A DNA stretch of 64,000 bases from Karstenula rhodostoma CBS 690.94. Taxonomy: Eukaryota; Ascomycota; Dothideomycetes; Pleosporales; Didymosphaeriaceae. The position numbers and the translations under genes were made by a program. The DNA lies in the NCBI GenBank assembly GCA_010093485.1, contig MU001496.1, positions 586,685-650,684 on the forward strand. Reading direction: 5' to 3'. The notes under the pieces are model-generated. The model saw only the letters and a list, made by a program, of their open reading frames with translations, did no database searches and was not told the DNA's origin. This document shows positions 1 to 64,000 of this stretch, piece by piece; position 1 is the stretch's first letter; each line of letters begins with the position of its first letter.

Positions 1-1056
1 TCTGCAAGGGGAGTTGGCTTCCAGCCAGTTTTGGAGTAAGCCTCAGACCCGGGCTCGCGGTTGTCGAACGTCTCTTTTGTGACTTCCTTGTCCATGACTT
101 TACCGTTTCCAACAAGTCTGTCGCAACCTCCGCCCTGTGATTCTGATAAGTATTATTTTCGCTAGAGCTACGACATCGTATACTTCTTGAACCGGTCTTA
201 GGGGAAAACGTACCTTAGCTCCCTCTGTGCACGGGGCCCAGACGATAACCTCGCCATCCTTCTTTTTGACAGAAACGGTGAGGATTTTGGCCGCAGCGAT
301 GGGTTTGCCCGGGTGTAGACGCTGCCATATCTGGGCGGCGCTCATCTCTCCACACTTCCCACCGTTCGACTTTACCGAGGTGGTGCCGTCGTCCGGATTT
401 TTGACTGCAGGCGAGGCGCAAAATTAGCGTGATTCGCAAAGACAAAGGGCTCAAGTACAGTACTGCTACCAGGTCAAAAGTCTGAGTACGATCGAGTGAT
501 GTATTGCCTATCCTGGGGCAACACTCTGTACTCAGACTTTTGAAACGGTACTGTAAGTGTGGAATTACGTACGACACTCATCGACCAATAGACCTACGCC
601 GTTGTCCTTAGTATACGTAAGAGCAACGCCACCCTTTTGCGAGCTAGCAATAATAAGGTCCGTGCCAGTAAGGAAGGCGGTTACCACTGTCGGGTAGTTC
701 GCAGGGTGAAATTTGTACTGTTCCGCGCTCTTAACCATGTCATCGTATCCATCTATGCAAATCTGGGCGAGTTGCACATCTGAGATTGTGTTGGCAGGTA
801 CTGTCCAATGTGCCATGAACACCAGGCGTGGGCCCAGTTTTGGTGCCGCTGCTGGCTTTCCGGGAAGCACATCTTCGGGGCCTGCTTTGGCAAGCTGCCA
901 GTCAAGTTCAACGCCGACTTTACTACCAGTGTTCTTGTGATAGGTCGGAAATTCGGGGTTGTTTTTAGTCCCAGCGGGCACGGCACCTGTAAGGTTGCTA
1001 AACCACAATAAGATGTGGAAAATCAAGAAGGGGATGATCTGCTTGAAGGAACGCAT
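1..1056 (-). CDS. Secreted deaminase-like protein, 3' end beyond window
   Basis: The gene model is complement(join(<1..134,214..404,573..1056)) and all three exons join in phase. The start at 1056 begins a clear signal peptide (residues 1-25, hydrophobic core FLIFHILLW). An upstream in-frame extension to 1128 would bury this peptide, so I did not use it. The mature part has several Cys. Across exons 2 and 3 it carries KCGEMSAAQIW followed about 30 residues later by WAPCTEGAKGGGC. The C-x-E plus P-C-x8-C arrangement resembles the zinc site of the deaminase fold found in polymorphic-toxin-like deaminases, including fungal secreted ones. That family call is inference; the spacing between the last two Cys is wider than the classical P-C-x2-C. 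Secretion is well supported. The first intron (405..572) contains a MITE. The frame is still open at base 1, so the C-terminus is unseen. Confidence 0.7.
456..555. mobile_element. MITE copy 1, inside an intron
   Basis: This is a 100-bp element with terminal inverted repeats. The ends are tacagtac (456-463) and gtactgta (548-555). Inside them is a second perfect 14-bp inverted pair, aaaagtctgagtac (476-489) and gtactcagactttt (528-541). Both ends begin and end in TA, as expected for the TA target duplication of Tc1/mariner-type elements. There is no coding capacity. It lies within intron 405..572 of the secreted deaminase-like gene; without it the intron would be about 68 nt. Related copies are at 30261-30353 and about 50705-50796. 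Confidence 0.8.
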
Positions 1057-2087
1057 GTTGAACTCAAAAGTATGCGATCCCGCGCTAAAATGGAGGTATG
1101 CTGTATTGTCCCAGGATAGGTAATACAATGGCCGAAAGTAACGACTGTAACGACCGAGCGATCAAAAGTAAAGACTGTGAAGGAAGAAAAGGGTTGTGCT
1201 GGTAACCCAGGAGGCCCGTATCATCTTATAATAGGAAGCCTCTACACTCCTCGGAATCCGCTCGTCCACTTGTCACGGCGGTTCTCGAACCTTGGCAGGC
1301 AATGCCTGATGTCCGGACGCCTCCGCCCCTCAGCACTAGTCCGCCGACCTACTTTTAGCCCCCAAACATACACCGTGTACCTGCATTGAGAACGTGAGAC
1401 ACGGATATGAGATACGCCACCATACAATCTTCATGTCCGCTATGCGGGTTCCGATTTAGGATATTTTACGGTAGGGCCGAGGTGGTTTTCGATGCAGAAA
1501 TTCGACATTACTGCCTTATCTAGCAAGTGTAGGATGAAAACTCTTCCAGAAGTCCACAGCGCTAGATCGCATAGTTAGCCCACCTTTCCTGCGTTATTTG
1601 TGGTCGCAAAGCATTGGTGCGGAACTTTGCGATTATGGGCAGGGCAGTCAACGTAGCCACGTACAGTGCGCTCCGTAGGGCAAATTGGTCCGTTCATACT
1701 TACTCGAACCTAGTACGTTACGGAGTAAGCTACGTAGACTGCCCTGCTTACGGGCTCAAAACTCCGGACAACGGACATCGGCGAATGGTGGGTAAGCAGG
1801 CCCCCTGCAACCTCGTGATCGCTAGCGTAGACCGTTCAATGCAATTTCGTGAATATAACTCAGCGGTACAATCTAATGCGACGTGATATCTAGTCGTCTC
1901 GGTGAAGGACACTTCCTGTTGATGTGGTTTCGAATCGTGTGATCGAGACATTGTCATTCTTTAACTACTCTCGTTACAACTACACAAACTCGTTTATTTT
2001 CTTAGCTCTTCGTTTTTTATTCAATCGATCCACCGTTCAAAGTTTCAGTTCTCGACACAACGTCCAGAGGGGCAGGTCTCCATCGTC
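1057..2087. other. Intergenic, no gene seen
   Basis: This is the divergent upstream region of the deaminase-like gene (minus) and the Lys-rich secreted protein gene (plus). Open frames here are under 100 codons, without recognisable motifs or good splice structure. The last 100 bases before 2088 are pyrimidine-rich, typical of a fungal 5' leader. Confidence 0.5.
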
Positions 2088-3127
2088 ATGCTTCTGAAGA
2101 ACATCCTTTTCTTGGGCCTCGCAGTCCTCACGGCTGCGAACCCTATCCTCGATTCTAGAGCCAGCAAAACCGGCCCTAGTGCAGGTACCGCCGTTGGAGG
2201 CAAGACTAGCGGCACTAAGGCCAAAGGCGCCGCTCAGTGCAAGAATCAAACTCCTATCCAGGGCCCTGTGACTTGCCCTCGTGATAAGTTCACTGCGGCG
2301 CAGATCAATAAGACAGTTAAACAGGCGAAGGCTATGAAGCTTAAGGGTAAGACGGGCAAGGGCCTTCACTTCCCGGCTAGGTATAAGCCCAAGCAGGAGA
2401 CGAAGGCCAAGGGAGCGGCCAAAGGCGTGAAGGGCAAAACTGGCAAGGCCGTGAAGAGAGATGAAGACGAGGAGGAGTGGGTTAATCTCGCCCTCGAGTC
2501 ACGCGAAGTTGAAGAAGAGCACCTGAACATTCTCGAGGCACGCCGTGGTAGGGGTGGAGGATCTCGGGGATCCAGAGCCAGACCGAAACCTGCGCGCAAG
2601 CCTCGACCAGCGAAGAAACGACCAGCGAAACCTACGAAGAAACCGTCTAAGAAGTCGACCTGTACACCAGCTCAAAAGAAGGCAAACGGCGGAAAGTGTC
2701 CCGCGAAGAAGGCCGCCGTCAAGTGCAGTGCCGCGCAAAAGAAGGCAAACGGAGGAAAGTGCCCAGCAAAAGCTGCCTGCACAGCCGCCGAGAAGAAGAA
2801 GAATGGTGGCAAGTGTCCCGCTAAGTGCCCGAACAGCAAACCCGTCAAGCCCGGAAAGGGTGTATACATGTTCCCTCTCCTCACAAAGGGCGTCTGGAAG
2901 CGTGAGTTCCCTCTATCTCTTTTCCCTATAGCCCTAACGCTAATCCGAACTCAGCCGGCATGATGACCGAGGTCAACTACATCATTCTCGACGCCAAGTA
3001 CAACTATGTCAAGACGGTTGAGCGAGAGCCTGGCTCGGCCGAGTTCTATGAAATGTGCATTGAAAAGCTTGGGGCGAAGGGTGGCAAGGCCACGGGCGGC
3101 AAGGCTACTAAGGGGAAGATGGCGTAA
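2088..3127 (+). CDS. Secreted Lys-rich protein with three Cys-containing tandem repeats
   Basis: The gene model is join(2088..2901,2955..3127), 328 aa, with a 53-nt intron carrying GTGAGT, a CTAAC branch site and CAG. Residues 1-18 form a signal peptide (hydrophobic run ILFLGLAVLTAA). The body is very rich in Lys, Gly and Ala. An acidic patch follows a KR dibasic site at about residues 123-130, which could be a Kex2 cleavage point. Three imperfect 16-residue repeats lie at about 192-207, 213-228 and 231-246, each of the form C-x-x-A-(Q/E)-K-K-x-N-G-G-K-C-P-A-K. The final exon adds a different, less basic segment that ends again in Lys/Gly-rich repeats. I do not recognise the family. A secreted, cationic, repeat-bearing protein could bind polyanions or cell walls or act as an effector, but that is inference. 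Confidence 0.75.
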
Positions 3128-3816
3128 AGGGATAGCTTCTGGGTGATTGAGCATAACATTCTTGGTTTATACTTGGTTCTGTACGTATCTTTAGCGGCAT
3201 TTTCGAGAATGCATACTCAAACATGGGGGATACCTTATAAGTCGACTTGTTCATATGTAGACACGTGACTCACCCCACCGATCACCCCAACACTCCCTCC
3301 TCCTCGCGGGCGCCTCCCTATTGTCTTCCACGACTCCGGGATCCCCACATGTCATATGTATAGGATTCGCTGTATAGCGTCTCGCGATCATCAAGTCCCC
3401 CGCCTTGTCTCTCTCCAACCTCTTTGCTTAAACCTTTCCAGAACGTCTTGTCTTTCGCCCTCGCTCAAGTATGCTACCATGACCGAGGCTTGGCAGCGTA
3501 CCTATCTTGCCACGAGCGAGCAGGAAAAGTTCAGTGCCGCCATGGAGAAGACCGATGTCCCGTCCAACACCGCGTCTGTCATCTTGGTGTAAATCTTTCT
3601 CCTTTCAGTCGTATCCGAGTGAAAGCTGCCTGCTTATTTCACTACCGTCTTGCAAGACGACAAGGGCAACCATATTAGAACACAGCATATAGCTGTTCGA
3701 GTTTATGGATTTGGATTGCTGGAGGGCAGGGAGGTCGATGCGGGGGTAGCTTGCGTCCGTTCGTTGGAAGGATGGAACGATCAAAATGGGGATCGAGCCC
3801 CGCTCTAAGAACTCCC
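3128..3816. other. Intergenic, no confident gene
   Basis: This lies between the 3' ends of two convergent genes. A short plus-strand frame starting at 3479 (37 codons) is the only candidate; it has no homology I recognise and no convincing intron. Confidence 0.4.
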
Positions 3817-4951
3817 TCAGTCAATGTCCTTCAAGTTCCAGTAGGTATCGGCCATAATGTCCGACATCGATGCCCTTTTCACAGGATCGAGGTTCGTCAT
3901 CCTCAATATCAGCCTCTTTACCTCGCTGTCGAGGTTGGGAAACGTGTCTGACGACCAGCTATCGAACGTTTTGTTGCTCTCGTCCTCTGATATTGCTTGC
4001 CACAGGGCTTTCAAGAGCTCCTCCGATTCGGCATCGTTGACGTGTTTCACGAGCGCGTCTGGTAGAGGCCCAAAGGCCGAAAGCAACTTGAATAGAATCA
4101 CCGACTCTGGTTCAACCTCTAGCGTGGTAAAGTCAGCGTGGAGCCATTCCACGCCCGTGATAACATAGAAGCACTGGTATTCCAATCAGTACGTCCAATG
4201 TAGGATTGTTGAAACTCAACTCACAAGGAGTCCAAATGAAAACACCTCGGAATGCTTGCCCACACCCTTTCCCAGTTGGCCTTCTGGGCTGCGCCACATG
4301 ACGTTTCCTATCCTGTGATTAAAGAGCTTTCCGTCTTCTAGTTTCAAAGCGACATCCAAATCACCCAATGCTACCTTTTCCAGGTGGAATTGCCCCTGTT
4401 TGTCTATGTGCCAATTGACAAAGACATTATCTGGCTTCACATCTGGAAGGATAGGTTAACAATGAGCTCAGAACGACAGCAGACAAGGCTTGATGAATGA
4501 AATCATACCAAGGTGTATCCAGTTCCTTGCATGCATGTCCTTTAGGCCAAGCCCAACCTCCACAAGAATCGTCTTTCGTACCTCGAGCGGGAGAGGTGGA
4601 TAATTCTTCACCAACGAAAGCACATCGGTCGTAAAACCCTCGTATACAACCGTATTCTCCTTGTCGTTGTAGTCGACGTGGGTTCGCAAATGAGGGTTAT
4701 CGCCAAACTCTTTGTTGAACCCGAGTAAGTGATCAAAGATGGACGACGAGACGGGTTTCAGGACGAAGAATTGCTTGTCCGAGCTAGCAGATTTTCACTC
4801 TCAGCTATTGTTTCTGATGAGAACTGAGGAATGACGATTGGCAAACTCACGTTGCGAGGTAAATATCCAGCTCGGACTTTTTGGGATGAGAATGCAGTAC
4901 TTGGACTCGTTTGTACTCACGACCAGAATTGCCAATAAGTGTTGACTGCAT
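3817..4951 (-). CDS. Protein kinase-like protein with variant catalytic motifs
   Basis: The gene model is complement(join(3817..4173,4225..4442,4509..4783,4851..4951)), 316 aa; all phases agree. The start at 4951 is the most likely Met; the frame stays open upstream to 5218, but that part looks non-coding. An N-lobe lysine motif FVLKPVS is followed by the catalytic loop IHLDVKPDN, which stands for the usual HRDLKPxN. The Asp, Lys and Asn are kept while the Arg is replaced. The metal-binding segment reads GDLDVA in place of DFG, and the activation segment ends in SPE in place of APE. The core Asp residues are present, so it may be active despite its divergence. It resembles the lineage-expanded kinase-like genes of filamentous ascomycetes. 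There is no signal peptide. Substrate and pathway are unknown. Confidence 0.75.
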
Positions 4952-5927
4952 CCTCGCAGCTATGCGTCGACCAGCTCGACAGCTCACTCGGAGCGGCCGA
5001 ATATCTGCACAGCGCCTTAGGATTACAGTATTAGTCGAGTTAGCGAACGAGACCTTAGGTGCGACGCGGGCGTAAATGAGGGTGGAAGCACGTCGACGCT
5101 GATCTAGGTGGGATGCGAGTGGAAGCCGAGCATCAAATAAAAACGTCCGAAAATTTCGCATTGATCGAGTGACGGTAGCGCAACGCTCAAAATATTCGAA
5201 AATTGTAGGCAGATGCATAACCTGAGGTTAAGCGCAACGTTTGAGCGGCAGGGAGTTGAACCACTTGTAAGGCTGACTAAGCTAATCTTTCGGAACAGCA
5301 ACACTGGTGGTGCTGTGGAGCCGAATCGCGGGGCGACCTCTGGACCCAGCGCAGACCACCCTTAAGCCTCGCCATAGTTCTTTCAGCCCCCTGCAACATC
5401 TTTTTTAGCCTTCATCGCCCACTCAACCGACTGCGGCATGCATACATTACGTACAGTGGTTACGGATTCCATGTAGGGCCGTCCTGTACTTACGACTCCC
5501 GAACAAGTCAGTATTGTACCGCACCATCGTTCTAAGCTCTCATACGATTAGTAGTAGACGCTGTATGTAGCAAGCATGTAGTCTGGCAGAGTGGTATCAG
5601 CAATACATCTTGTTTTTATTTTCCGGGGTGTTCAGACGCAAAGGTGACCACAAGTCATCTCCATTCAGGTGCTTGGCGCTATGTCACTGCGAATGGGGGA
5701 TGTATAGTCAACAATAACGCCTTCTCCCTGTGTACCTCGTAAGTACCAAGCGCGAGGGCTCCGCAAGATTAATCCAAACACTAGCACTATTTGTTCACAT
5801 GCAGTTTGGAACTCGCTTTAGTCTACATATATGCGTGCTATCCTTCACCGTTGCCTTGACGTGTGTTAAAAGATCTCATCCTAATAATAGGTATGTAATT
5901 GTTATAGTTAAAACTAGATTCACCTTC
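4952..5927. other. Intergenic, no gene seen
   Basis: This holds the presumed promoter of the kinase-like gene on the minus strand and the downstream region of the Urc4 gene. No motif-bearing frame, RNA gene or repeat was found. Confidence 0.45.
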
Positions 5928-7417
5928 TTAGAACACAGTCCCATCGCTCTCAATCAAGATCGGACTGCTCTTCGTCTCGGGCCTCTTCTCCTTCGCTACC
6001 TCCCGTCCGCTCTTCCACGTGCCCGCCTCCAACAACTGCGCCATACTCAACTCCACGCCTTCCATGCGCTCCTTCACCATCTGATACAGTTTGTCGATCA
6101 GCACGAGCGTCATAGCGCGCCACTCTACAACCGCGTCGTCTCCGGCGCCGAACTGCGGCAGCGCTCCGCCCGACGCAGCTAAACCACGTTCAAGCGAAGC
6201 AGACTTCAAAGAAAGCACGCCGAGATCGACGAACAATCCGCCGTTGCGGTACTCGGGGAGAGCGGTCATGGACTCCATGTGTGTCCAAGTGAGGTTCAAG
6301 AGGCGAGTGAACGGGACAGTGAGGGAGTACGTGAGCCACTGCGTGAGCTTATGGAACGGTTGAATGAAATCTGCCTCCGTGGTGTTCGGGAGTGACGTCG
6401 ATGAGGAAGCGGTCCGGAGTGTGCTGAGTGGCCAGGCGTCGCCTATGGGGCATCCGTTTACGACCGTGCGGTCACGAGGCCAGATGGGGATCAACAGTTC
6501 TTGGAGAACGTCCCAGAAGGCGAGGATATCAAGGGTCGACGGTTCGGTCGCCGTCTTGAGCATGTAGTCAACGATGTTTCCGGGTCGGCCTTCGGCCCCG
6601 AACACACCAGTGTGTGCAAGTAAAGAGGTTCCTAGGCTTTTGAGAAGATTGGTGCGTGAGTCTACGCCGAGCATAGGGTTGCGGTCTGAGATTTGGAAAC
6701 CCGTCGCTAGAGCGGAGCTGGTCAGCTGTTCGAGACCCTTGCCTGGATTCTGTGTTAGCGCGAGACTGTCGTGTAGCATTCGCCGTCGCTGCACTTACCA
6801 TCTACGATCATCTTGTTGTCTTTTGACGAAGCGAATGCCCCCTCCTTGAACATGTACAGACTCGCCACCGCGATGCCCTCGCTGCGCTCAAAAGTCTGCT
6901 CCGTTCCTAGTTCCACGTATCGCCAGTGATCTCCAGCACCTGCATGATTATATTAGCCTACGTGGTAGTCGTACAGCCCAGCTGTGTTGGCCACACACCT
7001 GCATCCAACAGGACGGAAACGAAGAACAGATCGATTAACCGCCGCGTGAGCTCTTTATCATCGTGACCTTCCGCCTTCCATTGCGAAAGTAGTTCATCAA
7101 TGCGTGGCTGATTGCCGACTTCGAAATGCTGCCATCGGCCATGTGGTGGGATCTCCCCATACTTGTCGGGTCCGTAGTCGCGCTGTAGGTTGTAAGTCTA
7201 CAATACCGAAATCCCCCTCTGTTTATCGGAGCAGAATCGGCAATCTTGGGATGAGACTCACTTTAATAACACCTGTTACGTAGTCAGCGACGGCGCCCAG
7301 TCGCTCCTCATGCACGTCGAAGTGGCTCAGCTTCCCCGCTTTGGCAGCCTCACCAACGATTCTGGCACGGTCTCGGATTGCATTGAGGGACAGAAGATAT
7401 TTGACTTGCTCATCCAT
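5928..7417 (-). CDS. URC4: Uracil catabolism protein Urc4 (DUF1688)
   Basis: The gene model is complement(join(5928..6742,6799..6939,6999..7197,7262..7417)), 436 aa, with three introns of 56-64 nt and consistent phases. The protein spans the whole DUF1688 family. The N-terminal segment begins MDEQVKYLLSLNAIRDRA. The middle block has RDYGPDKYGEIPPHGRWQHF and DAGAGDHWRY, and the conserved C-terminus ends SSPILIESDGTVF. In Lachancea kluyveri, Urc4 is one of the proteins of the URC pyrimidine-degradation route, which uses uracil as nitrogen source; its exact reaction is not established. No signal peptide or membrane segment is seen, so it is probably cytosolic. The other URC genes are not in the window. 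Confidence 0.88.
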
Positions 7418-7796
7418 CTCGAAAACTGGGAGGAGTGATGTTGCGATGTATGTCGGAGGGCGCCGGTGTAGTTATATGCTAGGCACCTTCCTATCTTGGT
7501 GGGGTAGCTAGTGTGGGTCTACCTATCTACGTGGGACCAACCATCGGACATAGACGAAGGAGATTATTGACTTGCATTTGTATGTAAGCCTATTTGATTC
7601 AGCCACCTGTCACTCATCTTGATGTTGAAGTGTGGTACCTGCATGTCTCGTGAAGTGTCCGTGAGCTGCGGCGACCTGATCACATGCCATGTTACGCGAG
7701 CTCTGTAAACAACGCGTTGCTACTATGTCCCGTAAGTTGATATGCGTCATATTGTGACTCCAAACGCCGACAGGGTATATCCAGATACGAGCGCCC
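7418..7796. other. Intergenic, no gene seen
   Basis: This is a short spacer that serves as the promoter side of Urc4 and the 3' side of the WD40 gene. Nothing else is recognisable. Confidence 0.4.
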
Positions 7797-9128
7797 TCAA
7801 TAGCTCCCCAACCCCAAGATATCCAAAGATCCCCACTCGGTGTACGTCGGGTTCTTCACATCCTCTCTCCTGATTCCCTTCATTGCTCTATCACCCCCGA
7901 CTTTGTAGCACCCCTGTGCAACAACAGCAGCGTGTCCATACGGGTGTACACGCACGTTGCTGACCGGATCCTCTCCCACACTGATAGTTTCGTCCGCCTC
8001 TACAGCGCCTTCCTTCAAGTACGGATACCTCCACACTCTCACATAGCCATCTGTACCACCGGCCCATATCTCGTGATTCTCCCCGGCGTCCCTTTGTGCC
8101 CAAATATCAAAACCCATCTTCTGGCGGCTATGTGCTTTGCGTCCGGCACAGTGAGCTAAAGCAAGGCCGAACTTGCGCACATCGTAGATTAGGAGGGCGT
8201 CTGAACTCCGCTCGGCAACGTAAAGATATGTTCCATCGGGGCTCCATTCCAGCTGCGTAACGCCTTCGCCGATGACATCTTGCAGCTTCTCGTTATCGGT
8301 TCTCTGTCCGTTGATCATACCAGGTAGTGCGAAATGCGTGATTTCTTGAGATGAGACAACATCATAAAGACCGACATACCGCGTGCGCGTGCCCGCCGCC
8401 AACACATCGCCACCCCCGGTTGAAGCAGCAAGTGCGGAGACGTCGCCTTTGAAGCCCCAGCCTCCGCCTTTGAGTTTGTTGCGTGTCGAGGGAATGGTCC
8501 GTATCTTTGTGACTGGATCATCGGTGTAGGTGAGGTCGAATACAGCGATTTGGTTTTTGTGGCCGGCGTAGAAGTAGGCGCCGCAGGGTGACCATGCTAG
8601 ACTTTTTGGTGCAGTCACGGCTTCTGTTAGTTTGTCGACGAGTTTGTAGCTAGCGATCTTGGAGGAGATGTCTACAGGGTCTGTTCGGGCAGGCTGTGGG
8701 ACGTTTTCTTGGGTCTCGGAGATATCCCAGAGCGCATTGTGCAGGCTAATGTACTGGTCCCGACGGCTGACGAGGACGGTGGTGGTGTTGCGGTCGTTCA
8801 GGTCAAAGTATGGATTGACCTTGAAGGCCCATATAGGATCAGATGAAGGGAATCGTGCGTATGGTGTCAGCTTTTGTTGTTCTTCGTCGGCATCGGTGCT
8901 CGAGGTAAATGGGTAGACGGAAAAGTTACGCGAATAGTCTGTGGTGAAGACACACTTGCCATCTGGTGACAGCTGACAGTCAGTGATACAGCTCACCGTA
9001 TCATCCTCATGTTGTTTGATCTCTGCTGGCAAGTTCGAGTCTTTACCGTCTGCCGCTTCTCGTGCAGGGCTTTTCTTCGCTGCGGTGCTCGCGGCACGCC
9101 AAGTCCGCAAGCCTAGCCCGCCGCTCAT
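7797..9128 (-). CDS. WD40 protein, Swt21/TCAB1 (WRAP53) family
   Basis: This is a single-exon gene of 443 aa. Repeating WD40-type blades run through the protein, for example CQLSPDGKCVFTTDYSRNF near residue 55, KSLAWSPCGAYFYAGHKNQ near 180, QLEWSPDGTYLYVAERSSD near 300, and a blade around EIWAGGTDGYVRVWRYP near 365. Order, spacing and length fit the fungal Swt21 and animal TCAB1/WRAP53 group. Those proteins are nuclear WD40 scaffolds tied to pre-mRNA splicing in yeast and to Cajal-body/telomerase RNA in animals. The first 45 residues are low in complexity. It is divergent from the mitochondrial carrier gene, sharing a 320-bp promoter region. Another WD40 subfamily is possible. Confidence 0.72.
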   Translation of the reverse strand: MSGGLGLRTWRAASTAAKKSPAREAADGKDSNLPAEIKQHEDDTVSCITDCQLSPDGKCVFTTDYSRNFSVYPFTSSTDADEEQQKLTPYARFPSSDPIWAFKVNPYFDLNDRNTTTVLVSRRDQYISLHNALWDISETQENVPQPARTDPVDISSKIASYKLVDKLTEAVTAPKSLAWSPCGAYFYAGHKNQIAVFDLTYTDDPVTKIRTIPSTRNKLKGGGWGFKGDVSALAASTGGGDVLAAGTRTRYVGLYDVVSSQEITHFALPGMINGQRTDNEKLQDVIGEGVTQLEWSPDGTYLYVAERSSDALLIYDVRKFGLALAHCAGRKAHSRQKMGFDIWAQRDAGENHEIWAGGTDGYVRVWRYPYLKEGAVEADETISVGEDPVSNVRVHPYGHAAVVAQGCYKVGGDRAMKGIRREDVKNPTYTEWGSLDILGLGSY

Positions 9129-9449
9129 AATCTACAAAAATCTCAGCACTTTGAATGTCAGCCAAATCGTTAGCACTGTCCATGTGAGCATACGGAAAGA
9201 CAGGTCGAGACGACGGCTATCACAGGCCTCGGGCGGGCGACGCTAGCGCTAGCGCGTCATAGGGCTGGGAGCTTGGGCCATCAACATGGGACAAAAGTCA
9301 CAGGCGACATCGGGATGAAGCAGGCCATGACAACGGTATAGTCAACAATGCAGCATGTCCTCGAGCCGCCACGCGGGCAAGCATGGGTTGAGTCACCGTA
9401 CCTGCGGTCGCTTATAGTACGTATACCTCTGTCGCCTGGGTACCTCCCA
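9129..9449. promoter_or_regulatory. Divergent promoter region with a 14-bp palindrome
   Basis: This spacer separates the start of the WD40 gene (minus) and the carrier gene (plus). It contains the perfect palindrome cgctagcgctagcg at 9241-9254. No factor is known to me for this exact site, so a regulatory role is inference. Confidence 0.35.
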
Positions 9450-10443
9450 ATGGCTGTTCCGACGGTAAAGCTGCGCAAGAAGGTCGCATGCAGTACGGGT
9501 CACAGGCGCCTTCACCTCGTTGCTGCCCTGCTCTCGTGGCTTTACCAGGGACACGTAGGCTCTTGGAAATTTCCCGAATGATGCTAACGTTGGATAGGCG
9601 GGCGGCCTTGCGGGTACGACCGTAGACATGTCCCTCTTCCCCCTCGACACCCTCAAAACCCGCCTCCAGTCCTCGGCCGGCTTCGCCGCCAGCGGTGGCT
9701 TCACCGGCATCTACAAGGGCCTCGGCTCTGCATTCGTCGGATCTGCGCCTGGTGCAGCGCTCTTCTTCATAACCTACGATTCCATAAAGCGACACTTGAC
9801 ACCCTCGACGCCGAAGATCGCACACAATGCCGAAGGCAAACCGTATGCGCAAATGGAAGGGGGAAGAGGGAGGGAGGCAGGTGTACACATGCTGGCTGCC
9901 AGCTTGGGAGAGGTGGCTGCTTGCGCGGTCAGGGTGCCGACCGAGGTCGTGAAGCAGCGGGCGCAGGCCAGTCAGCACCCGTCGTCGCTGTCTGCTTTGA
10001 CGTACATCTTGAACCAAAGACATACACATGGAATAAGGCATGCGTGGATGGAGCTATACCGCGGATGGAGCATTACGCTGCTCCGCGAAGTCCCCTTCAC
10101 AGTCATCCAGTTCCCGCTATGGGAAGCATTGAAACAGTGGCGCATGCACAACACGGGGAAGAGCGAGATCAGTGGATTGGAGGGGGGTCTCTTGGGTAGT
10201 GTAGCGGGTGCAGTCGCAGCTGGAATAACGACGCCGCTCGATGTACTGAAAACACGGATGATGCTGGCCAAGGAGAAACAACCGATGATGAGTATGCTGA
10301 GGCAAATACTAGAACAATCAGGCCCGAGGGCGTTCTTCGCGGGAATTGGACCGAGGGTCGGCTGGATCTCTACTGGAGGTGCGATCTTTTTGGGGAGCTA
10401 CCAGTGGGCGAGCAACGCGTTGGGCGGCGTGGAGGAGATATGA
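9450..10443 (+). CDS. Mitochondrial S-adenosylmethionine carrier (Pet8/SLC25A26 type)
   Basis: The gene model is join(9450..9554,9598..10443), 316 aa. The first exon is less certain than the rest; the acceptor at 9597 is needed to include AGGLAGTTVD at the start of the first helix. Three carrier signatures are visible: PLDTLKTRLQ, VPTEVVKQRAQ and TPLDVLKTRMML. The second-repeat helix REVPFTVIQFPLWEALK is characteristic of the SAM carrier subgroup. The protein should sit in the inner mitochondrial membrane and exchange cytosolic SAM for matrix S-adenosylhomocysteine, supplying methylation, lipoate and biotin synthesis. The 43-nt intron has a GCTAAC branch site. An alternative start at 9628 would remove half of the first helix, so I did not use it. 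Confidence 0.82.
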
Positions 10444-10730
10444 GAGATTTATACCGTGTAAGAGTAGGCCGAATAAGCATCCTAGACATTCAGATCAGGG
10501 TTATGTGGTACTGTGCCATACTTCATAAATGTTTGCCCGAGTGCACAAGGCCTGATGTTCGAGCTCGCTATTGCTGTTGCTGTCTGTGTACCCACTTGAT
10601 ATGTGACCCAGTAACCGCAAGTACAAAATATGCCCATGGTAACTAGACACGGTGATTTCGATCATTCACCGAACAGAGCCTCCTGCTCCCGGGGCACTTG
10701 TGCAACCATGGAAGGTACTAAAACGGTCAC

Positions 10731-13222
10731 GTGCTAGCGCGTTCTTGCTCAAACGGTCACCATAGCTACTTGTTAACCCCGCCTCTTCGCTTCAACACAA
10801 TTCTACGACCCAGCCACTCCTTTGAAATGTCGAAGTCGCGAGATTGCGGGGGCCCAGCCGGCTGTTCGGCCGATAGTCCCATCGACCTTGTGTCCGACGA
10901 CGACGAGGTGTTCGTTAGGGTGCAGGTACCCGTTGCCCCTGGGCCGACGCGTGTGCAAACAACCGTTCACCGGCAGCCGGTGTGTACCTACCGCACTCGA
11001 GCTGTTACGCGTGCGCAGGCAGCCACTGAGACTTCGGGAATTCAGACTCGTTCTACTCTTCGAACGGGAACGAGTGTGGATTTCGGCTCTCGGGCCCATG
11101 CGCGCACGGAGACGGGCGACACGACGACTCCAACCGGTGCCTCGAGCTCTGCAGCCGCAACCCCACTACAAAATCCGAACCGGGCGCGTCGCAATGAAGC
11201 TGTAGCAGCGACAAGCTTGTGGCAATCGCCTCCAGAGGCAGCATCAACCAAAAGAAGGCTCGATGCATATATTGACAACAGGCGAACTCACACCCAGGGG
11301 CCGACTCACTCTAAGACAGATCGCACGCAGGCAAACGCGCTTGAACTTGCCAGTTTGGTTCCTCTCTCCGGCGGACTGCTGCATACGCGCAAGGACGTGA
11401 GCAGCAAAGTACATATACAAACGTCTGTCCCTCGACGTGATCTGCTTGCGAACGAGTTAGTAATTACGGATCAGTACGGTGCAAGCAATGGTGTACCCAA
11501 GATACCTAGTCTTGCCTACCGGAATGCTCTATCGAGAGCTCGTCCATACGGCCAAGAAAATCTGGCAAATGGAGGAGTCGCACCTACACTGGTATCACGG
11601 CAATCTATCCTCACGTCGAATACTATAACAAGTAGGGGAGGAGATGCTGCCAAACTGGCGCCTCGAGCTTCGGGAGACAATCTGTTGACTCGTACGAGTA
11701 TGAACCCGAACGATGGAGCAGTCGCAGCATCGCCACTCTTTGGTCAATTGATCGGTCGACAAGATGGCGTCGCTCAACACGACAGCAACCTGCGAACTAC
11801 CCTGGCAGGGACTGTCAATAAGCCAGCCGCTCAGCTGTCCAAAAATAGAGTCGTCCCACATAAAGGCACCGCTCGCTTGGGTCTCCAGGACATCCCATCC
11901 AACATGACGAACGACAAGCTATCAGCAGTATGGCCTCTTCGATCGACTGACAACACATTGACGAATCACGAGGGAAACGAAGTGCCCCTACGGGGTCTTA
12001 TAGACCGGGGGAAATCCGAAGAAGGGGCACTCTTCCCGCAGCCGGTTATCGAGAGAGAGGTCGCGACAAGACACAAGGAGACCGCTATCAGTCTGAATAT
12101 GGAAACTCCCCAAAGTTCTTTGGACACGTCACGCACTCAGCGAAGTCTCAATAGAATCCTCCCTGCTGATCGCGCAGATACCCGAGGCAGAGCTATAGTA
12201 GAGGCGGTACGCCACAGCAGAGTGACATTGCGCGAGACAACGAGGGAGCGCCGGGATCGTCGGGATCGTCGGGAGCTTCGCCCGGAGAGAACACATCGCA
12301 GACGGCACAAGAAGAGATCGGATCCAGACGTAGTGATGATCACGGGTGCTCACAAAAACTTCAAGTTCTGGAAGCAACAAGCCGCAAAAAAGCTACAGAT
12401 TGGTCCAGAAATGAAGCTGATAAGTGCTGCGGTTGCGATGTTTGACAAACGACAGATTCAGACGGTAGTACCAAACCGTTACTTGCGTACAGGTGTACCT
12501 TCTAAGAACACTCACCGGCAGACCTTGGCTTTTCCTGGTACGGTGGAGGTGCTATTAGCCACCCCGATGACTGCTGTCGAAAATGCCTACAAGGAGCATA
12601 CTGCCGATAAGCTAGATACCTCGAGACTAGTTCTTTGGACTGATGGCTCAGCTGCCGGCAGTCACTACTCAGAGAGAACGCGAGGGTTCGCCGTGACGTG
12701 GCGTCGAAGCACAGCGACTGGCTGGGGACGCTGGGAGGCCATTGGGTTTCAAGGTGTGTTACACGTTCTACTAAAGTATATTTTACTAATGGCTCGTAGC
12801 CCAAGGCGAGCTCCCAGATTCCTCCTCTATGGAGACATTGGCGGTAATGAAAGCAGTTGCCAAAGCTTGCGATTTGGCCCGCGAGATGTCTGACCAGCTG
12901 AAGACGGTAGCAATCTATACGGACTCGACGAGTGCGATTCATATTGCGCAAAATCCGAATCATCCCCTTGGACTGCACATTATCAGGAAAGCCCGTATTC
13001 TTACGAACTTTGGTCCGACATTGTCTCTGCATTGGTGCCCTGCCCACAGCGATGTAAGTGACACGTTCTCGCATGACCAATTTGATGAGCTAAACAGAAT
13101 AGGTTCCCGGCAACGAACTAGCCGACAAAATTGCCGGCATGGCACGATCACACGTTTATGGCGGAAACGCGGAGTTCGTCGACCTCAGCGACGATGACGA
13201 TGACGGTTGGGAGGATGGTTGA
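10731..13222 (+). CDS. RNase H-domain protein with disordered N-terminus and acidic SIM-like ends
   Basis: The gene model is join(10731..12753,12800..13053,13103..13222), 798 aa, or 766 aa from the Met at 10827. Introns of 46 and 49 nt have good sites. The first 600 residues are low-complexity, Arg/Thr/Ser-rich and probably disordered. The C-terminal 165 residues form an RNase H type 1 domain: LVLWTDGSAAG (first Asp, about 638), SSMETLAV (Glu, about 686), IYTDSTSA (Asp, about 716) and HWCPAHSDVPGNELADK (His and last Asp). All four acidic catalytic positions are present. Such domains in fungi are usually related to the RNase H of LINE-type retrotransposons, but no reverse transcriptase is present and introns interrupt the domain, so this is a resident gene. 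PIDLVSDDDE near residue 51 and EFVDLSDDDDD at the C-terminus both look like SUMO-interaction motifs. Confidence 0.8.
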
Positions 13223-14272
13223 TGCGCGACAAGAGCTCGTATCGTTGCCTTTGTCGTTTCTGATTTCAGCAACGCAAAGAGATCAAGCTTTTGGCAAAGC
13301 GTCGTAGGATGGTGGTCAGGAGAAGACATCGGGCGTTTCATGCAAGTTCACAAGGCGTTATGGCGGGAGACTCTTAACATATGATACCCATTTCATTGGT
13401 AGTTTTGTCGGAGCAAGAACCACACTGCCCCGGGAACTGTGGAGCTCTTCTCTGATATATTTGGTTGTCGTAACCCACCAAGGCGGCTTATCATGGGACT
13501 CAACTAGGCGTGCCTCTGAGGTAAGACGCTTATCGTCACATGCGACGGTTGACTAGACGGATTGTTGACGACGGCCAGGCGGTTTGCCGCTGCAGCTTTT
13601 CACGGGGTAGCAGTCTTCGCTGCCTTCGTATGCGCAGGCTTCAGTCACGATTGTCACGATTGTATATTATAGTCATCAGTTGGAAGAGGCGAAAATTATG
13701 GAATTCTCTTTGTCTTTCTGCTTCAAAGTGAAGTGTTTTTCTGAAAGGTTTCCTTCGTGCCTGTGGGGTCTGACTGAACATCAATGAAACACGGGCCCTA
13801 GGGAACTCATCGCATGGCGACTTCCTGCAGTAGCGTACATTTGACAATATTGAGGATGCTACGGAGGCCAACTCCGTGTTGGCAGACTTGCTGCTGGATG
13901 TGGGTCTGCTCTTTAGCTGCATGGTACACGGTCTGATTCCGGAAGCATACATTCTGGAGTCTCTCCTCGCACGAAAAAACAGCGTGACGATGGGGCTGAA
14001 TCTAGGTAAAGCTAGACGTCGTATCGAAAAGTTCAAGATTTCCGTGTCAGCCCACATCGCCGCTCGCCGCCAAAGCTGAAAAGAGCCGCTTGCGAATACG
14101 AGCCAATTATCGCGGTGCGCTCCACAATACGAAGACGTTACGCAACAGAATGGACATGCAAATAAAACAGCAATTAGCTAGCTGGACGTTATAAGGGTAC
14201 TCACATAGAGCCTCCGCGACATTGCTGCGTGGTCTCCATCACCCTTCCTACATCGGCCTACTGCTAACTAAA
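13223..14272. other. Intergenic, weak open frames only
   Basis: About 1 kb. A minus frame (13641-14057) and a plus frame (13876-14079) overlap here. The plus frame has a stretch of ordinary composition (around HGLIPEAYILESLLARK), but there are no splice partners and no recognised family. It may be a decayed gene remnant. Confidence 0.3.
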
Positions 14273-14905
14273 ATGGTTGCCCTCCTTTCCCTCGCTCTTC
14301 TGCCTCTTGCTCTCGCCCGCCCTTCTGCTTCCCCCGCATTCGAAGTCACCAATCTGTACACCTTCGAACCCTCGGGTAGGGATAATGTGTCGGTGTATCG
14401 CGTTGCGTTCAATGTGACGGATCCGAGTGACGGCGGTGCAACTTCTTGCGAGACGACATGGCCGTATGCGCAGTGGGATACCGGGTATCCTCATGAATTT
14501 GTACGTATAACCGCCTTTATCCACAGTACCCCTATTATCGGAATTCTATTCCCAAGGGCATCAGATGTTCCGTTGCATTTCATCGCGCTAACTTCGTCAA
14601 GCTCGCAAACTGCACGGACAAGGCCTGGTCATTCAAGCTCGACGACTACCAGGACGTGTGGGACTTTGTGCTTGACGTAAAGCATGTGAGGTGAGCGGCT
14701 CATCCTGGGTCCCTCCTTTCATAAACCAAAATTAATGTGGAGCAGTAAGAAGAAGAATGGGAAGAAAATTAAGCGGTTCGCGAAGGGGACTGTGGATGCT
14801 GAGGATATCCTGCAGTGCACTCATGCAGGGTCGGGGTTCTCGATTTGTAGGCAGAGGGAGGGTGTGGCGTTTCCGTTGGATGTGTATAAGGAGGTGAAGG
14901 TTTGA
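14273..14905 (+). CDS. Small secreted Cys protein, possibly Alt a 1-like fold
   Basis: The gene model is join(14273..14500,14602..14690,14746..14905), 158 aa, with introns of 101 and 55 nt. A signal peptide occupies residues 1-16 (LLSLALLPLALA). The mature protein has four Cys and a beta-rich pattern: FEVTNLYTF, VYRVAFNVTDPSDG, TSCETTW, then NCTDKAW and a C-terminal CTHAGSGFSIC. This order of strands and Cys recalls the AA1-like (Alt a 1) family of secreted ascomycete proteins, but the similarity is by eye and weak. The alternative upstream Met at 14222 is rejected because it would displace the signal peptide. Size, secretion and Cys content make it an effector-type candidate. Confidence 0.68.
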
Positions 14906-15348
14906 GGGGTGGTAGAGGTGGAGAAACATAGTTTGTTGTCCCTAGTATGCGACTTACTGATAAAATGGCGGCGTACAACCACTCGGAACACCGCTTCATA
15001 TTTTACCTTGTTCCGAGGAAGGATTGCTTGATAGTAGTAGATTCTTCCCAGGTATGGCCCACTCATCAGTCTTCTAAGGCAGACATCAACGTTGTGATCG
15101 CGTGAGAGAGGAATGTTTCGCCGCCGCTGAGCAACGCAGATACCAGGACAAAGCAGGGTATCTCATGATTTCATGTTTCCATTACATCGAATATGGTACG
15201 TATACACATCAAGAAGCTAACTCGTATGAGCTTGATGCATACCCGGGTCCTCCTCCAGACATGTACCATCCATGAATATGTCCAGGTGATGTCCGCCCTA
15301 ACTCCAAGCCCATACCATCATGCGCATCGTAATCATAATCGAGAACGC
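14906..15348. other. Intergenic between convergent genes
   Basis: This holds the 3' ends of the small secreted protein gene and the I78 inhibitor gene. No gene or repeat is seen. Confidence 0.4.
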
Positions 15349-15692
15349 TTAGCCGTATCGAACGTTCTTGACAGTGCCCTGCTCGTCGACGTGGACGTTG
15401 AGGCGGTCGGGCCTGTGGTCCATGGTGCTCATCGAGTCGGGCTGGAGGACGCGGTGCACCGAGGGGAGGTCCTTCTTGGCGAAGGTCTGTTGGAAGTCAA
15501 GGTTAGCACACTCATCTAGACGGTGCTACACGCAGGCTGCAAGTGCAACAGCGTGGAAGTCAGTTTTACATTGAGGGGAGCACGTACGACTTCATCGTGG
15601 TTGTCACCGATCTTCTTGCCCATCAACTTGTTCGTCCACTCATCGATCTGCTCTCCACCCTTGCTCTGGATTCCGGGGACGACGAGAGGCAT
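15349..15692 (-). CDS. Peptidase inhibitor I78 family protein
   Basis: The gene model is complement(join(15349..15486,15588..15692)), 80 aa, with one 101-nt intron. The C-terminal part carries the I78 signature, running FAKKDLPSVHRVL, then DHRPDRLNVHVDEQGTV, and ending in a Tyr-Gly pair. Members such as the Aspergillus elastase inhibitor AFLEI block serine proteases with a short exposed loop. There is no signal peptide from the chosen Met; an upstream in-frame stretch (to 15917) adds an unrelated basic segment and was not used. The protein is probably intracellular, as many fungal I78 paralogues are. Length fits the family. Confidence 0.8.
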
Positions 15693-17657
15693 GTTGTGTG
15701 TAGGTTTGCTTGCGAAGGTTCGCTTGAAGAGGGTTCTGTGTAGGGGATTCGTGGTGGGGTTTGTGGTTTGTGGTCTGAGGTATTTGGGTATGAGTGTGAA
15801 CAAAGGTGTACGGACGTATTTATGCAAAGTTATGCACCCTTGCGCGTGACCGATAAGAGCCTTGGTCAATGGTTGAGCACCACCGGAGGCGGACGAGGTG
15901 GTGAGGGGTGACGTCACCGAGGGGCTTGGAGGCTAGAATTGTTGGGGAAGGTGGGGCTCAGAGCTCAATGTTCGGAATGGCAGGCGCAACCGAAGTGAAG
16001 TCTTAAGCGAGCAAGACATCTATTGTCGTGCCTGACAAGCCAGTGTTACTGTTAGCGATCAAATCCCTCTAATCGAGGGAGATGAACAAGGACATAGATA
16101 ATGTGGGGACGTTCATAGAGAAGCTCCAGTTGTGTCGATGTGCTCTGACTGCTTGTTACATACCCTGGTACCCTCCCAGTCACAGCTTCGCCACACTCAA
16201 CAACCTGCATGAGCCTGGAGCGCTGCCTAGTATGTGCGAAACGGTGGGAACCCAAGGAGATATACTCCTTCCTCTTTCAGGCATAACATACGTTTCTCCT
16301 CGTACGAGACGTCCTGACTACTTTGGTGAGCCCTCAAGATTACAGTTCTGTTCTTATCGATTGCATCGCTGGTATACCCCTCCGTGAGTTGATCATTCGC
16401 TTCTGTTGCGTTGTCTCAAATCCCGTGGACTGTTTGAACCAGAACATCCATCTCCACGGCGTGAATCCAGTTGGCGATCGCTTTCCAAACTCTGGCTTTA
16501 CGAACATTCGGCCACTGTCCAAATGTGCTTTGGCGATCAATACATGGAACGACCGAGAGCAGAACTGGATTGTGACCAGCCTCTTTGATCCCTGTACAGG
16601 CGGCGGAAAGTAGTTTCTCGATTCCAAGGCTTGATATACTGCGATGCGTATCTTCAGCATCGTAAGCTGGCAGTAGACGTACCACAGGGAGCGAAGGTAG
16701 CTTTCAAGAGAGTCTACTCCGTCCCCGATTCTGCAGTATCGTTCGGTTATAGAAGGCTTCTCCTCGAACTTCCCCGAGCTCGCCAGGAGCGATGCATTCG
16801 CGCCTGTCTTGCTGATCTAGAGCCGTATCGTCTGCCATGGTGAGCTCAGGTGGATCCTTTGGAGAAGGTCCGAGCAGTCTATCCCGAAGATGGTGCATGT
16901 TGAGGTAGCTTGCTTCGGTTGATTGATTAGCTGAGTAAGATCGAACTATAATGCTACCATTAATGTCACCATGTGTTTGGATACAATCCCATTGTTGAAG
17001 GATGAGCTTTGTGAGGTGCCAGCCTGTGAACAGCCTGCCTAGAATTACTCTATGAAAGAATTCTAATCAATCTCCCTAGTCCAGATCATTATCTTTGCTC
17101 GGCAAGGCCCCAGGAAGATGTATGTGCCCGTGGCATGTAAGGAACGGTTTACTTTGTAACTAAACCTGTGGTTATTTTCGAAATTCATCTGTCCAGCGTA
17201 AATAGGCAGGACCAACAGAGTCTTACAAATTATTCGACTATTCGCGTAGTCAGACTCGTTACTGAAGTGTGCTGTGTTGCGTGCAAAGCTTTTATCTTCG
17301 GAGCCGAGCCACTGGCGGGGGTACCCGCCCCGCACACAACACGGGATTTTCACACATTCCCCAGGTCTCTGGCAAGGACCACCAAATGTCTGTATATGCG
17401 GCGAGAGGGGGCTGTTTTGATAGTATAATAGCTCTGCTAGATTTGATCTTCTTATTTTCATGGAGTTTATCTGTGTATGGAAAAGACGTTGCAATAAGCC
17501 TAGCTTCCTACCCAGGTTTTAGTGAGCGATCTTCGGCAGAAGTCGATTTACTCTACCCCACTCTGAGTTCAGTTGGCTAGTCCAGCTGGCCTGACGCAGC
17601 ACGCTTTTGTGCGTATATAAATTGCAAATTTCAAAAATGTGCATCAAATCCTCCAAC
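15693..17657. other. Long intergenic region without a recognisable gene
   Basis: Nearly 2 kb between the I78 gene and the tRNA gene. Several 60-145-codon frames occur on both strands, but none has a signal peptide, family motif or consistent exon chain. A plus frame near 16323-16613 has ordinary composition and may be a gene remnant. No terminal repeats were found. Confidence 0.35.
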
Positions 17658-17805
17658 GGTGAGATGGCCGAGTTGGTAAGTCATACGAACCCCATGTGTT
17701 CACTTCAATGTACTAATAGTCCTAGGTTATGGCGCCAGGTTAAGGTTCTCTTAACACTAATTCCTGGTCACGTAAGTGGCGTGGGTTCGAGTCCCACTCT
17801 CATCA
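17658..17805 (+). tRNA. tRNA-Leu(AAG) with an anticodon-loop intron and a D-loop insert
   Basis: Removing two inserts gives an 82-nt Leu-type cloverleaf. The acceptor stem is GGTGAGA (17658-17664) with TCTCATC (17798-17804) and discriminator A. The D-stem is GCC with GGC (17731-17733). The anticodon stem is CCAGG (17735-17739) with CCTGG (17763-17767), anticodon AAG at 17742-17744. A long class II variable arm (CAC/GTG) is present. The T-arm is GTGGG-TTCGAGT-CCCAC. The 16-nt intron 17746-17761 is at the canonical 37/38 position and contains CTTAA, which can pair with the anticodon loop. The second insert, 17676-17725, splits the D-loop. The A-box (TGGCCGAGTTGG) and B-box (GGTTCGAGTCC) are intact, and a T6 run follows. 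The gene may look broken to standard tRNA finders. Confidence 0.85.
17676..17725 (+). other. 50-bp insert in the tRNA D-loop with spliceosomal-intron signals
   Basis: The insert begins GTAAGT (17676-17681), has TACTAAT at 17711-17717 and ends CTAG at 17725. Exact removal restores AGTTGGTTAT, a normal Leu D-loop. A GGT triplet is repeated at both borders, so the excision point is ambiguous by up to three bases. The same borders would also fit an insertion with a 3-bp target duplication. Confidence 0.7.
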
Positions 17806-18229
17806 CTATCGTCCGCTCAGTTGAGCGGATTTCGGGAGTTACTTTTTTGCTTTTTCGCTCAGTATTTGTGAGCTAGCTGTGCGGTGCAGTAGATAGGTAC
17901 TTCTTGCACGTGTTAGAACTCGATTTTAGTTCATGGGGGGAAGAAATAACTCGGGCACTGCTATAGATCGATTGTTGAGTCTTCGCGCGCTTTTGCAAGC
18001 CGCGGACTGCTGTAGGTACAGCAGCACACTGCTAGGAGGTAATGCCAAATAGAAATGAGTAGCGTTTTGTTACTCCCTCATTATATATCCTGGTAACTTA
18101 CACTCAAATACCTGTTTAGTCCGTAAAACGGTTCTTTAGCTGGGAAGGAGGCAAGGCCTTGCTTACTGACGGAGACATTGTTGGTGTGTGGCGTGTGATT
18201 TCGGTTGTTAGCTATCTATCTTAGGTCAT
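17806..18229. other. tRNA downstream region, two short hairpins
   Basis: Directly after the tRNA there is an inverted repeat, CCGCTCA/TGAGCGG (17813-17828). Further on, ctgctgta/tacagcag (18008-18025) can form an 8-bp hairpin. No gene is seen. Confidence 0.4.
17843..17848 (+). terminator. Likely Pol III terminator (T6)
   Basis: Six T residues lie 37 nt after the tRNA 3' end, just past the 17813-17828 hairpin. Runs of this kind end Pol III transcripts. Confidence 0.6.
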
Positions 18230-18478
18230 ATGTTGAAGAAATGGCTGAATGCATCATCATATCCTGCGGAGTTTTCAGTGGACGGCCTACATGTTGCAGG
18301 TAACGGGTATCTGGCCGGGACATCGAGGTTTGGAATCGATGTGCTGAGTCAGTGGGGAGAGCTTCTGGTCAGAGTGCAGACTGATTTCATCGCCAACAAC
18401 GTGCAGTTCGTAGAGAAAGATTGTGGGTCTTTGGGCAGGGCAAGATTGCTCGGGTTGAGTGGAAGCTGGAAGGCTTAG
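18230..18478 (+). CDS. Hypothetical 82-aa open frame
   Basis: This is an uninterrupted frame of ordinary composition between the tRNA and the dihydroorotate dehydrogenase gene. It has no signal peptide, membrane segment or recognised motif. It could be an exon remnant or chance; no flanking splice partners were found. Confidence 0.2.
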   Translation: MLKKWLNASSYPAEFSVDGLHVAGNGYLAGTSRFGIDVLSQWGELLVRVQTDFIANNVQFVEKDCGSLGRARLLGLSGSWKA

Positions 18479-18532
18479 CGGGAGCGAGGAGTTAGTTGAG
18501 ATTGTATTGAATTAGATTGAAGGGATGATTGG

Positions 18533-19695
18533 TCAAGTTGACAGTCCTCTTGCGATGTCCGCGAATGCCTGGATGCCTTTGCGTCCCAAAGCAGTTCCTA
18601 CGCCTACGGCCGTTGCGCCTACAGCCCTCATCCTCTTGTACCCCTCCGCATCTTCAACACCGCCTACGCCGATGATTTGAATGTGACTTAGCTCGTCGTA
18701 CTGGAACAATAAACCTCTGATCGTGTAGACATTGCCCAGGGCAATTGGATGCAACGGAGCGCCAGCTAAGCCTCCAATCCCGGTCCCGTTTGCGGAGTTC
18801 AGAACGTGATGGAAGTACTCATGCGGTGCAGGCGAGGAAGTTGTGGGCTCGGCGATCGGTTGCAGAAGTAAAGAGGAACCGAGCGTGTTGGTCGCTGTTA
18901 CAAAAGATATTGGACAGGGAAGATGGGCCGGCTCGGCTTTTGCGGATCCAAGCATGGCATTGATCATTGCTTGGTATTGATCGTGATATGTGTAAGGCGG
19001 TGTTTTGATACCAATCTAAATTTGTACTACAGTCAGTATAACCTGTAATTATCGTGCACTATTTTGCATACCGGAACATGAGTCGTGCCAACATGCGTAT
19101 GCTCTCCTGTTAAGACAGGCTCTACTTGCCGCGCAATCTCCTGTTTCAAAGCAACCAGATAGGCCAGAAGAGCCTCCGAACTATACGCTGGTGGCGGCTT
19201 TCCTGGGATGTTCGGACAAGACAAATTGACTTCCATCGCGAGCGCCATGCGGACGTGATTTTGCTGTTCACATATCTGCTTATAGCACTCAACAACTTCT
19301 TCCACCGTGCCCGTGACTGAGACAATAAAAGGCTTGATGCGAGTTGTGCTCGTTGCGGTTTCTGCCAGATGATCTGATATAGTCTTGATGAAGCCCAGAT
19401 ATCGTTTTAGCGGCAACGGGCTATAACCGAGCGTGTTCAGACTGCCGCTTGCGTCTACCTTCTCATGCGCCGTCGGATTTGCGGCGCCAGCTTCGTGTGT
19501 AGATGGATTGAAAAAAGCGAACTGGTGAATATTCTCATCGTTAGGAAACCCCTCAAGTAACGACGTCCTGGTGGTCACTGCCCCAGTACTAGAGCAGTCA
19601 TAGAGCTCCTGCAGTTGCTCTAACGTGGAGCACCATGGATTCGCCGAATTGAGCAGTGGAGGCTCAATATGTAAAGGTTTCGGATGAGCGTCCAT
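18533..19695 (-). CDS. Dihydroorotate dehydrogenase, class 1A-like (cytosolic)
   Basis: The gene model is complement(join(18533..19015,19072..19695)), 368 aa, with one 56-nt intron. The flavin/orotate site is clear. MEVNLSCPNIPGKPP contains the Cys that serves as catalytic base in class 1A enzymes, followed by TNTLG, GGLAGAPLHPIALGNV and QIIGVGGVEDAEG. The protein lacks the N-terminal mitochondrial targeting and membrane segment of class 2 enzymes. The start at 19695 gives the expected N-terminal strand; the frame extends upstream to 19836 without added homology. It is somewhat longer than the usual 310 aa of class 1A, with insertions around residues 85-110. It oxidises dihydroorotate to orotate in pyrimidine synthesis, or acts on a related dihydropyrimidine. 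It is divergent from a Zn2Cys6 regulator gene. Confidence 0.83.
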
Positions 19696-20143
19696 TTTCC
19701 CTGATGCGGAAACAATATCACAACTGGTAGCTTCCAGAGTCGCGCAGAAAGTGCCTCGTGAGACAACGGGCAACTTGAGGAAGGGATCGCCCAAGGTGCC
19801 GAGATGAAAGACAGCTATTCTCCTCTCTTGAAACAAACAAAGTCAATGTTAAGGAATACAACAGAAGCGATGCAAAGATGCGTCCGCAGATAAGAGTTGA
19901 CACGAAGGTGGGGCGATAGTCACGCGTGATCGCGCGCTATCCATGGATCGAGCGCTAGCCTTCGATGTCCCTCCGCCACCGTTCTAAGCGGTGGTCAGGA
20001 CCTCTGCTGAACAAACACTGCCATTTTAACACAAACCTGTGTCGCGAATGTCAATGAGATCGTACTTCTTGCTGGCGACCTCGAGATGAAGTATCCTTCC
20101 AGGGTAGAGAGATGAGATGTCGCGCAATCCGAGGAGCAGCACC
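19696..20143. promoter_or_regulatory. Divergent promoter between dehydrogenase and Zn2Cys6 regulator
   Basis: This 448-bp spacer separates two genes transcribed away from each other. Adjacent regulator and enzyme genes sharing a promoter are often co-regulated in fungi. I did not find a clear CGG-N-CCG site by eye, so the link is inference. Confidence 0.35.
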
Positions 20144-21821
20144 ATGTCAGAGCTCGGAACGTCGAAGAAGAAGCGGCGCGGTGGGATGCGCAGGAAAACA
20201 GGTAAGTGGCTCCATGGTCATAAATTCCATCGCTAAACACCGTGCAGGATGGTATGTAGTTATTCAAGCCTCAGACGGTGGCTGATGACTGATGACCCCC
20301 AGCCAGACCTGTAAAGCTCGACACAGTCGCTGTGATGAGAAAAAGCCAGTTTGCAGCAACTGCGAGCGACTGGGCTTAGATTGCAAACAGTCCGATTTCA
20401 TCGCGCCATCCTCATGGAACAACACACCTTCGGAACTTACACCGCCCACTCCTGCCCCAGCCCCGCAAGTGACTATGGACGAGATGCAACTGGTCCCTGT
20501 TCAAGCCCAGGGATCCCCAGATGACACCTTGTTCATAAATTTTGAGCAACCGGCGTCTACGTGGGACATTTTCAGAACGAGGATAGACGGTCTAGATCAA
20601 GTTTCAGACGAATCACCGCCTAACGATGTGTTTAGCCAGCTGAATCTCGCGGTTCCCCGGTCACCGATGTTGACCTCTCCCTCTTCTCTATCTACTGAAG
20701 CACCTGTGTCTTTGACGACCGAGACTGCTTTCCTGTTGCAAACGTACCTACGAACAGTTGCTAGGTGGATGGACCTCATGTGCCACAACTCCACTTACCA
20801 ACTCATAATACCTAAACTGACGCTAACATCACCGCTACTCTTCCACTGCGTATGCGCCTGTAAGGTCCATGGTTCGTAATTTTGAAAGCTCTTTCTCACA
20901 TGCTATCCAGTCACGGCGAAATACCTCTCACTCTCCAATCGTCGCAGTACTAACTGGGATCCCACGGCCCGTCATCACTACGGTTTGGCACTTCACCATC
21001 TCATCCACGCACTCAACACGCCAAATCATCAGCATGCTTTGACCGCGACTATTCTTCTATCCAGCTACGAGATCGTCGCTGGCATCGCTTCTGAGCATCA
21101 CCGCCGGCACATCCTCGGCCAGACCATGCTCATCAAGCACCACAACATCAACGCGCAATCCACTGGAATGGACAAAGCGAATTTCTGGATCCATGTGCGA
21201 CACGAGATTGGGTTTGCGCAGACGACAGGGCGGCCGTTGATCCTGGACCCGGAAGAATGGAATGTCCATTGGGAGGAAGGCGAGACACGAGAAGACGTGC
21301 TCGGAAACCACGTCCTTTGGATTCTTGCGCGCGTTCTCTGTCTAATATATGGAAATGAAGGGTCTACGCAATCCGGGAAGCGAAAGCGCATCGCATTCCT
21401 GCAAGAGCTCGAAGTGTGGCGCTCCGGCCTGTCCGACACCTTCATCGGCATCCCTTATGGCGAAGCAGACGCTGAAGGTTTCCGCAAAGTATATTTCACC
21501 GTCACAGCGGCTGCTGCTGCCGCATTCTGGTACCACGTAACGCACATCCTGCTTTATGCCGAGCCAACGCTACAAGACGAAAGCTATAAGCCACTTATAC
21601 AAGACCAGGCGATGCGGCTGACAAACATTGCGATTTCGGAGTTTCCAGATTCTCTGAGGGTGTTTGCAACCCATGGGCTGTTCTTTGCAGCCAAGCATAT
21701 ACACGGGATAGCGCGGAAAGCACGCATTTGGAATATACTGAACGATGTTGAAGCCGAGCTTGGGTACCATACACGCAGCATGGTAAAAAGGCTTCAAGAT
21801 CTTGTGGAGCAAGGCTCATGA
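20144..21821 (+). CDS. Zn2Cys6 fungal-specific transcription factor
   Basis: The gene model is join(20144..20201,20248..20251,20303..20859,20911..21821), 509 aa. The N-terminus is basic (SKKKRRGGMRRKTG) and leads into the zinc cluster GCQTCKARHSRCDEKKPVC plus SNCERLGLDC, with all six Cys present. Building the first Cys requires a 4-nt microexon (20248-20251); skipping it shifts the frame and hits a stop. The middle region is Pro/Ser/Thr-rich. From about residue 150 on there is the helical fungal transcription factor domain (LLSSYEIVAGIASEHHRRH). The protein should act as a nuclear DNA-binding regulator. The target is unknown; the divergent dihydroorotate dehydrogenase gene is a candidate. Confidence 0.85.
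20248..20251 (+). other. 4-nt microexon (GATG) of the Zn2Cys6 gene
   Basis: It is flanked by introns 20202-20247 (GTAAGT...GCTAAAC...GCAG) and 20252-20302 (GTATGT...CCAG). Joining ACAG + GATG + C gives Thr-Gly-Cys in frame and completes the CxxC of the zinc cluster. A single long intron 20202-20302 would put a stop codon about 35 codons downstream. Confidence 0.75.
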
Positions 21822-22089
21822 GGACTCGATATCTTCCACTGTTGAAACACATCTATAAGACGTTGTGCTACACGTTCGTGGACATATCAGTATACTGTAA
21901 CATAAACGATGCTCTCTAACATATCATTGGCAACGCGCCGCTCCTCTACAGAGCCGGCCCCCCGGGTTACCCAGCCCAATAACCTCCTGATCCTATCATT
22001 GGCAAATGAATCATAATGCGAATCATTAATAACGTACGACTCAAGTCACCGCACACTTCCCGGACATCCGTCTAGCATGCCTATAGACA

Positions 22090-22836
22090 CTACCGCACCA
22101 TGCCGTGTGCTTTATGTGGCATCCACTCGTCCACGTCCAGACTCGCATCCCGCTGCACCCAGGCTGGAAACTTTTCAGGCGGCTGCAGATCCTGCGCCCC
22201 TTCCACATATTTCCCATCTATCTCATGCACAACATTATGCTCCACCAGTGGTGCTAGAACAGATCTTCTACGCCATCGGAAACCGATATAGAAGGCTGCA
22301 ATCGCGACCAGAAGCACACCGAGTGCAGCCCCGACGCCTATTCCGGCTTTTGCGCCAGTCGAAAGACCAGCATGTACAACAACTGGAGCAGAAGATTGTG
22401 CGCTTGGTGATGGAGATGCAGCTGTAGGGGTATTCGAGGACGCTGAAGTGGATAAGGTTGTTCCAATGGCTCTAAAGGACGACGATGTTCCTCGGGATTT
22501 GATCACGGTCTGGATGACTGTTATTGGTGCTGGTGTTTCATCGGCTCTCGTACGGTCAAGCGTAACCACAGATCTGACTAGTTGCGTCGACGTAGGCGTG
22601 GGGCCCACAGTTAGGGCGACTGGAGTGCTTGTTAGATCAACATGATTCTTGTCGATCTTGCGGGTAGACGTACCTGTAGAGTCAACCATGAACTCGGTAA
22701 CGTCGCCAAGTACAGACGATACAAGATCGATCGGCGGCCCAATAAAGGCGGACATATCTGAGTCTAGGAACGATGAACGAACACTTGGTGGGTTGGTGGT
22801 ACTCGCAGATGCTCCAATGTTCCAGGTTGTGTACAA
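22090..22836 (-). CDS. Single-pass membrane protein, 3' exon(s)
   Basis: The frame from about 22836 to the stop at 22090 codes roughly 248 residues. A Ser/Thr-rich extracellular-type region is followed by GLSTGAKAGIGVGAALG, then a hydrophobic helix (VLLVAIAAFYIGF) with the basic stop-transfer RWRRR, and a 60-residue cytosolic tail. This arrangement is common in fungal cell-surface sensors and WSC/Mid2-like proteins, but no named ectodomain is visible. There is no ATG at the 5' end. The frame probably enters through a splice acceptor near 22845-22855 (CTAAT branch then CTAAG), so the first exon with a signal peptide is missing from this model. Confidence 0.5.
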   Translation of the reverse strand: MYTTWNIGASASTTNPPSVRSSFLDSDMSAFIGPPIDLVSSVLGDVTEFMVDSTGTSTRKIDKNHVDLTSTPVALTVGPTPTSTQLVRSVVTLDRTRADETPAPITVIQTVIKSRGTSSSFRAIGTTLSTSASSNTPTAASPSPSAQSSAPVVVHAGLSTGAKAGIGVGAALGVLLVAIAAFYIGFRWRRRSVLAPLVEHNVVHEIDGKYVEGAQDLQPPEKFPAWVQRDASLDVDEWMPHKAHGMVR

Positions 22837-23521
22837 GTAGAGACTTAGGAGATTAGAAGGAAGGCTGAAGTCGATATCAGCGACGATTGTGGGCGGGCAT
22901 TATATCTCAAGCGCCATTCTGCATCGAGATAAACCCCCGACCAAAAGCAATTATGTTGGTTCGCCTATCCATGAGTGTACGAATGATGTCCGTGCCTAGC
23001 AAATACGAGGCGGCGTGCATCTTGGCCCCCTCGCGAGCTTCTCGCTACTCGAGAATCTGTCTTAAATAGATTGCTCAGTGCAGTCAGTCTAGGAAGGTGG
23101 TGGCTGTGCCAGATGTGCTGCTCAACCTCCCAGGGAACATTGTCATCCTTGGTAGCAATGTGGATGGCAGGTCGAGATGTGCGTAACATGGCCAAATGTT
23201 TCAAGGTTAGAAGTAGTCAAGAATTTCCTTCAACTGCATGTAGCAAGGCACGCATGGTTTTGTGTAGCAAAGGAAGGAGGCATCCTATCACAAATTGGTG
23301 CTCAGGTGGATGGCCTCCATAATGGACTATCGATCGAGCGTCATCGTGAAGCTTACCTTGACAGCCATATCGAACCCACAATTGCTCCTGAAACTGCCCG
23401 ACGTTTTCCTAGAACAGAGAATATTTGACGAGCTGAGAGTTGATGATGTGGAGATATGTCTTGACAGTTTGCATATTGAACGAGTCTTCTCCTGTCCCTC
23501 CTCTCCATTCGTCAGAGCGCG
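22837..23521. other. Intergenic; may hold the first exon of the membrane protein
   Basis: A minus-strand Met near 23018 followed by about 14 codons and a possible GTACAC donor could be that exon, but the peptide is not a convincing signal sequence. Nothing else is recognised. Confidence 0.3.
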
Positions 23522-25791
23522 TCAGATGATCTCCACTTCCCGCACCGTAAAGAGGGCGAGAAATCTTTCCATGTTCTCTGCCCTCAGCGCTGGATCTCGT
23601 GTGTTGCGGTCTAGGAACCGCAAATCTTTCCTTTGGTACCTCAATACACCATGCCCGAGTCTTTGGAAATTTCCCGTCGGCAACCTTTGAAGGACGAGTG
23701 TTGTGCATTCGCCGCTGATTTCCATAATACTTGCTGACATGACGATAAGCAAGAGCTCGGCGTCAGGGTCGAGATCGTCATAAAATTCAGAGGTCCCTTT
23801 CAAATTGTAATCGAAGTTTGCGAGTTGGTCGACACCGTTATCCAGGAAGTATTCAAGATAAGTTGACAAATATGCTACAGCACGAATCGAAAACGTCGGA
23901 CCCTTCAGCCGGATACTGGCAGAAACCACTTTGCCCATGTTGGATGGCCCATCCGGAATTGTATCGATGCTGATGAGTTCTGTTGTGGCGTTCCTGTGGT
24001 ACATAATGTCGGTAAAATTGACGGAATCCTCAATACAAGCCCAGGACCATGATGGAATGCCGGGCGTGTTCCCATAGCAGGTATATTGGGAGAACCCTAA
24101 ATCTTCTAGCAAGGTGTTCTTCCACATACCTGCCACGTACGTGTCGTCTTTTCGACGTCGCTGTTCCCGCTCGACAACGCCGGCCAGTGCGGGAAGACGG
24201 TCACAACTTTTCGTAAACTTTAGTTTCGAGTATAACGTTATCAGGGCCCTCCAACCATTCCTTGGGTCGCCACCGTCAAATTTCATGTCATTCGAGTAGT
24301 CATTCTTGACACCAAAAGATTGGTCGACAGTCCAGTTCTGGTCGCCACATGCCGAAAAAAAAGTCGATCCACACTCCCAGAAAAGTTGGTCCCTAGCATA
24401 GTGAACGACCCGTGTCGAGAGGCGTCGTTCTTGAAACACCTTTGAGCCATAGGGTCAGCGCGTCCTTCGGCCCCAGAATAATAAAGCAGCGTACCCAGCC
24501 TCGCTCAAGAAGCGGCCATTCGGTTGTGTCATTGTGAAGGGGCCTTTTGGGGAACCGCGGCAAGTTCCGACGGGCACACAGCCCAGTGTTTCCCAATGTG
24601 ACGTCTTTAAAATTCTCCCGAAGTCGGGAGAAGCAACCACCATTACTATCGTTCGACGCTGTCGCTGCGATGGTTAGATAGGCGCCTTCATATATGTCTG
24701 CCATGACAGATGCTGTAGACGCCCAGTCCTTGAGATTGTCTTGTACAATACCTGCCGACCATCAGCGAGCACGGTGAGGCTAAGTCCAGTTGTGGCCATA
24801 CACATTGCGTCAATCCAAATAAAATGGATCCCAAGTCGGTCGCATATCTCTACTGCATCCTTGAATGTTTCTGGAAGCTGTGCTCTAGCCACTCCGGATC
24901 TCAATGTATCAATTGTGTTGGATGTAAGTCGTAGCGCCGGCCCTTTCTCGCCCCAACAATGGGAGAGACAAGCATATGCCGCGGGTCTATTCAGATTCTC
25001 TCGTAGGAGCACAGTCGTTGCAGTGAGCTCCAGAATGCGCTTCGGCAAACGGGCGGTCTTGTATATGCTACAACGGTCATGGCTCTGCAAGCAATCGTGA
25101 AGCCACTTCGAGACAATTTGAAATGCATACTCCGATGAAGTATCCTGCAGAAGGAAAGACCGCTGCACTATAGTGGACCATTGGGGTTCGACAGGCACAT
25201 CAGCTAAGCAGTCAGGTGTGCAATGGTCAGCCAAATGAACGATGGATTCGGGTATGTGTGGCTTTCGCACATGAGCACTCTTGTTCACTCATGATGAGAA
25301 GATAGAAATTCAGAAGTTCGAAAATACGTACCAGTAGATCTGAAGATCCTTAGTTCTTCGGGGAGAGAAATGGAAGCATTGCTGACTATCATATTTATCT
25401 TCAATTGTGGTGATCCGTTGCCACAAGATACCACGCCGAAGAGCAAGTCCACTCTCCATGGTTCAATACCAATAGCGCAGAAATGGTCAAGTATACTGGT
25501 GATCAAACCACAGTCTCGGCAACCCGCTCTTGCTCCTCCCCGAAGCCATTCTTCGCCCAGATTCCAGACACAGTCGGGACTGCGCAGGCGACCATACCGC
25601 CGTACTTTTGCACAGCGACGCGTAATGGCCGATTTGCAGATTTCGCAAGCCGATGCTGCAAGATCGTCGTCATCATCCATAGAAAGTGAACTGTCTCTAT
25701 TCGTGTCCACATCCGCCGTCGTATCGCAAACGTCCACGTTTTCCGATGTATTGGAACCAGGGCCGGTTAGTGAAACGCTCAAGTCATCCAT
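23522..25791 (-). CDS. Heterokaryon incompatibility (HET) domain protein
   Basis: The gene model is complement(join(23522..24439,24495..24751,24802..25287,25332..25791)), 706 aa; three introns of 44-55 nt, phases consistent. An N-terminal region holds Asp-rich and Cys-containing segments (ACEICKSAI, GCRDCGLI). The HET domain follows: YACLSHCWG near residue 235, LGIHFIWIDAMCIVQDNL across an intron, ADIYEGAYLTIAATAS, and RGWVFQERRLS near 400. The C-terminal third is the usual variable segment. HET domains trigger cell death after non-self recognition when paired with partner proteins. No NACHT, WD40 or other sensor module is attached, so this is the common HET-only form. The reading frame is intact. 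Confidence 0.88.
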
Positions 25792-26326
25792 AACGAAGCT
25801 GCTTGTGGTTCAAATGTTGTCAACTCGGTAGATCAGGCTGTGTTTTTCGAGGCAGCAGCAACATGCTGCCAAGCAAAGCTCATGCATGCTGCAAGCCACC
25901 ATGCGTGTCAGCTGTATGCAGCGCGTGGGGTCTCATATCACATATCACCCATTGCTCCTGATTGACTTGTCGAGATTTTGGGGATACGCAACGATTAATA
26001 TTGGCAGAGCATGCAAAGCAAGGCAGTCGCGAGGACGAATCTGTGGAGTGGAGGATCGAATTGAGGTGGAGACGCTAAGGCCAGAGTGGGGCTTAGTCAT
26101 GCCGGTATGCCCTCATATGTACGCGGTGTTGCTCCTCCGAGCTCGACCACGCAAGCAAGCGCTGCCTGCAGTGACAAGGATTATATATCCCCACAATGTG
26201 TTCAATGCGTTCGATTTCTCCAGTTAACCCGCCATTGATTAGCAGCTAGTTATAGGACATTCCCAACTCGAATGCTGCCTCGCGAAACACTCAGCGCTGC
26301 CCACTATCCCCGTGCATACCGCAACG
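25792..26326. promoter_or_regulatory. Divergent spacer between the HET gene and the barrel protein gene
   Basis: Both genes are transcribed away from this 535-bp region. No RNA gene, repeat or motif was recognised. Confidence 0.35.
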
Positions 26327-27054
26327 ATGCCTGTCACCGAATTCTCGCGCCTCACCCTTAAAAAACGGCTCGACGAAGAACAGAAACCAGTCGCAATGCG
26401 GGGGCTTTCGCGTGCGAAGAAGCTCATGGAGAACTTCACCGGCTACGATTTCCACCTCTTTCAAGAGATCGAGGACCCGAATCGCATATACATTGTTGGT
26501 CAGTGGGCGTCAGTGGAGCAGCACATGAACGAGTGGATACCATCGGAGGCAAACCAGGGGCTATTGAAAGAACTAGTGTCTCTTATCGACGTGGATTACC
26601 TGTTCCACATCGATGTGTCCCTGGGTTCAATTCCTCCCAACGACAAGGCACCAATCTTTAGCGTTGGGAAGCATGTTATGGAGAGCGACGAGCGACCCGG
26701 TTTTGAGAGCACGTTCGACAAGCGTCGAAGCGACTTGGAGGCGCACGCCCCGGGTTCGATCAGTGGCGGATGGCGCATTGAGAAAGAGCCTGGCAGAGAA
26801 GAATTCGTTCTTTTCGTGCCCTGGAAGTACGTCTCTAGAAACATCCGGTCTCACTTTGAATGCATCCGTCTTTTGGCTGACGCTGACTTGTACCGGCGTA
26901 TAGAAATGTGGACCAGCACTTGGCTTTCGCGAAGACCAAGGAGTTTGAAAGGTACGCTGAGATTAGGGACCACCTTGTGCTTATTGCTACCGAAATACGC
27001 CATGTAGCACTCATGGAACTACCCCCGCCCGCCATGGAGAACGATGCAGCTTGA
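26327..27054 (+). CDS. Two-domain dimeric alpha/beta-barrel (ABM-like) protein
   Basis: The gene model is join(26327..26826,26904..27054), 216 aa, with one 77-nt intron. The chosen ATG at 26327 follows an in-frame GTG. The chain reads as two similar halves: one around NFTGYDFHLFQEIEDPNRIY with IVGQWASVEQHMNEWI, the other around EFVLFVPWKNVDQHLAFAK. That alternation of a hydrophobic strand, a charged turn and a helix is typical of antibiotic-biosynthesis-monooxygenase-like or ferredoxin-like barrel proteins. Such fungal proteins are usually small cytosolic proteins of unknown substrate. The family call is moderate and no catalytic residue can be named. Confidence 0.6.
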
Positions 27055-27490
27055 GCAAGAACTATAGAATAAATGCCATGTTATTCCTTTTGCCGGTTTC
27101 TGTGATTGTTGTGAGCACCAAATCCCTTTCCCCTTCTCGATGAAAACGATTTTTCGCTTTCCGGGGCTTACTTAACCCCAAAACGGTAGTTTCTTGTTGC
27201 GTGCTTATCACACTAGACTATGGAGAACAGAATGAGTCATACATGTCGCTGTTCAGTGCTGATAGCATGCATCCTAACCCAGGTACCGTACAGCGTGCGG
27301 TTGGTTACATACAAAAATCTTTCGTCACCCTAGTTTCCTCGCACCATTTCATTCAAATATATATATCACCACATCCAACCCAGATACCATATTCCCTCCT
27401 TTCCCCCCTTGTCGCACGCTACCCATATCATTCCCTAAACAATCTCCCCGATCCACCATCTCCAAACCCTCCTTCTCTCCAACCTCAATC
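27055..27490. promoter_or_regulatory. Upstream region of the GNAT gene
   Basis: The last 130 bases before the start are strongly pyrimidine-rich and follow a short TA-rich run (27357-27364), as in many fungal promoters. Confidence 0.4.
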
Positions 27491-28186
27491 ATGCCGCTCG
27501 TCCTCCGCCCCATGACCACCGCCGACACCCTCTCCTGGACCCGCATCCGCACCCTCGCCTACCACGGCCCCCTCCACATCCTCACCCACACACGCCCCCT
27601 CTCCGAGTCCTCCATCCTCGCCCTAGCGCACGACCGCAAGAAAGAAATAGACAAACCGCACACCTGGCAGTGGAAAGTCGTCGATACGGATCTTCCACCC
27701 AGCAAGGACGACCCTGCCGACAACGGCGGCCGTACGATTGCCGTCGCGGTATGGAGTGCGCATAATATAGCGAGCCAAAACGACACGCCTAGAATTGGTG
27801 ATGAGGGGAAAGACACGCCCTTCGTCCCGCCGGAACTGCGCCTGGATGTGCTCACCGCGGTGCTCGCCCCGCTGCGCGCAGCGCAGGACGATATAATGGA
27901 AGATCCAGTCCCGTATCTGAAGCTTGATAGCCTGGCGACGCATCCAGAGCACCATCGACGGGGTGCGGGGAGGATTTTGCTGCATTGGGGCGTTGAAAAA
28001 GCGGATGCCGAGGGCTGGAGGACGTACTTGGATGCGACGCCTGTGGGGCTGAAGAGCTACGAACGGGTTGGGTTCAAGATAGTGAGGGAGGTGACGTTCG
28101 ATCGGGGGCAGTGGGGTGGTGAGGGGGAGGATTGGTGGGCGTGTATGGTTAGGGAGTCGAAGGGGGCGAGCTATGAACGCATCTGA
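27491..28186 (+). CDS. GNAT-family N-acetyltransferase
   Basis: This is a single-exon gene of 231 aa. The core acetyl-CoA site is LDSLATHPEHHRRGAGRILL near residue 145: a beta-bulge strand ending in the Q/R-x-x-G-x-G/A loop, here RRGAGR. It is followed by LDATPVGLKSYERVGFK, the typical strand and helix where the product group of fungal GNATs keeps a Tyr (SYERVGF). The N-terminal 120 residues hold the variable substrate-binding region (RPMTTADTLSWTRIR). No targeting signal is seen. The substrate is unknown; most relatives acetylate small molecules or amino groups. The high GC3 of the 5' part matches neighbouring genes. Confidence 0.85.
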   Translation: MPLVLRPMTTADTLSWTRIRTLAYHGPLHILTHTRPLSESSILALAHDRKKEIDKPHTWQWKVVDTDLPPSKDDPADNGGRTIAVAVWSAHNIASQNDTPRIGDEGKDTPFVPPELRLDVLTAVLAPLRAAQDDIMEDPVPYLKLDSLATHPEHHRRGAGRILLHWGVEKADAEGWRTYLDATPVGLKSYERVGFKIVREVTFDRGQWGGEGEDWWACMVRESKGASYERI

Positions 28187-28280
28187 TACAAACTGTCTTA
28201 CAACAATCTCTTCAAAGCGCTTGTTGGCACGCTCTCGCGCTCAATAACAGATTAGGAAAAAAAAAACATCTAAAATGCAT

Positions 28281-28475
28281 CTAGAAGCCTTTTTTCGCAT
28301 GCTTGCTCGTCTTCCTCAACCTCTCCCCGTACATGTACAAGAGGAACAGGATCGGTACAAACGCTAGCCCCAAGGAAGCAAGCAGACTACTCGCCCAATT
28401 CACGCTCAAATTCTTATACATCGCGGAAGCAAAGAGTGGGAAACCCGCCCCAAAGGTGATAACCCCACCAATCAA
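28281..28475 (-). pseudogene. C-terminal fragment of an MFS drug:H+ antiporter
   Basis: About 64 codons without a start, ending at a stop at 28281. The sequence matches the last two helices of DHA1-type transporters: GAGFPLFASAMYKNLSVNWA, then a helix with FVPILFLLYMYGERLR and a basic tail. Only 161 bp separate it from the next gene (stop at 28637), so the other ten helices are absent. A possible remnant of the preceding exon (AQATMSIAS-like) lies near 28570-28590 but does not splice in frame. This is the relic of a deleted transporter gene. Confidence 0.65.
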
Positions 28476-28636
28476 TAAACAAGTGTGCTGTCAGCAGGGC
28501 CAGTATTCACGATTCACTCCTTTACAGATGACAAATCATACCTTGACGCAATGCTCATCGTTGCCTGTGCTCCTCTCCTTAGCTCCATTCATCCTATAGC
28601 CGCACCATCCTATACCGACATCGCACTACCTTGATC

Positions 28637-30606
28637 CTACACACTCCCAAACACTCTCTCAAGCAACAACCCCGCGAACTTCTCACTCCCCGGACTCTCC
28701 ACCGCCCTCTGAACACGATTTCCCCTCCGCGCATCTCTCCACCCTCCCGCATCGCCCACGACCTCCTCGTCCAAGCTGCCCGTCAACCCCTGCTTAACCT
28801 CTCTCCCGCGGCGATCCACAACGCAGCAGCCACGCGTCCACTGCCCAGATGTTTCGACCTGCAAGTTCATCATCAGCTCCCCACTCGTCCGCCAAAGACA
28901 TGGGAAAACTTACGCGCAGATCCTCCGTCACGAACTTCCACAGCGGGTCCCCGGCCGCCATCGCATACCACACCGTCAGCGGATCGTGCAGTTGCAGCCC
29001 AATCGTGTCAGCATCCAGATGCGCGTCCAGGCTCGCAATCTTGCGGAACGTTGAGAGCAGGAACAGCGACGCCCATTCCGTCAGTGGGCTTCCCTTCAGC
29101 GCATCGGATTTGATGTACTTGTTGAACAGCGTGCGCGGGAGGATATGTTGCTCTGTGATGTCCAACGGGAAGAGCTTAACGGTTAATTGGCGCGAGAGGT
29201 TCTCCGGGTAGGGCGGAAGCGCTTTTTTAGCGACGACGGGGGGAAGCGTGGTTTTGGGGTTGGGGGAGGTGAGGGCGTAGACGCGGGCGGCGGCGATGGA
29301 GTCGGCGTAGGTGTTGAACTCGGCGCCGGGGGTCATCTGGTTGCGGAGGTTTAGCTCGTGGCGGAGGGGTGTGGGGGGTTGCTTGATGAGATTGAATGGG
29401 GTGATGGGGATAGAGGTGATGAGGGCGGAAGAGAGGATGGATAAGTTTGGCGGCTGGACGGATGGCTCAGCGGGGTACGGCTGTATTGTAGCATCTCCCT
29501 GACCAGTGACGGGATCCGATAAACGAATGAGCACAAGGACTTACGTTTCCGGGCCAATGCACAGCGCCACCCATGACCACGACCTCCTTGACTCTCAGAA
29601 AAGCCTCAGCGTCGGTCGCCGCAGCAATCGCAAGGTTAGTCAGGGGACCAATAGCAACGATGGTGATAGTATCCGGCTCGTTGTCTCGTAGCAGCTGCAG
29701 CATCTCCTCATGAGCAGGCTTCAACGATGGCGTAAAGAGCGAGTGCGTGTCCTTGACTTTCTGCAGGTCCGCGGCGTCTTCAGCGCTGAGAGGCTCCGGT
29801 GTAGGTTGGAAGAGGGACTTCCACGTCTCTTCGGGGGACATGTGAGGGTGCTGGTATCATGCGTTAGTATTCTCTTGTGCTTTGAAGGATCCGCGGGTGG
29901 TTTACGCTGTGGTGTATACCTCCCAAGCCATCAACGCCGTCTGTCTTCAATAAGTGTTCTTGTCCTGGATCGTCTAGAAACCCACTCACGGAAGAAATCA
30001 GCAACCATCATATGCTCAGCAAGGGGCTCTTCCGCTCCGACCGCAACTGCATTCCCAATCAGCATCAACAACAACACCTGAGATCCCTCCAACACCAAAA
30101 CTCACCGATCGGTTTCCTTGCCGCCAACGCCTCAAACCCCTCGGGCCTCCCATTCTCCCTCCGCCACGCCTTCTCCTTTTCGATGTACTGGAAAAGCGTG
30201 ACAACGTTCCGCAGACAGCTATGCAACTGATCAGCATTGACTTCTTTCTCAAATTCTGATTACAGTACCAGGACATGAGTCTGAGTACCATCGGCCTGCG
30301 TATTGCCTACCCTGGGGTAACACACTGTACTCGGACTTTGTCCTGGTGCTGTAAATCGAGAAGAGTGGGGTAGCTCCCTACTTCTTTACCTCGACATTGC
30401 CAAACGTCAGACTCAGCATCAACACCTCGAGCTCCTCCGGCTTCGCCGAGAAAGCGAGCAGCATGGCGAGCACATCGTCGACGCCCTACCGCACAACTTA
30501 GTAACTGCGGCACAGCACATCTATCACACCCCACCAAAAGACACTTCTGCCGTCTCGAGGTTGAACATACCGGATCGGTGTCTATTATGATCTTGTTCGG
30601 TGCCAT
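28637..30606 (-). CDS. Inosine-uridine preferring nucleoside hydrolase
   Basis: The gene model is complement(join(28637..28858,28914..29480,29545..29850,29906..29940,29990..30046,30106..30226,30390..30485,30571..30606)), 479 aa, eight exons, phases consistent. The N-terminus IIIDTDPGVDDVLAMLLAF, split by intron 1, is the calcium/ribose-binding DTDPGxDD signature. ITIVAIGPLTNLAIAA and VVVMGGAVHWPGN form the second core block. DADTIGLQLHDPLTVWYA supplies the late Asp, and VETSGQWTRG lies in the last exon. The enzyme splits ribonucleosides into base and ribose. It is longer than the usual 310-350 aa because of inserts near residues 60-130 and a 70-residue C-terminal extension. Intron 2 (30227..30389, 163 nt) contains a MITE. 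A simple read-through of exon 7 gives a false C-terminus. Confidence 0.87.
30261..30353. mobile_element. MITE copy 2, inside a nucleoside hydrolase intron
   Basis: A 93-bp element bounded by tacagtac and gtgctgta ends, with inner arms atgagtctgagtac (30275-30288) and gtactcggacttt (30327-30339). The ends extend to near-complementary arms of about 27 bp (caggaca/tgtcctg). The centre, with tattgcctaccctgggg, matches copy 1. It has TA at both ends and no coding capacity. Removing it leaves a 70-nt intron of normal size. Confidence 0.82.
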
Positions 30607-31230
30607 TGCGTCTATGTGAATCGTGGAAAACGAACAGAAAAATAAAATGGTATCTTCGTGTAACGTACTACATGGGAAAGGGTAGGAGGTGGTGCTAGTG
30701 TCGTAGCGGCATACTTATGTCGGGCGCCTCCGAAGCTCAAGTTTGCTTAGATAAGAGGCATCCGAGGTTTGTGGGCAAGGGTCCGCACGGTCGGTGAAAG
30801 CAGCCCCGGGCACTCCACTTTTCGGGGATGTTGATGCATGACGTTTAGCTTACGGCTGCGTACAGGTGTCCACAGCAATGCCAATCAAACATTTGAAGCA
30901 AGCGAGGCGCTACATTCATAGTGTTGATAGAATTCCCGGCCCATGGGCCGATTCATTTCATTTCAAGAAAATCCAATCGCGCATTGCTAACGCCATACTG
31001 CTGGGCAGTAGATCTACACAGCCAACGCTACCACTGACTCCATGCTGGTAGCTTGGCCCAAGTTTTTCCAGATCCCTTCTTGCATCCTGTGCTTGCTCCT
31101 TGAGCGGTTATACCTGATTGCCGCCCTTTGTATTGAATAGTTGTGATGAAATGAAGTTCAGGTATCACATATGTCGTCCGAGCATGCCGTGATGCTGGTT
31201 CATAAAACGTAGTGGAACGCGAGAGGTTGT
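30607..31230. other. Intergenic, no gene seen
   Basis: This is the promoter side of the nucleoside hydrolase gene and the 3' side of the Erv29 gene. It includes a CCAATCA box near 30882-30888. No further features were found. Confidence 0.4.
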
Positions 31231-32337
31231 CTAGTAGACCTTCTTCTTCTCGTCGACGGAGAATTGACCGGGGCCCATGTTAACCAAGAGAAGAAGACCG
31301 CCGCTACAAACATTGTTAGAGTCGGGGTTTTCGAGAGACATTAGAGACTTACACAATGGAGAGGATCTGGAAGAAATCGTACTTGGCGAAGTCCTTGTGG
31401 GGGTGGTGGGGGTGGAGGGTCCAGAAGTTGTTGACCAGAAGGTTGAAGATGCTGAGAATGACGACAAGCATGATGGCGCTGAACTTGGCTTTGAAACCAA
31501 CGACGACCATAACGCAGGCAACAAATCCAAGCAAGCTAACGCAGATCCTCCAGAAGCTCCAGTCGCCGCGGAAAACGAAGCCGACGAAGAGGAAGATGAG
31601 CAGGACTCGGCCAGCAAGCTGGAAGTACATCTTGCGGTCCTTCTCGTCGAGAGTCGGGAGACCAGCCGGGGCGAACTTCTTGCGGACCCACGAGTCGGAA
31701 AGCACCATCAGGAGACCTCCCATGACGGACAAGTTGCGCAGGAAGAAGTTCAGGTCGAAGACCAGACCATATCCGAGACCCTGGAGAACCACCACGCCAA
31801 TGAGGCCAAAAACGCCGTAATCCGAGTGCTTTCGTGCGATGATCATGATGGAGCAGACGGTCATGGCGATTACGTTTACGACGAGGAACAGGTGGGTGAG
31901 GCCGCTGGGGACTGCAAAGCACGCGTTAGCTGCATTCTGGACTTGCAGAGGGGCTAACGGGCTGCGTACTGTGTCTGTAGTCGTGCAGGTACGTGAGCTG
32001 GTCGGTCCACTGGGTAATTATGCGCAGCGCATCTTCGAGGAAGGTGACGACGATCAGAAATCGTCCAATCGCGGGCAGGTACCTGTCAGTCTCGTCAGCG
32101 CTCTCTTCCCACGCAGCTGCGGCGCGCGGCACGGCTGTAGCTCCCGCGCGTGTCCGGGCGCACTCACGGCTTCACGGGCTCCGAGAGCGTGTCCAAAAAG
32201 TCCTCGATCTTGTTCGTCTGTTCGCGCAGCTGGTCGAGCGGGCTGGGGTCATTGGTGGTGCTGTCGCTGCGTCCCCCGTTGCCGAAGGGGCTCTGGTTGC
32301 CCAGGTGGTAGCCGGCGGTGCCGCGGATCTGCGCCAT
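31231..32337 (-). CDS. ERV29: Erv29/SURF4 ER cargo receptor
   Basis: The gene model is complement(join(31231..31303,31353..31911,31970..32082,32168..32337)), 304 aa, close to the yeast length. After a hydrophilic N-terminus come the family blocks EDFLDTLSEPVKPYLPAIGR and LRIITQWTDQLTYLHDYR. Several membrane helices follow, then the signature NFFLRNLSVMGGLLMVLSDS and WTLHPHHPHKDFAKYDFFQ. The C-terminus DEKKKVY carries a KKxx-type dilysine signal for retrieval to the ER. In yeast, Erv29 loads soluble cargo such as pro-alpha factor and carboxypeptidase Y into COPII vesicles. Introns are 49-85 nt. A long antisense frame over exon 3 is a codon-usage artefact. Confidence 0.92.
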
Positions 32338-33059
32338 GGTGAATGCACAAAATGAAAGGAGAGTAGAAGTTGAACAGGCGAGACGTTGTGTGGGCGGGCC
32401 GGGGTATATAGTCGGTTCTGAAGCTCCGCGTGCTGAAGGGGACACCTATGGCTTTGCCAAGACACTCGAAATCAGCCACACCTCCAGGACATGCCCTTTT
32501 GGAGCCGCTTCCTCACCTCTGTCGCACGATTGGCAAAGTGCACGCTGCGTGCTCGATCAGCTTTTGGCTTTTCCAAGGCTCGTGCTTTGGCTTTTGCAGG
32601 TTGTGTGTCCTGAAGATCCGATTTTGTTGTGTCCCAAACCACGATTCAATATGGAATTGTTGGAGACACATGTTCTTTGTCCATCTACCCACCCTTCGGC
32701 CTTCCACCTTCTCCATCCGAGTCCACCGGACTGCGCAGGAGTCCCTCTCCGCTAACCATGTTTTCCGTACCGGATCGGAGAAACAGGCTACGCGCACGTG
32801 GTGAATGCCGCCGTAGTCACAGTGCACTTGCCGGACTTTTTTGGGGGGGGCGCCAGGCGTCCGAGGCTGCTTGAGCCCCCAACGGCTGCGCCAGGATTAC
32901 ATCTCGGAGCTGGGCCGCAGGTATGCCGTTTTCTCTATAAGCCAATGATCATGTCCCACACATTCGCCCTGAGAAGCCTTGCACTATCGCGCCATATCCC
33001 CCGAAATATTCATGTACCATTCGCCGAGCCGCCTCCTGCCCAAAACCCCCAAGGCCATA
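32338..33059. other. Erv29 upstream region
   Basis: About 720 bp. It contains a T6G8 homopolymer block (32839-32852) that could be an assembly-sensitive spot. No gene was recognised. Confidence 0.4.
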
Positions 33060-34169
33060 TCACTTGACGTAGAAGATCATGATAGGGTTGGAATGCTCTT
33101 TGCCTCGGAAGACGGTAACGCCGTCTATCTTTCTGGGAAGCATCATAGTCAGTATGTCGTAGCGTCTAATGATTGCGCTTATTCGAGCATGACTTACTTG
33201 ATGCCAATGTCATTCTTCCGTTGAGTCAGTAGGTATCCCCATCGCCTACCGTTGGCAGAACCTAGGAGTGCCTGACCTTCAGCCGTTGTCAGGTCGAAGC
33301 TATCTCCTGGCCAATACGATACCGTCGTCTTGTCTTTCGCCTTCAGCGCACGCTGAATGATGCTCAGAGACTCCGCGTTCGTGACAGAGACCGAGATCAG
33401 GTACTTGAGATTCTTCACATCCGAGTTCGTCGATGTTTCTGGCTGGCTCCCACGATACCAACCACCCCAGAGCAGATCTGAAAGAGATTGGAGAGCGGGT
33501 ACTTCGCCAGGAAGAGGATCGCGCTGCTTGTTCTTCTTGATTGCGGAGCTCGGCATGAGGTTGTCCATGGCAAGGATGACACCATCTTTTGCGTTGACGC
33601 CGAACTGGCCGTACGCACCGGTATACTGACCCCGTTAGCACCATGCCGAACCATATGCTGGACGTTAATCATACCGGATGGTCCTTGTCATCGGCTTTGT
33701 ACTTCTTCTCTCCCGCAACATCCCATACAGTCCCATGCGAAAAGCGATAACACCAAATGTCCTTCCAGCCTTCGGTACCAATGTTGAGCTGCTTCGCGGC
33801 ATCCACCCATCCCTTCCCCAGTGCGAACTCGTCGAACTCGCACACGCTCTTCTGCAACTTGTTCTCCGTCCAACCCCATTTCTTGAGGTCTTCCTTGAGA
33901 TCGCCCTTCCAGCGGCTCTGCGCTGAGTCGCGCTTTGGTGAGTATCCTTGGCCGGCATCCGCGTCGCTCATTGGGAAGACCTTGACGAAGTTTCCACCGT
34001 AGCACTTCGCACGGTTCCAGACCTCGTCTGAGGCGGGCTCGTCGGCCCTTCGGGTGAGATGGAGGGGCGGGTTTGGCGGCAAGAGCTGAGAGCGAGCAAC
34101 CTGTGGAACGTAGAAGCCGCAGACGGTGGAGGCCAGAAGAGCGAGGGTGGTCGTAGTAGTGAGCTTCAT
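33060..34169 (-). CDS. Secreted protein of unknown family
   Basis: The gene model is complement(join(33060..33132,33198..33625,33675..34169)), 331 aa, with introns of 49 and 65 nt. A signal peptide covers residues 1-18 (LALLASTVCGF). The probable dibasic processing site is TRRADEP near residue 40. The mature chain has three Cys in the first third (AKCYGGNFVKV, SVCEFDEF, IWCYRFS). The second half has FGVNAKDGVILAMDNLMP, SDLLWGGWYRG and RRWGYLLTQRKNDIGIKKI. The last exon is short and easily missed, because the frame reads a stop directly after the exon 2 donor. I do not recognise the family. The even spread of Trp and charged residues suggests a folded secreted protein, possibly an effector or enzyme. 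Confidence 0.72.
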
Positions 34170-35267
34170 GGCGGCGGTCAGAGTGAAGGTGGGAGAAGGT
34201 GGGAGTGTCGAATGGCAGGCGCCGGAAACGCGAGGGAGTCGAAGTCGAGGGCCTGTTTTATAGAAACAGAGACCAAGACCGCACGAAGCACAAACGCGAC
34301 GTAAATCTGGCAACGTGGGCTGGCGTGAACGTGGCTCGAGTCGTGCGTTGCCTAGAGTTGAACGCAAAGCAGGCAGGTGCGACTGTGCTCTCTCTGATCC
34401 GCATTCATTCGCCGTGGCTGCTACACATGGCTGCTGTTACTTAGGTCAAGGCACATTTAAGCAATGCGAATCCATTCTTCTGTTCTATGCTGCCGTACCC
34501 AACGTGCGTTTCCCTCTCACACAACACCAGCACCTACAGAAAAACATAGCCGCATCTGGGGCTACCTCAAGGCCACACAGCACAAAGAGTGTTATACTGC
34601 ATAATGGTACGTCGATGTCGCACCAGTAGAACACCACACGCGACCGTTATCAGATACTCTTCAGGCCGTGAGGACATGTTCTCAATAGGGTAATAGACAG
34701 ACGCGATTACATGTAACCGCTGAAAACATGATATGGATGAGCCAGGCAATCGGGCTACTCACTAGAAAGTTCAGCCGGCAAAACAACCATCAAAATCCAG
34801 GTATATGGCGTTGATATGTCGACGAATGAATAAATTCTGAATACGTGAAACCAATATGATTGAACCTCGTACAGTAGTGAAAGTACATGGAGCACCCCAA
34901 GGCCTAGTGTCAGAGCCAATTGCTTTTGTGAACAACAAGGAAAATCGGGTTGCTCGTACCCATGCAATATATCTGCCCCATTTCCAAATTCGCTTCCATG
35001 CCTCACAACCGCTCCATACTGTTGTACACTCTGGCCGCCCCACCCAAATCCCTGGCCTGTGCCAAACCACCATCCCACTCCGAGCCTTCGAGAAAGAACA
35101 TTTGTGTACCATGCCAGTACTCCATACAAAACATCCAACTGTGACGTGATGAAACAGAGTCCACCCCCAATAGAATGTCAAGGATATTGGGCATACAGGG
35201 ACAAAGAAAATGCGATAAGAAAGGATGTAGGCCGGGTTAATTACCTCAGACATACAGCCGCTGCATT
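34170..35267. other. Intergenic, no gene seen
   Basis: This is the promoter side of the unknown secreted protein and the 3' side of the ER-type protein. Minus frames near 34755-35271 lack motifs and splice logic. No repeats were found. Confidence 0.4.
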
Positions 35268-36344
35268 TCATACAACAGGCCAGTCAGAGTCCCGAGGGTC
35301 GCTGAAGTCGGTGATGGGCTCTGAAAGGATTTCAAACCGAGAGGCGGGCTTCACCTCCTTCTTGTTCTCCTTCTTCGGGGCCGGGGCCGGAGTGGCCTTG
35401 ACAGGCGCAGAAGCCGTCTCGGAACCGATGCCCGAATCGCTGCCTTCTCCCACAGCGGCCTCAGTCTTGGTCTTCTTCTTCTTGCCCTTGGGGACCTCAG
35501 TCCAGGCGGAGTCGGCCAAAGCCGCAGCGATCTGGTCTTCCTCAGAAGGAAGGTTGTTGTACGAGGTAGAATTGGGGGTTGGTGCGGTGCCGTTCGTGGC
35601 CGAACTGGCGGAGGGTGCCTCGAGGGTATCGAGAAGCAGGCCGCCCGCAGGCTTGTTAGCGACAGGTGCCGCAGCGCCGTTCCAAGCGTTCGAAGCGGGA
35701 GGCTGGCTGGACTGGTAACGAGTCCCAGGGGCCTCTCCGCGCGCCAGACGAGCTGTTCGCAGCTGCTGTTCTTGGAGCTTCTTGCGCTCGACTTCGGCCT
35801 CGGCCTTGGCAGCCTTTTCAGCTTCCCTCTTCTTCGCGTTCTGGGCCTGCTTCTTAGTCTGCTTCTGAGTGTCCGACTTCTGCTGCTGCAGCTTGGCGGG
35901 GCGAGCGGGCTTCTCCGAGGCGCCAATCTTCAAGACTCCCGGGAGGATCTTGGCGTCCAGCATGTCAGAGACATCCTTGCCACTTGGGACGATGTTCGCA
36001 ACCTTGGCGGCGAGAGATGGTGACTGGACCGGGGAAAGGTCATCGTCGGCATCAGCGCCTGTCGTAGAGGACACGCCAGAAAGGGCGGCCTCCGCCTTGG
36101 TACCGACCTCCTGGACGGCCTTCTTGACCGACTTGCGAGGGCCCTGCTTCTTTGTGGCCTTGGTGCTCGGCTTGGTCTTCGACTCCGACTCGATCCAGGC
36201 TGTGTCAGATGATCGACTGAGTGTGCGGCCCCTCGTGCCGCTCTGTTCGGGCTTCTTGCCGATCAGCTTGTCGAAGGCACCATATTTCCAAGCGAAACCG
36301 CCGATGAGGGCCAAAAAGATGGCCCAGCTTGCGAGAGGATCCAT
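35268..36344 (-). CDS. Lys/Ala-rich membrane-anchored protein, probably ER
   Basis: This is a single exon of 358 aa starting at MDPLASW; four extra upstream codons are less likely. One N-terminal hydrophobic helix (residues about 6-24, WAIFLALIGGFAW) is followed by a basic stretch and then a long hydrophilic region. A Lys/Ala/Glu-rich probable coiled coil lies at residues 155-205 (KKREAEKAAKAEAEVERKK). A conserved-looking end follows: SAWTEVPKGKKKK and SRFEILSEPITDFSDPRDSD. The topology is an N-terminal anchor with a large cytosolic tail, reminiscent of ER proteins that hold RNA or ribosomes. No enzymatic domain is visible. Similar proteins occur widely in filamentous ascomycetes without assigned function. 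Confidence 0.7.
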   Translation of the reverse strand: MDPLASWAIFLALIGGFAWKYGAFDKLIGKKPEQSGTRGRTLSRSSDTAWIESESKTKPSTKATKKQGPRKSVKKAVQEVGTKAEAALSGVSSTTGADADDDLSPVQSPSLAAKVANIVPSGKDVSDMLDAKILPGVLKIGASEKPARPAKLQQQKSDTQKQTKKQAQNAKKREAEKAAKAEAEVERKKLQEQQLRTARLARGEAPGTRYQSSQPPASNAWNGAAAPVANKPAGGLLLDTLEAPSASSATNGTAPTPNSTSYNNLPSEEDQIAAALADSAWTEVPKGKKKKTKTEAAVGEGSDSGIGSETASAPVKATPAPAPKKENKKEVKPASRFEILSEPITDFSDPRDSDWPVV

Positions 36345-37856
36345 GTTGAATAACAAGATTCTACACTGCTAACAAGACGGAGTTGTAGGTCGGGATGCGG
36401 TGGGCGAGAAGAGTGTGCTCGGGTGACCTCAATTCGTGCTTGTCGAGGTTCGGGGTGGGATCAAGTAGACCGTGGGACCAAGTTCAGAGGAGTCTCAAGT
36501 AAGGAGAGCTCTTTGGGTTCTGCGAGCTTAGGCCCTTGGATGAGCGAATTGGGCAAACTCCTTGTCTGTTCAATTCACCACCAGTGACTTGGTCTGCCGA
36601 GGCAGCAGTTCGTGCGGTGTGGTGAAAGTGGCTCCGATGAGCGCTGCGTCGGCTCGAGGACAGGTTGCGCAAGCTGCCGATCGGAGATGCAGCTTTCCGA
36701 CGGGAGAGCACAGGCACCCAGCCGGCGAGAAAGTCCGAGAGGTTAAGAAGCACAGGGCAAAGGAGAAAGGTAGAGAAAAGGTAGAAAGGAGAAGTGAAGA
36801 TCAAAGGAGGCGTGGCCGATGGTGGAGCTTAAGGGAAGGTGCGCTCAACAGGGACGGCGCTTCCCCAATGTGTGCGTAGCGCGTAATCGGCGGAGCTGTC
36901 GCCAAGGAATCTCGAGGCTCAAGCTGCGACCGCGTGATGCTGCAACCTGACTGTGAAAGGCGCGAAGCCACGCGTTCTGGCTGCTCCGTCCTCGTCTGCA
37001 ATTTTGGTTGAATCCCTCAGCGAATCTGCACGCTCTCATCCATCGCAAGTGCCTTGCGCCGGCGCGCGGTGCCAATGGTAACCCAAACGGGGTCCGCAAA
37101 GATGCTGCCACCTTGCTGAAGCTCGTTCCCCCAGACCCTGGGCTTGTGCTTGTGCTCCCAGAACGGAGGTCCGTCCGCTTAGCTCGAACCCTCGGTTGCC
37201 AGCTGTAGCACCGGCAAGTTGATGCATCTGCAATCGATTGAATCAGATCGCGGTGCTGGATTGGCCTTGTACAGTTCTTCGCTCGTTGCGGCGAGCGCTG
37301 CTTCTTTCTCTCACAGACTCCGCCCAATCACACACGACGTGTCCCCTACCCTGTGTACTAGTACGTACACGAGGAATGCTCAAGATGACATCTCCACGGA
37401 GCACGCGTCCAAGACACTGCCTGCGGGTCTCCTGTTTGCACTCTTCCGGGACGCCAATGGCGACGCGAACCTGAGTACGGTAACACCACGACATTGAGCT
37501 TGCAACGTTTGAAGCTGAACCTGGATACATCTCGTACGACTGACCATCCTCAAGCAGCGTTCATCTTCACCATTTAACTACTAACTTCTACCTCTACGTA
37601 TATTGCATGTAGATAGCCTTGGTATCAGAGAAAAGAAAACGACCCCCAACTTTACAATCGTATAGTACTCATCGCCAACGCCAGCGTATGCCCGCTGAAT
37701 GCCAAAGGAATAATATGCCGCCCTCCCGAAAACCTACAAGAACTCGGATCCGACCCCAAGACGCCAGTCGTCATCATACCTTCCAAAAACTCCCAACCAC
37801 CAATACCATCCTCGATCGAAAACTTTGCCTGTTGGAATCTTGAAGATACGTCCTCT
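36345..37856. other. Intergenic, no gene seen
   Basis: 1.5 kb between the 3' end of the polyQ gene and the start of the ER-type protein gene. Short frames of 60-160 codons on both strands lack motifs or splice structure. No RNA gene was recognised. Confidence 0.4.
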
Positions 37857-39011
37857 TCACGTACGTCTCTCCTTCTTCACAGGCGTCTCCGTACGCCCCT
37901 CTTCAGCCTTCCTCTTCACACCACCAGAGGCCTCACTTCCAAAGCTCGAACTGCGACTCATAGGTGGCGTCGCCAACGGAGCTTGACTGGGAGCCGGATG
38001 TCCGAATACCGGACGCGCTGGCTGCGCCGTCCTTGAGTCGAGGTCCGCTTGGTTCTGCTGGTGTTGGTGCTGTTGTTTCTGTTGCTGGTGCTGCTGCTGT
38101 TGTTGTTGTTGCTGCTGCTGCTGCTGCTGCGCTTGCTGCTGCGCTTGCTGTCGTTGCTGCGCCAGTTGCATATGCCTTGCTATATCGCCCAACCCGGGTC
38201 CTACGATGTTTCGATCTCCAATAACAGTAGCGCCACAGTTGATGTTGATGTTGATCTTCGGAAGCTCTCTCCTCTCCGGCGCAGGTCGGCGTGCCACGCT
38301 AGGCGCAGGTGTATCCTCTTGCTGTCCTTGCGGCTGGCCCTGCGCATTCGTTTGTGTCTGCGGCGGTATGCCCCCATTGATCAGTATCGCAAGCAGATTC
38401 GCAACCCGCATGCTGTCCATCTGCGCGATGCTGATGATGTTCCCGTGTCCTCTGATCTGCGTAGTAGCATTGATGTTGATTTCTGGAGTTTCTCCCTCCT
38501 TCCCACCCTCGTCTTCTGCATCGTACAGTCTGTGCATCATTTCGGGAAGTGACTCTGTCGGATCTACGACAGTGTGATATGCAGGTGGTGGTGGCATATC
38601 AATCTCGCCCTCGGTTTCAGGATTGGGGGCAGAGTGAGAAGTCTGCCAGTTGGATAGAATGGTCTGCAGCTTTGCGTTTTGCAGGGCTAGATTCCGCGAC
38701 GGATCCATACCATCTATATGGATGCTGGAATCGCGTGTGGTGATCGTGGGCTTCGATTCCCGTGGTGGGCTGCCAGGCACGACGTTGTGGCGTGATGCTG
38801 GGGTGAGGAACTTCGATTGTACGACCAGACCGGGTACAGCCGCCGGGGGAAGTCTGGATGGGACGATGGGTACTTTGGGACGAGGGGTATTCTCGGCAGT
38901 ACAGTCGGTAGGTCGTATATGGGTTCTCAGTGGTGCGTTGTGCGCTCGTACGTGCAGGCTGGGGAAATTACGTTCTCCACAGATGTTCAGTACACGTACT
39001 TGCCTTACCAC
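37857..39011 (-). CDS. Polyglutamine protein with twin GxxN-type beta motifs
   Basis: A single open frame of 384 codons. The likely start is MDPSRNLALQNAKLQTIL (near 38709) or the first Met; the first 100 codons look less constrained. A PY-like PPPPAYHTV segment precedes two related blocks: EININATTQIRGHGNIISI and KINININCGATVIGDRNIVG, 70 residues apart. Each has alternating Ile/Asn strands and a G-x-x-N-I-(I/V) turn. A Gln-rich tract coded largely by CAG (38080-38160 on the plus strand as CTG/TTG) follows, with interspersed His and Ala. The C-terminus has a bipartite nuclear signal (KRKAEEGRTETPVKKERR). It is probably a nuclear, self-associating protein. The function is not known to me. Confidence 0.65.
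   Translation of the reverse strand: MVRQVRVLNICGERNFPSLHVRAHNAPLRTHIRPTDCTAENTPRPKVPIVPSRLPPAAVPGLVVQSKFLTPASRHNVVPGSPPRESKPTITTRDSSIHIDGMDPSRNLALQNAKLQTILSNWQTSHSAPNPETEGEIDMPPPPAYHTVVDPTESLPEMMHRLYDAEDEGGKEGETPEININATTQIRGHGNIISIAQMDSMRVANLLAILINGGIPPQTQTNAQGQPQGQQEDTPAPSVARRPAPERRELPKINININCGATVIGDRNIVGPGLGDIARHMQLAQQRQQAQQQAQQQQQQQQQQQQQHQQQKQQHQHQQNQADLDSRTAQPARPVFGHPAPSQAPLATPPMSRSSSFGSEASGGVKRKAEEGRTETPVKKERRT
38085..38160. repeat. CTG/CAG-rich microsatellite coding polyQ
   Basis: An impure trinucleotide run (TTG/CTG/GCT) in the polyQ gene. Length variation between strains is likely. Confidence 0.75.
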
Positions 39012-40259
39012 AAATCCTTATACAACAACTCCCGGAAGTAAAACACCTTGCAAAGCCAACAACGAACCGAAAGCAACAAAATAAATAATACATACCTCGT
39101 AGGTTCAACTTCACAGCACTTGCTGTCCTTCAAGATCGATCGTGCTCGACTCTAAAAGGTCTGTACTCAAGTTGCAAGAAGAAAAACAGAAGATACCCGC
39201 CTCAGCATATATATTCCCAGACCACAGCAGGCACCCGCGCCCCTCCTACCGACCAGTACAAATCTGCAACACAATAGCAAGCACTGCCTGCGCAACCCAC
39301 GGGCACCTCCCACAACCCTCCGACCAATGACACGGCCCGTTCTTCCTATTGTGAACCGTCTACGTACGCATGGTACAATAACAGACCATGCGCACGTGCT
39401 CACTCTTCTCGCACCCCCCTACCACGACATGTAGGCAATGCAAACGTCGCTCCGCACAGCACGCAGCAGCCACCCCGACTCACCGCCGTCACTCGTCGGT
39501 CGCATTCATTGCCGGCGGCGTCGTCAATCTGCCCGCGACATCGCCGCACGCATCGTCAACCCGCACAGCACATAGCGCCAATCACGCGCGCGCGGAGACC
39601 AGCGCGAGGTGCGCCGTCTTACGCGCTCCGAGTGTCGCACAATACCACACGCAGCATCAATAGGGCCTGAATAGCGGCGCTGCCCCACACAAAGAACAAT
39701 AGCAACGCCAGCGACGGCAGTTGCATGGCATGCAAAATTAGATAGCGCTAAGACATTAGCGTTCATCATGGTGAGTAGGTGGGAGGCGGTGTTCACGGCA
39801 CTGTTTAGGCTTGAATGACGCGTAGTGGGTGGGTGTGGTGGTGGTGTTGATCTGGCTTGTCCTACGCGGGCCCGAGTATGATGGCGATGCCGTGTTTCTG
39901 CGGTACGTGGCTTCATACGCTGCATGCATGTCTGGGTCTCTCGGGTGTGAATTAAGCTCTTGACATTGTAATCGTCATGCGCGCTGCCTACAACCGTAGT
40001 CTTGGCCCGCGACCGAGGTGCTGCTTCATCTTCATGCTCTATCGTAGTGTTCCCCCGGAACCCAACACCTGTCGAACCAGCCTGGTCCAGTGTTCGCAGG
40101 TTGAATCCCACCAGACGCCGTCGCTGATAAATGCTACAGTAAACGTACAACTCCCCAGAACATTGTGGCACTCCACGCCTGAAAGAACCAGCTCCATCGT
40201 CTTTCAGGCCGTTCCAAGGGATGATGGTGAAAAGAAAAGCACAAGGCGGCTCGCGGGTA
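39012..40259. other. Intergenic between the polyQ gene and Snf5
   Basis: A long minus-strand frame crosses this region as read-through beyond the Snf5 intron, but it has no family similarity and is not used. No other feature was found. Confidence 0.45.
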
Positions 40260-42091
40260 TTACCTTGTTGGGTACTTTGGTACAAAGTGCTTGGGCCAAT
40301 CTCCGTAGAAGAGGTTGTGTGACCACGGGGGAAGTTTTTTGTCGCGCTCGTAGAGATAACCACAGTTCGCGCAGAGGGATCGGGAACCAGCAGGTCCATC
40401 ACGGACAGCCCACACGGCATCGCCCCAAATAAGACAGTGAGCACATTTCCAGTCCCTTCGTTCGCTAGTGCACACGTTAGCATGTCAGTTACATCGATCA
40501 ATCTGAACACGTACGTTTCATTGAGGCCTCCACCCGATCCTCCGTATCCGGAGCCTACGTCTGGTGTATCCCGTCCAGTTGGACTGAGACTTCTGAAACG
40601 TCTCTTCTTCTTGCTGCGCTCGCCGCGACCCATGTTCTCTGTCTGCTCTGGGTTTGCAAAGAAATCGTTTTGTGGTGTTCCCGTCATGTTTGCCGTGGAT
40701 GAGAAGCGTGCTGTTTCTCTTCTCAACCTTCGGATTTGCCGCTCTCGGTCACCTTCGCGCTTTTCGATCTCTTCTGGAGAGAGGATCTCGACCTTCGGTT
40801 CCCACTCATCGCATAGATGCTCCGGGTCGTATCTCCAACCTGCTCCTATGACTGGGTCGACTGCATCGTTGTCGATCTCGCCGTCTCCGACCAAGCCTCC
40901 GTTCTCACAAGCGTCCTTCTTCAGACGGAGGACTGCCTCATATATAGCATGAGCCATAGCGGGAACCCATTCTCCAGCCAGCCCCAAATCTGCGCAAGTG
41001 ACCTTGGCGAACATTTCCGCAAAGCCCGGTGGGTGTAGCAGAGACCACTCGAATTTGTCGCTGTACAGCCGATTCAACAAGTTGACGTTGAGCGTCACGA
41101 TGCATCGGTATGTATCGTCAGGGTTATGCAGATCTTCTGAGGGCAAAGCCGTCGCAGATGCGCTGATCCCGTTCGGGATGGCAGCCGGTGTTGCGGTGCC
41201 GTTGGTGGGGGCATTGCCATTGACCACTGGCGTTGAAACGCCATTTGTGGTTGCCGCTGCCGGGGTTGACGTTCCGTCACGAGAAGGCAGTGTCTGAGTC
41301 AAATCGGCATGCGACGGTGCAGCTGGGGTAGTGCCTTGTACCGTGGGTGATGTCGTCGAATGGAACAGTGGGTGCAGAGCAACGCCAGCATATTCCTCCA
41401 GCTGCTGCCGTATTTGAGTGGCGATGCTGTAGATGAGTTGCGGCTTGCGGTCAACGGGCAGGTCCATCTCATCTACAAAGATCTTCGCAAATTGGTCTGG
41501 GGTCATGAGAGCCTCGTGCAGATTCCAGAGAAATGTGTCCTTGAGGCGGTAGGCCGGCGTCATGTCTGGTTGCCTATACGCAGGTAGAGTTTCGTCAATG
41601 CCGAATTCGCGCGCGTTCGAAGGTGTAGGCAAGGGTGCGTCCGGGCGGAAGGCTTGGATGTCCATGTCGATTCGAATGGGGATGAGCGTGACTGGCAGGG
41701 CCGCCTGAACCTGCACCTGCTTTTCGGTGCGCGTGTATTTGGGTCTCCCCATCCAGTCGCGCCAGATGCCCTGGACGTCGACGGGTGCGTGGATCTCCTT
41801 GCCGAGCGCTGCTATCTGCGCCGTCTTGTCCAGCGCAGACTCGTCCCGGCGCAAGCTGCGCAGCCCCGTCGCGCGTCGCGGATTGTCGCTGTCGTCCTCG
41901 AAATTGTCGTCGTAGCCATCTTCGGCGTAGCTAATGACGGCTGTTCCGCGCTTCGTCGTGCGCGGCACGGGCAGCGTGTTCGAAGCCGGGACGATGGGCG
42001 ATATGAGCGAGTTTCCGTACGCGCGCAATCGCGGCGCATAGGTGGATATGAAGGCCTGTGGCGGCGCCGTCCTTCCCGTCGACGTGAACAT
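40260..42091 (-). CDS. Snf5/Sfh1 (SMARCB1) chromatin-remodelling subunit
   Basis: The gene model is complement(join(40260..40464,40515..42091)), 593 aa, with one 50-nt intron. After a disordered N-terminus the SNF5 domain has two repeats. The first runs from LIPIRIDMDIQ to DTFLWNLHEALMTPDQF, the second from CIVTLNVNLLNRLYSDKFEW to GEWVPAMAHAIYEAVLRLK. A Thr/Ala/Pro-rich linker lies between them. The last exon adds a GATA-like finger (WKCAHCLIWGDAVW, then SLCANCGYLYERDKKLPPWS), a feature of filamentous ascomycete Snf5/Sfh1 proteins. The start at MFTSTGRTAPP removes a long spurious upstream extension. It is a core subunit of SWI/SNF or RSC nucleosome remodellers; the GATA finger favours Sfh1, but I cannot decide. 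Confidence 0.9.
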
Positions 42092-43298
42092 GGTCGCTAA
42101 TGGCGCGCTGGCTGGTGCGAAGGTGAGGAAGCTCAACACGAGGCCAGACGCGTCGTGGGCGGGCTCGTGCCGCCTACGCAGGGATGACAGACGCGGGATG
42201 AGCAGTCGTGGGTAGGGAATCGGCGACTGGCTATCAGCGTCGCAATGGCTTTCCTCTCGACGGTTGGGAATGGGAATGCTGCTGCGCGCTGCATCAATCT
42301 TTCGCGATGCTTCACGGCACGCACCGAAGGCCTTGGCATGCTGCAGCCCGCTAGAGCCGATGAGGGCTAGGGTGAATTCGGCGGCGCACCGTGACTTCTC
42401 GTTTCGAGCCCTCACCGTCGAGACGCGACGTGCACGCGGGGACTCTGTCAAGTGTCGCCTTCACCATACTTTTTCTTGCTGTGGGCATCGTGTTTCAAAC
42501 ACTCGGCCGGTCATCCACGCCATCGCCATGTCACTCGCATCGAGGAAACATATCAGCTTGCCACCGACAGGAAGAGACAGGCTCAGACAACTGCCTGGAC
42601 TGGTCGAGAAGAGCTCCCTTGATGTACAACTCAGCCATGAATCACCGCCCTGAAACGAAGTTCGGACAGTGCTCTGGAAAGGCGTGTGGTCAACGCGCAA
42701 GGCCCAGGTTCCCCTGGGGGGCTCCGGCGTCTATTTTTTACCCCGTTTCAAATTCCTAGGGCGCATAAACTCTCAGCCACTCATCGCACAGATCATCCAG
42801 GTTCGCGAAACCTCGCTCGAATAAGCGCTTGAATCACTGAAAGACCATCGCCTCTCAAATGAAGCCTCCGCATTCAGGGTCAGACTTCCGGCATGGGAAC
42901 AATAGCCGATCACATTGTTAATGCGGCGGCAGAGTGGGCGCCTAGGGGAAGATCCCTTTCTAGCTCCCAAGCATAGAACCATAAACATTGTGCGCCCGCC
43001 AGTCGTTCTAATTCTACCTTCACTTCCATCACATTCTCTTCTTGTGTTGTTCACGCTGTCCATTCTTCCTTCTTTGTCTTATTGTTCTATTGTGTGTCAT
43101 CGCACTCATTGTAGATACACTACACGACGGTTCCGGCAACCTTCACAACCCTCCCTACTACTTAAGGCCTCAGTCCTGCATCTCCCTTCTTTTTGAAACC
43201 AAACACGCAAGGCTTTCTGGAAAAGTAACAGCAACTCCCAAACAAACCAACAACCAACTACAACACTCTTTCTACCAACGATTATCAAAACCGTCAAG
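42092..43298. promoter_or_regulatory. Divergent promoter of Snf5 and the AA11 LPMO
   Basis: 1.2 kb. The 150 bases before the LPMO start are CT/CA-rich, typical of highly expressed fungal secreted protein genes. No repeats or RNA genes were seen. Confidence 0.4.
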
Positions 43299-44564
43299 AT
43301 GTTCACTTCGCAAGCACTCTCGACTCTGGCAATCGCCATGCTCTCCATGGCTCCCGCTGTCCAATCGCACATGATCCTGGCATCCCCGAAGCCATTTGGA
43401 ACTCCCGACAACTCGCCACTTGATCCCTCCGGGTCCAACTACCCTTGCAAGATGACCTCTGCAACCGCAGGCGAGGGGCCCATGAACGACTTCAAGGTCG
43501 GTTCTACCCAGCAACTGTCCTTCTCGGGCTCCGCAGTCCACGGTGGAGGTAGCTGCCAGATCTCTGTCACCACCGACAAGAACCCCACCAAGGACTCCGT
43601 GTTCAAGGTCATCCACTCTATCGAGGGTGGCTGCCCCGGTGTCGGCGGCCCTGCTACATTCGACTTCAAGGTTCCCGATGCCCTCCCCGATGGCGAGCTT
43701 GTCATGGCCTGGACCTGGTTCAACCACATTGGAAACCGCGAGATGTACATGAACTGCGCCAACATTCAGGTCAGCGGCGGTGCTTCGGACAACTCCAAGT
43801 TCGAGAAGCTCCCAGACATGGCCATCGCCAACATCGGCGTCGGCAAGGGCGCCTCCTGCAAGACCGCTGAGAGCTCTGACTACACCTTTGAGGGTGTTGG
43901 CAAGAACGGCGACACTGTCGAACGCGTTGGTTCCGGCCCCTTCGTCGACGTCTGTGGTGGTGCGGCTACCCCTGGCACTGGCAGCTCTGGCGGCTCTGGC
44001 AACGCTGACTCCGGCTCCGGCTCTGGTTCTGGATCTTCGGGCGCTGGCGCTGGTGGCGCCGCTAACAACGGTCAATACACTCCCGGCCCCGGCGAGGGTG
44101 GTGCGGCCGCAACCTCTGCAGCTCCTGTAGCCTCCTCCGCGCCCGCGGCTTCTGCCACTGGGGGTGCTGGTGGTGTCTTCGCTCCCGGCGCTTCTTCTGC
44201 CCCTGTCGTTTCTTCTGCACCTGCAGCCTCGCCTTCGGACGCCGTCACTTCTACCATCAAGACTCTGGTCACTGTCACCGCTCCTTCGGCCTCCGCCACT
44301 GTTCCCGCGAACAGCTCTGCTGGAGCGGCTCAACCCACCGGTGCACCTGCGGCGTCTGCTCCCGCTGCTGCTCCTACCGGCGGTGCGGCTTCGGGCTCTG
44401 CTTGCTCTAGCAACGGCGCAATTGTCTGCAACGGCGACTCGCAGTTCGGTCTCTGCAACAACGGCAAGATCGTGTGGCAGGCCGTGGCGGCCGGCACCAA
44501 GTGCGAGAACGGCCAGATCGCAAAACGCGAGTTTACCCATCGTGTCCAGCGCTCTGCTATCTAG
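43299..44564 (+). CDS. AA11 lytic polysaccharide monooxygenase with C-terminal X278 module
   Basis: This is a single exon of 421 aa. The signal peptide ends AVQS|HMILASPKPFG, so the mature chain starts with His, the first ligand of the copper histidine brace. The second His is in AVHGGGSCQISVT. WTWFNHIGNREMYMNCANIQ supplies the axial Tyr region and the conserved disulphide. IEGGCPGVGG and the early PC pair also fit family AA11. A 170-residue Ser/Ala/Gly/Pro linker leads to a C-terminal Cys module (SNGAIVCNGDSQFGLCNNGK), the X278 type associated with chitin binding. The enzyme cleaves chitin oxidatively outside the cell. The linker looks O-glycosylated. A 422-codon antisense frame over the gene is a GC-bias shadow. 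Confidence 0.92.
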   Translation: MFTSQALSTLAIAMLSMAPAVQSHMILASPKPFGTPDNSPLDPSGSNYPCKMTSATAGEGPMNDFKVGSTQQLSFSGSAVHGGGSCQISVTTDKNPTKDSVFKVIHSIEGGCPGVGGPATFDFKVPDALPDGELVMAWTWFNHIGNREMYMNCANIQVSGGASDNSKFEKLPDMAIANIGVGKGASCKTAESSDYTFEGVGKNGDTVERVGSGPFVDVCGGAATPGTGSSGGSGNADSGSGSGSGSSGAGAGGAANNGQYTPGPGEGGAAATSAAPVASSAPAASATGGAGGVFAPGASSAPVVSSAPAASPSDAVTSTIKTLVTVTAPSASATVPANSSAGAAQPTGAPAASAPAAAPTGGAASGSACSSNGAIVCNGDSQFGLCNNGKIVWQAVAAGTKCENGQIAKREFTHRVQRSAI

Positions 44565-45210
44565 ACGCTGTGTCCTTGGACAGGGCAGACGCTAACATTG
44601 CATACTTGTTTGAGCATTTGCTAGCATACAGAGCATTCTTGGCTGTCACTGGATGATGGTTCAATACTTTCGATTCTTTCTTCCCTCTTTCTGATTTCCC
44701 CCTTGATTTGCTTTTGCATTTTTGTTTGGCATTTATACCCTGGCACCGTCTGAGCTACGGCACTGCTCGAGAGGTGTTGAGTTGGATATACAAAATCTTA
44801 CATGGCTTGCGACATAGCATGACTACATACATAACGAAATACGATGTGCATATGACTAGAACCTCTTTCTCCACATGTGTCCTGCTTGTACGTGCACTAT
44901 GTAAAGTTTGAATGAATGCCTTTGTTTCCTCTCTGTCGTTCGGTCCAGCAAAGCCGCGAAGCCGCAAATCCTAACGCCATGCCGACGTCGCCACCTTCTT
45001 CAGTGGCAACCACCCTTCGGTATAGCCGAGCATCTATAATGGATGCGTCCAAACTCAGTTCTCCGTTTATGCTGCTAGCCCCACCATACACAGCCACTTC
45101 CAACACCCTACTCGAGACGGAGCCAATACTCCCGAAACGCGGAACGATCCACAATTGCCCAGAACCGGGGCGCGCTGCGGAGCAGAGACCTTCCCCATCT
45201 GGCGGTGCTT

Positions 45211-45700
45211 GTAATACCGTCGATCGTGGCTGAGAAAAAACAAATCTTTCAACGTGTACTGGAAGAGATAATGGTGTCATCCCTGTCATAAAAGGTCCCG
45301 TGGTTATTCAGGAACTGGGCCTGGACCGGGAGAGATCATGGTCTCATCCACACCATAAAAGTCCCATAGTCTTTTCAGGAACTGGGCTATGTTGTAGGAG
45401 CACAGGTATACCGCATCAGGCAGTACTTTGCTTGGTCGTTGATTGCGGTTAAAATTACTTTTTTAAAACACTACAGGACGACCATAGTTTGGATTCTCTG
45501 CCCTGCTCAACAGATGGGCTACCTCCTGCGTTCGCGCAGGACGTGCCTATCCGTCGATTGTGGTTGAAAGTGGCTTTTTCTCATACATGGAAGCTACCTC
45601 AACAAAAAGGGTGATTATGTATTCATATCCGGTACTTCTGTTTGAACCTGCCCAATTAGGTACTGCCTGATTTACTGTTGATCGCAGTCCAAAAAAAGGA
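45211..45700. repeat. Cluster of four degenerate GTYGATYGYGGTT-type repeats
   Basis: Related segments lie at 45211-45240, 45421-45456, 45541-45580 and 45661-45700. Each has a core like gtcgattgtggttgaaa followed by an A/T-rich run. The last three are spaced at about 120 bp. Differences are mostly C/T or G/A, as expected of aged or RIP-mutated repeats. Confidence 0.5.
45259..45387. repeat. Imperfect tandem duplication, 62 + 67 bp
   Basis: Unit 1 (45259-45320) and unit 2 (45321-45387) both begin ctgga, contain a catggt/aatggt and catccNNNNcataaaa core, and end caggaactgggc. Confidence 0.65.
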
Positions 45701-45795
45701 GTTTTCCTACTCCAGAGAACATAACCGCGTTCCATCATCATCCACTCAACAAACGTGATATCCTTTGACCCTTGCTCCCCTTCCTCCAACATCCA

Positions 45796-47083
45796 TCAAT
45801 ACCCACTCTTCCCAGGCACGATCTTATACAACGGCCCCTTCTTCCCAAACATCTCCCTCAAATCCTTTGAGATGACATCCGGCCTCTCCCACGCGGCAAA
45901 ATGCCCACCCCGCCCATTCACACTCTCATGCACGACATCCCCAAGCGTCCTCCCCCACGCCCGCGGCACAACCGTGATCTCGCGCGGGAAATGCGCCAAT
46001 CCCAGCTTCACCTTTGCAATCCACTCGCTCGCGCGCTCCCTGCTCGGAAGCAGCGCCGTCGGATTGTGCCCCGCTTCGTAGTAGATGCGGATGTGAGCGC
46101 TCGGGCCGGCCGTAGAGAAGTAGTATATGGAGACCCAGGTCAGAATCTCGTCGTCGGTCCAGGGATACGCATCGGTCCAGTCCTTCAGCTTCTCGTAGAT
46201 CCACGCGAGCAGCGCGACGGGGCTGGACGCGAAGGCGTACGACAGCGTCTGCGGCTTCGTCGCTTGCAGCTGTCTGTACGCCTGGCCTTCCTCTGTGAAC
46301 CACGCGCTCCGCTCGAAGCCCTTCTTCTCGGCGTCCGAGTACGGGGTTATTGCGTGCTGCAGCGCAAGAGCGGGTTGCGATGCGAAGGATGGCGGGTTCG
46401 CGCGGATCATGTTGATGTGGGAGGCGAGGACTGCGTCGGGGTAGAGGAGGCCCATGGTGCGCGTTACGTAGAATCCCCAATCGCCGCCTTGGGTGACGTA
46501 CTTGGAGTAGCCAAGGTCGAGCATGAGGCGGTGGCATGTTTGTGCGTACTGCTCCAGCGCAAAACCTGGTTTGGTGATGCGCTGGCTGAAGCCGAAATTG
46601 GGGAGGGAGGGAGCAACGATGTGGAAGGCCGGGCTGTCGCCATCGCCCTTCAGCAAGGGTAGGAGTTTTTTTACTTCGAGGAAAGAACCGGGCCCTGTGT
46701 TGCGTTAGAGTCTCGCTCGTTGTCTTTGGATTTGCGGCTCGATAGGTGGGAGTGAACTCACAACCATGGCAAAATAGCAGTGGAATCGCGTCTTCGACAT
46801 CGCTCTTCTGCCACAAGAAATGCACATCGATATCCCCAAATCCATTGACATTTACTTTCTTGCGATAGTTTGGCAGCTCATTGATTTCGGTCTCTGTTTT
46901 ACGCCAGTCATAACCGGTGCGCCAATGCTCTGCTAATCGCTTCACATCGGACACGGGCGCGCCGTAGCGCCATTGATCATCGCTTTCGAGCTCATCAGGG
47001 TAGTCTGTGTCTTCGAGTTTGCGTTTGAGCTTTTGAATGTTTGCGTCGGGCACATGTATCGTGTACGGTTCGGGTGACGACAT
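45796..47083 (-). CDS. Epoxide hydrolase (EHN + alpha/beta-hydrolase)
   Basis: The gene model is complement(join(45796..46694,46762..47083)), 406 aa. The N-terminal EHN domain includes [19 protein letters not shown] and [11 protein letters not shown]. The oxyanion loop HGWPGSF is completed across the 67-nt intron. The nucleophile elbow is [12 protein letters not shown] (Asp), and the catalytic His is in [13 protein letters not shown]. The Tyr pair that polarises the epoxide would lie in the cap region. The protein hydrolyses epoxides to diols, for detoxification or secondary metabolism. No signal peptide is seen. The frame continuing past exon 1 produces a misleading 396-codon translation. 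Confidence 0.88.
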
Positions 47084-47670
47084 GTTGTAAGGGCCGTCTG
47101 TGATGAAGTAGCGCAATGATGTTGGGATTGAATCAAGAATAGATGGATGAAGCGTCGGTATCGTGAAGTATGCCGCTCTACGCTCCTTATAAATCGGTGC
47201 AGTTTGTCGTTGTATTTCAAAGCAAGGCGCCGATGCCTCTCATTCGTGCAAAAGGTTACCAGACATGTAACTACTTGACATCATCGCGCCCTAATCGCAC
47301 TGGGCTACCTTCAATGTTCTGCGTCGCCAACACAGTTCATGTCAGCCCGATATTGATGTACCACTAAGGATTAGTAACATCGTACTTACGTCAATCCGTG
47401 CGATGAATGGGAAGGCCCAACCGACAAATGCAAAGCAATTCGTCGACCGACTGCCAAAAGAGACAGTAGTATATCGCTTGAAACCTCCAGACTGGATGAC
47501 AAACTAGATAAAGCTGCCTTGAGCTGCAGATACGCACATCATCAACGCTGCGGCCGAGGGGAAGTTCCCAAAGTGTGACGTCATTCGCCAGAAGCTCCTG
47601 CTCGCCTGCATCCTCAATCACCGCCAACTTGATCTCCGTTGACCAGTCGAAGCGTACAGTATGCAGACAC
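47084..47670. other. Intergenic, no confident gene
   Basis: A minus frame (47391-47717) overlaps the end of the next gene and lacks motifs. Otherwise nothing was recognised. Confidence 0.35.
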
Positions 47671-49527
47671 TCAATTCGATTGATCGATGGGCGTCGTCTG
47701 CGGTCTAGAAGGCTCATTCTTTGGCCTTCTGTAGATATCCCTCAGACTGAACTTCGATTTCGACGGCTCTCCTTTGTTTTCCTTTTCGATGACCGCCAAA
47801 CTACCCTTCTGCTGCTCCAACTGGGTTTTCATGTTGTGCAACTGACTAGAAAGATCTGAATTCTTTTCGGCCAGCTCTTTAGTCTCTCTCTCAGAGACAC
47901 GGCTGAGCTCCTCCTTGACAGCTTCAATGTGTTTCACCTGGGTCTCTAAAGTCGCATTTACGATTCGAAGCCGCACATGCTCGTCCCGCGAGTTCTCCAA
48001 GTCTTTTTGCTGCTGCAGGGCATGACTCTGAGATTTTTCTAGCTCCTCACGTAGGTACTTCTCGAGCTTCGTCTCGGGGGAGTCTTGTGTCTTGGTCCCC
48101 ACCGCCATCCTCTCTTCAAGTCTAATCTCCAGCTCTCGGCTGCGAGCCCCCTCCCTGGTCAGGGCACCTTCCGTTGATGCTAGCGAATCTGTGAGTGCCG
48201 TTACTTTAGTCTCCAGCTTGCCGATGTGCGAGTTCAGAGCGTCAACCTTTCCGCGAAGCGTTTCAACGGTCTCTTGAGACTCTCTGTAGAGTTTCTGCGC
48301 ATCCGAGAGGCTACACTGGTCGCGTTTCCTCTGTTTCGTGAAGTTGGCTTCAGTGGACTCTTGGGCTTCTTTGAGTGACGAGTTCTCGGTCGTGAGGTTG
48401 TTGATTTGCTTTTCCAGAGCGGAGATCTTATCGAGGTCCTCTGGAGGACTATTCTTCAATGCCTTGTTGGGTAGTGCAATGACCTGACTCTCGAAGCTGA
48501 TGATCTTCTTCTGTAGCGACTCTACTGTCTTCTGCGACTCGAAATGAAGAGTGTTGTTTCTTTCCGCCTCCTTAAACGAAATATTATCTTGCACGAGTAT
48601 TCGTCGAACCTCGGCAGCTGCAAATTCACCATACGCTTTCCACAAGGCTTTAGACTCAGCCGGGAGAGATCTCTGTAGGTTTATCCAATACTCTCGTGCA
48701 GCCTTGGTGAGATTCGCAAGCCAGGTCCATTCCCCTGCAAGCTTTGTTGACTGGTCTGTGTGCTCGTCGCACAAATTGTACATCGCGAGACATTTGATTT
48801 GCATTTGGTGCATTCCATCTTTAAGCGATTTCTGTAAGAGTTTGATGCTGAAGCTGTGGCTTCTTGGGACGTTGGATGTGCACTGAGCGCCTTGCGCTTC
48901 AATCCCTCGGCATGTATGGAATTTGTGGTCGATTTCTCGGATCTTGAACACCTCATTGAACAACAACTCATTAGAAAGGTTCATTGGAGGGGATTCGGGG
49001 AGAGCGAATACGAAATCGGCGTTCCAAGCCGCTGGTGAATCGTCTCGCTTGCCCACCGTATCGCATTCCTCGACACCACTTGACTGAGTTGTTTTCTTGC
49101 CTTCCTTGTCGTCCAGAGCAGCTGCAACTGTTTCTGGGGAAGCGTCGGTCCGTGCCTTTTTCTGCGAGTTTAGGATAGGCACAGGAAACTCCTCGGCTTC
49201 GAGAAGAAGAGCAGTCACTTCTTCCTCGGGAATCTCGTCATCAAACTCTTCCGAATCTTCATCGCTGAGCTCTTCCCCAATATCATCCTCCTCAGCGCTC
49301 GATCCCTCGCTTTCCTCGTCATCACTTGATTGCAGCTCCTCACTTTCACTCCCAACGAAATCCGGATCATCTTCGTCGTCATCCCCGTTTTCAGGCGTAT
49401 GTACAGACCATTGAGTGGTCAAACTTTTTGAAACTGGCAACTTGACTTTAATACGGCGGCCGTTGGGTGTATATCGAATCGTCGACGCTTGTAACGATTT
49501 AAAAGTGAATGCGTTCTCCGATGCCAT
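47671..49527 (-). CDS. Acidic coiled-coil protein of unknown function
   Basis: This is a single exon of 618 aa. The N-terminus (FTFKSLQASTIRYTPNGRR) is followed by an acidic Glu/Asp/Ser stretch at residues about 48-106. A Cys-containing region sits near 190-290 (KFHTCRGIEAQGAQC, LCDEHTDQ). From about residue 330 to 590 it is a long heptad-rich coiled coil (for example ELEKSQSHALQQQKDLENSR). The basic C-terminus includes SLRDIYRRPKNEPSRP. There is no membrane segment or enzyme motif. The layout suggests a structural or scaffold protein; I cannot name a family. Confidence 0.75.
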   Translation of the reverse strand: MASENAFTFKSLQASTIRYTPNGRRIKVKLPVSKSLTTQWSVHTPENGDDDEDDPDFVGSESEELQSSDDEESEGSSAEEDDIGEELSDEDSEEFDDEIPEEEVTALLLEAEEFPVPILNSQKKARTDASPETVAAALDDKEGKKTTQSSGVEECDTVGKRDDSPAAWNADFVFALPESPPMNLSNELLFNEVFKIREIDHKFHTCRGIEAQGAQCTSNVPRSHSFSIKLLQKSLKDGMHQMQIKCLAMYNLCDEHTDQSTKLAGEWTWLANLTKAAREYWINLQRSLPAESKALWKAYGEFAAAEVRRILVQDNISFKEAERNNTLHFESQKTVESLQKKIISFESQVIALPNKALKNSPPEDLDKISALEKQINNLTTENSSLKEAQESTEANFTKQRKRDQCSLSDAQKLYRESQETVETLRGKVDALNSHIGKLETKVTALTDSLASTEGALTREGARSRELEIRLEERMAVGTKTQDSPETKLEKYLREELEKSQSHALQQQKDLENSRDEHVRLRIVNATLETQVKHIEAVKEELSRVSERETKELAEKNSDLSSQLHNMKTQLEQQKGSLAVIEKENKGEPSKSKFSLRDIYRRPKNEPSRPQTTPIDQSN

Positions 49528-50854
49528 CTTTTTGCAAGAATGAAAGTGTAGCTGCTGGGACTAGACAATGTCCGTCTATATATGTAGAGGCTTCGGCCGA
49601 ACCAGAAAAATATTTTGGATGGGTCGGAGAACGATTGCGCCACAACGCAGGGCGCCGGCATTTGAGACAGGAAGCGCCCGCCAAGTATAGGTGTTTAGCT
49701 AGGGAACGATGGAGTTTGACCAATCATAGAACCGCCTCCCTATCACTACTATCAATGTAGCTCGTATTCTGAGAACGAAGATCCCGACTTGGCTCTTGCT
49801 CCAATCATAGAAGAAGAGAATGTCTTAGGGGTATTGGCAGTTCTGGCCCCCGCGCTGGCGTGACTTGCATGCATACGCTGCTCAACGCCGTGGCGCGACG
49901 CGGTTCAATCGTGTGTCTCGCCAAGCAAATATGATGGCTTAGAGAAACTCCGTCCAGACTGCCGGTAATCTTTGACGTGAGCGGTAAGGGCTCAAGTGTC
50001 ATGTGGGAGGATATACAGTTCAAACCAATCACTCTCTCGGGGCAAACAGCAGCAAGCAGGATTCACTTCCATTTGGGGGATTTAAAGTGTTTTTAGGCAG
50101 ACATGGACGTACTTGTTTTGTATAAGACACCTCGTGCATTTTTTTTTTAGAGAGGGAAACAAACCTAAAAGCTTGGAACAAGATACTACACTCGATCAAC
50201 TATTACTTCTGAGACCACTAGATGAAACACGGAATGTACAAAATATCGTTGCGCCCTTGGCAGGGAAGCTTACACAGATGCTCGGATCCTCGTTATGAGG
50301 CGTAGTCTTATTGTGAAGTTGTGCAGCATCAGAGAACCCGCTCCTACAACCATTCGAATATCTTATAAACTGTCAGTTGAGGAATTGGATCTGTTTGTCC
50401 GATACTTCTACGAGTTACACACTCGTACTTTCCAGAGGTTTGGTCCTCAAACCAATGGCGATAACGAAAGATGGCATCGGAAACATTCGAGGCGATCGTC
50501 ACGAGTGCCACCTAGTCAAACAACTGCTGTCGTACTAAACAAAAATCTTTCCATAGGTCGCAGGTTCAATCGCAGGCATTTACTGTCTGTAGTCCAGCAA
50601 TGAGACATTTTGGGTGTACTGTGAAGTAGCCTGAAGGATGTATTCCGTTCTATGCGAAGAAAGCTACATAAAGTTCCCAACAAGGAAATTCAGGCAGTAT
50701 CTCTACTATTTTAACCCGGACGTCTGAGTACAATCAGCCTATGTGTTGCTCACCCGGGGTGACGTAGTGTACTCGAAGTGTTCTCGCAGCGCTGTCAAAC
50801 GACTGCTCGACGTACAAGCCGAATATTCCGCAAGGTCCCGCCCGCCATGATCTT
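49528..50854. other. Intergenic with MITE copy 3
   Basis: 1.3 kb containing short frames only. The right end holds a degenerate MITE (about 50705-50796) just after the GMC oxidoreductase stop. Confidence 0.45.
50705..50796. mobile_element. MITE copy 3, degenerate
   Basis: About 92 bp related to the copies at 456 and 30261. gtctgagtac (50723-50732) and gtactcg (50770-50776) bracket a centre (gcctatgtgttgctcacccg) colinear with the other two. The outer arms are eroded, and many differences are transitions. It lies in the 3' flank of the GMC oxidoreductase gene. Confidence 0.65.
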
Positions 50855-52893
50855 CTACACCGCCAACTTAGCTACTTCAGGCGCCAACTTCGACAACGAG
50901 CTCCGAGCATCCTCCCTAATCATCTCAGCAGCGCCCTCACCGATACCATACGCGACCATCTGCGGGTGCCCATTGTTAACCTGCGGCACTGAAGAGACGT
51001 CTGCTACACGCAGATTTCGCACACCTCTGACCCTCAAGCGTCCGTCCAGCACAGCATTCTTGTCGTCAGGCTTGCCCATCGCGCATGTGCCCGATGCATG
51101 GTAGCCTTGATTATCACAGTCAGTACCCGTAACACAATACACAAAGTATGGCGGTGATACTCACACGTCGTAGCATGCTGCCGCACATGCGGTTCCCAGT
51201 CTTCTCTCGTCGCATTGGTATGGTGCGTCAGATGCGCCGGCCAGCTCCCCTTGATCACATCCTTCGTACCCTTACCATTCATGACTATTTCATTCGCAAA
51301 CCTACATGCCTCGCTGAGGACCAGCATATCCAGCGGATCACTGAGATAGTTGTGGTCGACGACAGGGTTCTCCAACGGGTCCTTCGACTTGAGCGTCACC
51401 GAGCCTCTCGAGTGCTGGTTGAACAGCAGCGCGCACAGCGAGAAGACGTGTTTGTGGTCGATGGGGAAGTCGGTGTATTGCTTTGGTCCGCCGTAGAGTT
51501 CCGTGTTCCAGAACTCGACGTTGGGCTGGGACGGCAGCAGGCCCATGGGGTCTCTGCCCGGTTCGCGTTTGGCGGTTTGCCAGAGCTCCGAGTCTTTGAG
51601 ACGCTCGTCTAGCCGCGCGTAGCCGAAGGTGCCGAAGGGGAAGGTGGACAGGAGGCCGCTCTTTTTCTCTTGGTAGAGCGCGTAGGTGGAGGCGATGGCA
51701 TTGTCGTGGTAGGCGAGGTAGTCGTTTGTGAGGTTGGGTTCGGAGACTTCGTAGAAGATGAAGCAGAGCTAAATGAGGTCAGCCTGGCGTGGGGGAGTAT
51801 GTCATGGCTGCATCAAGGTACTTACGACATGATCCATAAGATTTCCGCCTACGCCGGGGAGGTCAACGAGGCACTCGATACCGTGCTCCTCCAAATGCTC
51901 TTTAGGCCCGAGACCAGAGCGCATCAAGATTGGAGGACTGCAATAGGCGCCGCCAGCCACAATCACTTCCTTCCGCGCTTGGTACTCCACTTTCCTGCCG
52001 TTCTTCGAGATTGTAGTAACACCGCACGCAGTCAATCCACCTGCATCCTGACTAAACAATATTTTGTTCACGGTGACTTCGGTCTTGATAGTGATATTCT
52101 CTCGTCTGTACCTTTTGGTAATGAAGTCTGCGGCCGTTGTTCTGATACCCTGGTGCACAGTCCGTGGTACGTCGCCGCAGCCATGTGGTGTCTCGCCCGT
52201 CGAAAACATGTCAGGATGATAGGGCAAGCCTTGGTCGATCATGCTCTCTCTTACACGCTCTGAAATCGGCGCGAGATCATGTGGCTCCGTGTGCAGAGGC
52301 CCACTAGTGCCGTGAACAGACTTATCCGCTTTGTGCCAGTCTTTCTCATGAAATGTCTCTGCCTGCACGTCGTCAGCGTCACGATCACAGATACTCGATC
52401 AAACATACCCTTTTCATATACTCAAACATCTTTCCCCCAGTCCATTCGTCCAGTTCCCAGTCGTCATAGTCCTGCTTTGTCCCACGGATGCACAATGTGC
52501 CATTGACGCCACTCGACCCTCCAAGAAACCTACCCCTGCTAACCTTCACTTGTCTGTCATCGATCGTCTTCATCGGTTCAGTGACAAGGTTCCAATCGGT
52601 TTCGCTGTCGAAATTCTGGCTCCACCCGCCAGCCATGTGCACGTTTTCGAGGTCCGCATTGTCAGGTCCAGCTTCGAGGACGAGAACTTTGACATTGGAA
52701 TCTTCCGCCAGGCGTCCGGCGATGACGCAGCCTGATGTACCGCCTCTATTTGAGTTAGTCTTTGTTTGAGTTGATGAAGTTAGACACGGCGAGGCTGCGA
52801 AGTACGCCCACCGCTGTGCATGTTATCGTACCCGCATATGATGTAGTCGTAGACTTCCAAAGGGTCGACGGAATCAACGCGCTCCAGAGACAT
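50855..52893 (-). CDS. GMC-family FAD oxidoreductase
   Basis: The gene model is complement(join(50855..51105,51165..51768,51826..52362,52409..52745,52832..52893)), 596 aa, four introns of 46-86 nt, phases consistent. The FAD-binding Rossmann motif DYIICGGGTSGCVIAGRL is split by intron 1. GMC signature 1 is GRFLGGSSGVNGTLCIRG. Signature 2 is GGAYCSPPILMRSGLGP. The C-terminal catalytic region has YHASGTCAMG and VNNGHPQMVAYGIGEGA, giving the active-site His and the second His/Asn position. There is no signal peptide, so it is probably intracellular. The family oxidises alcohols, sugars or aryl alcohols; the substrate is unknown. Confidence 0.9.
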
Positions 52894-53843
52894 AATGGCG
52901 GAAGGGTATGACAATAAACAAGGTTTATTTAAAGTACTAGTATCAATCACAGACGCAAGACGGATGCCCAAGTAAGCGTCCGCGCTCTTTATGCAGCGAT
53001 GCGCGTCTCCTCGCGGATAACGGAAAGCCCCCGCACTGTTTCCGCAAGCTAGATGCATGGTCGCACGTGGTAAGCCGTGATGGTCGCAAGCTAGTCGTTA
53101 ATGCATCCATCTGTCCATGACTGGCATGCTAATCGGATGTCGAACGACCAAGCTCAGGACCGTAAGCTGACCCCTTGCAGTACGCCGTAGCCCTGTTTAG
53201 CAGAAGAACAGCCACCATAACATACGTGTGCAAAAGTCCTTCTAACCCTATCTCACAACGAGCTCGAATTCACTAAGCCTACCCCGCATCCCCGGGTTGC
53301 GGGGGTGGAGCGCCCCGTTCTAGGGGTACGCGCTTGAACACGTGCAGAGCCCGACGGGCGTCTTCAGACATTACAACAATGTTCAGCCCATGTGCCAGGT
53401 ACACTTCCCTGAGGACGACGATCATACTCCAGCACGTCGAGAATCGCCATGACACAAGGCAATGCCACCAAACAAACGGGTTCGAACACCCCTTTCCCCC
53501 CATTCGAAGATGAACATTTCCATAGTTTGATTCAGTTCGTGTACAGCAACGCGCTGTGTAAAGTACAATAAACGAAAAATCCAGGCATGAATATCCAGTA
53601 ACCTGTTCCTGGAACGTGCATCTACCCCCGTAATCCAAATCCCAAGATCTCACTAACGCCGTATGCTGTTTTCAAACCCGCAGCGAATAGCTGCAATGCC
53701 AACCGAACCGTTCCAGAATATCAAAGCTACCCGACCTGATTTCGTAGTAATACATATCCCCTGTCACATAGGAACTCCAATAGTCATCAAGTATTTTACC
53801 TCATCAGGTGTCGGCAACGTCAAACCCGTTAATACGCCTGCAC
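52894..53843. other. Intergenic, no gene seen
   Basis: This is the promoter side of the GMC gene and the 3' side of the DDT-PHD gene. A short T-arm-like sequence near 53490-53505 does not fold into a tRNA. Confidence 0.4.
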
Positions 53844-56510
53844 CTAGTTGGAGTTGTCCAATGGGTTCCCGTTTGTCGATACATCGTGTGTCCGGACTTG
53901 TGCCGGCGATGACTTCTTCGTAGGTGGACTGAGATTTTGAGGAGGAACGGTTGGCGATAACGACTTGATCGGCGGGAATACGTGGGTCTCTGACATCTCA
54001 TGACTCGATGGTGCACGAGCACCGTCATGCTTTAACGGCGCGGGGATTGGATCTGGCAGTATTTGTGCGGGCATCTGACTTGGGGATGGCGCGATGAATG
54101 ACACGGGAGCTGGCGCCGGCGACGATAAGTGACGAAGCGGTGGCGGCGGCGAGCTATGCTTAGTAGGAGACATAGCCGAAGCTTGGACATTGCTCGGAGG
54201 AAAGGAAGAGTGAGGGCTGTTCGTAAAGTTGTAGCCGTTCGGTACGCCATTTGCTGGACGAGGTGAAGAATGTTTTACAGGAGACCCAAATGACGTGGTA
54301 CCGGCAGCAGACGTGGGTCGACTGAAGCTGCTGTTGTATGTGGGGTGAAAGTTCGATTGAAAGGGGTTCGTGGTGTTGAACGGACTCCCATTCTGGCGTG
54401 ACCCCGGCGTGGTATTGTTGAAGGAGTTGATGGCATGGGGCGAAAATCTGGGTGGTGATGAACCGGGAAAGCCGTTGACGCCGCCGTGTACACTGGGTTG
54501 TCGGGGACGAGTCGGTGAACTGCTGCCAGCAGGTATCAAAGGCGAGCCGTATGCTGCCTCTGATCGCTGGATGCCTGGAGGACCAAGAGCTTGCCCTCGA
54601 GGCGAGAGACTGGGACCGTTCAGTAGAGAAGGACCGGGGTGAAACGGCCGTTCAGGAGATTGCGGTATTGGATGAGTCGGTGCTTGGACGGCGTTGGGCT
54701 GCTGAGCGGGTTCCTTTGGCACAGTGCCATTCGTCTGCGAGGTACGTTGCTCGTTGGGCGAGGCGGATGTTAGTCTGAGTTTCAAAGCAAGCTTGGGCTC
54801 CTTCGCGGCTTGCTGTTTTCGCGTGCATGAAGCGCATAGGAACTTGAAGTCCTCTGCCTCTGCCCGCTTCGCAGATATGCCGTGACAGGCCGAGTGTTGC
54901 CACACGCCACATCCATCTTTCTCGTCGCACTGGATCTGGGGCTTGCCGTCGTCGATGCACTCTCCGTTCAGCCCGCACTTCTCACAATCGAAAAGCCAGT
55001 ACTCTTTCTCTTTAAGCTTCTCCAGATCCCTTTTGGCCTTTTTCATCTGTGCTGTTAGATGGCGCTCGGACAGCCTGGCCTCCTCGGAAGCCAGCTTCTT
55101 CTCGTCTTCTTCCAATTTGCGGAGATTCTCCTCCTGTAGGATTTTTTGAGCCTCGCGCTCGCGGATGCGTTGCTCTCGTGTTTGCCTACGAGACTCATGT
55201 GCCTGCGTCATCTCAGTTGAAGCGCCATTCGTTGGTTCTCCGGTACTTACCTCCTCCATCTGGCGCTGCTTATTGTGCTCCGCCTTTGCCATGGCAATCT
55301 CCTCTTGTCGCTTTCGCGCTGCCTCGTCGGCCTCCTCAATCTCCCGTTGCTTGTCCATTTTCGCGGAGATTCTTGACGAACGTTTGGCGGTAGCAAGCTT
55401 TTGGAGGGTCTCAAGCTCCCTCATCTTCTTGGCTTCCTTTCTGGCCTGGGCTTCTGCCACCTTGGCAAGCTCCGGTATGATGTCCGCCTCTATGTCCTTG
55501 TACAATTGCTTCTCGTCGGGGTGACGACTTTTGCGGATGCTGGTCAGGTAGTCCTGATAGTCTTCGTATGTAATGCAGACACACTCCCATTGCATGCCGC
55601 CGAAGCCATCGTCCTCAAGTTCTGCGTCGTTCCCAACCTCGGTTACCTCGTCCGCCTCTTCCGGCTCCTCGGGTTCTGGCGTGGAGGTCTTCCTCCTCTT
55701 GGAACTCCGCGACGAGCGCGATTTGCGTGCTTTGGCTTTCGACTTGGCTTTTTGAGGCGGCGGTGGAGGAGGCGGGTCGGTCCGGCGATACATGCGCATG
55801 TCGTCGAGCACGAAGAGAGTGCGACCTTTTGAATCGTAACCGAACGGATTGAAGCGCTATTGCTGTCAGTCAGCTGTGCGTGATGCTAGCGCAAGCAGCG
55901 AGGCTTACCCAATCTATCTGCTCCGACTCGGTCGGATTGAGCCGTTCCCTGATGGTGTTTGGGTTATTCAGCGTCCAGACGGACAGTTGTTGAAGCACTC
56001 TGATCTTAGTGAAGACGTCCAAGTCATCAAACTTGTTGGGAACCTCGTCGGTGCCGAAAGGGTTACGTGCCGGGGCTTTTGCCACGAACTGGCGTCGCGT
56101 GTATTCATCGAAAATCTCGGGTCTGTACATGTGTCAACGTCCGACTAGACCAGTGGGAGGAAGTGAGCGTACGTGAGGCCTTTGTGCGACGAGACGTGCT
56201 TGAGGAGAGCAAGACCGATAGCGGCCAGCATCAGCGAGGGTTGAGGCATGAGGCATTCCGTCTCCAGTTCCTGCGCAATTGTCAGCATGCATTGCGCGAT
56301 GTAAGTTTGGTGTGCTCTGCGAGCGCGCCGGGCGCAAACGCGTACCTCGATCCCAAAGTCCTCGTCGATCTTGAGAGCCCCTTTGAACAGGAAGATGTAC
56401 TGCGCCAGGTTGGCGAACTGCCACATGTTGCGTAGTTTCTGCAGCGTGGTCGGCTCCTCGACGGGCGCCTCCGTCTCCATCTCGTCCCGACCGCGCTTTC
56501 TCGCGACCAT
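53844..56510 (-). CDS. DDT-PHD chromatin protein (ISWI-accessory type)
   Basis: The gene model is complement(join(53844..55856,55909..56122,56173..56270,56346..56510)), 829 aa. The N-terminal DDT domain spans LQKLRNMWQFANLAQYIFLF to MLAAIGLALLKHVSSHKGL. A WHIM-like segment follows (VPNKFDDLDVFTKIRVLQQL, then RERLNPTESEQIDWRFNPFG). A Lys/Glu-rich coiled coil occupies about residues 270-450. It precedes a PHD finger with FDCEKCGLNGECIDDG, CDEKDGCGVWQHSACHGI and FLCASC. The last 300 residues are Pro/Ser/Asn-rich. This order fits nuclear subunits of ISWI-type remodellers that read histone tails. The first intron (56271-56345) is 75 nt with no stop, so retention would add 25 residues in frame. Confidence 0.85.
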
Positions 56511-57770
56511 TTTCGCGGTGCGAGCCAGGCGGCGACGCGTTTCGCAGGGCAGGCGATTCGAGCGGTGGGCGTCGATTGGGGACTGGCGTGTGCGGGTTGT
56601 AGCGCGGCGCGTGCAAAGTAGGAATATGGCGAGCGAGTGGGCTCTGGTGGGCGGTTTGTGTTAATGGACCACAGGTGACGGCCAGGAACGTGAGGATGAT
56701 TGCACTTTCCCGCGGCGACGACGGCGCTAATCCGCTTACGGCCGCGGCGCATCATCGAGCGTGGACCGTGGGCAGCCTCGTTTTAGCCTCAAGGTTAAGA
56801 TACAATTACCTTCAAGTCGAGGTTTGAGGCCTATCCGGCCAGCCTTTTGCCTGGAGTGCCAGATTCGGTGCAGACGATGCAGCCTGCGCCTCTGGAAGAA
56901 CGAAGGGATTGAAGACGAGGTTCGGCTGCCAGGGCTAACCATGCGTTTGCAAGTGTGCTGCACAACCATGATCTGACGCTGCAAGCTGCAATCCATCGGG
57001 TTCCCTACTAACACGTCGGCACTGCATTCGCGATTCCCCCATGTCCCAAGCTTGTTGCATGCCGTGTGCACGTGACGGCAATCTGGAATCTGGCCGGGGA
57101 GTGCTGCCAGCAGATGGCATGTGTGCTCGATGCATGTAGGAGGCTGGAGAAGCGAAGCAAATAGCCGACTCGCTCGTTCTGGGGGTGGTTACTGTGTAGT
57201 TCGGATAGAGAGCAGCCTTGAACACGACGTGCAGCAAGACTACTCTGTGTACAGTAGTCGATAATGGGCCAGCTCGTGACACGGTGTGTTGCGAACCCGA
57301 CCTGGAGATGGAGTCCAGCATGCAGTCTCTACGATTACAGCAGGACGGAGAGAAAGCTGCCAGGCACAGGTCGCACTGCTGCGGTAGCTAAAAATACGCG
57401 TGTGGATGCCGAGACGGTTATCTGCAGGTGTTAGGGTCTGGGTTGAAGGGCCAGGATCGGGGCTGCGCGTCCAGCCGTTGGTGCCGTGTCTACCTGGTAC
57501 TAGACAGCATCGACCTCAGGGCTGACTGACAGCTCGTAACTTTTCCTGCGCCTACACCGTGACCGCATCCCTATTCCTTGCCGCGCCTCCCGTGCACCGC
57601 TGCCTCTACCGTGCCGTCGCCCCGTACACTCGCTTTCCACCGCGCTGCCAGACCCCTCCTCCTCCTCCGTCCTGCGCCCGCGATCCCTAATGTTGCCTCG
57701 CCGCACCGCATAGCTGAAGCAGCGCGACTCGATGTAGATTGAGCACCACGCACGAGCACCACCCGCTCCA
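56511..57770. promoter_or_regulatory. Divergent region of the DDT-PHD and calcium channel genes
   Basis: About 1.26 kb. The final 250 bases before the channel start are C-rich and code only shadow frames. No RNA gene or repeat was found. Confidence 0.4.
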
Positions 57771-60700
57771 ATGTCCTCCCCCGACACTCCCAACACCCAC
57801 CGCCGGAGCCAGACACAACAGTCAATACCCTTGCGCGACCTCCACCGCCCGCCGGACGAGCACCATGGAGAGCCGCAGCAGGGGCCGCAGCAGCATCGCA
57901 GGACCCTGAGCGACCGCGGACGGCAGCTGCTCAGACACTCTGGATCGCTGGCTTCGGGACAGCCCTGGAACTCGCAGTACGCACCCATCGCCGAGACGTC
58001 GCCCAGCCCAACCCGCGCCCGCACCCGCGGACGCCCCCAGGTCGACACCGCAGCCGGCGCATCGCGACGCCCGCCACCTGTCAACGAGGATGGCGACTAC
58101 TCGCCCGTGGACATCGGCGCGTTCCAAGCTGCCATCGGCTTCTCAGGGCTGGCCTTCCAAGGCGAGACATCCCCGCCTCTGGGCCCTCCTGCGACGTCCT
58201 CACGGCCATACCCCCAATACGGCAGCGACCCTTATCTGAGCAGGAGCACCTCGGAGGATAACAGCTTCTTTGCTGCATCCTCCTACGACGACCGGGACAC
58301 GGCACACTTGACTGATGCGCGCAATCTCCAGCCTGTAGCCGGTGTCGCAGCATCCCTTCCCACCACACCAGGCAACCGTGCCAGCTTCCAGAGCGTGCGA
58401 TTCCTCACACCGGGCGGATCCACCACGGGCCCAGGCCTGGGGCACGATCTCGAGCAGCATTCGCCGGGTGGCCTCCGGACGTCGACCGGTCGGAAGCGGT
58501 CGCTCTCCCCCGGCAGCATTGAGTCGCCGCTGCACCGCGCAGGGACCATAATGCGGAACATGTCCCAGCGTGTCGTCAACATCAGTAACGAACCTGAGAT
58601 TGCCGAGCGGACTATGCGCAGGAAGTCGTCAGTGCGCCCCCCTCAAGATCGCCTCCAGGAGCCGCCTTCGTTTCCAGCACTGCCAACATACCTTCATGAC
58701 GGTCCTTCTTCTCCGCTCGCCTCCCCAATCGAAAAGCCACCCTCGCCAATCGAGTCTGCAAAACGCAGCGCCCAGTGGCAACACCCGTCAAATCCTTTCC
58801 GTGGGAGGTCACTGGGCATCTTTGGCCCGGACAACAAGCTGCGCTTAAAGCTCAGTGACCTCTTAGTCCACCCTGTTACCGAACCATTGCTCCTCCTGCT
58901 AATCATCGTTCAAACTGTGCTGCTTGCCGTGGATGCAAGCAAAGACGTATACATCTACCCTAGGTCCAAAGAATGGGGATCCAACGATATTGATTATGCA
59001 ATACTGGGGCTGTTCGTTGTCTACACTGTCGAGACCATCGTTCGAATCATTGTGTCAGGCTTCATCATCAACGCTCCTGAATACAGTACCATCAACAGGC
59101 AGGTCAGTTTTAGACAGGCCGTTCTTGGAAACGCACGCAAGCTGTTCGGGCCTCAGCGACAGCCGTCGATCAAGCGTGCCGAAACTAGCATCGAGCATAT
59201 TCCCTCCATCTTCCGAACCTTCACAACCGCTCAAGTCAATCCATCCATTGGCCCTGGAAACTCGAGAGAGAAGCAACGCGCCCGACTCGCGTACCGGGCG
59301 TATCTCCGTCACTCTTTCAACAGGACCGATTTCGTAGCTGTCGTCTCATTTTGGATTTCGTTTGTTCTTGGCCTCACTGGCGTCGAACATGACAGACACA
59401 TATACATCTTTAAGATGTTAAGTTGCTTGCGCATTATCCGGCTGCTCAACTTGACGAGTGGTACCGCAGTCATCCTGCGGAGTTTGAAGAAAGCGGCGCC
59501 TTTGCTTGTGAATGTTGCCTTCCTGATCAGCTTTTTCTGGCTCCTCTTTGCCATTGTGGGTGTCCAGAGCTTCAAATCGAGCTTCAGGAGACATTGTGTC
59601 TGGATCGATCCTCAAGGCCTGAGCAATTTCACGAACGAAGGGCAGTTCTGCGGTGGCCATCTCGAAAACGTACCCGGTTTTCATCCTCAACCTTATATTC
59701 CAGCCCCGGGAATGCCAGAGGGGACCGTCAAAGGATTCCTTTGCCCGAAAGGATCGCTGTGCATAGAAGGTACAAACCCTTACAACGGCACTCAGAGTTT
59801 CGACAACATTCTGCAATCCCTGCAACTAGTCTTCGTAATCATGACCTCGAATACGTACTCCGACTTGCTTTTTACCATCGCCGATAGCGATTATCTCATA
59901 GGCGCGCTGTTCTTCGCTGGTGCAATCCTCATTCTGAATCTCTGGCTTATATCGTTGCTCATCGCGGTCATCACATCATCGTTCCAGATCATACGTGAAG
60001 AGAGCAAAACAAGTGCTTTCACTGGAGAACAGATAGAAGAGGAAGATCACGACAATCTCCCAAAAGAACGCGTAAGCAACCTGAAAAAGCTCTATGAGAG
60101 GACTTCCTGGGTTTGGATCCTGATAATCTCTTATGAAATCATCGCCCAGGCCTTGAGAAGCGCAAACATGTCGCCTTCACGCGCCAGGTTTATAGATAGG
60201 TCGGAGATTGGAGTCACTTTCTTGTTACTGCTTGAGATCATCATTCGGTTCATCGTTGATTGGAGACACTTCTTCAAGAGCAAGCAGAACATTACAGATC
60301 TGCTCATCGCAATCATCACAGCAGTAATACAAATTCCAGCAATCAAAGAGTCCCATGGCGGACGGGCATACGCCTGGCTCTCCATCTTCCAGATCATCCG
60401 AATCTATCGAGTCGTCTTGGCCGTACCGATGACGCGTGAGCTTATTGTAAGTTACATTTCTCCTCGTCTTCGTCGACTACTAACCTCGATAGATGATCGT
60501 CCTTGGCAATGTTGGCGGTCTGCTCAACCTGATCCTGTTCGTGTTCCTACTGACGTTCCTCGCGTCTATTTTTGCGGCACAGCTCTTTCGTGGGGAGATT
60601 CCGGCCGACCAAGATGGGGAGACCCTTGTGATATCCTTCTTCACGATATATAACTCTTTCCTCGGGATGTACCAAATACTCTCCAGTGAAAATTGGACTA

Positions 60701-63700
60701 CTATAATGTACAGCGTCACCACTTCCACGGTAACATGGGGATCTTCATGGATCGGAGCCACGTTCTGTATCATCTGGTTCATCTTTGCAAACTGTACGTT
60801 GCCCCGCCGTCGGTTACAACTGCGCTGACCAGGAGAACAGTCATCGTCTTGAACATGTTCATTGCTGTCATTCAGGAAAACTTCGACGTCTCTGAAGACG
60901 AGAAGCGCCTGCAGCAGGTCAAGGCGTTTCTGCAAAACAAGGAGCAGGGGTTCACTTCATCTGATGGGTACGTCACTTATTGCTATGCAGGATTCAGGCT
61001 AAATTATGCAGGAACCTGTCGCTCTCCTCCATCTTCAAGTTGGGCCAAGCTAGCCGGAAAGATCCGTTGGACTACGGATCCGCTGCTACAGAGATGCTTC
61101 TTAAGGATGCTGTAGTTCGGGACTTTCTCGATGACCGGGACGATAGTCCACACGAAGATGAACCGCAGCCCGGTATTCGATCGGCACCAACGATCATCGG
61201 ATCGGGGATCGTGTCGACATTCTGGCAGCGTGTCCAGCGGCGAATCAGCAACCGAGAGCCGAACCCATTCTACGCCCCTCTCGACTTTGGACGTGCTTAC
61301 GAAGATCTCGATCCCAGGAGGATGGCAAAAGAGGTAGTCGATGCGACAGAAAAGAGGAAGAAGGCACAACGCGACTATCTCCGGAAACATCCGAACTACA
61401 ACGTCTCCCTTTTCATGTTCAGGCCCTACAACCCGGTCCGCAGATTCTGCCAAAAGATTGTGGGCCCAGGTCGTGGCAAAGATCGTATGGAAGGTGTTAC
61501 CCCATCGGTGCCCATCTGGTACACGTTCTCTGCTTTCATCTATGCCGCTATCATTGCAATGGTTCTTCTCGCCTGCGTAACGACACCTTTGTATCAGAGG
61601 GAGTATTTCAAAACTCACGAATTCAGCGTCCGCAATTGGTTCGTGTGGACAGATCTAGGCTTTGCTGTCTTGTTCACTGCGGAAGCATTGATCAAGGTCA
61701 TTGCGGACGGCTTCCTGTTTACGCCCAACGCATATTTCCGAGGCTCTTGGGGGTTTATTGATGGTGTAGTGCTCACCACGCTTTGGATCAACGTAAGCAC
61801 TTCGTTGCTCAACGAGGGCCAGATTACTCGCACCGTAGGCGCTTTCAAGGCCCTACGTGCTCTACGTCTCCTCAACGTCAGTGATAGCGCACGGAATCAT
61901 TTCCATTCCCTTATTGTCCGCGGCTGGTGGAAACTGATTTCGGTACGATTTCCAACCATCTTCGTATCGCATTGCTAACATTTTTAGGCCGCTTTCGTCT
62001 CTCTGAGCTTGCTCATCCCCTTTGCCATTTACGGGCTGAACCTCTTCGTAGGACGTATGCAATCGTGCAATGACGACGGCTCGGGTATCTTTGATTTGCA
62101 TGACTGCGTCAATGAGTACGACAGCAATCCTTACAACGACGAGTGGAACGTCCTTGCCCCACGCCGGGCGTCTAACCCGCCCTACGATTTCGATAACTTC
62201 GGCAACTCGCTCTTCATCCTCTTCCAAATCGTGTCGCAAGAAGGATGGATCGACGTCATGTGGGCATCTGAACAGATTACCGGCGTATTCACCCAGCCAT
62301 CGCCATTCGCTTCTCAAGGCAACGCTGTCTACTTCGTCATATTCAACTTGCTCGGCGCCGTCTTCGTGCTGACCCTCTTTGTATCTGTCTTCATGCGCAA
62401 TTATACAGAACAGACTGGAGTTGCTTTCCTCACCACAGACCAGCGATCGTGGCTTGAGCTGAGGAAACTGCTACGTCAAGTTTCGCCTTCGAAGCGACCT
62501 TCCTCAACAAAGGTGCGAGAGACATGGGAAGAGTGGTGCTACCGGCGTGCTGTCCGCAAGACTGGCGGTTGGCAACGGTTCATAACAGGGCTGTTGCTTG
62601 CTCACCTGGTCCTTCTTTGCCTAGAGTGGTACCCCAATCATGGCGTATGGGAACAAGTACGCGACTATATCTTCCTCCTGTTCACAATCGTGTTCATCGC
62701 CAACGTGGTCATTCGGATCATTGGTCTATCCTGGCATCGGTTCCGCAAAAGCTCTTGGGATGTGTTTTCGATCTTCGCAGTATCTGGAACTTTTGTCACT
62801 TCGATCCTTCGGTTGACTAATAGCAGCGAACGAGTCTTCGCTCAACTCCATAAGCTGGGGTTGGTGTCGATTGCTCTACTTCTCATACCCAGGAACAACC
62901 AACTGGATCAACTCTTCAAGACGGCCGCGGCAAGTTTGGCATCCATCATGAACCTCCTGGCCACTTGGTTCGTACTCTTCTTGGTATACGCTATCGCTCT
63001 CACCCAGACCTTCGGACTGACGCGGTTTGGCGAGAACGAGACAGGGAACATCAACTTTCGAAGCGTTCCAAAAGCCCTCATTCTCCTCTTCCGGACCAGC
63101 ACTGGTGAGGGCTGGAATGAGCTGATGGAAGACTTCGCGGCGATCGATCACCCCTACTGCACCGAAGGAGAGAGATACTTTGAAAGCGATTGCGGCAGCC
63201 CAGAATGGGCACGTGCTCTGTTCGTTACCTGGAACATCCTGAGCATGTACATCTTCGTCAATCTTTTCGTGTCTTTGATATACGAAAGTTTCAGCTACGT
63301 GTATCAGCGAAGCAGTGGACTGTCGGTCATCAGCCGAGAAGAGATTCGTCGCTTCAAGCAGGCCTGGGCCGAGTTCGACCCTAACGGCACCGGTTTCATT
63401 TCCAAAGACGCGTTCCCTCGGTTGCTGGGAGAGCTCTCCGGCATCTTCGAAATGCGGATCTACGACGGCGACTTCACCGTAGGTAGTCTGATCGAAGAGT
63501 GCAGCACAAACTCCAGGAGAAACTCAGGGCTACCCGTCCAAGGCCAGAAGGAGCCTGTCACTATCGACATCAAGAAACTCAACCGACGGTTGGCTGAGCT
63601 TCCCATTGCCGAGATCCGACGTCGGCGACAGCGCATGAACACCTTTTACGAGGAAGTAATAGTATCGAGTGATCATGACCGAGGCATCCAATTCACTTCA

Positions 63701-64000
63701 CTACTTATGATCTTGGCTCATCACAAGGTTATTAATGATAATAAGAGCTTAAGGTAAGGATCCGGAGGCCCTCAAGTACACACGTTGCTAATACATGATC
63801 TCAGATTAGAGGAATTCCTCCGACGCCGAGCACGCCTACAACGAGTGGAAGAGGCTGTGCGGCGAAATGTCGTTATTGGATTTTTCGACACTCTCTACTG
63901 GGCACGGAGATTCCGTCGCGCACAGCAGCAGAAGGAGCACGGCCGTATGACTGCTGTACCCCAGTTCAGAGTACCCGAGATCTTCATCGACGATGAAGAT
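57771..64000 (+). CDS. CCH1: Voltage-gated calcium channel alpha subunit Cch1, 3' end beyond window
   Basis: The gene model is join(57771..60446,60493..60793,60841..60967,61012..61942,61988..63753,63805..>64000), 1999 codons in view. A disordered N-terminus of about 355 residues precedes four homologous six-helix domains starting near 359, 776, 1197 and 1537. Pore loops are VIMTSNTYSDLLF (I, about 690), LSSENWTTIMY (II, about 956), IVSQEGWIDVMW (III, about 1428) and STGEGWNELMEDF (IV, about 1716). The selectivity positions are thus Asn-Glu-Glu-Glu. An EF-hand-like segment (AEFDPNGTGFISKDAF) follows domain IV near 1800. With Mid1, Cch1 forms the high-affinity calcium influx system of the plasma membrane, acting in stress, mating and hyphal growth. 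Voltage-sensor helices carry fewer Arg than animal channels. The last exon is still open at 64000. Confidence 0.93.

What the first reader, a model, noticed from the sequence alone, without database searches (positions are those of the whole stretch)
17658..17805. tRNA-Leu(AAG) gene with a spliceosomal-looking intron in its D-loop, besides the canonical intron
The sequence shows a complete Leu cloverleaf only if two inserts are removed. One is a normal 16-nt anticodon-loop intron with CTTAA able to pair with the anticodon loop. The other is a 50-bp insert between the two D-loop G residues, starting GTAAGT, with TACTAAT nine to ten bases before a terminal CTAG. Canonical eukaryotic nuclear tRNA introns sit only at position 37/38 and are cut by the Sen endonuclease. 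A D-loop insert with mRNA-intron signals in a gene with intact A- and B-boxes would mean that a Pol III transcript is spliced by the spliceosome, that an unknown processing route exists, or that the gene is recently broken. The insert follows the A-box directly and only lengthens the A-B box distance, so transcription could survive.
Basis: partly seen in the sequence, partly recalled or inferred. Interest (0 to 1): 0.87.

Follow-up and report, generated by a model that had tools for sequence, protein, structure and literature searches.

The report
tRNA genes carrying mRNA-type introns
In a fungus that by protein similarity likely belongs to the Pleosporales, at least 13 transfer-RNA genes, among them all six copies found of one leucine tRNA family, are interrupted outside the normal tRNA intron site by segments of about 50 bases that carry the signals of messenger-RNA introns, and these would likely have to be removed by the spliceosome, a machine not known to splice tRNAs.

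Summary
Window 17658-17804 is a tRNA-Leu(AAG) gene with a canonical 16-nt anticodon-loop intron (17746-17761) and a 50-nt D-loop insert between G18 and G19 (17676-17725). It is not a one-off. All six Leu(AAG/CAG) genes found in the genome carry a D-arm insert, at three different sites. Pro(AGG), Glu(TTC), Ala(CGC) x2, Gly(GCC) x2 (T loop) and one initiator-Met gene (38/39) carry such inserts too: 13 of about 81 tRNA genes read, at eight sites. For 11 of the 13 the empty site is known from another gene and the GT-AG cut restores it exactly; the two Ala cases rest on a weaker comparison. The 13 inserts are 48-53 nt, begin GTRNGN, and have CTAAN with the A 9-11 nt before a terminal YAG (CTAAY in 12), like mRNA introns in the same window. 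None of 12 tested forms a bulge-helix-bulge helix. Leu genes without the insert are 80-98% alike, their inserts 53-71%. Best reading: spliceosomal introns in Pol III tRNA genes, several gained after the genes duplicated, probably removed by the spliceosome alongside Sen removal of the canonical intron. No RNA data were available and no relative's genome could be searched.

The parts
17614..17621 (+). TATA-like element upstream of the tRNA gene
   Evidence: TATATA at -44; TATA-like sequence in 10 of 12 insert-bearing genes, 45 of 59 insert-free tRNA genes, 75 of 1428 control 60-mers
17658..17675 (+). exon 1 of tRNA-Leu(AAG): acceptor 5' strand, A box, D stem 5' strand, up to G18
17676..17725 (+). 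D-loop insert between G18 and G19: spliceosomal-type intron, 50 nt, GTAAGT...TACTAAT...CTAG
17676..17681 (+). 5' splice-site motif GTAAGT
17711..17717 (+). branch-point motif TACTAAT, branch A at 17716, 9 nt before the last base of the insert
   Evidence: shuffle control
17724..17725 (+). 3' splice-site AG
17726..17745 (+). exon 2: rest of D arm, anticodon stem 5' strand, anticodon AAG (17742-17744), G37
17746..17761 (+). canonical tRNA intron at 37/38, 16 nt; CTTAA complements the anticodon loop
   Evidence: such a complement in 5 of 6 Leu genes (L006 has no exact complement of 3 nt or more)
17762..17804 (+). exon 3: anticodon stem 3' strand, variable arm, T arm with B box (17784-17794), acceptor 3' strand
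17843..17848 (+). T run, likely Pol III terminator
   Evidence: T run within 60 nt in 12 of 12 insert-bearing and 58 of 59 insert-free genes
60447..60492 (+). mRNA intron in an ion-channel (Cch1-like) gene, used as yardstick (46 nt, GTAAGT, CTAAC, TAG)
   Evidence: placed by eye from reading-frame continuity
60794..60840 (+). mRNA intron, yardstick (47 nt, GTACGT, CTGAC, CAG)
   Evidence: placed by eye from reading-frame continuity
61943..61987 (+). mRNA intron, yardstick (45 nt, GTACGA, CTAAC, TAG)
   Evidence: placed by eye from reading-frame continuity
63754..63804 (+). mRNA intron, yardstick (51 nt, GTAAGG, CTAAT, CAG)
   Evidence: placed by eye from reading-frame continuity

Best explanation
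The 50-nt D-loop insert is an intron with complete mRNA-type splice signals that is predicted to be cut out of a Pol III tRNA-Leu precursor by the spliceosome, while the second, canonical intron of the same precursor would be cut by the Sen endonuclease. Shown by sequence: the gene with both inserts; GT-AG boundaries that restore an uninterrupted homologous junction; a CTAAY branch motif at a near-fixed distance; the same architecture in 12 further tRNA genes of the genome, at eight sites in all; and no insert-free Leu(AAG/CAG) gene found. Inferred: transcription by Pol III (TATA-like element, internal boxes, T run), excision as a lariat by the U1/U2/U4-U6/U5 machinery, and an order in which spliceosomal removal happens in the nucleus before or apart from Sen cleavage. 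Also inferred: the introns were gained after the tRNA genes duplicated, because paralogues with and without the intron, and with it at different sites, occur in one genome.
For: (1) All six Leu(AAG/CAG) genes found carry a D-arm insert, at 18/19 (four genes), 24/25 (L005) and 10/11 (L006); each site is uninterrupted in another Leu gene. (2) Pro(AGG) 20/21, Glu(TTC) 13/14, Ala(CGC) 25/26 in two genes, Gly(GCC) 60/61 in two genes, initiator Met 38/39. Glu, Gly and iMet have insert-free copies in the same genome and, for each of the four inserts read there, a single cut position, which is GT-AG. (3) Signals are uniform: 48-53 nt, GTRNGN, CTAAN with A 9-11 nt before the end, YAG, in 13 of 13. CTAAY is seen in 11 of 12 against a shuffle mean of 1.4 and maximum of 6 in 20,000 trials. 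(4) Four mRNA introns of an ion-channel gene in the window have similar length (45-51 nt) and motifs, branch distance 9-13. (5) A motif search led to a further case: 4 copies of GGTTCGATTGTGAGT were found; the one fetched is a Gly(GCC) gene with branch site and AG in place, and all 4 lie on Gly(GCC)-like matches. (6) Leu genes without the extra insert (canonical intron still in) are 80-98% alike pairwise, their inserts 53-71%. (7) No bulge-helix-bulge: 0 of 12 with a 4-bp central helix, shuffle mean 2.3. (8) Precedents: spliceosomal introns in Pol I rRNA of lichen fungi, one of which yeast removes too (PMC8527467, passages), and an mRNA-type intron in Pol III U6 of fission yeast (PMC10484740, passages).
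Against: No RNA evidence of any kind was available. The two U6 genes found here are uninterrupted, so splicing of another Pol III transcript cannot be pointed to in this species. L006 has CTAAG rather than CTAAY. Inserts at 10/11 and 13/14 interrupt the A box and T-loop inserts abut the B box, so those copies may be poorly transcribed. For the six Leu and two Ala genes the junction is not unique: 2-6 cut positions fit, one of them GT-AG in each. Leu 18/19 in four genes, Ala 25/26 in two and Gly 60/61 in several are probably inherited by duplication, so the 13 are not 13 independent gains. The T-loop motif search as a whole gave fewer hits (24) than its control (37). An insert-free Leu(TAG) gene exists (L061, L084) that might read other CUN codons by wobble (recalled from yeast), so removal is probably, not certainly, essential. 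A Val(CAC) copy at C4:727116 that looked like a further T-loop case is a fragment without GT.
Confidence: 0.87

Rival explanations
1. The inserts are ectopic tRNA introns cut by the tRNA-splicing endonuclease through bulge-helix-bulge structures, as in archaea, Cyanidioschyzon merolae and nucleomorphs.
For: Introns in the D and T arms and at several sites are known from those organisms and some were shown to be excised (PMC4090602 and PMC3978253, passages). Many Guillardia theta introns lack a defined BHB, so absence of the motif is not a full exclusion.
Against: 0 of 12 inserts have a 4-bp central helix in any of nine bulge registers, shuffles give 2.3. GT-AG ends, CTAAN and the 9-11 nt spacing have no role in that pathway (established knowledge). 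The Guillardia theta inserts are 3-24 nt, these 48-53.
Confidence: 0.05
2. The insert-bearing genes are dead or dying copies that have trapped introns, and other genes supply the tRNAs.
For: Insert-free copies exist for Glu(TTC), Gly(GCC) and initiator Met. A decayed Gly(GCC) copy and a Val(CAC) fragment show that tRNA gene decay does occur here.
Against: No insert-free Leu(AAG/CAG) gene was found. CTT, CTC and CTG are 205 of 299 Leu codons in five ORFs of the window. The rest of the Leu genes stays alike while inserts differ but keep splice motifs. TATA-like element in 10 of 12 and T run in 12 of 12.
Confidence: 0.05
3. The precursors are spliced by the spliceosome, but only when they are made as Pol II read-through transcripts, and the Pol III transcript is a by-product.
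For: Spliceosomal introns are normally tied to Pol II transcription (stated in PMC8527467); A-box interruption in L006 and L058 could weaken Pol III.
Against: Upstream TATA-like element and T run are as in insert-free tRNA genes, and internal boxes are intact in most of the genes. Fission-yeast U6 shows that a Pol III RNA can be spliced.
Confidence: 0.08
4. The inserts are group I or group II introns or another self-splicing element.
For: [quoted passage not shown]
Against: 48-53 nt is shorter still, and GT-AG with CTAAN is not a group I feature (established knowledge). Rfam has no intron match in the window at gathering score or at E up to 10 in 17600-17860; the other 12 genes were not scanned for it.
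Confidence: 0.01

Closest known systems
Spliceosomal introns in nuclear rDNA of ascomycetes (Bhattacharya et al. 2000, seen only as cited in PMC8527467)
   Same: short spliceosomal introns (the one quoted is 57 bp) in a structural RNA gene not transcribed by Pol II; fungal host; the quoted intron is removed by the yeast spliceosome when placed in yeast rDNA
   Different: There: Pol I rRNA. Here: Pol III tRNA genes of about 120-150 nt, exons as short as 10-12 nt, and mostly a second intron of a different kind in the same gene
mRNA-type intron of U6 snRNA in fission yeast (Tani and Ohshima 1989, 1991, as cited in PMC10484740)
   Same: spliceosomal intron inside a Pol III transcript
   Different: U6 is itself part of the spliceosome, and its intron is thought to come from reverse splicing near the catalytic bases; tRNA is not. 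The U6 genes found in this genome are uninterrupted
Ectopic tRNA introns of C. merolae and nucleomorphs (PMC3978253, PMC4090602)
   Same: eukaryotic tRNA genes interrupted in D and T arms, some with several introns
   Different: BHB-type or undefined, 3-24 nt in Guillardia theta; GT-AG and branch motifs are not mentioned in the passages seen
Canonical eukaryotic tRNA introns (Sen type)
   Same: present in most of the same genes at 37/38
   Different: position, length and signals of the extra insert
Introner-like elements of Dothideomycetes and other Pezizomycotina (PMC4457414, PMC9860276)
   Same: recent spliceosomal intron gain in related fungi
   Different: introners are multi-copy and alike; these inserts are not clearly alike, and the main text of those two papers does not contain the word tRNA

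Membership tests
U2-type spliceosomal intron | GT at the 5' end and AG at the 3' end | tested here: met
   13 of 13 have a fitting GT-AG cut; it is the only fitting cut in 5 (Pro, Glu, Gly x2, iMet), one of 2-6 in the other 8
U2-type spliceosomal intron | 5' splice-site hexamer as in the host's mRNA introns | tested here: met
   GTAAGT 6, GTATGT 2, GTGAGT 2, GTACGT, GTAAGG, GTAAGC 1 each; four mRNA yardsticks GTAAGT, GTACGT, GTACGA, GTAAGG
U2-type spliceosomal intron | branch motif CTRAY at suitable distance | tested here: met
   12 of 13 CTAAY, 1 CTAAG (L006), A 9-11 nt before the end
U2-type spliceosomal intron | excision by the spliceosome with a lariat | not testable with these tools
   needs RNA
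Canonical Sen-type tRNA intron | position 37/38 | tested here: not met
   sites 10/11, 13/14, 18/19, 20/21, 24/25, 25/26, 38/39, 60/61 (tRNA numbering assigned by hand). The iMet site is one base away from the canonical one
Canonical Sen-type tRNA intron | anticodon-intron pairing | not tested
   tested only on the separate canonical introns of the six Leu genes, 5 of 6 have it
BHB-type ectopic tRNA intron | 4-bp central helix between exon end and intron end | tested here: not met
   0 of 12, shuffle mean 2.3; L165 was not in this test
Group I / group II intron | conserved catalytic core | tested here: not met
   no such Rfam match at gathering score over the window or up to E 10 in 17600-17860; done for the window gene only
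Introner / introner-like element | many near-identical copies in the genome | tested here: inconclusive
   3 of 66 pairs of inserts exceed all 100 shuffles (about 0.7 expected), two of them Leu-Leu, one Leu(L006)-Pro(L028) with 37 of 53 columns alike; the genome was not searched with the inserts alone

The most novel reading that the evidence does not exclude
A eukaryote whose translation depends on the spliceosome at the tRNA level: Pol III precursors of at least six amino-acid classes, including every Leu(AAG/CAG) gene found and one initiator-Met gene, carry spliceosomal introns in the D arm, at the anticodon stem or in the T loop, so that one tRNA is spliced by two unrelated machines, and such introns are still being gained, as paralogues with and without them show.
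Probability: 0.8. Interest if true: 0.95.

Novelty: new variant of a known kind. Interest (0 to 1): 0.9.

Why it matters
Textbooks separate mRNA splicing (spliceosome, Pol II) from tRNA splicing (Sen endonuclease plus ligase); [quoted passage not shown] If confirmed, this genome joins the two in one molecule. It makes direct tests possible: whether the spliceosome needs a cap or Pol II tail for natural substrates, how short an exon can be (10 nt plus leader, 12 nt plus trailer), whether spliceosomal and Sen cuts are ordered in space, and how new spliceosomal introns arise, since paralogous tRNA genes with and without the intron give exact empty sites. It also points to a blind spot: in the passages seen, tRNAscan-SE 2.0 describes its noncanonical-intron search for archaeal tRNAs (PMC8450103). 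ARAGORN finds none or misreads those insert-bearing genes that it was given, and the capped Rfam search of the genome listed only 2 of the 13, iMet and one Ala.

Tried and rejected
Rejected: a broken single gene (all six Leu genes found have inserts); Sen/BHB excision; self-splicing intron; chance GT-AG. The fixed-length mismatch test gave a GT-AG cut among its best for 5 of 12 genes only; it put the cut elsewhere in 7 (five Leu, two Ala), where D loops differ in length or the reference differs in sequence. One search replaced it with exact junction strings. For the two Ala genes that string was chosen from their own sequence with Ala(AGC) as a guide, so it is weaker. A suspected T-loop intron in Val(CAC) at C4:727116 is a truncated fragment. 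Of two partial Gly(GCC) matches one is a decayed copy, one (C7:227220) was not read. U6 is uninterrupted. An elongator-Met gene (L163) shows no extra insert by eye.

Led nowhere: RF00005 over the genome scored only 62 of 1177 candidates and the 1512-nt exon query only 40 of 86, so neither is a full inventory. The GTTCRANNC pattern gave 10,173 hits against 10,744 in its control. GGTTCAANNCC with a T run gave 18 against 17, and its 18 loci used letters to no gain. Exact 25-mer scans of prokaryote and viral contigs gave nothing, as expected for a fungal gene. Phe, His, Leu(TAA), Pro(TGG), Thr(CGT), Val(TAC) and a certain Tyr gene were not identified; the census is incomplete. Relatives' genomes could not be searched: none are held for this genome.

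Rows dropped before counts: seven scanner hits that are not ordinary tRNAs (L050, L093-L097, L124) of 85 were left out, giving 78; to these I add by hand L016, L142 and L165, hence 'about 81'. The TATA and T-run counts of insert-free genes use 59 genes with enough flank, identical copies merged. L165 is not in the shuffle, TATA or BHB tests.

Full report
What was checked. Window 17658-17804 was read directly. It holds a tRNA-Leu(AAG) gene only if two segments are set aside: 17676-17725 (50 nt, in the D loop between G18 and G19) and 17746-17761 (16 nt, canonical 37/38 intron whose CTTAA complements the anticodon loop). ARAGORN at default found nothing in the window, Rfam nothing at gathering score, and at lax threshold the tRNA family scores 15.8 bits against 29.

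The genome. The window lies in a 44.3-Mb, 29-contig assembly. The SNF5-domain ORF of the window is 95% identical over 55% of the query to a protein of Didymosphaeria variabile and 80-86% to those of several other fungi that I know as Pleosporales (recalled, not looked up), so the host is likely a member of that order. No relative's genome could be searched.

All Leu(AAG/CAG) genes found have it. A search with the whole gene found six places, the window's included; reading them showed an insert in the D arm of all six. Four (L001, L002, L004 AAG; L003 CAG) have it at 18/19. L005 (AAG) has it at 24/25 and L006 (CAG) at 10/11. Each site is uninterrupted in another Leu gene, so the empty site is known for each.

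Other tRNA genes have it too. A scanner that asks for an acceptor stem, a T8/A-box start and a T arm, not for GT or AG, was run over the loci held. It gave 85 distinct hits, 78 after leaving out seven odd ones; with the two initiator-Met genes and L165 about 81 tRNA genes were read. Besides Leu, inserts outside 37/38 occur in Pro(AGG) (L028, 20/21), Glu(TTC) (L058, 13/14), Ala(CGC) (L092 and L143, 25/26), Gly(GCC) (L002 minus strand, T loop, 60/61) and initiator Met (L142, 38/39, listed by Rfam and read). Glu(TTC) L048, Gly(GCC) L062 and iMet L016 are insert-free copies. ARAGORN gave some parse to every other ordinary hit, in places with an evidently wrong anticodon; I did not check each of these by hand, so further inserts among them are not excluded.

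Boundaries. For each of 12 genes I listed every segment whose removal yields an uninterrupted junction string. For ten genes the string comes from another gene. Pro, Glu, Gly and iMet have one solution each, and it is GT-AG. The Leu genes have 2-4 solutions, and exactly one is GT-AG in each. The two Ala genes, where the string is taken from their own sequence with Ala(AGC) as a guide, have 5-6 solutions, one GT-AG each. L165 has one solution, GT-AG. An earlier fixed-length test gave GT-AG among the best cuts for 5 of 12 only, because D loops differ in length and the Ala reference differs; I regard as the proper test.

Signals. Lengths 48-53 nt; 5' ends GTAAGT (6), GTATGT (2), GTGAGT (2), GTACGT, GTAAGG, GTAAGC; CTAAY in 12 and CTAAG in 1 of 13, with the A 9-11 nt before the last base; YAG ends. 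With interiors shuffled, CTAAY at 6-30 nt before the end occurs on average in 1.4 of 12 genes and in at most 6 in 20,000 trials; observed 11 of 12. Four introns of an ion-channel gene in the window (Pfam Ion_trans; the name Cch1 is recalled) at 60447-60492, 60794-60840, 61943-61987 and 63754-63804, placed by eye from reading-frame continuity, are 45-51 nt with GTAAGT/GTACGT/GTACGA/GTAAGG, CTAAC/CTGAC/CTAAC/CTAAT and branch distance 9-13. The tRNA inserts look like mRNA introns of this fungus; four yardsticks are few, and choosing GT-AG was part of placing them.

A forward test. If T-loop introns recur, the motif GGTTCRANN followed by GTRNGT should find more. It gave 24 hits, fewer than its control of 37, but four shared one 15-mer, GGTTCGATTGTGAGT. 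The one fetched (L165) is a Gly(GCC) gene with a 52-nt insert, single GT-AG solution and CTAAT at 10. A Gly(GCC) search gave eight matches: five coincide with T-loop splice-motif hits (two read in full), one is insert-free, one is a decayed copy, one partial match was not read.

Function. Leu genes minus the extra insert (canonical intron still included) are 80-98% alike in pairs, the inserts 53-71%, which fits selection or gene conversion on the tRNA parts and drift inside the inserts, with splice motifs kept. TATA-like sequence lies upstream of 10 of 12 insert-bearing genes, 45 of 59 insert-free ones and 75 of 1428 control stretches; T runs follow 12 of 12 and 58 of 59. CTT, CTC and CTG make up 205 of 299 Leu codons in five ORFs (stop to stop, so slightly impure) of the window. 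A broken-gene reading is therefore unlikely. An insert-free Leu(TAG) gene exists and might cover some of the need.

Which machine. A bulge-helix-bulge would need a 4-bp helix between the exon end and the intron end: 0 of 12 have it, against a shuffle mean of 2.3. The Sen ruler acts at 37/38 (established knowledge). Forty-eight to 53 nt is below even the 56-81 nt of the smallest putative group I introns (PMC3160393, abstract in listing). The spliceosome remains, and the signals are complete. Steps not shown: transcription by Pol III, excision, lariat, use of the mature tRNA.

Origin. Different sites in paralogues and the presence of insert-free copies point to several separate gains, up to eight sites. 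The inserts are not clearly one family: 3 of 66 pairs exceed all of 100 shuffles (about 0.7 expected), two Leu-Leu and one Leu-Pro (L006-L028, 37 of 53 columns). Introner-like elements are known in Dothideomycetes (PMC4457414, abstract in listing), but the main text of that paper and of a later survey (PMC9860276) does not contain the word tRNA. The two U6 genes found are uninterrupted.

Literature. Ten searches of the open library listed no paper that I recognised as reporting spliceosomal introns in tRNA genes; the exact phrases tried occur in none of the 20 papers listed of 67. Subscription journals and preprints are mostly not held, so this is not proof of absence. Seen as passages only: PMC8527467 (rDNA spliceosomal introns; yeast removes one from Pol I rRNA), PMC10484740 (U6 intron), PMC3978253 and PMC4090602 (ectopic tRNA introns; the second has no word beginning 'spliceosom'), PMC4494063, PMC9860276, PMC11782384, PMC13149111 (review), PMC8450103 (tRNAscan-SE), PMC8476143. 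In PMC4457414 a word search only.

Verdict. It is a new variant of a known kind (spliceosomal introns in non-Pol II genes) in a class of gene where these searches showed no report of it.

Noticed in passing
C9:1051339-1054257 of G000 (L093-L096), also L097 (C9:1086119-1086599) and L050: Several tRNA-like units of 200-240 nt with A box and B box and acceptor-like ends, four of them within 3 kb; perhaps tRNA-derived repeats or long-intron tRNAs.
   Followed up: no
L164 (C15:395950-396150, minus strand): tRNA-like gene with a 58-nt anticodon-loop insert of uncertain identity (ARAGORN calls it Glu-CTC).
   Followed up: partly
L062 minus strand, about 250 nt upstream of the Gly(GCC) gene (C6:747113-747169): Decayed Gly(GCC) copy with a broken T arm beside the insert-free gene.
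   Followed up: yes
L162 (C4:727040-727240): Truncated Val(CAC) copy less than 1 kb from the intact gene; the match stops inside the T arm.
   Followed up: yes
G000, tRNA genes: Many tRNA genes have a canonical anticodon-loop intron, including Ala, Gly, Lys, Glu and Asp; not counted.
   Followed up: no
C3:1527927-1528462: Two U6 genes in convergent orientation about 330 nt apart, both matching the whole U6 model without a gap for an intron.
   Followed up: partly
C6:1020796-1021061: Three tandem tRNA-like 3' ends (AGTTCGAYTCTGGAAGCGGAGA) about 110 nt apart, possibly Tyr; not read for lack of letters.
   Followed up: no
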